Source of the DNA: Bugula neritina
Taxonomy: Eukaryota; Bryozoa; Gymnolaemata; Cheilostomatida; Bugulidae
Direction of reading: 5' to 3'
Length of the DNA stretch: 64,000 nucleotides
NCBI GenBank assembly: GCA_964035545.1
Contig: OZ037766.1
Coordinates: 7,573,722 to 7,637,721, forward strand
The notes under the pieces are model-generated. The model saw only the letters and a list, made by a program, of their open reading frames with translations. It did no database searches and was not told the DNA's origin. The translations under genes and the position numbers were made by a program. Positions within the stretch are counted from its first letter, which is position 1; every line of letters begins with the position of its first letter. Of this stretch, positions 1-64,000 are shown piece by piece.

Positions 1-854
1 ACACTCTGAAAGTGAATGTGAATTTCAAAACTCATAGACTAAAGAGTAAATCAGAATGAGTTAGAGTTTGGAGTGATGCTGATACTGATACAGTGATAGT
101 GGAAGTTATACTCATAGTGATATATCTAGACTGATAATGATACTGATAGTCATGCTGATAATCATATTAATATATGTTGACTCGGTTTAATGATATCTCA
201 CCTCGCATCTCACCTCATGGAACATAGAACACTCAAAATCACTTTGTGGTGTGAACAGGAAGTGCCTCATTGGCCATTGTAAAGTGTTTAGTCAGTGTTT
301 ATTTAGTGTTGAGTGTTATTTGACTTTAGACCTCCCTCACGCTGCGCAGAAGGAGGCTGTTGTAATATGTCTGACTAGATGCAGATCATTTTGTACACAT
401 CAATATAAAGTAACTAAAATGCATAGTTTTTGATATTTATTATTTGATGTATCATTGTAGGAGTCATTCACTTATGGTACTGCTCACAAGTGACATGCAC
501 TTTCATTATGTCTTAGCCCCTAGTATTAGTCACACTATTGTCACTAGTTTTGCAATCAAATTATGTTTTTCTAGTGATTATCTAGTGTTTAATGTTCACC
601 TTGTATTCAACACAATTCAAAATGGAGAGTTGTTAAGCATGCAGAGTTTTTATTGTGGCTACATTTTTTTTTCTGCTTCTGATTCAGTTTAGTGTTGTTA
701 TTAGTATCCGTTTCAAATTCTTGTCAAAGGAATAGCAATTGCAATTTTTGTTTCAAGTTTTATTTTAGTGTAAAGTCTGTGACTGCTACAGTGCTAATAA
801 TCCCGCTGAAAAAAAAAAACTAAAAGCCCTCTATTATAATTTAGATAATACGAA
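1..854. other. 5' flank of EIF6, low-complexity array, no gene seen
   Basis: No convincing coding exon is visible on either strand. Bases about 60-180 are a degenerate A/T-rich array built from variants of GATAGT/GATACT/CATAGT, like those at 21240-21440 and 61010-61290. The rest is AT-rich sequence that should include the EIF6 promoter and 5' UTR. A short A run sits at about 809-820, just ahead of the EIF6 start codon. Small open frames at 251-433 and 444-692 have no recognisable content and no coding look. Confidence 0.5.
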
Positions 855-3800
855 ATGGCTCTTCGTGCCCAGTTTGAAGGAAACAACGAAATTGGAGTAT
901 TTTCCAAGCTTACAAACAGTTACTGTCTGGTTGGAATAGGCGGCTCTGAAAACTTCTACAGGTGAGTGAAAATAATAAATTTGTAATAAAGTTATTTCTT
1001 TTAAGTAATTGTAAAGTTTTGAATTATTCATCACTCATTTATTTCTTTAATGAATAACTTCAATATTTTGCAGTATATTCGAAGGAGAACTTTCTGAAAA
1101 TATTCCAGTTGTACACACAAGTATAGCAGGCTGTCGTATCATTGGTCGAATGACTGCTGGTAAGCCTATAGTTGTGATTGTAGTATAGACTATTACTTTC
1201 AATTATGTGATGGTAGTAGGCACATTTCATTATGAATAGACCCTTTTCATAGGTCCCCAATATCCCCTTTACAACTAAGAGTTGTGTCCTCCCAAAGTGA
1301 ATAGGTTGATCCTTTGTATAAAGAGCAAACTTATTAAAGATTCAAAGTTTGGCTGCTACTTAAAATTCTAATTAGGCTATAAAATTGTTCTTTTAGGAAA
1401 TAGATATTTTGGTATAAGCACACATATTAGCAGTTAAAAAAAAATTATAAAAATATTTCTTTATGGAGAATTTTGAAGAAAACAAACTTGAAAGCATTTT
1501 TGTGGTTTTGGTTACTGAGCAATGCTGTAGTGGCACTTCAGCATTGCTCAGTAACCAAAACCACAAAAATGTGTTCAAGCAACAATTTTCATTTTGGGTG
1601 ATTGATTGATTGATTTATTACATATCACAAACATGACAACACGTTGCAAAATTCAGTGTAAATACTGGCTATAATAAGTAGGAATGAACAAAAATAAGAG
1701 AAAAAAATCAAAACTCTGTTGGATTATTTAAAATGAAAGCTCATTTAAAGTATTTACAAGATGTCGCAAGAAGCTATCTTTGCCCCATGCCCCTCTATAT
1801 TTGATGGTTCGATATCTTCCAGAAGGGCATTGACTCAGAAAGTTATTGATGAAATGGTCATTGTCTATTATATATTTGATGGCAAGTTCTTTAGTGAGTT
1901 TCTGTGGACACAACTCTTAATTGTGAGGGAGACATTGGGGACTCTGAAACCATTCTATTGCATTACACTGAGATTTACCTCTGCCAATACCAACACGCTA
2001 TGGAAAAATGATGCTTATGTAGTGAGCAAGTTTTAACATGCATTATTTCATTGATTCAAGCCCTGGTTGTTAGTATTCAAATTTATATTCATGAAATTGT
2101 GATTTTACTAATATGCTATTGATTCAGTAATTTACCCACTGTCCTGTAAGTCATACCTGTACTATAACCAGTGTTTTAGTAGTTAGGAGTTAGTCAGTAA
2201 TCATGTTTTGTCTGGAGTTATCTTCTTTAGTAATTAGGCATGTGGGAGGCCACTAGGAACAGCTTTAAAGGATTGCTCAATCTTAGTTTATTACAATCAC
2301 ATTATAATTATGAACTATAATCTAATGTGTATGCAAACAATTGTGACTTTGCAAAGGTATATGTGCCTAGAAAACAGCTTTTCAAAATTCCAAGAATAGC
2401 CTAATACGTGACGTGTGAACGCCAGTAACTACGCTTCACGTGCTAACTATAACGCTAGTATTCAAGGTTGCTGAGCACAACATCAACCAATAACGCTCAA
2501 GCAGTTACAGTGCGCTATATAGGTCAGCTTTGGTGTGCCTGTAACATTGCACAATCTGACCTAGTTTAGATCGATCGCAGGCATTCATCCTAAAGAATGC
2601 ATGTTTTTGCAATGCTTTTTTTCTAATGTTTACAAGCAAAATATGGCCTAATGTTATCACATACATGTTATTTAAAATGTCAAAAAACTATAGATTGAGA
2701 TAATTCACATTTGCACATCTATAAATATACAAATTACGAGCTGAAAGATCACATCTCACAGTCATATTTCTATAGTTATTCATTTGTATAGTCACGTGAC
2801 CAGCAGGAATGCTGGCGTTGTTACGTCACATTTCCCAGCTCATTTCAAAATCGGCGTTTTGGCTGTTACCAATCTACACCCTCAACTTCAACTAACTTTT
2901 TCTACCTTTGGTCAAATGCTTTTTGTCAATGCATGCTTAGAAAAACACAATATTATGTGTGTTTGACCTAAATGGCCATTTATTAGACAAGATAGAGCAA
3001 TCCTTTAAAATAATATAGTAGCATTAACATAGAAACTTGCATTGTGCTATTGTGTCTGACAAATAATGTAAGTCATATTAAAGTTTGTTTTTAAAGTTTT
3101 TCTTGCCCATAAGTTTAGCAGAGTCAAAATACTTGAAAGTTCGTGCTTCATCAGCTGTTTTATATTATTTTGTAAAAATGCCTATTTTTCGGAATTTAGT
3201 GTGGTTCCCTGTAATATTTAATGTACCTACAGAGGTTTAGTTACAATTTATTCCTGTGTTTCTTATAGCAAACAGACATGGTTTACTGGTTCCTCAAACA
3301 ACAACTGACCAGGAACTACAACATTTACGTAACTCCTTACCAGACAGTGTGAAGATTCAACGTGTTGAGGAAAGATTATCTGCCCTTGGTAATACGATAG
3401 CCGTCAATGACTACGTGGCACTGGTTCATCCAGATCTCGACAAGGTAAGTAAGGGTTTTTTCAATGGAGATCAAGTCCTACTTTTTGCACAACTAGGCTT
3501 AATTCATTTAAATTGGTCCGTTTGAACCAAGGCCTAAAATACAGGTAACAGGGTGACCAACATAGCCTTTTATAAAGAATTGCTGGATACCAGTAAGGCA
3601 TGTGTTAAACAACGCAGAGATGAATGTTAAGAAGAGTATTAGGCTACTTAGGACAAACTCATCTGTAGATTTATTTGATTATCTTTCAACCATCTGCTGT
3701 AAATTGTGTTCTCTCGGACATTGTCATGTTTCATAACAGAAAAAACTTCATATTAGCTGCTCTGTAAAAAGAAATAGTTATTGTCTAATCTCCAATATAC

Positions 3801-5170
3801 ACAGCCATGCTATTGGTTAATCTCCAGTATACACAGCCATGCTATTGGTTTACCTTTTTAACTTATGTTTTCAGGAGACAGAGGAAATTCTGGCTGATAC
3901 ATTAAAAGTAGAAGTGTTTCGGCAAACATTAGCAGATAATGTACTGGTTGGCAGCTATTGCGTTTTCACTAATCAAGGTGGCTTGGTATGTTGAATCATT
4001 GCTTTTTACATAGGTATTTATATTATCTTGTTTGTTGTTGGTTTATTTTCAAGTGTGGCAATTGCTTGTATTTTGCACTGTAAATTCCTTCTCTACACTG
4101 GAAGAGTTAATGGACTGCAGTCAATTCATTTAGGTACATCCCAAAACCAAAGTTGAAGATCAAGATGAGTTGTCCTCTCTTTTGCAAGTCCCTCTTGTTG
4201 TAAGTGTTCTACACTTATTTACTGAATTTTTATTGGATCGCAGCACTCTTTGTACTTTTCATTATAACAAATATGCTACATAATATTGTTTATGCTGCAT
4301 AGAACATCAACTAAAAGTAGTCTTCGTATGTGCTAGCAGCTTAATAAATGGAAATATGATAGCGTTTAATTATAATATATTGTAAAGTTGTGGTGACATA
4401 TCAAAGTAAGCTTTTTACTACCATGTGTTGCAGTTATTTTGCAGAATGTCGCATAATTTTATAATGTAATGGCTTTTATTTATATGGAGTAGTCTCACTT
4501 ATAAATACACCTGATGCTAAGAGTGGATGTCTTTACTATGATATCCTATACGCAGGCCGGCACTATAAACAGGGGCAGTGAGGTATTAGGGGGTGGATTG
4601 GTTGTCAATGATTGGAGTGCGTTTTGTGGCATGGACACAACTAGTACAGAGTTATCAGTCATAGAGAGTGTGTTCAAGTTGAGTGAAGCAACAGCCAATA
4701 CAGTCGCTACTGAGATGCGAGACTCGCTGATTGATAGGTGGGCTGAATATGTTCTGTTACTCCTCTTTAATTTAATTCGATAATAAAAACATTAGAAATT
4801 AGTTGAAAAATTGGTTGAAAATACATTCTAGAAAGGATTAATATTGGTGTTTAAAATATTTTGCAGCAAAAACCAGTCATTATTCACCAACTATATAAAG
4901 TTAGGAAAAAGATTATTTACTGAAATTTAATTTTCATGAAATTGCTTCTGTAATTGCTGATTAAAAGTTACCAGTAGATAATATATATTATTAAAATTAA
5001 TTGTTATATAATTTCTCTTACAACCAAAGACAACTCCAAAAAAGTCGAAACTTGCATCCAACAATATAATAATCCAATTTAGTTGCTAGATACTTGGTAA
5101 ATATCAAGTAACTGCTACAAATATACCTTGTTTACAATGCAATACCTTCTTTTGTTGTAGTTTGGCTTAG
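855..5170 (+). CDS. EIF6: Eukaryotic translation initiation factor 6 (eIF6)
   Basis: Seven coding exons: 855-961, 1074-1159, 3269-3444, 3875-3985, 4134-4199, 4556-4737, 5161-5170. They sum to 738 nt, giving 245 residues, the usual length of animal eIF6. The product starts [19 protein letters not shown] and ends MRDSLIDSLA, both hallmarks of the family; RHGLLVP and the [10 protein letters not shown] region are also conserved. eIF6 is a pentein-fold protein that binds the 60S ribosomal subunit. It is needed for late nucleolar 60S maturation and prevents premature 40S joining until released. All introns are GT-AG. The last coding exon has only 10 nt before the stop. Intron 2 (1160-3268) is inflated by a LINE fragment, a hairpin and a TTAA-flanked element. 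The frame is intact, so it is very probably functional. Confidence 0.97.
1486..1580. repeat. Near-perfect hairpin / fold-back element
   Basis: Arms 1495-1526 and 1540-1571 are exact 32-bp reverse complements with a 13-nt loop (1527-1539). Pairing continues outward to about 1486 and 1580 with two mismatches. It lies in EIF6 intron 2. The perfect arms suggest a recent fold-back insertion. A small-RNA precursor is possible, but the long unbulged stem is not typical of an animal pre-miRNA. Confidence 0.7.
1597..2036 (-). mobile_element. LINE-like retrotransposon 3' fragment
   Basis: On the minus strand this segment ends with a conserved stretch at about 1616-1662 and then a (TGAT/TCAA)n microsatellite tail at 1597-1615, typical of CR1/RTE-type LINE 3' ends. 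The same 3' sequence recurs at 15222-15310 (minus) and, in opposite orientation, at 15473-15594 (plus). Upstream on the minus strand is a degraded open frame (1728-1913, extendable towards 2036 through a stop) that could be the end of a LINE ORF, but I cannot identify a domain. It lies in EIF6 intron 2 and is non-functional as seen. Confidence 0.5.
2265..3008. mobile_element. Non-autonomous TTAA-flanked (piggyBac-like) DNA element
   Basis: The element runs 2269-3004 and is flanked by TTAA at 2265-2268 and 3005-3008. Its inverted termini are AGGATTGCTC(A/T)ATCT, giving a left end at 2269 and a matching inverted right end finishing at 3004. TTAA target duplication is diagnostic of the piggyBac superfamily. 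There is no transposase frame in the 736 bp, so it would depend on a helper element. The interior (about 2400-2460 and 2790-2830) is relatively GC-rich, with loosely mirrored CACGTG-containing stretches. It lies in EIF6 intron 2. Confidence 0.6.
3786..3849. repeat. 32-bp tandem duplication
   Basis: Two adjacent 32-bp copies (3786-3817 and 3818-3849) differ at one base. They lie just upstream of the acceptor of EIF6 exon 4 (3875), inside the intron. Confidence 0.85.
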
Positions 5171-6029
5171 CAGACAGCTCAACAAATATCCCTATTTTAT
5201 ACTACCGCAGTGACTTGATATGGTATTGAACCAAGTACTGATCTCAAGTCTGTGAACAACATTTTGACATTTGTTGACTGATAATGTTTTTGTACTATAT
5301 TCTGTAATATGTCATTTGTACAGCTACACAAACTTGTAATAAAGCAGAGGCTAGTGGTAATAGCATACCATGTATTTATATCGAGAATGTATGCATTTAT
5401 ATGTTCACTGTTGTAGAGCCCTGGGCTCTCAAGTATTTGCGGTGATTAATATTTTAAAATACTGTAAATTAAAATCAATTTATTAAAACATATAAATAAA
5501 CTAATGACGTATGGAAAAACCTAGAACTGCTCCCAATGTAACATAGAATTGAGATATGTAAAATATGCATTTTATAAATAACATAATTTATTACTTTCTT
5601 GAGTGCGTCACAAAATCTTGAGCATGATTTATTTAACAAAATACAGATAAATTTCTAGTAATGAAGTTGTAGTGGATGAACGTCATTTAATCTACATACT
5701 ACTTTGGAATTGTTAAGTATTGGGCTTACAATACTGGGTCACCAGAGGAGATAATTCATCAAGTAAATTCAAATCAAAATGTTTACTAAAAGCTTCATCT
5801 ACAGAAGATAAAAAATATTCAATTTCAAATATGAAGTATTCAGTAAAAAAATTAATTAAAATGTAAGCTTCATTATAATCTATTGGAAAAGCAGCAAGTT
5901 GATTTGACCAAAATATTACATACATGCCCTAAAGTCGTTGGGAGAGTCAAGTGTTGATGCGTATGTAAACTGTTAGCAGTGTATAAACTTATATTACAGA
6001 CTGAACTCCTAAGGTACCATATTTTAGAG
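5171..6029. other. Convergent 3' region between EIF6 and ARHGAP17/44-like gene
   Basis: A canonical AATAAA at 5338-5343 probably ends the EIF6 mRNA. On the other strand, candidate AATAAA signals (TTTATT on plus) lie at about 5628, 5587 and 5479 for the RhoGAP gene. A 70-codon minus-strand frame at 5713-5925 lies in the presumed RhoGAP 3' UTR. It has no recognised domain and no clear splice link, so I do not call it a gene. Confidence 0.55.
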
Positions 6030-9000
6030 CTAAAGGGGAGTGTCATCAGTTTGGCTGTTCATCCTATCTCGATAATCGTATTTCTTATCAGTGTCTCCAG
6101 CTTCCTGGTCTATTGTTATAACATCAGTGCCTAATTCTGAATCCGCAGAAGTGGCTTTTGTTGTGATTGGTGACTCACGGTCAGGATCAGCAACTGGTTC
6201 TTTTTCAACTGCTGGTGCTGGTGGTGTAGAAGCACTTACAGGAATTCTCCCTGTTCTCCGCTTTGGGTCCAGAGAATGGGTTCTCTGTGGTATTGGTGGT
6301 GGTTGTCTAAGCTTAAAATCCTGTGATTTTGTTCTATTATGGCCATTCACCTCAGTTGAAGAAACTAAATCTGTTTTTATTTCCACAGCAGAAGCATTAC
6401 GAGTATGAGTTTTTTCTTTTGGGGCTGCAGTGGGTGTAGCACTATCTGAAAGGGACCTAGCTGGAGTACCAAAGGAGGATGTTGCCTGGTCTAGTTTCTC
6501 CTCACCAGAGCAATTTGGTGGACTATTAGTTTCAGTTTGAGGTGGTGGTTGCGCAGGTTTGGGTGGTGGTGCATTGAGAGGGCGAGAAAGTGGTTTAACT
6601 GGAGGGCCAGGTGGAGGTATAGTTGGCTTCTTTATGACGTTATGGTCTGGTGGTTTAGTATCAGGTCTGTTGGGTTTAGCAATGTCTTTGTTTGGTGGAG
6701 GTGGAGCATGCTTCTTGGATTTTCTGTAAGTCAACGGGCTACTTCCAAGGTTGGCATTACTGCAACAAACGCGCATCATGAAATTAATGTTCCTAGATTT
6801 TGGGGAAAGAAGGTTCATTTCCTCACACAGTTTAATTGGTTTAAATAGTGAAATGTTTTAGTTACATAAACAAAGCTTATTGCACTGAGGTGATTTATAG
6901 AAAGTTTAGTAAATTGCTCAAAGCCGGTTTTATTGCTGCTTTTTTTAAAGGGACAGAATCTGCATCTACCGTATCAGAGAAATCTTGAAGGTCAATATCA
7001 AAATAGACAGCTTTCGTTGAACTTGATGGAAGTTGTTTTCTTTTTCAAAAACAAGCAATTACAATTGAAAAGTATCTTGGCTCAATAAAAGGCAGTGATA
7101 AAGCAGGAAACTTCTCTTGTTAAATTTGGTGCATTGAATGGTAAATAGTTATAAAGGCTAAATTTCTAACAATCTTTGAATTTTGCAAATTGAATTTTCA
7201 ACAAAAATATACATAAATTTTAACTAGTATGGTTCATGTCATATAGCTTCATAAAAGAACTTTCAGCATCCTAGACATTTTGAACTGTGTTTTGCTTGTT
7301 CTTAAAAAAAGGAAAACAACTCTTATTGACCTCTGCAGAAAATCATCATGAATTTTTTCATCAGGTTGCCAAATTCACAAAATTTTATGAGGTAAACTAG
7401 CAGTTAAGACTGGCTGAGCAAACAACCAAGGCTAAGGCAACAGATAAGACTAGCAATAATATTCTACTAACTAAATGCTACTTCTTAGCTGCAATATATT
7501 TTGGTCCAACAAATCTACAAAAAAAGTTAAAGGTTTTGCCGTAAACCTTTTTTTAGAGCATAACATTCTTTATCAAAGTTATAAGCTGATTTTAATCAAT
7601 AGAGATCCTAATACTTGATAAAACTTAAGCATTTTTGAAAATAAATTAACTTTTTTGTAAACATCAACAAATTTTCCCATAAGCACATGAATTTTCTCTT
7701 CTATATACCAACAGTTTTAATAGCCACAGCATTGCGAAAACTGTTTCTTTATCAATTATCGTCATCGCATAACTCCAAGTCAAGTCTCAAACCTATGTTC
7801 ACCAGTTTTAGGACTTTATTGACTGCAGACACCTAACAAGGCATTTTCATTTTCACCAAGCAATGAGAACCACATAATCATGACGGATAATGCGATAGTT
7901 ACCTGCTCTCAAGTGAGGACACACTGAGCTGGGAACTGCTCATTGCAGATGTGCCAGCCCCTGGTTCAGCATGTTTTCTCGTATTACTGTTGCTATCCTT
8001 GCAATCCAAGAGAGCAGAATTAGAGGGTGATTGTGGCGCTGTAATACTAGAACTTGCTGATAGTGAGTGGCTGCTACTACTGCGGCTAACTGCACTGCTG
8101 TCAGCATCAGCAAACTCTATATCTACAATCATATGACAGTCTAGTTAATAGAAACTGTGATGGAAAGTAATGCAATTTCACAGCATGTACATTTTATTGG
8201 AGTAAATATTTTTATTTTCGCTTAAATATTTCATGCAACATTTGTGCTAAAACTCTAGAACATTATTTAATACAAAAACCAGAATAGAAATAAAACGAAA
8301 GCATGGAGCATTCCAGTGTGCTTTCAATAATTTTTTCTTTTACAACTAATAGAAAAACACAAGTTTTAGAAAAAAAAGCTATTATATTTAAATCAATAAT
8401 TTTTCACAGAATGACAAATAATTTTCAGAAATACATGTCTAAAATGAAAAATGAATGCTTATGAACATTCATTATGCATGTAAATGTTTCATTAAGTGCC
8501 CCATACAATAAATATCATTTCAAATTTGAGAGAGTAAATGCTGGTTAATATCAAGTAAGGACAACAATATGGTTGATGCAGACAATCATGCAATCAAATC
8601 GAAGGCTATTCTACATTGCAGAATGCAGTGAATTAGAGGCAGGGTAGCTAGAACTTGAAAAGAAATCACTTTAAAAAAACCACAAACATGCAAATAATAG
8701 CTGCAAAAGTAAATCAACAATTAGCATTTAAAAACTTTGAATGTCAGTCAAAGATTCAACTTTTTCTTCTTGGCTATCCTTGGGAAAACAATAATTATCG
8801 TTGGCTGTGGAAGAACTGGAGTATTGAGAAGGGCGCAAGACTGGTGAACCAGCAATGGCAACAGTCATGTCCAGCAAAGACATGAGCCCACTAGGAGGTC
8901 TGCAGGAAGAGGAAGCAACTGGTGCCTCCGAGTCAACCCGAGAACTTTGCTGTGGAATTGCTGGAGCATCTATATTACTAAGACTCCGCCCTTTGATCTT

Positions 9001-12000
9001 CTGCGAAGCATTCCAACGCACAGCCCGGTTATAAGATGAATCTCGTTTCAACTGAAATTCTAAACAAAAAAGAACTAAAGATTTTCAACTCAGCTTAGTC
9101 AATTTGGTGAGCAGGGAACCCAGAAACCAAGGTTAACACCGGTTACGACAGATAAAGTGGCATTAACAGGCAACAACAGGACAATAAACCAACGAGGAAA
9201 AGCAGAGCATGACTACAAGGTCAAAGCAGCAGCTGGTGACGACATAGGATACATATTTTACCTTCTGCATCGCACAGTTCTGAGTCCACTTTACTAGGAG
9301 AGGTTACGTAGGCATTGTTTACCACTGAATGTACTTTATTGAGATACTGCAGCCCAGGTGAAGCTGAACCACCAGTTTTTAGAGAAGTTAAAGCAAAGGC
9401 TGTATCATACATGTCGCCATGAACGCGGTAGGGGAGAGAGTTGTTACTAAGAGGGAAATGCCGAACGGGTGGCTCTATAACCAAGGGGCTGTCGTCTCCT
9501 TCCATACCAGCTAATGGAGCGTCTGCTGTGCCAGTTTGCCAAACATCCAGACGTTTCTCCTCTATTGGTGTATATCTTGGTTTGAGTACTGCTTGCGAAA
9601 CAGGTTCTTTGTCAGGCAGCAGTTCTTTCACTTCCAAAGTCGGCGACTGTACATGTCCTGACCCTACATAGTTCATCCCCGATTCGTTTGATTGATAAAA
9701 CTCTTTAGATTTATCTTTCAGTGAGGACCTTTTGATTCCTAAAAAGTCTTTCAATGTCTTTTTATCTTTCTTTTCGCTATCTATTGTTTTTGAATTCTCA
9801 GATCTTTTCTTGCCAAATATTTTGTCTCCCGCCGAGTTTAGGGCAAATGGAAAACTCATTCTTTTAGTTTTTTTTCGTAAAGTGGTATTGTCTAGCCCGA
9901 AGGCTAAATTATCAGTACTGCCTACTGCCTGGTTATAGAATCCTAATGACTCACTCATGGAGCTAGTATTGGTGCAGTCACTCGCTGAGTTTGAGACCGA
10001 TTGTGAACCATTGAGATACGATTTAGAGTTATTATCTTCATCCAGTGCATTACTGTTAGTTGTGTTTTTTGTTGGATTTTGAAGCTCATGTTCATGCAAC
10101 TCAAAGTCTAAATGGAGAAGAGGTACAGAACATTTCATTAATATAAGCTGATCGATACCTGGTTTCGTTTAAGTGTCTTAATTAGTGGCATCAGCTGTAT
10201 CATGTTTTAAGGAAAATCAATTGAAATGAAAATAAAATTTAGTTTGTATAAAATAATCTACCATATACCAGGCTAAGGTTAAAGCAGTGGAAGTTAATGT
10301 GTTATATGAGATGAGACTTTCGACACCTGTTGAGCCCATAGCTTTCTACTTGAAAGTTATATTCATAGCAAGCAAAGCAAAAATTCGCTGCGCAGATCAC
10401 TGCAAGTCAGAATTTAGTCAGCATTCATAATTCAATCACCCGACCATAATATATTGTAAATAAATTTACATCTGACAGTGTGGGCTGTAGTGAACTGAGC
10501 AACAAATTTTTCAAGAAACAAGAAATATTTAGATTTTGCCTTATCCAAAAATTAGTGACAATATTAGCTCAATACTCAAAATACCACATGTAAACTGTGC
10601 CTACATTAATTAGCCTGGTATACAGTTTTAAGCTATACAACGCATAAACTGGTGGTAAAAATTACACACCAATCCAAATCCTATATCGACTAAATGTAAT
10701 AATTTTGATACCTTCTCAGTAAATAAAACACAGCCAGTGGCCAGTCACTCGCACATTTTCCACATAAGAAGCTTTATCAAATAGCATTTCAACATTTGCT
10801 GACTTAATTCTGATGTGCAGCCAAATAATCAAGTGATGCAATTTGGGACATAATTTAGGAACTACTGTTGGAACTACTTCTTTAAGTGATATTTATCCTT
10901 CAATGAAGGATAAATGCAAGCAGCTAAATTAAAAAGCTATAAAATTTCCCAGCTAAATATACAGGAAGTATTGCTAATAGAGAGACTGTTGCATTAACTG
11001 GTTGGCATGTAAATACTGCAAGTATTCACAGAGTCAGGAGTAAAAACTTACCACCAGGAAAGAAGTAGTCATGGTGGAGTATCAATGTCTCCACCACGTG
11101 GTTTTGAATAGCAGACGATACGACATCACTACTGTAAGCAGAGTATTGAGATTATTAGCAGTGCTGATTGGTAGAGCCAGTTTATTGAATGGTTTAATTG
11201 ATGAGCCCAACAGCAGTGTAGAAGATGTTACAATATCAAATCCATTTCAGTTTAGTTTTTGCAAACAAATATAGCAATATAATTCAATCTAAAGTTTGGA
11301 AACAAAAATTCACTCAATCTTTAAAATGGGGAAAATTGAAGAAGAAAAACTATATTTCAACAGGTTTTAAAATTTCATTTTTCAATTTTTTATAATTTAA
11401 ACGAATCTACCTATTGTTGCACACAGACTTGCTGGACATAGGAATGTCTGAGTGCAACAAGAGCCATAACAAGAGTTGCTGTCCATTATGCGTATGCTAA
11501 TGTTTTTCAATGGAGCCACTCACCCTGGGTCGGAGTTCCTTGGTCTCAGCAGATTTGGACCAAACACAATTGATATGTTACTGGGTGTCATTTTGTTAAT
11601 CTCAGATTTCTCTGCTAACTTAGCCAGAAATTTTATCAAGTATTTCACGTTTTCGAAATTGGGTTTTGGTAACTTGTCCACTGTAGACCACATCTGTTGC
11701 AGTCTGGAACCACGGTCTTTGCTGTAAAGGAAACAGTCAAGTAGTTGAATAGCCGTATAAGAAATACAAACATGAAGGATATACCACAGACATCAAATGT
11801 TATTCTTTACATATAATATAACTCTTAACTCGACAAGTAAAACATAACTATAAGTGTAAACCACCTCAGAGACTAAATACACCCTTTTTTTCATGCCAAT
11901 TACATATTTAAATGTGTAGGGGATTGGGTAGTATAATTATTGAAATATTATAATGGGTAGTATATATTGAAATGTTATAATGGTTAGTATAATATATTGA

Positions 12001-15000
12001 AATATTATAATGGGTAGCATAGATTGCATTACACATTGAAATATATATATATTTGCAGAGATAAGGCGTCACTTACACATTCATGCATTGTATAAACTCA
12101 TCATACAAGTCATAAGTTAGCAGAGGCTCTGGAAGCTCACGTATATACAACTTTAGTGCCCCGGCTACAACATGATAGTCCGAGTGATATTCCGTCATGT
12201 CTGTTTGAACCCCGACGTCAAACGTGGCCTACAAGCAATACCACTTGTCAGTTGTATTACAGTGTATACACATCAGCATGTATGGGTGCTGTACTTGAAA
12301 CAATTATACATAAGAACAGAGAAAACTACAGAAGTTAATTTATTCTATCTGCATCTGAATACATTGTTGGTTTTATGCATGCATTACCTTTGAGTTTAGA
12401 TTTCACATTTATTTAGTGTGGTTACTTACAGACCAGCAAAATACTAAAAGAACAGTTGCACTAATAGCATCATGAAACACAATTGACCTCTTTAATGTGT
12501 GAAATAAACAGCAAACAATAAATTATAACGAAACAGCTTTGAAATATGGCCGTATTTGAATCTTTTCAATACCTTACTTCAAGTTGTTCATCTGCTGAAA
12601 TGAATAAAAGTTTACTGGGTGATGTGATGTCACAACAGTTAAAATCTCTTTTGCCACATCCTAATAGTTACAAAGAGTTATAAAAAAAAGTTAATGAGAG
12701 AAATCATATTTATTAAAAAGATAGCAATAAGAGCCAAAGGAATTTTCAGACCTTAAGTTTCTTCAATATGGAAGCTCCAGCAGCTATTCTGAAGAGACCT
12801 TCCTCCTCTAGCCCACTAGGGTACAGTATATGAATGCACTCTTCTATCACCAGAGCTATTTTCCTACCAGAGCTCTGTAAATGCTCTTCCAAAGAACAGC
12901 CGTACACTGGTTTAGTGGCATGTTGCTCTAAACAAAAACCAAAGTAATGATGAACATCCATCATATGTGTGAGCTGTGTGCACAGGCCATAGTAATAAGA
13001 GGGGGGGAGGGGGGTACAGCACAAACTAACAGCATTTAACAGTATTTATATCCATCAGGCTTCTGCATACATTGCACAAATGATAACACATGTATGTTGA
13101 CTTAAAACTGTTGTACTAAAAGCAGTACAGAGAGAAAATTGGCAGTTTAGCAAGGTTATTCCACCATATCTGAGTGAGCTAAACTTTCTGCGTTTACAAA
13201 TATAGTTACACCCACTGGAGTCGTCCTACAAACGCACAGTAACAGCTTTTACTCTTAAATTAATAAAATTGTTCGTCAAAGTGTTTATTTGTACATGTGG
13301 TAATTCCGGCACACCTTTAAATTATTCAAGACTAACATAACACTATTTCTTATATTAATTTATATAACAGAACATAGGGGAAAAATACCGGAAACATTAA
13401 ATAAACTGAAGTTAAGAAGCTGATTAATCAGAAAGCTATGGTTGCTCTAAAAGTGTGTAATACAAGTTGCTACTATTGTACAGCCCCTCAACGGTCTAAC
13501 TTCAAAGCTAAAACATAATCAAATAGTACCTGTTGGTCAGCATATGATAGAATAAGTAAAATAAAGAACTACCTGGAACCAGCAACTTCTGCGTAAGTAT
13601 GGTTCATTTAATACACACCTGTCATGCATCTAAGGTCAACCACCATGTCGTCTAGGTGGGTCAGCGATGTTTTGTAAAACGAAATCTGTGCAGTCATCCA
13701 CTAAAACACATTCACCAGTGCAAGGCAATGCTAAAACTATATTTAACTTTGATGCAACAAGTCGGGAAATGGTGCAGTAAACAACAAAACTATACTGTAA
13801 AGAAACATGCCTCAGTATATACGTGCTTGGTGCACTTTATAACAAAGTACAGTGCTTTGAGTTGCGTTAGTTTGGGGGCTTTGATTAACCTGCCATGAGC
13901 TTGTAGCCCATATGTAAAAACTATTTATTTTAGAATGTAGAAGTACCACGACCAGAAGTTTAGTCAGTGAGTTACAGTAGTCTAGAATCTAGCCCAATTT
14001 CTTCCAATTTTACTTACAAGTATAAATCCATAACGTTGAACAAATAATGATTGCTTAATTAACGCTGTAAACTTCTTCCTTATTCTTTTTACATAAAAAT
14101 TTGTTTAAGAACGAATGACCACATATGTTGATGTCATCCAAGTTTTAAAAATAAGACTCAATTTTGATGATAAAAAACATTACATATTAATTTTAAAGAC
14201 AACTAAATAAATTCACTCCATTAATTGTTTGGGAAAATCCAAATATTTTTAAAGTTTCTCTACCGAATTAATTGTCCAGGTCTAAAAGACACTTTTAGTA
14301 ATAATTTTAGCATAGAAAGGAACATGCAATTATGGTTTAGTTGATTAACAGAATAAAAACAGAGACAAGAAATAGTCATACCTCAATAATTTTGAGACAT
14401 ATATCAGATTCTTTAGATAAGAGTTGAAATATCTCTGTGGTATACTGGTCCTACAAGACACCAGCATATCCCTTGTAATATGTGCAATAGTATCTAATAT
14501 TTACTACTAATGTCTTCTGTTGCATAGCATCTTCTATACTAATAAAATGATCAAGATAATATATTGACACTGCAGATGTACATAAAAACAAATCCTACGT
14601 CATAAGAAAAAGATGTCTCAATACCTACAATGTTAAATATACTTTTTCAATATGTAAACATTATGGTAGGCAGATTCAGTAAATCTCAAGGTTTCTAATG
14701 ACATAAAAATTGCTGGAAGGGAGTACGATTTAAAATTTAAATACGCAACAAAGAAGTGAAAGTGAAATTCTATAGTACAATTACAGATTTATGTGCATGT
14801 AGACACAGCATAAAACTATCCCATGCACTAACTGTGAGTGAAAGCATATAAATGGAACATAATCTACATTGTCATAACTTTTACTATTTCAATACTAAAC
14901 ATGAGAAATCTTACTTATGCTAGTAGTTTGTACCAGCATAGATAGACAGCGACGTATTGCAGTTGGCAAACATCAAATTTGACAACTAGAGAAGTAATGC

Positions 15001-18000
15001 AAGACACAAAGTGCAACTTGCTATTTCTTTTTTCCAAACTAAACGATAAAATTTACCAGCAAGAGAAGACTTGCTATGTAACAGGTGACAGGTTGCAACT
15101 CACCCTGCACGTGGCAACTTTCTGCTCAGCCTCCTCTAATTCAACATTCAGGAGTTCTGTTTTACTCTGACTGTGACTGGAATGGCTAGAGCTCTGTGCA
15201 GCTGACTGCTGCCTGTATACACATTGATTGATTGATTGCATATCACAGACATGACAACACGTTGCGAAATTCAGTGTAAACGGTCATATTTGATGGCAAG
15301 TGCATTATTTAGTTTCTGAAAATACAAATCTACGTCATGATACTCAACACCAAGTTTAGAGCTGCCATAGGGAGTTGTTTACACTTGTAATACGTATATT
15401 CAACATATATCAATATATGGTTATAGTAGGTCATAACATTTTCCTAGTATATAACTTATTTTAAATAATCCAACAGAGTTGTGGCTTTTTCCATCCACTT
15501 TTATTTATGTCTACTTATTATGGCCAGTATTTACACTGAATTTTGCAACATGCTTTCATATCTGTGATGTGTAATCAATGATAAATCAATCAGTTATTAC
15601 TCAGGCACCCTAACAAACATTATACTTTAACAAATTTTAAAAATAAGCTTGAACACCAATACCACCAGCTATAAGCTATATGATTATATTATTTAAACTG
15701 TATATGTGTACAATCAAGTGGAAGTCCTCCACAACTGTATACTAAAATAGTAGAATAACAGTTGTTGTGTATACCTTGACCGGGTAGAGTCCATATCTAA
15801 CGTCAGCTTAGTCAATTGTTGCTTACTTTTCTTTATTGCTGGCACATCAGTCTAAATATATATAATCAATGCAATGGTTAGTGTGATGTTTATTCAAATA
15901 CTCAGTCTCTTGAGTCATCCTCACACTCTAAAAAATGATTGGAGCATTTACACAAAAAATTTAGTCTTGGTTAGATTTGAAATTGTCAAAATTTCATTCT
16001 ACATTTAAAAAAAATTTCAACGGAATATTTTTAAGCAAATACTAAGCCTAGGGCCACACTGTGCGTATTTTCCCATGCGAAAATTAAAATCACGAGTAGC
16101 AAAGGTGTCCACTGTAGCGTCAGTGATGCGTGATAAATAAAGCTTTCATTTTTAAATCGCACTCGCTTTCAATAAAACGCAATTTACTGGAATATAGCAC
16201 TAAATAAAGAAATTGGGCTCGCTGAATAGCTACCAGCCAATTAGGTGACGACGACAGAGACGATTCGCACTTGCGTTGAAAATGCAGAGCGACAAGTGCG
16301 AATGTTTTCTCAACACGCACAGTGGACACCTTTGCTACTTGTGATTTCAATTTTCGCATGCGAAAATACGCACAGTGTGGCCCTAGGCTTACTGGTAATT
16401 ATAACTTTAATACTAGTACAGTATTGTAAAACTTTTTGAGAACATGCATGGAGTTTACTTGATAACGATATATTTCAGCTTAGCTAGTAACTTTATAAAA
16501 AATATTCTAACCTATAATTTCACAAATAATTGCTTTTTATTTACAAAACTGTCTTCCCACTACATTCAACATAATATTATTAATAGATACTTGGGTTGAA
16601 GAATTTTCAGTATTTTCAAGTTGTTTCTCCTGTAAACCTTCGATTTTTTTATACTTGCCAAAAAAGATAACATAGCAAATAATATAGAGTTGTCTACTTT
16701 TTATTAACAACTAATTTCAAACAAATAAAAGTAGGTGGAGCTGCTATAATGTCAATTATTAGATTTATACCAGCATTTAAATAGAAAAAAAGCCATACTA
16801 CAGTCTATGCTATCAGTATATAACATAACTCACATCTAGGATTCCCTGAATATAAGAAAGAATTGATTCCTCCACTGTGAGTTCATAGGACTGTTGTGCG
16901 TATCCAATAGAATTCATTCCAAAAGAGCATTGTCGCAAAACATCACTACAAAAGGAGATAAATCAGGATGTAGTATTAATCTTATTATAATTAGCTAAAC
17001 TTAATTTCACTAAAACTACTGATTACTAATTCAGACGAAAATCTTGTACAAACAATGATTGTAAAAGGGGGACAAGTTACTACATATTTATAGAAGACAA
17101 CCCCAATTTCAAAGCCTGTCCACACTTTGGTGTTTTCATGAATAATATGATGAAACACGGATTGGGAGTAGTTTATTGCTAAAAGATAATGTACATCCAA
17201 TAGAAACAGAAGGACATCTTCACTTGCATTTACAGCGGCTCTTATAAAAATGTATTTAATACACTGTTCAACCAAACTGATAACGCCAGTTTTGAAAACA
17301 TCTGCTTAGCCAGACAGCATGGTGTTTAACATGTCCTTGATTTCACAAAACCAGGGATAGTCAAAACTGATATGTTTATTTCAAAAGAAACATCCAAGTG
17401 TGTGCAGACCCTTATTTCACATACAAAAATAATGAGAACAGCTGCTTATGATACAACTGTCAATACTTGTGTCATACCAGAGCATGCCCTCTCCAAGCAC
17501 TTTACTGCTTTCCTCTAGAGATGTAGCAAGGTGCACGATAGGCATCTTCTTCTACAGAACAAATCCACTGACAAAGTTAATTAAAATCAATAACGCATTG
17601 GTTGGTTAGATAAGTGCTCATGTAAAGTAGCCCAACAGAAACTCTCAACAAACATCCGCAGAAACATTATTAATTCAGTCTGAGTCAGAATAACTGATGC
17701 AACCCCAACCCTGTAATCTCTCGGAGATAAGTTAATTTACTTCAGCTAATGCATGTTAGAAACACAGCACAAACATTATTGATTATTCTGACAGGAGTCA
17801 CATATTTCCATGACTATAATTACACAGATATTATATTATAATGTAGGCCACATATGATATAATCATCCTAATGTGTCTGATAGCATACTAACTGTGCCCT
17901 CATTATGTATACCGAGATGATATATGCTTTATAGTCAGTTACTTTCCATGAATCCAGCAATCAAAGAATTACTGAACCCATTAATTGAGGGACAGTGGAG

Positions 18001-20222
18001 AGTTTATATAACCACAAGCATTACATGAGAACCAAAATTCAAAGTAGGGTTCATTATTCACACTTGAACCTTCATAACCATTATTATAACTACATATTTT
18101 GTTCCAGATTTCCTGGTCATCAAGTCAATATAGTAATGAAGAAGGAAGTAAAGCATCATATTTGAACTTTAGCACATCGGGTCACTAAGCTAAGAGACTA
18201 AGTGCTTTGTTGAAAAGTTCCTTATTTCTCAAATTAAGCAGTGACAAATTAATCTACCAATCTATTTTAGTGATTTGAAAAAAGTTTTTTCCAAAACAAG
18301 CTTGCAATTCAAATTCTAGAGCCTCCATGAAAAGTAGTCAGTAAGTAGTTATGTAAACTCCAACCAGAATAAAATGCAGAGAAAGATAAGTTGAAAATGT
18401 TTGACAATCTAAATCCTTCTGGAAAACTCTAAATGATTACATACCCTGGTATGAAACTAAACGTTTGTGCAGATAGAAGCAAGCAGTAGTCAGTCAATTA
18501 TTAAGGAGAAATTGAGGGTATAGATAAGCAATGTGTAGAGAGATATACTGCATAAACTCTTTATAATCAATAACTTACAGCCCGTTTTTCTTGGTCATGT
18601 ACATTGTGGGCCTGAAGGGAAGCCGTTAGCTTTTTTACTAAAGTCTGCAAGACATTTTTCAAAGCTTCTACTTTCTTCTCCGCCAACAGAAGATCTTCAG
18701 ATAAAACTTCTGTTTTCTCTGCTCTGCAAACATAAGCAAGGTTTTAGTAGTCAACCCACTGCAGCATTCACATCTAAACCGGAGTAAAGTCAAGTGTTTT
18801 AATTTGTTTTAGCCAAGCTGTCATTTGAGACAATCGACTGTGGCTTTTATACAAGGCTACTTAAGCATTTTAGGAGACTTAGATTATAAGTTAAGGTAAA
18901 AATACTATTAAAAGCAAAAAAATTTTTACAAAATTGCTTTTGCCTGAAATGCAGTACACATATACATCTACTGAGTCCATTTTCTAACACCAGAGAAAAA
19001 CAAACCTTTGGAGAATAGTGAACTTAGCAACTGGTTTGATATTTAACTACAAGCGCCACAAACCAGAATTTAGTAGAACAAACTAAAGGAGCAAGTTTTC
19101 TGAAGTCAAGCTACTAGCATTAGATAACATTGTAACTGATAATTATACACCCATTAGCTTTAGACTGAAATGCAGATAACATTACTAGTTAAACAGAAAC
19201 TAAGTAAATAGTGATACACCTTTCATAGTTCAGATCATAGCTGGAGATTGATAAGTTATTCATTATAAGTACTACTAAGTAGCTGCTAGCATTAGGTATA
19301 TGAAAATCTAATAGAACCATAAACATGCAATATCAGGGGGAATAAAAATGTAAGTGTTGCGGTTTGTGTAACATCTGGACAGTTAGCAATTATACTTTTC
19401 ACATTAAACCAGCGGAAAACATAATCTGCTTGTAATAAAGAGTATGGCTTCAACAGAAAAAAAATCACATTTCCAATGCAACCTGATTGATAAAAAATCA
19501 CTTACAAAAATAATTACCAACATTCATTAAATGTTATATATAATTATTACTTGTGAAACTTTAGCTAATACTGGGGGCCTTGTTGCATAATAATCTTGAA
19601 CAAGATGTAATAAGTGAACAAATAAAGTATTTAGTATTTCTGTCAAAGCTTTTAAAGATTTTCACTGTCAGTTTGGTGCTATTAAGTAACATCCAGTTAC
19701 GTGTAAACAGCATACGCTAATGAATATTAAATAGTGACTATATTGCCAAAGAAGATTCACACAAACATCTACAAAAATTACACACAACTAGTAACATGGA
19801 AAGGAGCAAGATATTGAAGAAATAGCAAAAATAAGTTAAAACTGTTTTAGATATGACCAAAAATGCAGCTAGCAACACACCAGGAAATCTGCTCATTTGA
19901 AACAAGGCATCATGTCGCCAGTCCCATCAAGTTTATTTGCAGCTGTGATTGAAAACATGATACAACTTTTCTTACAGTCAATACCAACCAAGCCAATTCA
20001 AGTTAAGGAATTTCAAGGAATTAATCAAAAAGCAAAGTGATTTGCACCCATCTCTGAGTGACCACATGCGGCATTATTGCATGGTACACAAAATAAACAC
20101 ACTGTGACGAAGACTAAATTGCAACTTTAAACTCTCAGTAGTTTTACTATTTAGTCTATAATATATTACCTGCCAAGACCTTGGTCAGCCCGTTGCTTTA
20201 CTCTGAGAATATTCTTTATCAT
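6030..20222 (-). CDS. BAR and RhoGAP domain protein of the ARHGAP17/ARHGAP44 (RICH/nadrin) family
   Basis: Sixteen coding exons on the minus strand: 20222-20170, 18723-18579, 17551-17478, 16945-16834, 15851-15775, 15212-15104, 14450-14382, 13685-13619, 12927-12752, 12228-12077, 11721-11524, 11131-11052, 10107-9262, 9059-8736, 8122-7903, 6759-6030. The total is 3432 nt (1143 residues). The N-terminus (MIKNILRVKQRADQ, then AEKTEVLSEDLL) and residues 1-240 form a RICH-type BAR domain for curved membranes. Residues about 243-437 are a RhoGAP domain with arginine finger R282 in GLFRI, plus RELPEPLL and FGPNLLRP, so GTPase-activating activity on Rho-family GTPases (Cdc42/Rac in mammals) is expected. 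The long tail is Ser-rich, then proline-rich with PxxP motifs (SH3 ligands), and ends DDTPL, a possible class I PDZ ligand as described for RICH2. The donor of the 9059-8736 exon is weak and its end is least certain. Confidence 0.93.
15222..15594. mobile_element. Two inverted LINE 3'-end fragments
   Basis: 15222-15310 (minus) and 15473-15594 (plus) carry the same LINE 3' terminal sequence as 1597-1695, each ending in a TTGA/CAAT-type tail and pointing away from each other. They lie in the RhoGAP intron between exons 15851-15775 and 15212-15104. The tail of the first fragment ends about 9 nt from the acceptor of exon 15212-15104, so it forms part of that splice-site context. Confidence 0.55.
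16041..16393. mobile_element. 347-bp MITE with about 69-bp terminal inverted repeats
   Basis: Left terminus 16044-16112 and its inverted copy ending at 16390 match over about 69 bp with three mismatches, starting AAGCCTAGGGCCACACTG. The flanks are ACT at 16041-16043 and 16391-16393, a possible 3-bp target duplication (a 3-bp duplication is seen in PIF/Harbinger elements, though its usual target is TWA). The exact terminus is ambiguous because CCTAGG is itself palindromic. There is no transposase. It sits in a RhoGAP intron. Confidence 0.7.
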
Positions 20223-20334
20223 TGTATATCCAAACCCTGTGACAAAATGAAGATGAGTGAGTATATCTGTGACAACTGACAAGTGATTGTTACAGATAAG
20301 AGTAACTGTAAGTATAGCTTAAACTATAAATATA

Positions 20335-20460
20335 AATAACTTATTCTAATAGTATTACTAATACTAATGATAATACTAATAGTAATATTAATACTAATAG
20401 TAATACTAATAGTAATATTAATACTAATAGTAATAGTAACACTAACAGTAAGTGTAATTC
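20335..20460. repeat. Degenerate ACTAATAGTAAT array
   Basis: Imperfect repetition of AATAGTAATACTAATA-like units, about 110 bp upstream of the RhoGAP start codon on its minus strand. Confidence 0.75.
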
Positions 20461-21239
20461 TTAAGTAAATCAAACTTCAACGTGAAAGTCAAAGTCGAAG
20501 TGTAATATTTGTCAAAAAGTTTAATCATTGCTTAATATTACATGCCCAAAAACAGCACTTACTTGTGAGGCGATAAAAATATTTACGGTACTGATTATTC
20601 AGACAGGTGGCTTTAAACAATTTCTGCAACGGCTTCTGTAACCATCTCAATTCTTTATCGCTATGAGCTTAAAGCTCCTACATTAATTTTGTCTAGTAGG
20701 AAGTGGGCAAGCTTCTTGAAAAGATGCAATGTAATAGTAATGCTAATTGGCTGGATTCGGTGCACCCGACAAATCATGTAAAGCAATTTCTCTATTCCCA
20801 AAACGGGCACGCGAAAAGCAAAATGTTCGAGATATTGCGCTATCAAAACGCAGTCCCGCTTCGTCGCCAATTTAATCGGTTGTGCTTTCACTATTTCAAG
20901 CACTGAGCTGGAAGATTTTATTGAAAATATTATTGAGTTCGATGATTTTCAAGTATATTATTTTATTTTTATTTTTAGCCAAAACTTGAGTCTTACATGA
21001 ACTTTGTAAATTGTAATGTCTAGACCAGCATCTGCAACGTAAAGTAATTCACATTACAGTTGCCCATAAAAAAAGTTTAAACTTGACTTAAATTAACAGT
21101 CATTATGATTATCATTTTATGATTATCACTTTAAGTTTAAGTTTATGATTGAGATTATCATATTCAGTTTCAGTTTGAATTTCATTATCATTAGTGATTA
21201 TTCATTATGTAAAAAAAAAGTTAAAATCGAAACGAAAAT

Positions 21240-21840
21240 CAAAATGTATAATTGTAAAGTGAGTACATACTGGTAGTGGTAGTACTAGTACTAGTAGTGT
21301 GATAGTGATATTCATAGTGATAGTCATAGTGATAGTCAATGTCATACTGATTATAATACTCATTATACTTATACTCATAGTGATATTGATAGTCATATTG
21401 ATATTCATAGTCACAGGGATACTGATAGTGAAAGTGAATGACATGAACTAAAACTAACAGTGTTACACACTTACACTTACAGTAGGCGTAGCATCATGAT
21501 GATGATCATGTTGCAATTTAACTTAAGCTCACCTGTACTTATAGGCTATAAGTTATAACATAGTCATATTTTAATATTATAATTATATAATTTAAATTAT
21601 AAGTAACTTAAAGTTAAGCTTAGACTTATACTTATAGTTATAACCTAGTCTTATAAGTTAAACTTGAAAGAAAAAATTGAGTTAACGTTATAAGTATAAC
21701 CATAAGTGTTAGTGCAAGCTAAAGCTATAAGTATAACATTACCTATAAGTATAAATATAAGTATAACTCACTCCTTGCTCGTAGTACTAACTTAGTATCA
21801 CTTATTAAGTTAAACTTATAAGTTATAGTAATAATTTTGT
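21240..21840. repeat. Degenerate GATAGTCATA / TATAAGTTATAAC arrays
   Basis: 21280-21440 repeats variants of ATAGTGATAGTCATACTGAT. 21540-21840 shifts to variants of TATAAGTATAAC and AAGTTATA. The units are near-self-complementary and about 6 bp in period. Related sequence occurs at 60-180 and 61010-61290. Confidence 0.65.
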
Positions 21841-22415
21841 AAATCATTACATATATTAAAATGGTTGTGGTTGTGTCAACAGTGACCATTATTGATAAAT
21901 TTCACTTTTACATGAACAGCCACACTGTTGGATTATTACGAATTGTTCAATCGATATTAATGTCATTAACTTATAGCTGTTATTATAAGCATTAAGGTAA
22001 TAACTATGCGATTGAAATAATTGCCTAAAAATACTTGTTTGCTTTTTACTAAAGTTTTAGATGGGTCAAATCTATTTCTAGTGTTGAGTCACTCATAAAG
22101 TATTTTAGTTGTGCTAAAAGTATGGACTTATCAGTTATTTCAAAACTAATGCTCTTGTGATTTTTGATTTTGACCAACAATACCACTAATTATTCCTCAC
22201 CGGACTGATTGGGTAGCGGGCAATGCCACTAATTATCGTCTTACTATAAATATTGTTGCCTCAGTTTCTTTTCTTTAGTAATGAGGATATTTTAGATGTA
22301 CAAACATGTAACGTATCCCTGTTTTTATTAATTTGTTGTGTTTTAGCTTGGGTCAAAGTATTTTTGTTATTTCAAATTTTTCTGGTTTCATCGTCCTTCT
22401 AATCTGAACAGCAAT

Positions 22416-25400
22416 ATGGAGAATGAAGAACCACCAAAAAAGCGTAAGAAGTCTGAAAAAAAGAAAAAATCCAAATCAACTAAGGTTTGATATTTCATTT
22501 TAGTAATTTACTTTATTTTTAGTTATTAACTTTAGGTATTGCAGCGTGTTTTACTATTGTTTTTGAGCAATATTATTTTGTGTTTTTGTGTAGTTTAATT
22601 TAGTGTTTTTAATATATTTCATTGAATTGTTTTTAATTGGCTTGATGTGTAGGTTTCGCCCGAGAATTCTCCTCAACATTCTGCATTAATCACCCACCAC
22701 GCTCACCCAGACGGTGCTGCTGATGTTTTGTGCCATCCAAGTGCAGACATCAACCCACTATTACCGCCTATTGTTAATGATAGTGGGGATAGTGAGCTTG
22801 AGCTCTCTACTTTAATGGCAGAGTCAGCAGACGGATCAGTAGAGGAGTGTGTTCTACCCACAGTGCCTAGTTTGGCCGATATGCTCTCACAGTCAGATAT
22901 CTGTAGCAGTATTGCCAGCGCAGGCTCTTCGTTGGAAGATGGAGACACTAATTCCCAAGACCATTTGTCTAGTTGCAGTGATCAACCAAGTTCCACACAG
23001 GTGTTATACTCAGGCTTTCTTTCAGTGTTTCTATACAAAATATCTGTAGGTGAGCTCAGAATTGTTGTTTGCTCCTTTGTAAGAAGAAATGATCTCTTCT
23101 CTGTACACCCTCTCAAATGCAACACCACAGTTATGATTGCAGTTGCACTGTTTGCATTGAAATATCTTATCATGTTCAACTTGCCTTGAACATGTTATGA
23201 GAAGTTTAATTTTAATAGTACCAAAAAATTAGAGCTAGTGTCAGTAGAGGTGCACATAACAGAAAAAACATTGCAACACACACTGAGTTGCTTTCCGCCA
23301 TTGCAATCATTGTTATTAGTAACATTTTTGGGTATGGCTAGGTAAAAGATGTTCAATGCTTGTTACAAACCCTTTTTTTATTAGTTTAATGTACTCATGG
23401 TTTTCAATATTTCACCAATTTCACTTGAACTTTTCATACTAACAACATTTTTCTCAACTGGCACCATTGTGATGTATTCATTTATCAAGTTCATAGAAAA
23501 AGCAAAAAAACTTTAGTGAAAGCTGTTTGCTGTAAAGTAGTAATTACCATTACCTACTGGAATCTTAAAAGCTATCACTCCAGGCTGGCTGGTATTTGGT
23601 CAAATATTTTATTTTCTTTAGTAGTTGCTAGAAATTCCCCAGCTTGTATTTATATATTCCCGCACTCAACTATTCAACCAATGCTCTGTAGATCACTGTA
23701 AAAGCTGAACCCTGTGATACAATATTCGATCTGCTAAGTAAACCAAACCCCTGTGAAACTTCTGTGGGAGAAGCCAGCTCTTGCACTAACAGTTCTTTAC
23801 CAGTCACGGAGCTCAACAACCGTGCGGGAGAGTTGGGAAGCGACGAGGCTGTAAAAGCGGAATCAATCAACCAATCATATTCAAGCGAGCAAGCTGAATT
23901 GGATGCCCATGCTCACGAGTTACTGGACTCTATGTCAGCGACCAGTATCACTGCTAGTACCAATTCAGATGAATGTTATACTTCTAAAGATAACCAAGAA
24001 AAAGATGCCACTGTGAACAGTGAAGGCTACATCACCATGCACCGCTATGTTGTGAAAGGTAGTCCTAGTTTTTTATGTTAACTTGTGAGTTCTTGTGGCC
24101 ATGGCCTGATTCTGAAACTGATTATTGCTGTGTGTAGATGTAGTGCCGAAAGGTCAACTAGAGGCCTTGCCAGAAGGTTGGAAGGAGTTGGCCCATGAAA
24201 CTGGTATGTCCATCTACATTCACCTGAAGACGAGAGTGGTCACATGGTCCAGACCCTACTATCTAGATAATAGATATGCTAAGGTAGGTTTTTATAACCT
24301 GTAGACATAATATAATGCTATCTTGCTGATTATAACTATACATATTTAAATTGTCTTGTGGTTTTTAAGCCTATGATTAGTACATTGTTGCTGTAGACTC
24401 ATCCTGTGCCAGTCGGCGCCATTCCTTGCATGGTCTACCGAAGGTGCAAAGATCTGATGGAAGGAAAACCTGTAGACGAAAACACAGAACCCAAGATCCA
24501 AGCCACGGCAGAAGTGACGTCATGTATGTAGCTACTCGTTATTCCACGTAGTTTAACAAATAAAATGTTATAGCATGTCACAGATCTCATGTCTGTTGAC
24601 ATGCTTATGATATAAATACATTTGTGATACTGGCTGTTAGTTGTGTGTGGAATTATTTGCTCAGCAGCTAAGGTGCTGTGTATTAGCACAGTATCAGTAA
24701 TAACTAATATGAAAATGCTTAGTATTTGCCTTGGCATTGTGCATTATTTTTGACATGTATGATCATTTTAGGCTCTATTTATTTGTTGCAACTTGAGCGG
24801 TGAATGAAATTGGTTGATATGTTTTGTGATGTTTTGATGTAGTAAACAATTTTGTGAAACTGAATATAAACATCCTACAACTATAATGTATTTTAATCTG
24901 AAAACAGCTGGTATGGATTCATCAAACAAGAGAGAATTGGAAGAAGGCACACTAGAAGCTCCCTGTGTTAAAGTAGACAATAAATCTGGCCCAGAAGCTA
25001 ATAAACTGCCTACTAATCAAAATGGTGATGAAAAAAAAGAAGACAACAAGATCACGGATGTCTCCTTACGGGATGTACCGGCTGCAGAGAAGTTTCCAGA
25101 TCTCGGTTAGCAGAGTTCTAATTGCTAGACTATGACTGCTCCCTTAAAGTCTTAGTTAGGGTTACATTTTAAACACTGCTACAAAGTCAGTTAGTTTTTT
25201 TTTCTTACAGCAGCAGTCATGGTGTTCCCTACCTCAGTCTTCCTCCAGTGTTGTTAACTCCATTTCCTATTGAATAGAAATAAATTATATAGCGCTCTTG
25301 CTTCATATAAGTGTTTCATAGAAGATTATGTGTGTTGTTGATTTGAATACTTTGAGATGCTTAGCACATTTCTCTTGAGAATAAACTAATAATTCTATTT

Positions 25401-28400
25401 TTTGCAGATAAAGAAGCCATGATGGATTATTGTAAAAGCATATTTACATTTGAAAAAAAAGAGTTCAAAAAATTTGAAAACTGGAAAGTCAGAAAAGATT
25501 ATGAGAAAAACAGCAAATTTCAAAAGAAACTGGTTAGTAGATGTGGACATTAAATGTTTTGAATTGAAAACTGTAACCCCCTAGACACACCTTGCCGTAA
25601 CGTCAACAGTGCCATCAAATGTCGGCCATTTTTAAAAATTTCCAAGCTGACTGATTCAAAAAATTGCGTCGGACTCCTATTGGACAGGAAGACATTTGCA
25701 TCAACTTAATGGATATAAATGTCCTATGAGGTGTCATAGATTGTACCCGATAACAGACTTTGAGCACTTCAGCCCGGGCACATTAAAAATGGCTGAATTT
25801 TACATTACGGCAAAGTGTGTCTAGTAGGTAATTACAGCCAGTTGTTGCATTAAAGTCATGACTGTCAATAGAAAATATTAGTGCTGAGTTACAGGCATGC
25901 ATATTTATGCTGCATAATACTTGTCTATGTATGAGCATAACTGTAGCCAGCTGTAGTTATTGGGGCCTAGTTTGTCAACGCATCATATTCTGTAGGTTGT
26001 TGTTCATTATGGCAGTAGTGTTTTTCTCAGGTCTACATGAATGTATAGTTGAGAGTACTTCAATTGTGCAGTGGGCCTACATATATAGCAGAGCCAATGA
26101 GACAGTTGGTATCACTTCTCAGGCAACTATGCTCTGCAATGCAATCGTCCATTTTCGGCTAATTTGCATGATACTATATTTTACAACATAAATTTTCAGG
26201 CTGATACTAAAGACGCCTCGTTGACCCCTGTGGTGATTTCTGCGTCAGAGTTGCCTGAACCATATCAACGAGATGACAAAGGAAAGCTAAAACGTATGAC
26301 AAATTGTTATTGGTCCTTTAATGTTTATTATTATATAATGTTTGATTGTCATGTGTAGTGGGTATAATATAGCCAATGGAAGAAGCATATACAACCTGAT
26401 AATAAACTGGTAGATTTTTTACCACTAGGTGATTTCTATTCTCTCCCTGGTGCCAACTCCGTTATGGACATATACATGAGCTACGCTACCTGGCTGCTCC
26501 GGAAATGCCCAATAGTTGAACACAGTCCTACCACTAGTGGCTTTGAGTGTAAACTCAAGTCTAGAGACACGAATATTATTCATGGCATAGGCTCCGGTCA
26601 CACAAAGAAGAGTGCTAAAGAAAATGCTGGTATGTTAAGATTGCACATTTTTCAATTTGTTTTTTGTGTGACCATTTTGTGCTCTACTTGCTTTTGATAT
26701 ATAGATGTGAAGTTTGTCTAACAATTTTATAATTTTAATTTCAAAGCTTTTTGCTATTTTAAATGACTCGATATATAATTGTTGTGTTATTGTAATGTTG
26801 CGTTGTCATTATAGAATTTTGCACCTACCTAAAATATGTTTGATTACTTTTACTTTGTCAATCTGAAAATGTCATGAGGTTGAGAATGGTTTATAACATG
26901 CGTTTAACTTTTCAAATGACAAATTGTTGAGCTTTAGTCAATGACCAGAATATGATATGTGACTGTTTATATGCTGTAGCAATCAACGCTCTAGAATCTC
27001 TAGTTCCAAAGTATGCCAAAAAGCTGATACAGAATACCGTCTCTCAAAACATGGAAAATATTAACAAGCAAATGGCTACAACTGCCTTGTCCGAATATTA
27101 TCAGGTAAATATTGTTTGTATTGCAGTTATGGGCGAGTTCATTGTAAATCTAATAGCAGTGAATAACTTCTTTACAATTTGCAAAAAGTCGCCCGAAAGG
27201 TGGAATTGAACCACTATGTCGCTAGACATCTACAGGTTTGAAGCCTGCACCCCAGACCACTGAGGTTCATCCGGGCAATGAAGGCACCTTCCCATGCATA
27301 TATATACTGTAGTGTGGTAATTATAGTGCAATGAGTGTGTAAAATCAAAACCATGTATTTTTCTGGTGTGCTGCTTATTTTAATCTGATAAAAGTGTTGT
27401 TCATTGCATTTCTATTTGTTTTAGTGTTCATAAATATTATATTGTCATGTGTAGTACATGATTAGTGAGTTAAATGCCATTTATCATGTGTATGGGGAGA
27501 TAACTTCTATATTTTGTAGCTTTTTGATGCAATGTCAATAACAGATCAAAGAGTCGTGGAAACAGCTAAAAGTACAAACCAAATATATCCACTGCCAATA
27601 CTAAAGGCGTGCATTGCTCGCAATTTTGCGATGGATGAAAGCTGTATAAAAGCTGAGACTACCATGAACCGGAAGGGGCGTATCTTGTCCCACGTGTGTG
27701 ATATGAATGTCGGCCAGTTCTCAGCAAAAGTATGTACCATTTAAAACAAGGAAATGTTGGAATGTTCACACTTTATTTTCTTTAATTATATATTCTCATT
27801 TTACTGTATATCTTTGCATCGAACTAGACCAGAAAATCTTTGACCTTTGAACTTACCATTTAGAGGACCAGATTTGCCATCTTTTCAACTCATATGGTTT
27901 CTGTGTAGGTTATGTTGTTTTTATTGTGTATATATCAGAGCAGGCTTCATGTTTCAGCAAAACATTATGTAGCGCAAGCGAGTGGTGTTTAGTAGCCAAC
28001 AGATCTTTGCTTTTTCTTGGTTATAATGTCTTAGTGTGACGTAGGGATACTGTGCAGCGGGATGTGAAAGTTCAGTAACTGGTTGTACCAGTATAGCTCC
28101 TTTGACATGTACAAACTTATATGGTAAACCTCTCCCACTTCTTATATAATATGTAACGAAGGGTAGTTTTTGTAGTACAAAGTATGCGTTTTACCTTTTC
28201 TAAGGCAGTGCTTTGTTCTCAGGGGGTGCCAGGCAAAAACAGTAGATTGGCTATTCAATACGCTGCTCAAGAAATTTTACAGGTATGTTTCTATTTTGGT
28301 GGAATTGCCTCATCATTATCTTGATGCACTGATTGTTCAAAGTACACAGTTATAACATACTTGTACTAGCTGCTGAAATATGTGTAGTATTTTATGTAAA

Positions 28401-31400
28401 AATTGTATTGGGAAAAATATTTTGTGTTTTAAATTTATAAAACATTTAAAAAGTGGGCTGTTGGTTTACAAATATCTCTCAGGTGTTCTCACTAATAATG
28501 GTTCTATAAGCAGCTCCTAGGTGGGGGTTACTGAGTGCAGTAGTTTGCTGCTCTTGAGATTAGAGTTCGAACTTGGAACTCCAAACTCAAGAACTGCAAA
28601 CTACTGCACTCAGTCACCCCCAACTCGGCGCTGCTTATAGAACCATTCTCTCACTAATTGTGATGAACCTTTAGTCACAATCTCTAAACCTTAAAGTGTA
28701 GCCCCTCGTTGGCCCTCTGAAGTTTTTAAAGAGGAACAATTTCTAATTATCAATCAAAGTAAAGAAAACTTTTCTTATGTTGTGAAACATTTTTTTATCA
28801 TTTATGTTGTACTTTTAGCAACTGCACTCACATTTGAAGAGTTGGGGGTCTATATTACGTCTCTATGGCACTTTCGCTGAAGGTTCTGCTGCGGCTATTA
28901 AACAAGACTCGGTAAATATCATATTATTACAATTACTTTTATAAAGTTGATAGTAATCTAAAGTATCAAATTTGTTTATGTTCTGCATTTTCATGACTAT
29001 ACAAATACTGTAGATATTCTATTAGAAAATATAAATGAAAGAAAAAAAGTATTACTTGCATGTCAAAATGATCACTAGTGGAAGGTCTATTTTTGTTACC
29101 TGCAGTTAAACATGTGTTCAAATATGAAGATCTTTTTTGGTCAAAGAATCAATGCTGAGTGTTTAAAATCTTAGACATAAGTCTTCTGTGAATTGTAAAA
29201 TTAAAACCGAATATTTGCCAATATTACTTTCAAGACTTACGCTTTTTGTGCAAGACACTGTATATGTATATATATACTATTGATCTACTTATAATTTGTA
29301 TTCAAGCAGGTATATGTATATATGTTAAGTTATTTATAATATATATAGAAACTTTGTCATGAAGTATGTAGCGTCCTCAGTCCTTAAGTGACTGTGCGCA
29401 CAAATGATTTGCCGTTTCAGTTTAAACCCAGAGGGTAGAAAATATTTTAGGATTTCCATTAGTTCTTTCAATATAATATTGCGGTTGTTGCTGTATATAA
29501 GTAGCGCAGCATTTGCTTATCAAAGTTGGCCCTGTGGAGTTACTAGGACAGCTAGAATTGTTTACAATGGTGAGTCTGAGTGTATTAGAGTGTGTACAGT
29601 AGTAACTAACCCTTTAGCACAGCTTCCATTCTAGCTAACCACCATCACTGTCTAGTCTATTAGTAAAATAGCTTTACTAACATTCACCTACCCTCTTCTT
29701 CTTTATGATTCTACTATAGTTTGTAGCTGCTTGGCTAACCACCCCATTCTTGGAATTGTATGTGAGTGGGTAATGTAGCTTTACAGTCACCCGAATTCTA
29801 TGAACTTGTAATAGATATTTTCTTTGGTGTTGGTTTCTTTTCATTCCCCTGGAAATTTTTTTTATGAATATTGATTTATTGATTGATTGACGTAATCTTT
29901 TTCACAGCATAGGCATAATTTCTAATAATTCCGAAGAAATTATCTTTGCTTCTTGTAAATTTCAAAATTTCACTAAATGCTCAATAGAAGCTACTTTTAC
30001 TGTGAATCACACATTAGTAATATATTTTGCAGCAGGAAAAGATCTTTCCAGCTCAAGGTCATCAGAATACTGATGCTTCTACACAAAGGCAGCAATCACC
30101 AGAGAATGCTGCTGCCGTGTCAAATGGACAAGCTGCAGGGCACAATCTCTGCAAGAAAAAGCAACTGGAGTTGGACAATTCTGAGAATCTCTCTGGCAGC
30201 ATGGATGGGGATTCAGCGGTAGCAACGACTCTGTCAGCATTCACTCAAACGGCTCAGCAGGAGATTGCGGGGGTGTCTAAAAGCACCCAGTCTGATGTTG
30301 GTGGAATGAATTCTTTCTACTCTAATAAATGTCTTAAACCATGCGTCGTTCTGGAAGAAGGAATTACAGCTCATGAAAACTATCTAAATAATCAAGGCTC
30401 CTACATTTTACTTGCCTGCACCAGTACACAAACGATTAATTTTGGTCATAGTACTTTTCACAAGGCAACTCAGATGCCTGAAATGTCCTACAACCCCTAC
30501 ACCAACAAAAATATTGTCACCAAGAAGCCAGACTTTTCTGGGGAAGCTGAGAAAGTAGCCACACCCCAAGTGGCTGGTCGTGTAACCAGTCCACAAGCTG
30601 ACCCCGCAGTCATCAGCAAGTTACATAAGGCCACCCAACACCCGGACAAGGAGTACGCTGACCCTGGTCATCCACCTCCTCCGGCGCCTCCCTTTCTCTG
30701 GTCAGATCAGCAAGCTATTTCTCTTCAGCAGTCGCAGTTGATGCAGCAGCAGTTACTTCTTCAGCAACAACCACAAACTCAGCAGCCCCTTCCTTCATAC
30801 CCGTACTACTATGTAGACCCCAATACCGGTCTTCCATTTTACAATCCTTTGCAGCAATATGCAGCTAATGCTACATCCGCTGATCCAACCCATCAGAATC
30901 CCCTACTCTCCCCACAACCACCGCAGCAGTGGTATTAACTACTTCACCAGTTTCATGGTTTCACGCTGCTTGGGTTTTGTGTTTCAATTTGACTTTGCTT
31001 GTGTTTTTCTTGATAAAATTTAATCGTTCACTAAAAATATTCATTTAAGTCATCAATCATTTGTTAATAATATTAATTGTATTACTTGTTGATAAATTTT
31101 ATTACCTGTTTTTTAATATTTACCTCAAATTTCTGTATATTTTTTGGTTGTTGAATAATGTATATGTTGATCATTTTTGTTGCACTGAATTAAAATTTCT
31201 CTCCTTCAAATTCTGTGTTCTTTATATCATTTGGTTCTTTAAATAATTTCTTATACTTTTACAAATATGCATGGCAGTTGGTAGTTAGGCATCGCAACAT
31301 TCTATATTTGGTAAGTTCGGTCAAGTAGTGTGTTTTCTCCACGCTCTTAGCATAAGTTCCAGAAGTATTATTCCGTGCTGGAAGCTGAAGAGGATAAGTA

Positions 31401-32400
31401 AGGTCCCTGCATTAGTTGAGAACCCCTGGTTATCAGCCACATCTTCTCCCAGTCTACCAGTTTATGTTATTTGTATTAGATGGTATGTATGACTAATTGT
31501 TTAACAGAAAACTCAGAGTGAAATAACGCAGATTGGGAGCTCAGAAAAAGGCAACAAGTCAACAGAGAGTGGTATCTGTGGTGTAGAGCTGAAAGAAGAT
31601 GTCTGTACATCAGTTCTCCTTAAGCTGAAAGAGCAAATGAAGAAGGTGTACAAAGAAAGACAGGTTTGCCTAAAAATGAATTCTAGTTTTAAAATTTAAT
31701 GCTTTTTTTATACAGTAGCTTTGATTTTAGTAAAAGTTTGAAGCTGGAGTGTTTTTCCTAACAACTAAAATATCATCCTGACTCTTCTACTGTCAAAACA
31801 AAGACCATGGGTAGCCCAACTTTTCAATAATTTTGGCTATCTAATTATCAAATATGTATCGATTGGCTTGGTATATGCAAGGTCAGTGGTTTAAATCTCA
31901 TTGGTGATGTTAGGAAGGGCATTCAATTATAATTGCTCCTGTGCCACAATAGTGAACAAGTCGTTAGCCCCCTTAAAAACTCCTTCCATCAGGGATTCTC
32001 ACAGGAGTGTTGCCTATAAACCCACTAAGTTTTTATCAATAAGTGAGCACATTTTCTTGTAGTTACAAGTAATTCTTTCTAAGAAAAGTTTATGTTTCTC
32101 CACTCCCTTTAGCCATCTTTTATCTTTAGTGCCAATCTGTGCAGTACCTTTTAATCACCTGCTTTTAGCCTGACTTCAGCCAGAAGATTTGGAAGTCCAT
32201 TATCATGTACATGCATGTTGGTGTTGTAAGATAATTATCTCCACCACTCTGTTGTTTAGAAGCACCTGCAGTCTGGCAAGAAGAGGAAGTATGAAATGTC
32301 GTGTACTAGTGAGATGCATCTTCCCTTACACACTGTAAACATGAAGCCTGAGGAGTCCGAAGACGCTGTTCGAACCAAATCCAATCAAACTGTTTCGTAA
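22416..32400 (+). CDS. DGCR8: Microprocessor subunit DGCR8/Pasha, canonical form
   Basis: Fifteen exons: 22416-22484, 22653-23000, 23692-24058, 24138-24283, 24397-24523, 24908-25105, 25408-25532, 26200-26293, 26429-26629, 26980-27104, 27520-27729, 28223-28282, 28819-28911, 31508-31663, 32260-32400. The total is 2460 nt (819 residues; human about 773). DGCR8 binds primary miRNA hairpins and partners Drosha in the nucleus. An N-terminal basic stretch (PPKKRKKSEKKKK) looks like a nuclear signal. The WW-like/haem region has LPEGWKEL and TWSRPY. The IPC motif at Cys321 matches the haem-ligating cysteine of human DGCR8. Two dsRBDs follow (about 492-570 and 602-715), the second ending near LKSWGSILRLYG. 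The last exons give the Lys-rich KLKEQMKKVYKERQ helix equivalent to the Drosha-binding tail. AATAAA lies at 32526-32531. An extra coding exon at 30033-30938 is listed separately. Confidence 0.95.
25571..25837. mobile_element. MITE-like element with imperfect inverted termini
   Basis: The left end (from 25571) and right end (to 25837) share the inverted motif CTAGACACAC(C/T)TTGCCGTAA. Further inward, a second inverted match (GCCATTTTTAA) occurs. Length is about 267 bp, with no coding capacity. Target duplication is not clear. It lies in the DGCR8 intron between 25408-25532 and 26200-26293. Confidence 0.55.
27190..27276 (-). tRNA. tRNA-Sec (selenocysteine), anticodon TCA
   Basis: On the minus strand the 87 nt begin GCCCGGATGA and end CACCTTTCGGGCG, the animal tRNA-Sec acceptor arms. 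The anticodon TCA is at 27241-27239, within CAGGCTTCAAACCTG. The long acceptor stem, 6-bp D stem (CCTCAG/CTGGGG) and long variable arm are present. Compared with the vertebrate sequence as I know it, the variable-arm stem shows a compensating C-G to A-T change (ATGTC/GACAT), which argues for function. A TTTTT Pol III terminator follows at about 27183-27187. An ATATATATA box at 27298-27306 lies 22-30 bp upstream, matching the external TATA used by tRNA-Sec genes. The gene lies antisense in the DGCR8 intron between 26980-27104 and 27520-27729. It decodes UGA in selenoprotein mRNAs. Confidence 0.96.
27298..27306 (-). promoter_or_regulatory. TATA-like box of tRNA-Sec
   Basis: ATATATATA 22-30 bp upstream of the tRNA-Sec 5' end. 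tRNA-Sec genes of animals use an external Pol III promoter (TATA plus PSE) rather than ordinary internal boxes alone. A PSE further up (about 27320-27350) is expected, but I cannot recognise it by eye. Confidence 0.6.
28487..28658. mobile_element. 152-bp fold-back MITE with 10-bp target duplication
   Basis: Element 28497-28648 is a long imperfect inverted repeat. Arms 28497-28558 and 28586-28647 share AATGGTTCTATAAGCAGC, GAGTGCAGTAGTTTGC and CTCAAG or their complements. It is flanked by direct repeats TCTCACTAAT at 28487-28496 and 28649-28658. A 9-10-bp duplication is typical of Mutator-like elements. It lies in a DGCR8 intron and has no coding capacity. Confidence 0.75.
30033..30938 (+). CDS. 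DGCR8: Alternative 3'-terminal exon of DGCR8 (Pro/Gln-rich C-terminus)
   Basis: A 906-nt frame follows a good acceptor (TTTTGCAG at 30025-30032). It is in phase 0, so it joins exon 28819-28911 in frame. The 301 codons without a stop in AT-rich DNA, and the low-complexity but protein-like composition, indicate real coding sequence. It encodes a Ser/Thr/Gln region, then PPPPAPP, poly-Gln stretches, and ends PQPPQQWY before the stop at 30936-30938. Using it would give a protein of about 1022 residues without the KLKEQMKK helix of the downstream exons. No obvious internal donor links it to 31508. I infer a mutually exclusive last exon; an intron-retention or separate-gene reading is less likely. 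Confidence 0.65.
   Translation, partial: QEKIFPAQGHQNTDASTQRQQSPENAAAVSNGQAAGHNLCKKKQLELDNSENLSGSMDGDSAVATTLSAFTQTAQQEIAGVSKSTQSDVGGMNSFYSNKCLKPCVVLEEGITAHENYLNNQGSYILLACTSTQTINFGHSTFHKATQMPEMSYNPYTNKNIVTKKPDFSGEAEKVATPQVAGRVTSPQADPAVISKLHKATQHPDKEYADPGHPPPPAPPFLWSDQQAISLQQSQLMQQQLLLQQQPQTQQPLPSYPYYYVDPNTGLPFYNPLQQYAANATSADPTHQNPLLSPQPPQQWY
31860..32035 (+). mobile_element. Diverged tRNA-SINE copy
   Basis: Shares with 60650-60900 the body sequence ATTGGTGATGTTAGGAAG(A/G)GCAT and the downstream GTGCC...AAGTC.TTAGCCC stretch. A weak B-box-like GGTTTAAATCTC precedes it. It lies in the last DGCR8 intron. Confidence 0.55.
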
Positions 32401-32525
32401 CAGCCTGTATTCAACACCCTAGTAATGGCTGATGATACATTATTTTTAGCTTCGACCTAACTGAGTGTGCATCATTGTACATGTTTGTACTGTTATACAA
32501 TTATTATATTACTGGAAATATTAGC

Positions 32526-32531
32526 AATAAA
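32526..32531 (+). terminator. DGCR8 polyadenylation signal
   Basis: Canonical AATAAA 126 nt after the DGCR8 stop codon. Confidence 0.6.
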
Positions 32532-32879
32532 CCTAAAGTGTTATTTATGTAATAGATATGTAACTGTTTTATATATTACTTTTAAATGAATCATCAGTCA
32601 ACTGTATCTTGTATAGACAATTCAAACTTTGTGATAACTCATGATTTATAATTTTTACATTTATATGTGTATCTATTGCTGTTTTATTTGAACAGAAATT
32701 TCTAGTCAAACTTGCTTTTGGACATTGAGAATTGCTATACTGCATTTGCAACAAAACACTTATGATATCATGAATAGAAACTTTGCACTGCTTTGCATTA
32801 AATAAAATATTGTAAAAGTATGGCAGATATATTAGTTTAGTGATATAGTAATTTAAGTTAGTTGTATAAAGTTGATTCT

Positions 32880-33075
32880 GGTGTCATGCTAGATTATAGG
32901 TAAAAAATGGCACAGGTAATAATGGCACAAATGGAAAAGTAGGTAAAAATGGCACATCTTATGTTAGATTTCCCCAAATTCAAACCCCTAAACCCCCATC
33001 CTAACCCCCCCCACCCCAATATTGTAAATGTGCCACTTTTACCTTTTTTCCATTTGTGCCATTTTTACCGGACAC
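32880..33075. mobile_element. Fold-back (inverted-repeat) element
   Basis: Left arm about 32915-32956 and right arm about 33028-33069 are inverted copies of ATGGCACAAATGGAAAA plus GGTAAAA(A/G)TGGCACAT. The outer ends share GGTGTC. A C-rich spacer (CCCCCCCACCCC region near 33005-33015) separates them. About 196 bp, non-coding. Confidence 0.6.
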
Positions 33076-33101
33076 CTGCCTGCTAGTATCTGCTATTAGT
33101 G

Positions 33102-36100
33102 CTAATAAATATCAGGCTCAGTGATATTTATTATTGGAGAGTCTGCATATTGTACTGAGTCCCGAACTCCCTCTCTTACTGTGGGTGTCATATAATCTCC
33201 TGATGCAGCATCTGCTCTACTGCGCTCACCCAATTCAATTGTATACGAATATTCTCCAGGTGGGCTCTGTTTACTCTCCAGTAATTTAATAGATTGTAGA
33301 AGCTCACTAAAGTGTGGCCTATTCTCTGGATTGGCACTCCACATCAACCTCATTAGGTCATATCTGTAACGAAATAACTTCACATTTACTGCTGCACTGT
33401 GATTTCTGCAGTTAGCTATTCGGGGCATATTATATTTATCAGATGGTAATATTCAAACAAGAGATTAACATGCAGTTGCTTAGAATATTTGTTCAGGCCT
33501 CACCACATACAATTGATAATACTCATAACTGACACTATCAACTGGTTATACTCACAATTGCTGAGATAAATTGTCAGGTTTAGAAAGTCTATAACCAGTT
33601 TCCAGACATTCTTGTAGAACTGACAAGTTGCCAATGGCTGGGTACGGAGAACTGCCATTAGTGAAGAGTTCCCAAATGGTTACCCCGAATGACCACTGGA
33701 ATAAAGATTTTTACTCTGATTAATCTTATTTCTAGAGAGAGAGAGAGCAAATCTTAAAACAACTTCTATCCTGTATTTTACCCAGTAAATTTAAGTTAGA
33801 GTTGTCAACCCGAGGAATTGAAATGAGTTCTAGTATTAAAATCATGTTCTGAAGAATTTCCCTAAGACTTGTAAATAACTGATCTGTAGAGATGCTATTA
33901 GATTGAGTTCTATGCATTACTTATGTACTTAAAATGTACATCAGCTCACCACATCGGATTTGTGTGTAAATGTTCCTTGCTTTATGCATTCAGGAGCCAG
34001 CCACTTCCATGGCAACTGCTTTTCAGTGACATCTGAACACTCGTATACTCTGCTGTCATATATATCTCTGGTTAATCCAAAGTCACTTATTTTTATTACA
34101 TACAGCTCACTCACCCTGAAAGTGAAATTAAAGGTAATTTAATTTTCATAGTATTCAACTTTTCACAACATTGAGATAGAATATTTCATACCATACAATA
34201 AGTTAATAGCTTCCAATTCAAAAACGATTAGCAACTTTAACATTTCAATTATTATTTATGTAATAAAAATATTTTATTTACAAGTACAAAGTTACACACA
34301 TACTTAAAAAATAGATGTACATTTCATGTAGCATGTTATATATGTACATTTTGGTTATTTCAAATTTCATAATATGTATTGTATTTCAGATAGATTACAT
34401 GTCATTGTAGTTTAAAAAATGCTCTGGTTTTTTATGTGGTTTGAATGAATTCCTGTTGAACTCTGGAGAATATTTAAACTCACAAGCAGTTACGTAATGC
34501 TATGTCTCTGTGCACGAACTTCATTCTCTCAAGGTACTCCAGTCCCGCTGCAATCTGCACCACAAAACTCATCCGATCCGTTTCACTGAATTTCTTCAAC
34601 ATAAAAATAAATAAAGTATAATTGGTAATGAGAACAGCTGCTTTTTTAATTTGTGACTCAAACTTAATAAACAGTTAAATAAAAAGTATTTCTAACAAAT
34701 GAACTCAACACATTGCTACCCGCATGCCATGTTTCATCAGTAAATGTTGCAGATAAATACCAAACTGTGAGGTTCTAAAAGAACTAATGATAGTTAAATA
34801 GTAATGCTAATAATGTTCAAACACATGACATATGCTATTCAGCCCAATTCCTATATCATTAAACATAATTATATGTATATTGTCTACAAGCAATCAATTA
34901 TTGTTATTGCAAACTTAAAATGCTTGTGACCTAACCATATACACAATCAAAGTACCAAACTTAATTTTCTTATATCTATACATGACTATTAATAAACTTT
35001 AAGCTAACCCTACAGCACATGAATAAAGCAACTTGAAATTTTTGTATTTGTAGTTTGTTGAAAAAGTTACAATAATAGTTTGATTTTTTGGCACTAGCAT
35101 ATAATATTTTAGTTATTGTCAGTTTTTCCTCAATTTCTAGTAAACCAATGAAATTGTAATAATTGAAACGAATGTAGCTATCAACAACTGCAAAACTAGT
35201 AAACAAGTTGTTGAGAAAATATGTTTGAAGCAATGTTGCCATAAATCTTACTTCAACTTTTGAAGCCCTAGCTTACCATGATACGGTTTAAGTGCATTCA
35301 AGACTAATTTGATATATCTGGTGAGTTTTAGGTGCACTAAGCTACTCGAAGGTACACAATCTTAGTCCTCACCATTTCACTCCTTTTGACCAGATCCAAC
35401 AGACTGCCTTTTCCCATATAAGGGCAGACAACTGCTGGGGATTCATCATTTTCCCAAATTAAGCCAATAAGGTTGATTACATTGATGTGATCAAATTGAC
35501 TCATGGTGTAGGCCTCTCGGAGGAAACTATGCACCTCTTCCTCATACTTTTCTCTGTTAGGATTCCTAATAGTCTTTATAGCTACTAACTTATATTTGGA
35601 GAGATTGGCGTCTGTAAAGTATTTAGCCTTTCTGATAACTCCGAACTGACCTGAAAAAAGGCAAGAGTGTAATTATATACTCCATTTATTCTACTACTGT
35701 ATTGTAAGAACATGTATAAGGCTCTAAGATATCCCTCAATATGTTTCACAGTTATACTGCAAAACGCTACTAAATCAAATTAATATAATTTTAATATGAA
35801 CTAAAGCTTACAACTGTTCATACTACCAGCAAATTTTAATGGCACTACTGAATAAACTCATTTTATTAAATAGCATGCTGAACTAAGCTCAAAATGCTAT
35901 GTTAAAAAGCCTTTGTTACAATAAGCTTGATAGATCCTATAATCATAATCTCAATTAGTCGATAACCATATTGACACTAAATGAACTGGTAATTAAATTA
36001 TTTAATAATACGTAATTATATATAATAAATATAAATATATATGTAATAATATATCTCAACTATGTTTTTGTAGTGAAGTGCAGGTAATACCTGCTTTAAT

Positions 36101-39100
36101 TTTATAGGCTTTAAAGGTAAATGTCAGTGGTCTCACTATTTGTGGTTTGCAATGTTTCATTATATATGGGTGACAGTTGTTGTTGTAAGTTTATATGCTG
36201 ATTTATTCTTATAGTTTTGTCGTTTCTGTAACATTTTTATACAAGTTGAATTCTAGTGTTTATTATGCCAGAATGAAATCAATTTATATAAAGCATAAAG
36301 CAGTTTGCTTTTTTTCTCTCTGTGTGGTACATTGAACATTCAAATCACCTTATAAGATGCCACTGCAGAGCTCTGTTGAAAAATCAAGTCTTTTTAGTTA
36401 AATCAATAAAGATAATAAGTTGTTAGCAAATAATTGTTTAACATAGCTGCTCCCTCATATACATTTGTTAAAATTTTTGTAGCTAGCAAATGAGAAAAAT
36501 AAGTTTTCAGTAAAAAAGGCCGAGTTTTATTGTAACTCATCTGAAATTTTGTTTATGATTGTCATATTTGCTGAGTGCAGCCTTCACTCATTTCTCAAAT
36601 TGCCAACACATCACTGTTTTCAACCAGCGTATAACATTTGCTTATTGCCATTAACTATTAGAGTTATCCTCTCAAATGCAAATTATTAAATCTAGTTATA
36701 TGAATATATGCATAAGTGTCATGACAACCACAAAGAATTTGTTGCTTAATAGAATGAAGCTCTAGTCCAAATTTTTGCAACCTATTTTGGTGGCATTATA
36801 TAATTTAGATCTCATTTATGGTAGCACCATCAACTATATACTTTATAGAGGGCACCTTGCAGTACCTTGTAAGATTGTCATTCTAAAAATATGTTTTACA
36901 GTGTAGCATGAAGGTGCAGTCATCTGGTGAACCAACGTTACAGCTCTTTAAATAGTATAATTTATTCAAGTGTAACTAGCTTGTTGTGTAAGCATAGACA
37001 CCGATGACAATATCATGATTGATAGACATACCCCTGCCTATTTCTTCCATGACTTCTATATAATCCAATGGCAATAAGTGTTGTTTTACCATATTCTTTA
37101 TTTCTTCAGAACACTGGTCCAGGCTAAAAGCTGACTTAAACTTTGCCTCTTCATATGAAGCATCAGGCCCATAGTTATAGCTGTTCTCATTTCTTACTGT
37201 CAAACAAACTAAAATATTGTACTCTTTTCAGAAGTAAATATATATTCATATATGATTTAAATAATGAACTACGATAACGTTGGCTTCAAGGTGCCAGCAT
37301 TAAAAATATACTATTATATCTCATGACCTAGTAATATCCTGGTTTTTGTATTCTGTGACACGCACACCGAGTATTTATTGTAACAAGCTGAGTTTTATGA
37401 ATCCTAAATAAAATACGCTCAAATTAGCATACTGCTAATCCTAAAAGTGCTCCCCAGACCGATTGTCCTTGTCAGAGTCGTTTCTGCTTATCTGAACATG
37501 AGTTATATGACTCACCTCCCAAACCAATCTCACTCATGGATTCATGTTGTCTTCGTTTCCGCTGCACATACCAAAGCACTGCTACGATCATGGCGACTAT
37601 AATGACCGTGCTTACCACAACTGGCACTACTATTGCTGTCACGGAAGCAGTGGTGGTGGTGGAAAATGTTGTAGCTAAATTAATAAAAGCAAGTTTTTGT
37701 TGCATGCAAGCTCATGTTAACAAGTATCTTGCACTTTCTACTTCATCGTTTAATAACATTTTTAAGAAACTAACATTGATTTGGTTTTGGTGGTGGTGGT
37801 GGATCAGCCACACCACATTGATCTACCATCCACTTGGCGTACTGTATGATATCAGGCGCTTGAGGCCGTAAGGAGCATGCGTCCTCTCCAAATGCGTGTG
37901 TAATGCCGTAATCAACGCAGAGCCTGTCTTCTAGTGCACCACGCCCACAATCTACATCTCTGTCAGAAATAACGTGATTGAACACACAGTTCCTGGCGCA
38001 TTGATCGTCGAAAGCACACTCTTTCCAGTCAGTGGCTGTCACATCTACCAGTTAACATATTGCACATCCTAGTATTTTGGTATGCCCAATACATCAACTT
38101 CATATCAATCCATGTTTATAATGGTAAGATATTGTCATGCTATTCTAAACATTGCTATGAAAGGAAAATTTGCAAAATATTTCCTGCTATGAGTCATTAA
38201 AACGCCAATTATCAATATATAGCATATAGCAGAAAATATTTTAGTTTTTTTTACTTCTAATTCTTGGGCCAGTCCGGCTGGTGCATCTCTCGTAGTAGAA
38301 CTCTGATATAGAGTATTCTCCACATGTCTCTCTTTCACTCGGAAGGGCTTTTGGCCAATCATGAATTATACATTCGCCTAGTACTGCAGGATTCACTGGT
38401 TTATTTAGCTCTACCTAAGAGGAGTTTAAACTTTAAAGTAATAAAAGTTAATATTAGTGATTATAATATGTAAAATGAGGTTTATTGGAATTGTTTGCTA
38501 GGTGTCTTGAAATAGGGTCAACTCTAATGTGAAATATTTGGCATTAACCTATCAAAATGCTTCTTTTAAATGATTCCTTGAAATATTGGCACCAAAGTTG
38601 TGGTAAACTTGTTTTTTGTAAATTTTGAAATAATCACATAGCTGAGTATAATAGCATCACCATTTAGGTGCAGTAGTAGAAAACTTTCCAGATGCCTGAG
38701 TTCTTTAGTTTTCTTTAAACAAATTTTGTTTACTGCATTTCTAATCTAGAAGACAGGCTTTATTTAATTTCTCCATTGCTGCACCTACCTCATCAAAATC
38801 TGCATTTGCTTTAAAAATAATTTGCTTTGAAAACATTTGCTTTAAAGTAGTGCTTTTGGCTCAAAAATCAAGTTTTAGTTTAAGCTGACAAATGCTACGA
38901 GATATTGGTTGACAGAAGAGCCAAAAAGCCAATGCGGAAGTAAGTAAAAGCACAGGTATGATTGGAGTTATGACCTTTGTTACTGCAGCACGTCAGCCCG
39001 AGAGTATACTTACAGTTCTTATGCAGTTTAAGCAGCCAGCAGTAATTACGGGCAGCACTGAAAATGTAAATACATAACATCAAGTATACAGTCTTATAGA

Positions 39101-39382
39101 GAACAGCATTAATGTTGTTACAATCACACAGTTCTGTGAAATACTATAAGTACAAGTATAGACTCGTGATGGGTCTGTTGTACTAATTAGTAAAAAAGTA
39201 TATTCTGTTGAAATGCTTCTTGCAAGCATGACTATACAATATTGTCACACCTGACTTGTAGCTAGTTAATACACATCACTTGATACTGAAACCTTCTCTA
39301 GTTACTTGCCAGCTATTGCCAACAATATGGCGATTGAGTTCATCAACACAATAGTGTGTCGAAAGTATGAGCATTGCACCAT
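33102..39382 (-). CDS. Receptor tyrosine kinase with i-type lysozyme-like ectodomain
   Basis: Eleven exons on minus: 39382-39310, 39057-39014, 38414-38255, 38044-37775, 37674-37516, 37208-37032, 35650-35373, 34593-34484, 34115-33950, 33695-33556, 33363-33102. The total is 1839 nt (612 residues). A signal peptide (MNSIAILLAIAVLPVITA core) is followed by about 138 residues with 12 cysteines in an i-type (destabilase) lysozyme pattern: CLNCI at 33-37, CGEYSI at 70-75, WKECAFDDQCARNCV at 99-113, CVDYGITHAFG at 135-145, closing CG at 169-170. E41 and D58 sit near where the family's catalytic Glu and Asp fall. Then come a Pro/Thr linker, a TM helix (about 194-220) and a basic stop (QRKRR). The kinase is complete: GRGQFG (about 292-298), VAIK K320, helix-C E340, HRD D417, N422, DFG 435-437, APE 464-466. 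The tail has several tyrosines, ending DIY. The first intron needs a GC-AG donor. Ligand and substrates are unknown. Confidence 0.85.
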
Positions 39383-39583
39383 TTGACAGATGTGCATTAT
39401 ATTGCATGCAGTGGCATTTTCTGTCAACCAAAATTGTGTATGTACTTCAAAATGGAGGACATACAACTTCACAATAGACTTACTAAATATTTCTCTTCAA
39501 AATTTATCTGGATATTTAGGGATCTGTACACATAATTTTGCACAACATATTTTCATGAATGCCGCTAATATTACTTGAACACA

Positions 39584-39622
<39 letters not shown>

Positions 39623-41704
39623 GCACACGCGCACACACACACATACGAGCCACTGTTGGAACTCCTGTTGGTAGGGGTTTGCAAGGGCTGTATGCTCACT
39701 ATGCAAACAACACAATTTAATTGAACCTCTATTTGTAATAAAGGATCAATAAATGCTATTCCAGGCATCAGAAACTATGATTGGAAACAATCACAGTACC
39801 ACTAATATTTTACCTGGTTGTATAGACACATGTAGGCTAATATTTAACTATATAAACATGTCTACACAGTTTGTACAGAACAGAGTAGAGATAGTCCTTC
39901 AAATAACTTACAAACTACATGAATACTTTGGATATAAAGATATTGTAGCATTTTTGTTAAAGCAAACCTTTAATCAATAGTTATCAGATTTTATTGTTTT
40001 TAAACTACTCATATTGATGTTATTTGACAATAAAACTGTATAGTATTTCTGTATAGTTATTTATAATATAAACTATATGCAAGACTAACTTATACACTTA
40101 GTCATAATATAAGAGTATCTCAAGATACAAATGTCATTTTTTTCTTTGACATACCTTCAGTTTTCCACTCCATAAAGTCCAATTATAACAGAATTTCAAG
40201 GTCTTGGAATAAGTCAATGTAACATGATACAATAATATTGTGCTACCCAGTCTATACAATGCAGTGCGGTGGTGTGAATAGTGAACACTACTGGTCACGT
40301 TAGAAACACTGCTCAAATACTAGTCTATAACTTATTATGCTAAACCAAACTATCACAACCATGACGACACACTTTCATGTCAAGCGGAACATGATTTTTC
40401 AAATGTGTTGGAGTTCTTTTTCTAAAAATAAATATTAATGTTACGCATGGCTACAACATAATTATAGCGAATGAGAAATCATCTCACGTAAATCCTTATC
40501 ATTTCAACACCATTTGAGAACCACCAGAAACAAGCATATCTACTGCTCATAGGTTCAACACTAGCATTACTGTCAGTGGTTGGCATATCTCAGTTTGCAT
40601 TATACAGCACCTGAGGGACTTTTTTGTTTGGTTTAAATTCATAAATTTTTCTCCAATCATCAACCATCACAGCACAATAAACAAGAGTTAAACTGTGACA
40701 TGAGCTTTTGTTAGCCTCCGTGTTACATAACAGTGGTTTTTATAGTTAGTTTTGCAGGAGCTAATATGATGCACTGCAGTATTTATTACTTTTTTGATCG
40801 CTTCCAAACAAGCATGGCATACTTTAGCAGACCCTCACAAAAACTTTTGATTACCAACTATTTAAGCTAAGCAGTACTTGTACTGGTTTATAAATGCAAA
40901 GATAATATGTTAATGTCTATTTTAGCCATGAGCCAGAACTTTTGAATATCATTTCCTAAAGCATTTCAACTGTATCAACTCGCACACTAAAAATGAATAT
41001 ACCCACGCAAATAAACTAAATTAAATTTGTATACAACTATACCCTACCATGCCAATTATCGACTAGATGTTTAAATATATGCAATCAAATACCAAATGCA
41101 CTAGTTTGTGCATACACAGTACTGTGAATCTACTTCTATTTTGCCATCTTCATGTGGGCATAGAGCCACGACCAATGCCAGTTATATGTTATAGTTTGTG
41201 TACAGTTGAACAATCACCACGTCAGTTTCTGCCAGCATTATTTGGTTTTTATTAGTGTCATTTACGTTTCCAATAAACAAAATATCCTATTTATAAACAA
41301 TTATATAATTCAAATGAGAGAAAAAACCTAGCTTTGGAGTTGTATTCTCAACCTGCTATCTTGTGCCGTAGCCTTACCATAATCTTCACTATGACACTAC
41401 CAACAACAAGCTACTTTATGGATATAAAGAAAGTGAAAGAAGCAATACATAAATTGACTCACAATGTTCAGAGTTATTTCCCCTTGTTACTTTTTGCCAC
41501 CTATTTTAATATTGTTGTCCTCTGGTCAGAAATCGTACCTCGAATCTTTTATATCTACTTAACAGAGATAAGCCATGTTTACTTTCACATACGCATGTAA
41601 TATAATCAAACAATGAGACAGAAATAACACAAGTAAGGAGCAACTTGACACCATACCCTTTGGTTTTTTTTAAATTGAACACCAGAGTGAACAATTACAC
41701 AAAC
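39383..41704. other. Divergent spacer between receptor kinase and first mucin-like gene
   Basis: No convincing coding exon on either strand. It holds the promoter of the kinase (minus) and of the first mucin-like gene (plus), a CGCA/CA microsatellite at 39579-39641, and otherwise AT-rich sequence. Small frames (for example 41334-41600 plus) are unsupported. Confidence 0.5.
39579..39641. repeat. (ACGC)n/(AC)n microsatellite
   Basis: About 60 bp of CGCA tetramers passing into CACACGCG and CA repeats, roughly 200 bp upstream of the kinase start codon. Alternating purine-pyrimidine sequence can adopt Z-form DNA. Confidence 0.95.
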
Positions 41705-44700
41705 ATGAAGGACAAGATGGAGTGCCAGTTGGTCTTTATTGTTCTTGTGCTAGCTCTGCCTCAGATATGTGCAGAACAAAACTTAATTGGTATGTATGCT
41801 TATCCATATAAGTAAGTACAGTACCAATTTCCTTTCACAGAAACTTAAATTTTTTTATATCGAAAAATATTGTTGAGTTGAAAGGAATTAATAGCTGTTG
41901 GCATATAAAGTGTTATCATATGTTTTGTTTACTATTTCTACTATATTTCAGTTAATGTACTAAATTACTGTGACTCAATTCTGTCTATGGCTCCCAACTC
42001 TAATGGCTATCTTATTGTAAAAGATCAAGGAACAGAGGCTATAGACTGTCTCATGGCTATTAAATCTTCTGCAGATAACGTCATTTCAACACGATTTCTG
42101 GTAAAAATATTTTTGTTTTTGAGTTTTTTAACAACGCACTTGAAATAAAGTAATCAACGCTTCAATGAGTTTTTTCAGCTTGACACACGAATACCAACAT
42201 TCATTACATCAGATAGCAAATGAGTGTGAACTGCATATTTTAGGAAATAAACTTTCCGTCATGTGACCAGACAAGTTTGGAGCTAATCTCAGTTTTGGGA
42301 CCATCAATAAATGATCAATACTCTGTCTTCGTATCCAAACCATTTTTCTGTGGTAAAAAAATGTCAGACGTGATCGACTTTGATCAGTATGGAGAGAGGC
42401 AGTGGAATATCTCACTGAGGTCGACTCCAAAGGGGGAACATAGTTATGCCAAATTCGCATTTTCAGTTCGTAAGCAAGAATTTTATCTCGCCTATTATAT
42501 GCTCAGAATTATTATAAAAATAGGCCCATATATTCAATAACAAAAATGGAAGCCAGCCCCACAAGTTATAATGCGAATCTTTCTTGTTAATGCATGATAG
42601 ACGTTGAATGTTCTGTTATGTCATAAATATATCGTGTCTTTAGATGAGCCAGACAGTCCAGCACAATTCCCATCAATTCAGAGCCCAGAAGTGTCCTCAA
42701 CAATTTCAACAACACCAACTTCAACAACACCAACTACAGCCGCACCAACTACAGCCGCACCAATTACAACCGCACCAACTACAGCCGCACCAACTACAGC
42801 CGCACCAACTACAGCCGCACCAACTACAGCTAAACCAACTACAGCCGCACCAACTACAGCTAAACCAACTACAGCCGCACCAACTACAGCCGCACCAACT
42901 ACAGCCGCACCGACTACAGCCGCACCAACTACAGCCGCACCAACTACAGCCGCACCGACTACAGCCGCACCAACTACAGCCGCACCAACTACAGCCGCAC
43001 CAACTACAGCCGCACCGACTACAGCCGGGCCAACTACAGCCGCGCCAACTACAGCCGCACCAACTACAGTTGCACCAACTACAGCCGCACCAACTACAGC
43101 CGCACCAACTACAGCCGCACCAACTACAGCCGCACCAACTACAGCTAAACCAACTACAGCCGCACCAACTACAGCCGCACCAACTACAACCGCACCAACT
43201 ACAGCCGCACCAACTACAGCTAAACCCACTACAGTTACACCAACTACAGCTAAACCAACTACAGCCGGGCCAACTACAGCCGCGCCAACTACAGTCGCGC
43301 CAACTACAGTTGCACCAACTACAGGTAAACCAACTACAGGTAAACCAACTACAGCTAAACCAACTTCAGCTAAACCAACTACAGCTAAACCAACTACAGT
43401 TGCTCCAACAAAGCCTCCTATTTCAACATCAACTACAGCAGTTGCAACAACAAGTCAAAAATTAATTTCAAAGCAGCCAAGCACAGCTAAGGCAGACCCT
43501 ACATCAAAATATACTAAAACGACACCACCAATCAAGAATACCGTTACATTCAGGTAAGTGGTAGCAAGTTACTGCGTTAAATGATTGGGCTTTTCTTAAA
43601 ACACTCTGTATTTTTCTTGGATAGAAAGGCTATGAATATTATGCCAAATAATTTTTTAAAAAAATTGTATGTGGCTGTGGGTCCAAGTTATCTAAACAGT
43701 ACGAAAATGTAACCCAAAGCTTATCATCACTTAGATAAGATAACATTATATTCCATGCATTATATTGAATATATTCCAATGTATGTGAGAATTAACCAAA
43801 TTTGTGATTGCAGTTTTTATAATTTCATCTGTCCAATGTTTACCACTGACACTAGGTATTAGTGTCTGTTGGAAACCCGAGTCATCACCAAACTATTCAT
43901 ATAATCAGTGAGTAAATGTTCTAAGCAGTTGATCTTGGCAATATGCCAGGTTCATTTCAAGTAAAATATAAGAAAAAAAACTAACGCAAAGCTTACCTGT
44001 ACAATAGCAATAAACGTAACAAAAATCATTTGAAAGTGAAATTTCAAAATAATAAAACTTATTAGAAATCTTTAGAATTATTTTTCCAGGTGTTCTTGTC
44101 CAATATCAATCACGGACTCCATTACCAAGTCAGCTATCCCTGGAGCTCCAATTGTTCATCTTGACAAATCATCACATCTTGTGTTTGATATAGCTGCAAC
44201 TGAAGGTGCTTCGTGTGGCAGCAACAGCTTAAAGAGCCAGTGTCAGCATCTCTGTTATAATAATGGTAAGTTATACACATATCTGCTGGTTTTCATAGCA
44301 ATATAAAGAAATGAAATTCTAAAGAAAAAACGTCTAACAACCCTACATTGAATTCTGGGAGTCAGCAACTTCACATACTGTCATACTCATCCTTTTAGTA
44401 AACTTATAACTCACACAGGGTGTTGGTTGCTTATATAATTGTCAACTAGTAATTAACTAATTATCTATTGATCTGGCATTCATATAATATTATATGATAT
44501 AAAATTATGCCATACCATATAATGTTATGTGTCATACCATATAATATTAAATATCATACCATATAATACTATATAATGTTATATGACATATAAGCATAGC
44601 ATGTATAACTGAACACCTATGAATATTACTTTACAGCGTACAAATTCTATAGACTCTATGGACCCAACAAAGCCGTCAGTATAAATGGAGCGTACAGTTT

Positions 44701-47700
44701 ACTAGGTACGTCATATTATGTAGGCATTGTGTTTACTAAATAAAATGATGGCATAAATGTAGCTATCATCTAATAAAAAGTAGCATCACACCAATTTCAT
44801 TGTACCCCCATATGACTCGATGGTACCACTATAGATTTAACTATAGTGTAAGCTGTAATATATTAGTATGATTATTTACATCAAAAACATAGAATAATAA
44901 AGTGAATAATTGCGGTTATTTGTTCCCAATTCAAGTTTACATGTATTCTACATGCATCACATATAAATTACTCAAGCCTACTTATATCAGCAGCTAATAT
45001 ACGTACTACATTAGAATACGCAGTAAATTGGTAGCTAATAACATGGGAGTTGTATAGATTTCTGTTGAACCATTCAACAGACAATATGGTGTAGTTTGTT
45101 GCCCATGAGGTAGTAACAGATGTCCTGTAGAGCATAATATTTTGTCTTTTGCTATAAGACTTTATATGGTATATGACTACTTTAGGAGATAAGGTATGCC
45201 AGAATGCAGGTAAAGTATCTGGTGCCCTCACTGCTCATTATCAAATACTTGACTGCCCCAACTCAGACCTCTCGTACCCAGTATACACTCTAGACGATGA
45301 CTTCTACTGCTACAGTGGGGAGTTTTGCTCTCAAAACTTTCGCAGGTAAAACTCAAATAAATTGCTAGCTGGCTTCAGCTCTCTAACCTTATAAAAGAAT
45401 TGCAGTTTATAAGTTTGTAATTTTGCTATCATTTACAAACTTATGAAACAATTAAATTAGGGTTATTGTTTATAATGGCTTAGCTTTGATGATGCATATG
45501 GTTCTTGAAAACTTTTTTAACAATTTGTTTCATTCAATTAAAAACTAAGATATCTATTAAGCTGTTACTATTATAAGTATAATTCTACATCACAATGCAA
45601 TAACAGCCACCCACTTACTGACAGCTGTTGAATAGAATACAGAATAAGAATGCATGGACATCCTTAAATAACAGTAATCAGCTTATTTATGTGTAGTGTT
45701 TTACCATAAGAGTATTTATGAAAGTAGCATCTTTATAATTCCTCTGATAATGGGACTTCATGTGACAAAGTATTACAGGAAACATATAAAAATGTTCACT
45801 TAAATTATATACTTTACCTAACATCAAATTATAGCAGGATTTATTATTCAACTATTTTTATGAATATCTTATCTATAGTAATTGTTAGGATTTTGAATAA
45901 ATATATTATTTTAGGATATCATCTTTACCAGCACAATCAGCATATGATAGCTGCACAGAAATAGAGAAACAGTTCAGCTTGAATAAACGGTAAGCCAATG
46001 TACTAAGCAGAAACTATAGAAATAGGGGGGGAGGGGAATTACGTGGCTACAGATAAACATTTTATAATGAGTTTAGTTGATGAGTGCATAGACATATAAA
46101 TTTTATGTATGTCATACAGCACAAGTTACATGGGTGTGTTAGTGTGTGTGGTGTTGTTTAATTTGAGTATACAGCAGAATATATAAAAAGTATATAACAT
46201 AATCTCACAATTGACAGGTGCTCCTGTCTGCTGGGCGTCTCCAAATACAGAACATACGAACTAACTACAAGGATAACTCCTAAAAATGTGACAGGAAGCT
46301 GTTCGAAAGCTGTAGGAGAGTGCCAAGCTTACTGCCAGACTAAATGTAAGCAATTATAATAGCATTTTGATTTTGATTAAATTACAGGCATTAAGACAGC
46401 ACTGCTTTTAAAGCAAGCAATTTGTTTCTGGCAAAAGTTTGCATAAATTGATGTCCATAGCAAACTTTTCAAAAAATGTGCTCGTTTATGCATAAATATA
46501 TTATTTAAAGTCTTCTCGGTCAATCAGCAATCAGCACATCAATCTGAAAAATGTGTGATTATTCAAATGTTTTCGAATATACAAAACATACTGTGTTTGA
46601 AGCGTTACTGGTTTTCTAAAAATACGGACGACATGAAATCTACAGCCATGTTTTTCAGAGAAACATCCCAATGTGGACAGGCCTCGATTGCTAATGTTTT
46701 GTCTACATTGATATCACCCAGCACATTTTTTCGTTATAAAATGAATACGGATCTATATAATTTATATGAAAGCAGATCTCCGGTAAATGCCTGTCACATT
46801 CATAAAGTTCAATCATATTTTATTCTGCTCTGCCTTAAATGAACATGGAACAGCTTTCCTGTGGTTATGTACTATATAATTGTAGTACTACTTTTACATT
46901 TTTGTTGTTGTACTTTACATAGTGTATAATAATTAATGTCATAATATACAAAACTAACATCACTAATAATTACAAACACCTTTTTTCTCGATAACAACAT
47001 TCAAATTTATATAATTCCGATAGCATGTTAAATAGAAAAGATTGGCTTATATACACGGTGTAGATTTATTTATTCTTATATTAGATTATAACTATAATTA
47101 TTGATTACAAATTGCACATGTTGAAAACCGCAACTGATTGTTAAATATTTGGCACCGTTCTATGTAACTCACTAGATCTGAGTGTATTTTTTTATATGTA
47201 TTTTGTATATATTATGTTATTCCGTTATATACAATGCACATGGTTCTATTACAGTTGACACAACACACAACAGTACTGTTATAACATAAAACTGTTTTAT
47301 TCTATAAACTAAACCCTTTATATATAGGTGGTGTACAATCATACATTATTATAAAACAATATGACGGAATGTTACTTCCTGTTGCAATATCCTGTTGTTA
47401 CAAACCAGTAGTAAACAACAACAACAACAGCAACAACAAGTTGTGCAAGTGGGTAATTGTGACACAAACACTACATGTATGTTCTGTACAGCTGGGGCCT
47501 AAACCCCATAGCACTCAATCACATGACGTACTGTCAAGCACCTGAAGTGTCTCTCATTTACCGCACAGCCATGCTATCCATAGTAAGAGAGAGCTGAGTG
47601 GTAGACTCAGCTCTATTCACAAGGCAATATACTCTGATCCCTTAACATGTTGGTGTAGCATGCTTCGTAGTGATTCAGTGCTGTAAGAGTCAAACCCAAT

Positions 47701-48841
47701 CAGTCAACCTATAGGCTGAGTGCACATCCAACACTCCTTATGTATAACTAGTATTTGAGCTTCACAACTAGTGGTACCAGTTGATAGATTAGAGGCCATT
47801 GTGTAGTGCGGAACAGATAAAGTTTGGTGGTAAAGCCACAGCCATCATCTTTCATTAGTTAGCTTACCTAAGGAGGTACCTACCAAGCAGGCCTGTTCAA
47901 TTTAAGATAAACATAGAAGCCTAAATTGTTGAAAAATATCAGAAAGCTCAGTGTCTTATATTAAGGGTTTACCAAAATTATTATGCGATTTAATATTATT
48001 TTTATATATAATATGTGCAATTAACTTAATGTTAATCCCAGGTAACTAATAGAAAATTTTTTTTTTGACTTTTTTCAGCTTACAGTTTCAGTTATAGAGG
48101 TGGACTGACTAGCATAGCTGAAAGAGTTATGAAATCAGGAAAGTCTACACTAGTTTATGAGCAGATCAGTAAGTAGAAGACAACTCTGCATACATAGCTA
48201 CTGTAATACCAGATTTAAATAACTTTCTTGTATCAACATATTTAATTAAAGTAGTAGAGAATTGTCCTGACCTTCTGTGACTGAAGTAAGCGGATATGAT
48301 CTATAACTTCACTGCAAAGTACTAACATTAAATTTAAGGAAGATTGCTACTGTTAGAAATAAATTGTTGTATACATTTGCATATGAAATATGTGGAAATA
48401 TGACTGAAATATAATAAAACGTTTGGATGCAACACTGACTATAACTCTGGTATAGATTGGAAATAAATTTCCTTCTAATCTTACCAGTAAGTGAAAAAGA
48501 AAAGCTTTTTTATAGGCTTCCGATAAGAAATTAGACTTGAACGTATGGTACTTAATTTTATCAGTTATTCTAAGAAGATCAATTTAAGGCACCATCACAG
48601 AGGATTTGGAACTTTGGCATAAAGCCAAAGGCTCAATATATATAGACTAAATTCACCTCTTTAGCGTTGTGTTGTAGATGACTTGGTATGTGAACAGCTG
48701 CATTTAAGAAGTGCTAGCAGTGTCACGAGCTCTGTATACAGCCAAGTTGAGGGGTGCATAACTTCAACCCTGACAGGAACTGCCAATAGCAAAGCTGTCA
48801 CATTGGTGAAACAACTCCGATACACAACGCTCTGCCCATAG
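41705..48841 (+). CDS. Secreted CUB-like/mucin/cysteine-module protein, copy 1
   Basis: Eleven exons: 41705-41789, 41952-42100, 42244-42469, 42644-43553, 44090-44265, 44637-44705, 45186-45345, 45915-45989, 46218-46345, 48079-48168, 48678-48841. The total is 2232 nt (743 residues). A signal peptide ([15 protein letters not shown]) is followed by residues about 29-153 with four cysteines in a CUB-like arrangement (NYC, IDC, FPSCD, FFCGKK). Residues about 154-457 are a mucin-like stretch of PTTA(A/K) pentapeptides from 15-bp repeats, expected to be heavily O-glycosylated. The C-terminal half has two related cysteine modules, each opening with RCSC (about 457 and 617). No TM segment is seen, so it is probably secreted or matrix-bound. 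I do not recognise the cysteine module. Its tandem paralogue is 49719-55916. A polyA signal AATAAA is at 48935-48940. Confidence 0.85.
42716..43410 (+). repeat. 15-bp coding minisatellite ([10 protein letters not shown])
   Basis: Tandem 15-bp units of the form CCAACTACAGCCGCA, with variants CAACTACAGCTAAAC and CAACTACAGGTAAAC. The unit is a multiple of three, so copy changes keep frame. Two adjacent units at 43321-43350 carry ACAG|GTAAAC, resembling a 5' splice site. Confidence 0.95.
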
Positions 48842-49718
48842 GTTATTGATGAAATGTTATGCCATCTCACCCGTGAAGTTTAGGCTACATGTTTATAAGT
48901 TAAATTAATTAAAGATGCATATGATGCAATAAGAAATAAAGGCTGCTAATCCACTAACTAAATTTTGAATGTTGACAAATAATTTAGTCATCAGAAACTG
49001 CATTGAATGCAGATTAATTTGTTTGGCCTTATGTTTTACCTTAATTGACTCTTTAAGATATCTGATTCCTTGTTTCTTTTTCTATTCAACAATAAATCAT
49101 TACAATCTATTTAAAAAAAAAATGTCATATATACTTTATCACTTAGATGCTTGAGCGCTGTATAGTAATGTGTCACCAGTTTTTCCCTTAATGTAATGAA
49201 AAAAAATTGTAGCTATTAGCTTAAGTAAAAAACCATAGAAACATGATAATCCAAAAGAATTTTTGTATTTGGTATTTTATTTTTAAAAATATTTTCAAAT
49301 CAATTTTTGTTTAACTCAACTAAACCAAAGCATTAAGCACTCATTGCTTAATTGAATTACTAAACTACAAACTACTTTGCATGAAATGAAAGACAAATTT
49401 CCAATTTTGGCTTTTTAAAATGAAAAAAATTCAAACCAATCAACTTTAAACATTAACTTAGCCATAGCATCAATTATGCATGTTACAACAAACTACAACA
49501 AATACCAATTTGATAGATGCACACAGTAATGCCTTGATGTGGCAAACTAAAACCTTTACAAAACTGTTATAGATTATTATTACATTATCTCTGGCCTTCT
49601 ATCTCTAGGCATGATTTTACTTTAGATAAAACTACACCTTTGACAGTAAGTTATCTGGATGGTTAGCACTAGCAGCACCCAAGAGAAAATAGCACGTTTA
49701 CAAGATTAAAAATATATA
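48842..49718. other. Spacer between the two mucin-like paralogues
   Basis: AT-rich, no coding exon seen. Contains the 3' UTR of copy 1 (AATAAA at 48935-48940) and the promoter region of copy 2. Confidence 0.6.
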
Positions 49719-52700
49719 ATGGCTGTTGTAAAAGTGATAGTAGCAATAATTGTAGCTTTTGTGTATATGCCAAAGTTGCACGCAGAGGAGAATATGATAG
49801 GTGAGATCGTTATACTTTGATATTGCATAAAATTTATTATAACTTAATAATAAATGTGCACTAGGTGCTTTGAAAACTCCTTACGTAGCGGTTCAAAGTT
49901 ACAACTTTAATAAAATAGCTTTGGCATTTCTGTTTAATTGCTATATTATTATTACAGAGAGCTGATTAGGTACCTAAGTAATCATAATTATATATCAATA
50001 TTGATAATAGTATGATCGCATCATTATTATAATAAATTAGCTCAAGAAAAAAGAAAGCAGTTATTGAAGAAGTAACCTAGCATTTTATCTTTTATATTTG
50101 TTGAATATTTAAATCATTCTATTAAGCCTTTAGCTGTTATATGTATAACTTACTTACATATAAATGTTAACTGAATCCTAAATGCTTGCAAGGCGTTAAA
50201 GATGGACTATTGTGAAGATAAACATGTATTTTCTACAACGCTGAATATTATGATGATGGTTAGAGTCCTAAGCTGTATCAACACTCTTTTCTTGATTAAT
50301 TGCAATATATTGCAGTACTCATAATGGGAAATTTTGCCATTAGGTAAAATATTTTTAGTATTAAGTGAATAAGCTTTATTGAACATATAACATGTTACTA
50401 GGTTGAGTAGCGAAGAGAGAGTGACTAACAGTACATACATAAAGCAACAGTTTTTTATTTGAAAGCTTTACATGGCTTTTTTTTTTAAAGCCTGTATAGC
50501 AACCATGCCATAATACAACAAACTTTGTCATTAAGTAATATTCAGGCATATTATGATTATGATTGCTGTTATACATTACAGTGGAAGTATTACAAAACTG
50601 TGGCACAATTATTCCATTAAATTCAAATTCGAATGGCTACCTAATAGTCAAAGACGATGGAACTAAAGCTTTAGCCTGTGAAATGGGAATTAAATGCTCT
50701 GTGGAGAGTGTGATTTCAGCAAGATTTATGGTAAGTCAGGCTATACAGTCACTGCACCTGTGAAAGCATGTTTAAACTAAAGCTAAAAAAGTCAAAAATT
50801 TAATCTGTGTTTGTGAAAATTTGCTATGAGAATAAACTGCTTTTAGGAAATAAGTTTCTTATCGTGTGACCAATCAAGTTTAGAGCTTATTTCCATTTTG
50901 GGACCATCTGTGAAAGACCAATACTCCGTGTTTGAATCAACGCCATTTTTCTGTGGGAAAAAGATGTCAGATTTGGTAGACTTTGATCAGTATGGAGAGA
51001 GACAGTGGAATATCTCACATAGCACAATTCCAAAAGGCGAACCTAGCTACGCCATCTTTGCTTTTTCTGTCCGTAAGATAAGCTAGAAAATTAGTTATAA
51101 AATATGCAATCAGAATACAACACAATATTTTTAATTTTCACTAATGACACAAATGGAATCTGTTGAATTATATTTCTTAGATGAACCAAACTCACCTGCA
51201 CAGTTTCCTACTGGTGAAATCCCAACAGCTTCTTTCACAACAACTTCTGAAACTTCAAACCAACCTACACCAACCACAGCTAAACCAACTACAGCTAAGC
51301 CAACTACAGCTGCCCTAACTACAGCTAAACCAACAACAGCTAAACCAACTACAGCTAGACCAACTACAGCTAAACCAACTACAGCTAAACCAACTACAGC
51401 TAAACCAACTACAGCTGCCCTAACTACAGCTAAACCAACAACAGCTAAACCAACAACAGCTAAACCAGCTACGGCTAAGCCATCTAAAGCTGAACCTACT
51501 ACAGCCACACGAACAACAGCTGCTCCAACTACAGGTAAATCAACTACAGCTAAACCAACTACAGCTAAACCAACTACAGCTAAACCAACTACAGCTAAAC
51601 CAACTACAGCTAAACCAACTACAGCTAAACCAACTACAGCTAAACCAACTACAGCTAAACCAACTACAGCCGCACTAACTACAGCTGCTCCAACTACAGC
51701 TAAACCAACTACAGCTAAACCAACTACAGCTAAACCCACTACAGTTACACCAACAACAGCTGCTCCAACTACAGCTAAACCAACTACAGATAAACCAGCT
51801 ACAGCTAAACCAACTACAGCTAAACCAACTACAGCTAAACCAACTACAGCTAAACCAACTACAGCTAAACCAACTACCGATGCACCAGCTACAGTTACAC
51901 CTAATACAGCTAGACCAACTACAGCTAAACTAACTACAGCTAAACCAACTACAGCTAAACCAACTACAGCTAGACCAACTACAGCTAAACCAACTACCGA
52001 TGCACCAGCTACAGTTACACTTACTACAGCTAGACCAACTACAGCTAAACCCGCCACAGCTAAACCAACCACTGCTAAACCAACTACAGCTAAACCAACT
52101 GCAGCTAAACCAACTGCAGCTAAACCAACTGCAGCTAAACCAACTGCAGCTAAACCAACTACCGATGCACCAGCTACAGTTACACTTACTACAGCTAGAC
52201 CAACTACAGCTAAACCCGCCACAGCTAAACCAACCACTGCTAAACCAACTACAGCTAAACCAACTGCAGCTAAACCAACTGCAGCTAAACCAACTGCAGC
52301 TAAACCAACTGCAGCTAAACCAACTGCAGCTAAACCAACTGCAGCTAAACCAACTGCAGCTAAACCAACTGCAGCTAAACCAACTGCAGCTAAACCAACT
52401 GCAGCTAAACCAACTACAGCTAAACCAACTACAGCTAAACCCACCACAGCTAAACCAACTACAGCTAAACCAACTACAGCTAAACCAACTACAGCTAAAC
52501 CAACCACAGCTAAACCAATCCCAGCCACACCAACCGCAGCCACACCAACCGCAGCCACACCAACCGCAGCCACACCAACCGCAGCCACACCAACCGTAGC
52601 CATACCAACTACAGCCACACCAGCTGCAGCCACACCAACCGCAGCCACACCAGCCGCAGCCACACCAACCACAGCCACACCAACCTCAGCCACATCAACC

Positions 52701-55700
52701 ACAGCTCTACTAAAAACTAGTAAGCAAAATGCATTGCTTTACACCACTGCTAAAATTCACATATATAATATGTATCCTATAGTATAGTTGTATGTGCATA
52801 TAATATAAAAATAATTTTTTATGCAATTGCATGAAAAATTAAAAAGACAGTGATTCAAGTAAAGCTCTCCTACAGATCTTATTTAAATTAAAATTTTTTT
52901 TACTAATATTGCAAGAATAAGCATTTTTATGAATCAAAATATCTATTATAAGTAAACTGCTAAGAAATTAGAGTAGCATTATTGCTTATGTAGGTAAAAC
53001 TAATGACATGACTTCTCATCTCACGACTCTTTACGAGCAGTTCAACTCGACAAATAATAAGGAGGATTTCACAACACCAGACAAACAGGGGCCAACAACT
53101 ACTAAGTCATATGGAACATCTACAATACCTGCTACAGCTCAACATGAAATGAAGACATTTAAGCAATTCAGGTAAGCTGTACACCTGCATAGCTTACATC
53201 CATGCACTTTTTGAAAAAAATTTTTTATACATTTAAAAATAAGAAGTTGATGGCATAATATATATTATTTATTCACTTGAGTTGTAAAATAAACTGCAAT
53301 TTTTAAACAACCGTTGTAGCTGTACAAATAGAAAATTATTTTTAATAAATCACTTCATCCTAATTTTGGTGTGAATTTTAGTAGTTTTATAAAAAACAAC
53401 TTTCTCAGGTAATAATTATTGTTTTGTTTTTTCAATATTATACACCACCTGCTCAAAATTAGCAATAAGGATGCTGACCTTCTTTAACAAATGTAATTTT
53501 CCTTTGCCCTAAATTTATTATACACATTTTTTATCTATAGTGTAACAATGAACATAAAATCCCAAGGATAGTTGCTAAGAATACTGTTCTGATAGGTGTG
53601 CCTGCCCACTGACTATAACGGATGAGTACGCTAAAACAAGGAAGCGTGGATCTCCAGTGGTGTATCTTGAAGAAAATTCTCATCTATTATTTAATATTTC
53701 TACTGGCTCGAATGTTACTTGCGACGATGCAATGCTGGAAAACCAATGTGTGCAGATGTGTCATGACAATGGTAAAATCTCTCTGTATGATTACTTAGCT
53801 GCCAAGTCTCTGCTATAGTTCATGCCTTTGTTTGACCCATTTTGAAAACTTGGCTAAATTGCTAGCATTCACCGGATGACGTATAAAATATTAGACTTGG
53901 GTTTATAGTTTATAGGTTCTACAGATTGAATGGGCCCAATAAGCTAATCACAGTTGGCGGAGAGCCATGGCTTTTAGGTATGTGCCACCTTCATGTTATT
54001 CATTACTCTAAGTTTCAAGTGTTGACAGTATTAGATCACAAGCTACACTAGATAGTATCACATAGTAGTGGTAGTAGTACATGGTAGTGCAGGTAGATGC
54101 AACACCACCTTTCTTATACAAATGATTTTGACTAGTTTTCAGGCTTATTTGATCCTTTAATTAAGCAAAACTATGTGCTATACGAGGTTGTGCTACATGC
54201 GTTTAATATTCAGTAAAAGTTTGTAAAAGTAAAAAACTGGCACATCTTATTGTATGAGAATTCCTCGCACTTACTTACTTCTAAATTATAGGTGATTACA
54301 TATGTCAGTTTACATCAAAGATGGATGGAGCCCTCACAGCTCATTCTCACTTGAAAGACTGCCCTGCCTCTTCTGTCTCCCCACCTGTCTTTACTGTTGA
54401 CCCGGAATTCTTTTGTTACCATGGAGATTATTGCTCAAGAAACTACAGGAGGTGATGCTTGATTATTTAATTTATCTTTTTGTATCTTATATTGTGAGTG
54501 GCTGAATTGATATATATTGAGTTTTTAGATTGACTTAATAATATGAGCAAATATTTATATTGTTTTTTCTTGAAGGCTAGTTTGATTTTTTTCCTAAAAC
54601 AGCCACTCATCAAATGTCCAACATTAAAAGTGGTAAGCAATAAATTTTTGATCGAATACAGCATATAACTTATAAGTTGTATTTATATATAGCAATACAC
54701 ATATTATTGACTTCACTTAATGTGATGAATTATAAAACTAGTGCATATTTTTCAGACAAGCCCCAATGCCATTTCGGTCACAATCTAAAAGCTGTACAAA
54801 TGTGAAAGGTCAATTCAATCAAGAAAAAAAGTAAGTAGCATTTTCTTGATGAGTGTTTTATTATAGATGGCTGCCCATGTCTAACAGCAATGAATAGCAG
54901 TGTAGCTACTGTATGATTAAGTTGACAGTTGAATTGTCTTTGTGATACCTTGACAGGTGTAGCTGCCTCATTGGCACTTCTACAAACCAAACAGTTGAGC
55001 TACAGACTACCATTACTCCAAGGAATTTGACTGGAGATTGTTTAAAAGTTGTGAGTGAATGTCACCAGTATTGTCTGGCACGTGGTAAGTTTTCTTGAAT
55101 CCATTTTGATGTAGCAGTTTTTTCTCGGACTGTTAAAAAACAGAAATAAGAAAGCTATAACTTCAAATCAACTTTTGTAGTTTACAATTTCAATGGCTTC
55201 ATGCAGCTTATTAACTGCAAAAAAGCTCACTAGTTGGCATGTATAATATTAATTATTTGGAAAAAAGCTTATACATGGGTAGCAACTTCTTTATTCAATT
55301 AGAAAATAGAATCAAGGTGCCAGTAATAGCAACTTTATTATGCATTTATTATATGTATGTATTTGTTAAGGTGCTGTGTTTTGCTAGGTGCCTACATTCA
55401 TTTCCGAGGTGGTATAACCAAAATTGTTGAGGAAGTGTGGAAGTCAGGGCAGCCAAACTTTATGAACCTACGTATAAGTCAGTTTTGTTACATATCCCAA
55501 TTATTTGCATTATATATTATTACATTTTGCAATTTGAAATGCATATACTCATTTACAGTAAATAACTTCATCATATGATTTGCATAAACTAGCTACAGCA
55601 CACAATTTAGGTAAGAAAAATTTCAAATCTGCAGTCTTGTAGAGTATTAAGCTGGTACATGCTACAGCGTGCTTGATTATAGTTATGTAAAGCATTGTCT

Positions 55701-55916
55701 GATTTCGATCACTCTTTGCAAACAGTTTAATAGGTTACGCTGTGTATTATAGATGACATGCTATGTGAAAGACTGAGCCTTCCCAGTGATACCTTAGTGA
55801 CAAGTTCCCTGTACAGCCAAGTTGAAAGCTGCATAAATCCTTATACTGAAAGTGATGCAGCCAGTAAATATACAAGCCTCGTATATCCGTTACGACATAA
55901 TACAAGATGCAAGTGA
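49719..55916 (+). CDS. Secreted CUB-like/mucin/cysteine-module protein, copy 2
   Basis: Twelve exons: 49719-49800, 50582-50730, 50847-51072, 51181-52719, 52994-53171, 53596-53771, 53909-53977, 54292-54451, 54756-54830, 54957-55084, 55388-55477, 55753-55916. The total is 3036 nt (1011 residues). A signal peptide ([19 protein letters not shown]) leads into a CUB-like domain (about 28-152) very similar to copy 1, sharing [21 protein letters not shown] and [13 protein letters not shown]. The mucin region (about 153-665) is 1.7 times longer than in copy 1 and richer in PTTAK, so more positively charged. One extra exon (52994-53171, Ser/Thr-rich) links it to the cysteine modules. Nine exons have exactly the same length as in copy 1 (149, 226, 176, 69, 160, 75, 128, 90, 164 nt), showing tandem duplication of a whole gene. 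Function unknown; adhesion, matrix or mucus roles are possible. Confidence 0.85.
51265..52700 (+). repeat. 15-bp coding minisatellite with higher-order units ([15 protein letters not shown])
   Basis: Roughly 95 tandem 15-bp units. A distinctive block starting ACCGATGCACCAGCTACAG recurs at about 51876, 51996 and 52161, spaced 120 and 165 bp (8 and 11 units). This shows larger segmental expansions on top of unit-by-unit growth. The 3' portion (from about 52516) shifts to CCAGCCACACCAACCG units encoding ATPTA. Confidence 0.9.
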
Positions 55917-56235
55917 TCTTTGCCAATTTAGCTTTTGCCATCCTTGATTGTTAAAAGGTTACAAGTATTGGTGATTATAAGAGGTGCAATGATTATTAGT
56001 CTTTGATTTCGAGGCCTCAAAGACCACAGAATACTCTGGTGTGATTTTAAAGAAACATATTTTAATCATATGCAAGAAAATATGAGCAAATTTAATGAAT
56101 ATTGTGGGTATTGGCCAGTCTAAATTTTAAAATATAAACACAAGTATGTAAGTAAATACAAACACACTTTTATTATAAACAAAATACAATTTATATAAAA
56201 CTATGTACATACTCATATCCTTATTAATTATTACA
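55917..56235. other. Convergent 3' spacer between mucin-like copy 2 and KRR1
   Basis: Only 319 bp separate the two stop codons. TTTATT at 56169-56174 (AATAAA on minus) is a likely KRR1 polyadenylation signal. Nothing else is visible. Confidence 0.6.
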
Positions 56236-60192
<3,957 letters not shown>

Positions 60193-60649
60193 GTTGTTGG
60201 TTTATAATTGTCAGCTTCCAGTCTGCTTGATAACAGAGGTTGCACCTGAAACACAACTCTTCACATAAAATAAACTATTAAATGTTAATTGATAATGTGA
60301 ATAGAAATACCCAAGTTTAGGCATACAAGAAAAAAGAAGTAGTGCTGAAATAATGTATATAAACACACACACACTTGATAAGATATACATTATATATAAA
60401 GTTATAGGCTTACACTAATAATAAAACATATATTTTCAGTTATTTATTATCTTAAACCTAAATTTGACCGATTTGCAGATGAGTCACATAGGATAACAGA
60501 TTCATCGCATAAAAAACAATCAGATAATATACTGTAATGATTGCATGCTTGAGGTATATTTGATATTACTAATTGATATTATTATAATTCAGTCAGTTCA
60601 AATGTGACAGTGAATGTAAATTTTATGCGAACAGTATGAGTGATTGAGC

Positions 60650-60900
60650 ATAGCTGTGGTCTAGGGGTTAGAGCGTTTGACTAGTAAACATAAGTTATGG
60701 GTTCAAACCCTAGTAAAGGCCATTGGTGATGTTAGGAAGAGCATCCAGTCAAAACTGCTCATGTGCCTCATATGAATAAGTCCTTAGCCCAATTTAAAAA
60801 AATCCTTTCTATTAGCCTCAGGTATTTTCCACAGGGATAGTAACTGTCAACTTGTGTGAGTTTGAGTGTAGAGTGATTGGCTCATCTTTACTGATTAGGT
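60650..60900 (+). mobile_element. tRNA-derived SINE
   Basis: The head resembles a tRNA with an A box (TGGTCTAGGGG, 60657-60667) and a B box (GGTTCAAACCC, 60700-60710). Then come the body ATTGGTGATGTTAGGAAGAG and a diverse tail. The GTTAGGAAGRGCATCC stretch resembles the shared core of tRNA-SINEs known from molluscs and other animals. Related diverged copies are at 31860 and 56385. It is not a functional tRNA because the acceptor arms do not pair. Confidence 0.7.
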
Positions 60901-61009
60901 AATCCACTAACAGTACTGAGGAGTGTTAGCCTAAGCCAGTCGTGAGTCATTTACTTTCTGCCTTTTCATGCAAGACTAATCATACACTCATAGAACATAC
61001 TGACACTAG

Positions 61010-61290
61010 TGACACAGTATTAGTATAAGTATAACTGTTATGATTATCATTATGATTACGACAAAAACTAAAATAGCTTAGTAAATATAACGATGGTCTT
61101 ACTCTTAGAAAAAGTATAACTATAAGTATAACTATTACTATTAGTATTAGTATTACTATTAATATTACCATAACTTGAGTATAACTATAGTATAAGTATA
61201 AGTAAGCAAATAACTATTAAGCAACTGTACGAAGCACTAGTATAAGCAGTAGTAGTTGTACTACTACTAGTACTACCACTGCCACGATTC
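61010..61290. repeat. Degenerate TATAAGTATAAC / ACTATTAGTATT array
   Basis: Imperfect short repeats of ATAAGTATAACTAT, TATTAGTATTACTA and ACTAGTACTAC, interrupted at about 61040-61100. Same style as the arrays at 60-180 and 20335-21840. Confidence 0.65.
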
Positions 61291-62508
61291 AATACTTCAA
61301 CTTGGTCTTGTCTTTTGACTTTTGAGAAAAAACATAATCTAATGATAATGATAACGATAAAGAGGTTAGGCTTAAGCCTAAGGCTAACTCCATGAACTAT
61401 ATTGCATCACCACTGTGAATTCAAATTTAGGCTGACTTAACAAATAACAAAACGCAACTACTTTATTTCATTTGTATAGCTATGCCAATGGTTAGCAATA
61501 CCAATATGAATATGAATTTATGACCATCAGGTATAAACGCGAAGCAACACTTACGGAAACATCGCTTTAGAACAATTGTCGACAAAGTATTATTTCGAGA
61601 TGATTTGTTTATTTCATGAAATCATGATAAGTTTTTATTTATTTTATTAAAAACAAAAAAATGTCTTTAAAAAAATTGTGTTTTTTATGTAAATTATAAA
61701 AAGATTATAATATTTTAGCGGGTCTACTTATTAGAAAAAAGACATTTCTATTTGAACAAAACGGAAATGGTCATGATGTATCTAGAAAGATAATAACTCT
61801 AACATACCAAGTAAATATACGTTGAAATAAGAAGATAACTCTCAATTATAGCCATGTACCACCTCTGCTGTCTATAAATGGAAGCTCCACCACCGCAAAC
61901 TTATATTTTTAAAGTTACACTTGTAGTAAGCACATATAACGCATAGCACTCAGTATTTTCATGTTTTAAAACTACTACAAGCTCATATAGCCAATACAAA
62001 TAAGTTTGCAAGTTATAATTATAGTATATTATTGTTAGGACTTTGAATACTGACTGCTAGATAACTTGTGTAAGATAACTACAAATAAAGCTTCTAGCAC
62101 TATTTAGAGCAAAACATATAAGAAATAGTAAGTTTTATCTAACAAGTGAAGTGTCTTTATAATTAATGCATGTCTAGTAGAAGCACTGAGCCTAATGCTC
62201 ACACTAGGTAAATATTATCTTAACAATATAGAAAAAAATGTTCAATTTTAAAATGGTCATCAAACTTCCAGCACTAAAGTAGCAGCCTGCAAGAAAAAGG
62301 GTAACCGACCTCAATTTTCTTATAAAATATTAGTTTGGCAAACTTGAGTTAATTGTGCTTGTGGTGATACAATAGCAAACAAATTTAAATGAGATACTTG
62401 CCTGTAAAAGAAATCAAATATGCATAATTAAATATAATATTCTAAATTATCAAAACTAAGTAGTTTGGAAACTTGCAATATAGCTAAATTAATGTACCTT
62501 TTCATGAG

Positions 62509-62693
<185 letters not shown>

Positions 62694-64000
62694 AATAGCA
62701 ATAATATGTTCTTGATATAACTAATAACTATAACTATAAAAACTATACTCTGGTGTGACGGCACACTTATCCAAAATATACAGGTGGAGACCTACAATCA
62801 GAAGATTTGATATTTAACAGGCATGCCAATTCCTATCTTTGTGCAAAAACATGCACTACTACACAGTTATACTCAAAACAGCCTGGGTACCCTACTTTTG
62901 TGATTCCTTTCTACTGGTGAACCATCTAGCTATGGGGCAGACAACTCCTTACCGTTAGTTTAATAATTACCGTGGTGTTAGACAATACAGCAGGTTTAAG
63001 CATTAATTTTATTTGTTTCATAGAGTTATACTGTCAATTTTAATAGTGGGATAACTCTATAATTTGTTTCAACCAATAATATAGTTATAACTTGCTATAG
63101 GCTCAGTACTATGACAATCAGTATATGTAATGGCAACCCACCAGTTATTGCCAGCTATTTGTTTTGCTTGTGGTTTTAAAAGGACTTTACTGTCACAGTA
63201 ATTTTCGGTTTTGCTTTACCCAAGCTACCTCAAATACCTTTTTCAGGGTCATTTTGTCATATGTTACACAGACAAATAACTTAGAGCTACTCAGATATGT
63301 TTTTTTCTATGATCTCTGAACTTATCAGTCGATTCTTGATAAATAGTTTATCTAGAGCTCAATTGTGTCATATGTCATGTGATTGATAGCAGAAGAGGAA
63401 GTTTTGGTGTGCTGCCATGCTTGACTAAGAGAGCAGAGATAAAAATATCTGATTACTAAATTTCTATTTGTGCTATAAAAGTTGTATTCAGCAGTGGTAA
63501 ACTTGGAAAAGTAGATGTGGTACGATAGCAGGGTACAGGATGTAGGTGCAGTATAATGGAGAAATTGAGAAGAGCCTGTGTTCTAGATTAAAAATGTGGC
63601 AAAATAAGTTATGTTCTCGAAAAAATTTCAGTCTGCGCCCCAAAATTTATTATACAGGCTATATGTTGCGCCATGCTAGTTAGTAAGTGATGCTAAGAAC
63701 TTTTAGAAAAACTCTTCTGGCATTATTTGGAGTTGTCTGACTTAGTGATTGTGAAGTCTTCGGAATTGCCTGTTATAAGTTATCAAGTACAGAATTTACG
63801 AAACCAGGTGCCATAATAGTTTGTGGGCTATTAATTTATTAAAATATAGTAGCTAAATGATGGCGAACTGTTTTATGTTACAATGAGTTGATTGAAGGCC
63901 AGCAATATTATAATAAGATAATACAGGTATGCTACGATTTGCTTGTGTATGGTGTCCCATGCATTATATATAAAATATGCAGCTAAGGATTTAATCAAAT

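Follow-up and report, generated by a model that had tools for sequence, protein, structure and literature searches.

A gene in the bryozoan Bugula neritina is predicted to encode a receptor tyrosine kinase (RTK) in which a likely signal peptide is followed by a single i-type lysozyme/destabilase domain, a Pro/Thr linker, one transmembrane (TM) helix, and a complete tyrosine kinase domain. Lysozymes are enzymes that degrade the walls of bacteria. We consider it nearly certain, from the sequences compared here, that this is a real single-pass RTK of cheilostome bryozoans with that architecture, and the predicted fusion is common to two cheilostome families. Taken as a whole, the explanation that it is a lysozyme-ectodomain RTK working as a glycan sensor appears fairly probable. 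PGRPs, NODs, and lectins are the known animal sensors of the bacterial cell wall; RTKs are not known to have that role. If the explanation is true, a single molecule would join microbe recognition to growth-factor-type signaling, and it would do so in a species noted for its defensive bacterial symbiont (PMC11480708).

Gene model of the receptor

The gene lies on chromosome 2, on the minus strand of the window, by which we mean the whole 64,000-nucleotide stretch of DNA that was analyzed. We rebuilt it exon by exon from positions 32000-41000, reading the open frames of both strands. The rebuilt gene has 11 exons and, with its stop codon, spans 39382/39343 to 33102; a start at the ATG at 39343 gives a product of 595 residues, and a start at an in-frame upstream ATG at 39382 gives 608. 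The rebuild returned the same ends (33102-39382) as an earlier, sequence-only reading of this DNA; the 612-residue model of that reading was not recovered, being 4 residues longer than the 608-residue product.

Exons 2 to 11 (39057 to 33102) read as one uninterrupted frame in which the phases agree, and each of the nine introns between them is GT-AG; intron 1 has a GC donor (exon end 39310, G|GCAAGT). Exon 1 (39310..39343), which was placed by a hydrophobicity scan, would supply the ATG and the start of the signal peptide and end in phase 1; it is the weakest piece of the gene model and rests on the GC donor. A scan for first exons across 39.06-42 kb left 16 rows after filtering; the leader hydrophobicity was 3.45 for the three with the GC donor, against 1.98-2.75 for the remaining 13, and this most hydrophobic leader is MNSIAILLAIAVLPVITA. 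Judged by hydrophobicity alone, the receptor likely has a signal peptide, one that depends on the GC donor. A CA/CG-rich simple repeat (cacgcacg...) lies immediately upstream of exon 1, at 39580-39644 of the window.

Exon 2 (39014..39057; 44 nt, phase 1-0) holds the end of the signal peptide and the CLNCI motif. The exon-2 frame that the GT donor GGCAA|GTAACT of exon 1 would set (AARNYCWLL...) was rejected, since it is not open through to exon 3. The alternative frame contains CLNCI, the lysozyme motif, and leaves exon 2 in phase 0, as required. Exon 3 (38255..38414, phase 0-1) carries Glu28, the HDW loop with Asp45, and the motif CGEYSIS; exon 4 (37775..38044, phase 1-1) carries the remainder of the lysozyme domain, with a His at the position of destabilase His112, and a Pro-rich linker. 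A Thr-rich linker, the TM helix, and a basic stop-transfer segment follow in exon 5 (37516..37674, phase 1-1), and the juxtamembrane segment and the start of the kinase in exon 6 (37032..37196, phase 1-1). The kinase N-lobe, with the glycine loop, VAIK, and the alpha-C Glu, is encoded by exon 7 (35373..35650), the catalytic loop HRDIALRNC by exon 8 (34484..34593), DFG, the activation loop with DIYDSRVYE, and KWLAPE by exon 9 (33950..34115), and the C-lobe by exon 10 (33556..33695). Exon 11 (33102..33363) contains the end of the kinase, a tyrosine tail with YSYTI, DYMTP, QYADS, and DIY, and the stop codon TAG.

Upstream of the gene and in divergent orientation, two plus-strand open frames (window 42601-43554 and 51135-52784) contain long Thr/Pro/Ala repeats that look mucin-like by eye; they scored 45.9 and 125.8, respectively, against Extensin_1 (Pfam cut-off 105).

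Two domains on one protein, and a second bryozoan

By sequence, the ectodomain is predicted to be one i-type lysozyme domain. Residues 19-157 contain 12 Cys, and Destabilase (PF05497) was matched at 38.7 bits (E 1.3e-9, residues 53-139), above its cut-off of 26.2, which bears out the 12-cysteine i-type lysozyme ectodomain proposed in the sequence-only reading. The open frame of exon 4 alone gave 28.1 bits against the same cut-off. Outside the kinase, Destabilase was the sole Pfam family above cut-off; in an NCBIfam search, every match fell under its cut-off. We also built a canonical profile from five i-type lysozymes (two secreted Bugula lysozymes and three of solved structure), with columns taken from a larger alignment. 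On it, the ectodomains of the receptor and of its Watersipora counterpart scored 30.1 and 29.4 bits; 30.1 bits was reached by none of 5000 full shuffles (maximum 15.4) and none of 5000 cysteine-fixed shuffles (maximum 16.3). Four kinase-less membrane lysozymes scored 46.6-64.1 on the same profile, so it is the RTK ectodomain that has diverged further. Aligned by hhalign as profiles, the two RTK ectodomains and the three solved i-type lysozymes gave a probability of 94.4 and an E value of 8.5e-8 over 93 columns.

A phmmer search of the PDB with the ectodomain found no lysozyme and only an unrelated structure at E 0.6, and the two-sequence RTK profile matched no solved structure at E<=1. A profile that also contained Bugula paralogs matched 8bbu, 2dqa, 4pj2, and 3ab6, in part because of the paralogs themselves. 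AlphaFold gave a low-confidence ectodomain for the Watersipora protein P0002 (block pLDDT 26-53 over residues 1-180) and a low-confidence model for the kinase-less Bugula protein P0121 (mean pLDDT 46.3); a fold search of the PDB with the latter listed 44 matches, none of which reached E<=0.001. The model of P0002 does contain a helix at residues 189-215, with block pLDDT of 92-94 for 191-210, and the predicted receptor clearly has one TM helix.

The Pfam search proposed in the sequence-only reading placed PK_Tyr_Ser-Thr (PF07714) on the same protein as Destabilase, at 279 bits over residues 269-533; PF00069 scored 157.5, and the open frame of exon 7 alone gave 56.8 bits with PF07714. The kinase, which that reading had called fully conserved, has the full motif set: GRGQFG (276), VAIK (300-303), FLREA (320-324), HRDIALRN (398), DFG (418), and KWLAPE (444), so that the catalytic Lys, Glu, HRD, and DFG are all present. 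MET chains (MET/RON family) were the best PDB kinase matches (~200 bits), behind one two-stretch EGFR entry, and a MER-annotated fish protein (TAM family, AXL/MER) was the best named non-bryozoan match among the matches listed; it was outscored by P0003-P0005, which, judged from their sequences, have two kinase domains each. Among the non-bryozoan proteins listed, the ten best were 36-42% identical to the receptor kinase. Unlike the MET/RON and TAM ectodomains, the receptor contained no Sema/PSI/IPT, Ig, or FN3 domain detectable with Pfam.

A full-length protein search, in which 7989 candidates were scored and the best 120 of 1226 matches examined, identified P0002 from Watersipora subatra (Watersiporidae), a protein of 598 aa with 52% identity to the receptor over 98%. 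It was the only protein with PF05497 among these best 120 of 1226 matches listed; it has both Pfam domains (Destabilase, 39.4 bits) and shares 12 of 12 ectodomain cysteines with the receptor. The segments differ in identity (lysozyme 54%, linker 36%, TM 36%, juxtamembrane 31%, kinase 68%, and tail 39%), which indicates that both folded domains are held and the surrounding parts drift. Within the tail, the motifs YSYTI, YMxP, and YAD are common to both receptors. Isoform X2 of P0002 has an N-terminus without an evident signal peptide.

A further Bugula neritina protein, P0001 (443 residues, 96% identical to the receptor), has its first residues within the lysozyme exon (MVDQCGVADPPPP...) and extends across the TM helix and the kinase; the exon-6 junction GLG-VRNENS is identical in this independent protein. 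We take P0001 to originate from the 2020 Bugula neritina draft, which was annotated by AUGUSTUS with transcriptome hints (PMC7576161). A gene-model artefact, in which neighboring lysozyme and kinase genes had been wrongly joined, would agree with a model known here from genomic DNA alone and with an exon 1 that needs a GC donor; the full-length fusion in Watersipora, however, makes it very unlikely, and the TM exon between the two parts with its matching phase-1 borders, the span of P0001 from the lysozyme exon through the kinase, and the transcriptome hints used for its presumed source (PMC7576161) argue against it too. The single-gene architecture of the sequence-only reading holds, and the wider look at invertebrate proteomes that it had suggested turned up the fusion in this second bryozoan. 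The hint at sponges in that reading was not borne out, the animal being a bryozoan.

The genome searched was Bugula neritina tzBugNeri2.1 (covered here by 215.8 Mb in 295 contigs; C1 and C2 below are chromosomes 1 and 2). With an ectodomain-plus-TM query, the lysozyme-kinase fusion was met once: three of the five matches came from the receptor gene itself and two from a lysozyme array on C1. A protein search with the ectodomain-plus-TM profile returned four proteins. A homology search restricted to the ectodomain did not find the fusion outside bryozoans, which is weak evidence because the search missed even P0002.

The sequence-only reading knew of no described family with this architecture; among the papers listed by full-text literature searches, judged by titles and abstract starts and with few subscription journals covered, none described a lysozyme- or destabilase-containing RTK. 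PGRP-LC and other PGRP receptors resemble the bryozoan receptor in that a wall-hydrolase fold at the membrane senses peptidoglycan; that fold is an amidase, and these receptors have no kinase of their own. In CHRK1-type receptors of plants, unlike in the bryozoan receptor, a GH18 fold is joined to a plant-type kinase, and we infer that the two types are independent inventions. The CHRK1 type, in which a receptor kinase bears a chitinase fold, is the nearest idea that we found in print; as in the bryozoan receptor, the ectodomain of the kinase has the fold of a glycoside hydrolase, and 91 plant sequences of CHRK1-type receptor-like kinases with a GH18 chitinase ectodomain are reported (PMC5485988).

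Active site and proposed glycan sensing

Leech destabilase has the muramidase pair Glu34/Asp46 and the proposed isopeptidase residues Ser49/Ser51 and His112 (PMC10126035). We compared these positions in an alignment of the two RTKs, three solved and two secreted Bugula lysozymes, and four kinase-less membrane lysozymes. Like the i-type lysozymes/destabilase (8bbu, leech destabilase; 2dqa, Tapes lysozyme; 4pj2), the receptor has the Cys framework, a Glu after CLxC, CGxYxIS, and a His at the His112 position. The three solved lysozymes aligned are free proteins, whereas the receptor domain is membrane anchored with a kinase, and it differs from them in its longer cleft loop, its shifted Asp, and its lack of Ser49/51. 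The receptor lacks the third Cys of CIC, and so do the two aligned secreted Bugula lysozymes.

Glu28 (595-residue numbering) and its Watersipora counterpart have the same spacing from CLxC as the Glu of the three solved and two secreted Bugula lysozymes. Destabilase Asp46 aligns with a His in both RTKs; Asp45 adjoins it (HDW), in a loop about 7 residues longer. The sequence-only reading had put these two residues, as Glu41 and Asp58, near the catalytic positions: the Glu is indeed in place, but the Asp, though close, is shifted and sits in the enlarged loop. Ser49 and Ser51 are missing in both RTKs, and the His of the His112 position is kept in both. With Glu and His kept and both serines gone, a glycosidase or glycan-binding site in the RTK ectodomain is plausible, and a destabilase-type isopeptidase is not.

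We lean slightly toward a glycan-sensing role. The ectodomain would bind beta-1,4-linked GlcNAc/MurNAc glycans in the lysozyme cleft, that is, peptidoglycan, its fragments, or perhaps chitin, and this binding, or a polymeric glycan that bridges several receptors, would pair the ectodomains. Within each pair, the kinases would then trans-phosphorylate one another on the activation loop (DIYDSRVYE) and on the tail tyrosines, to which SH2 adaptors would be recruited; the receptor would thereby link the sensing of bacterial wall or chitin to tyrosine phosphorylation. Tapes lysozyme was reportedly found, by Goto et al. in 2007, to change its quaternary structure together with its chitinase activity, so a lysozyme pair would, speculatively, be a natural switch.

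It is possible, although on the unlikely side, that the ectodomain binds no glycan and has become a module for an endogenous protein or for the surface of another cell, as in growth-factor receptors. The loop of the catalytic Asp is remodeled and longer, Ser49/51 are lost, the RTK lysozyme domains have only 22-34% identity to the canonical lysozymes aligned, and their canonical-profile score is below that of the kinase-less membrane lysozymes; moreover, signaling requires binding and not catalysis. A drifted non-glycan module, however, need not keep the catalytic Glu, which is kept in both bryozoans. It is quite improbable that the protein acts chiefly as an enzyme tethered to the surface of the lophophore or gut, with a digestive or antibacterial function and a kinase that reports substrate turnover or is secondary: Glu28 is kept and Asp45 is near, and i-type lysozymes are abundant in the genome (28 Destabilase matches at E<=0.001, receptor exons excluded), but a single tethered enzyme would presumably add little to such a large secreted set, and no segment of the protein is better conserved than the kinase (68%), which is complete.

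Membrane-anchored lysozymes without a kinase

Thirteen of the lysozyme regions of the genome were taken for closer reading. Most of the 28 Destabilase matches fall in two i-type lysozyme arrays, at C1:642887-677897 (6 of 28) and C2:12729666-12786488 (17 of 28); the arrays were represented in the residue counts by L030 and L031 only. At C2:28.32-28.346 Mb, three lysozyme loci each have a TM exon and a tail exon (~153-173 residues) downstream on the same strand. In the cluster as a whole (C2:28316500-28350200; L026, L027, L028, and L036), the lysozyme domains number three, against four TM exons and four tail exons; the extra TM-plus-tail cassette, at 28332995-28334244, may have arisen by partial duplication or may serve as an alternative 3' end. 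When L028 was spliced at its sites, its exon phases were the same as in the RTK gene, with a 44-nt exon at the place of receptor exon 2. All four tails contain YEQP, and three of the four contain YVNT, with HVNT in the fourth; pYxN and pYxxP are known SH2-binding patterns. Another lysozyme gene, L029 (C1:10364600-10374500, 10.37 Mb), has a TM exon downstream, and its Bugula neritina relative P0121 (213 aa, annotated as a lysozyme) combines a lysozyme domain with a TM segment and a short tail. Open frames that resemble endonuclease/reverse transcriptase by eye follow on the L029 strand, about 3 kb downstream.

A similar kinase at the other membrane-lysozyme loci was looked for and rejected: tblastn gave no match to the receptor kinase at E<=0.01 in the 10 regions L026-L035. 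L036-L038 lay outside that scan; among the 124 of 334 genome candidates that were scored, there was no kinase match near C2:28.3 Mb. As predicted from these genes, there are kinase-less membrane-anchored lysozymes at three loci with tyrosine-motif tails and at one with a short tail, and lysozymes in Bugula neritina are predicted to have been put on the membrane and to have diversified there.

The catalytic Glu, kept in the kinase version, appears to be absent from the four aligned kinase-less membrane lysozymes. The residue at the Glu position is R, R, H, or Q in L026, L027, L028, and P0121; three of the four have a Glu two residues further on (RPE/HPE), so this apparent loss depends on the alignment, since an indel could realign that Glu. 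Two rows were left out of the residue counts, namely L029, for which the annotated ortholog P0121 was used, and the secreted-type row from L034, which was roughly joined and has Asp at the Glu position. As aligned, the membrane form in which the Glu is clearly kept is the kinase version.

The lysozyme RTK shows a route from effector enzyme to receptor, and, because secreted-type, membrane-anchored, and kinase-bearing versions occur in one genome, the steps of the conversion are open to side-by-side study. The membrane pseudo-lysozymes with YxN and YxxP tails might serve as co-receptors or substrates of the receptor. An unlikely but broader proposal would be a bryozoan receptor system made from i-type lysozymes, in which a catalytically competent RTK and pseudo-lysozymes with phosphotyrosine-docking tails, as co-receptors or substrates, would form a direct pathway from peptidoglycan to tyrosine phosphorylation, possibly for recognizing or tolerating bacterial symbionts such as the bryostatin producer of Bugula neritina.

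Kinase matches on contigs C28, C48, C58, C86, C120, C131, C134, C153, C159, C169, C173, and others repeatedly contained in-frame TAA/TAG and almost never TGA; these high-numbered contigs probably belong to an organism with a ciliate-type code within the assembly.
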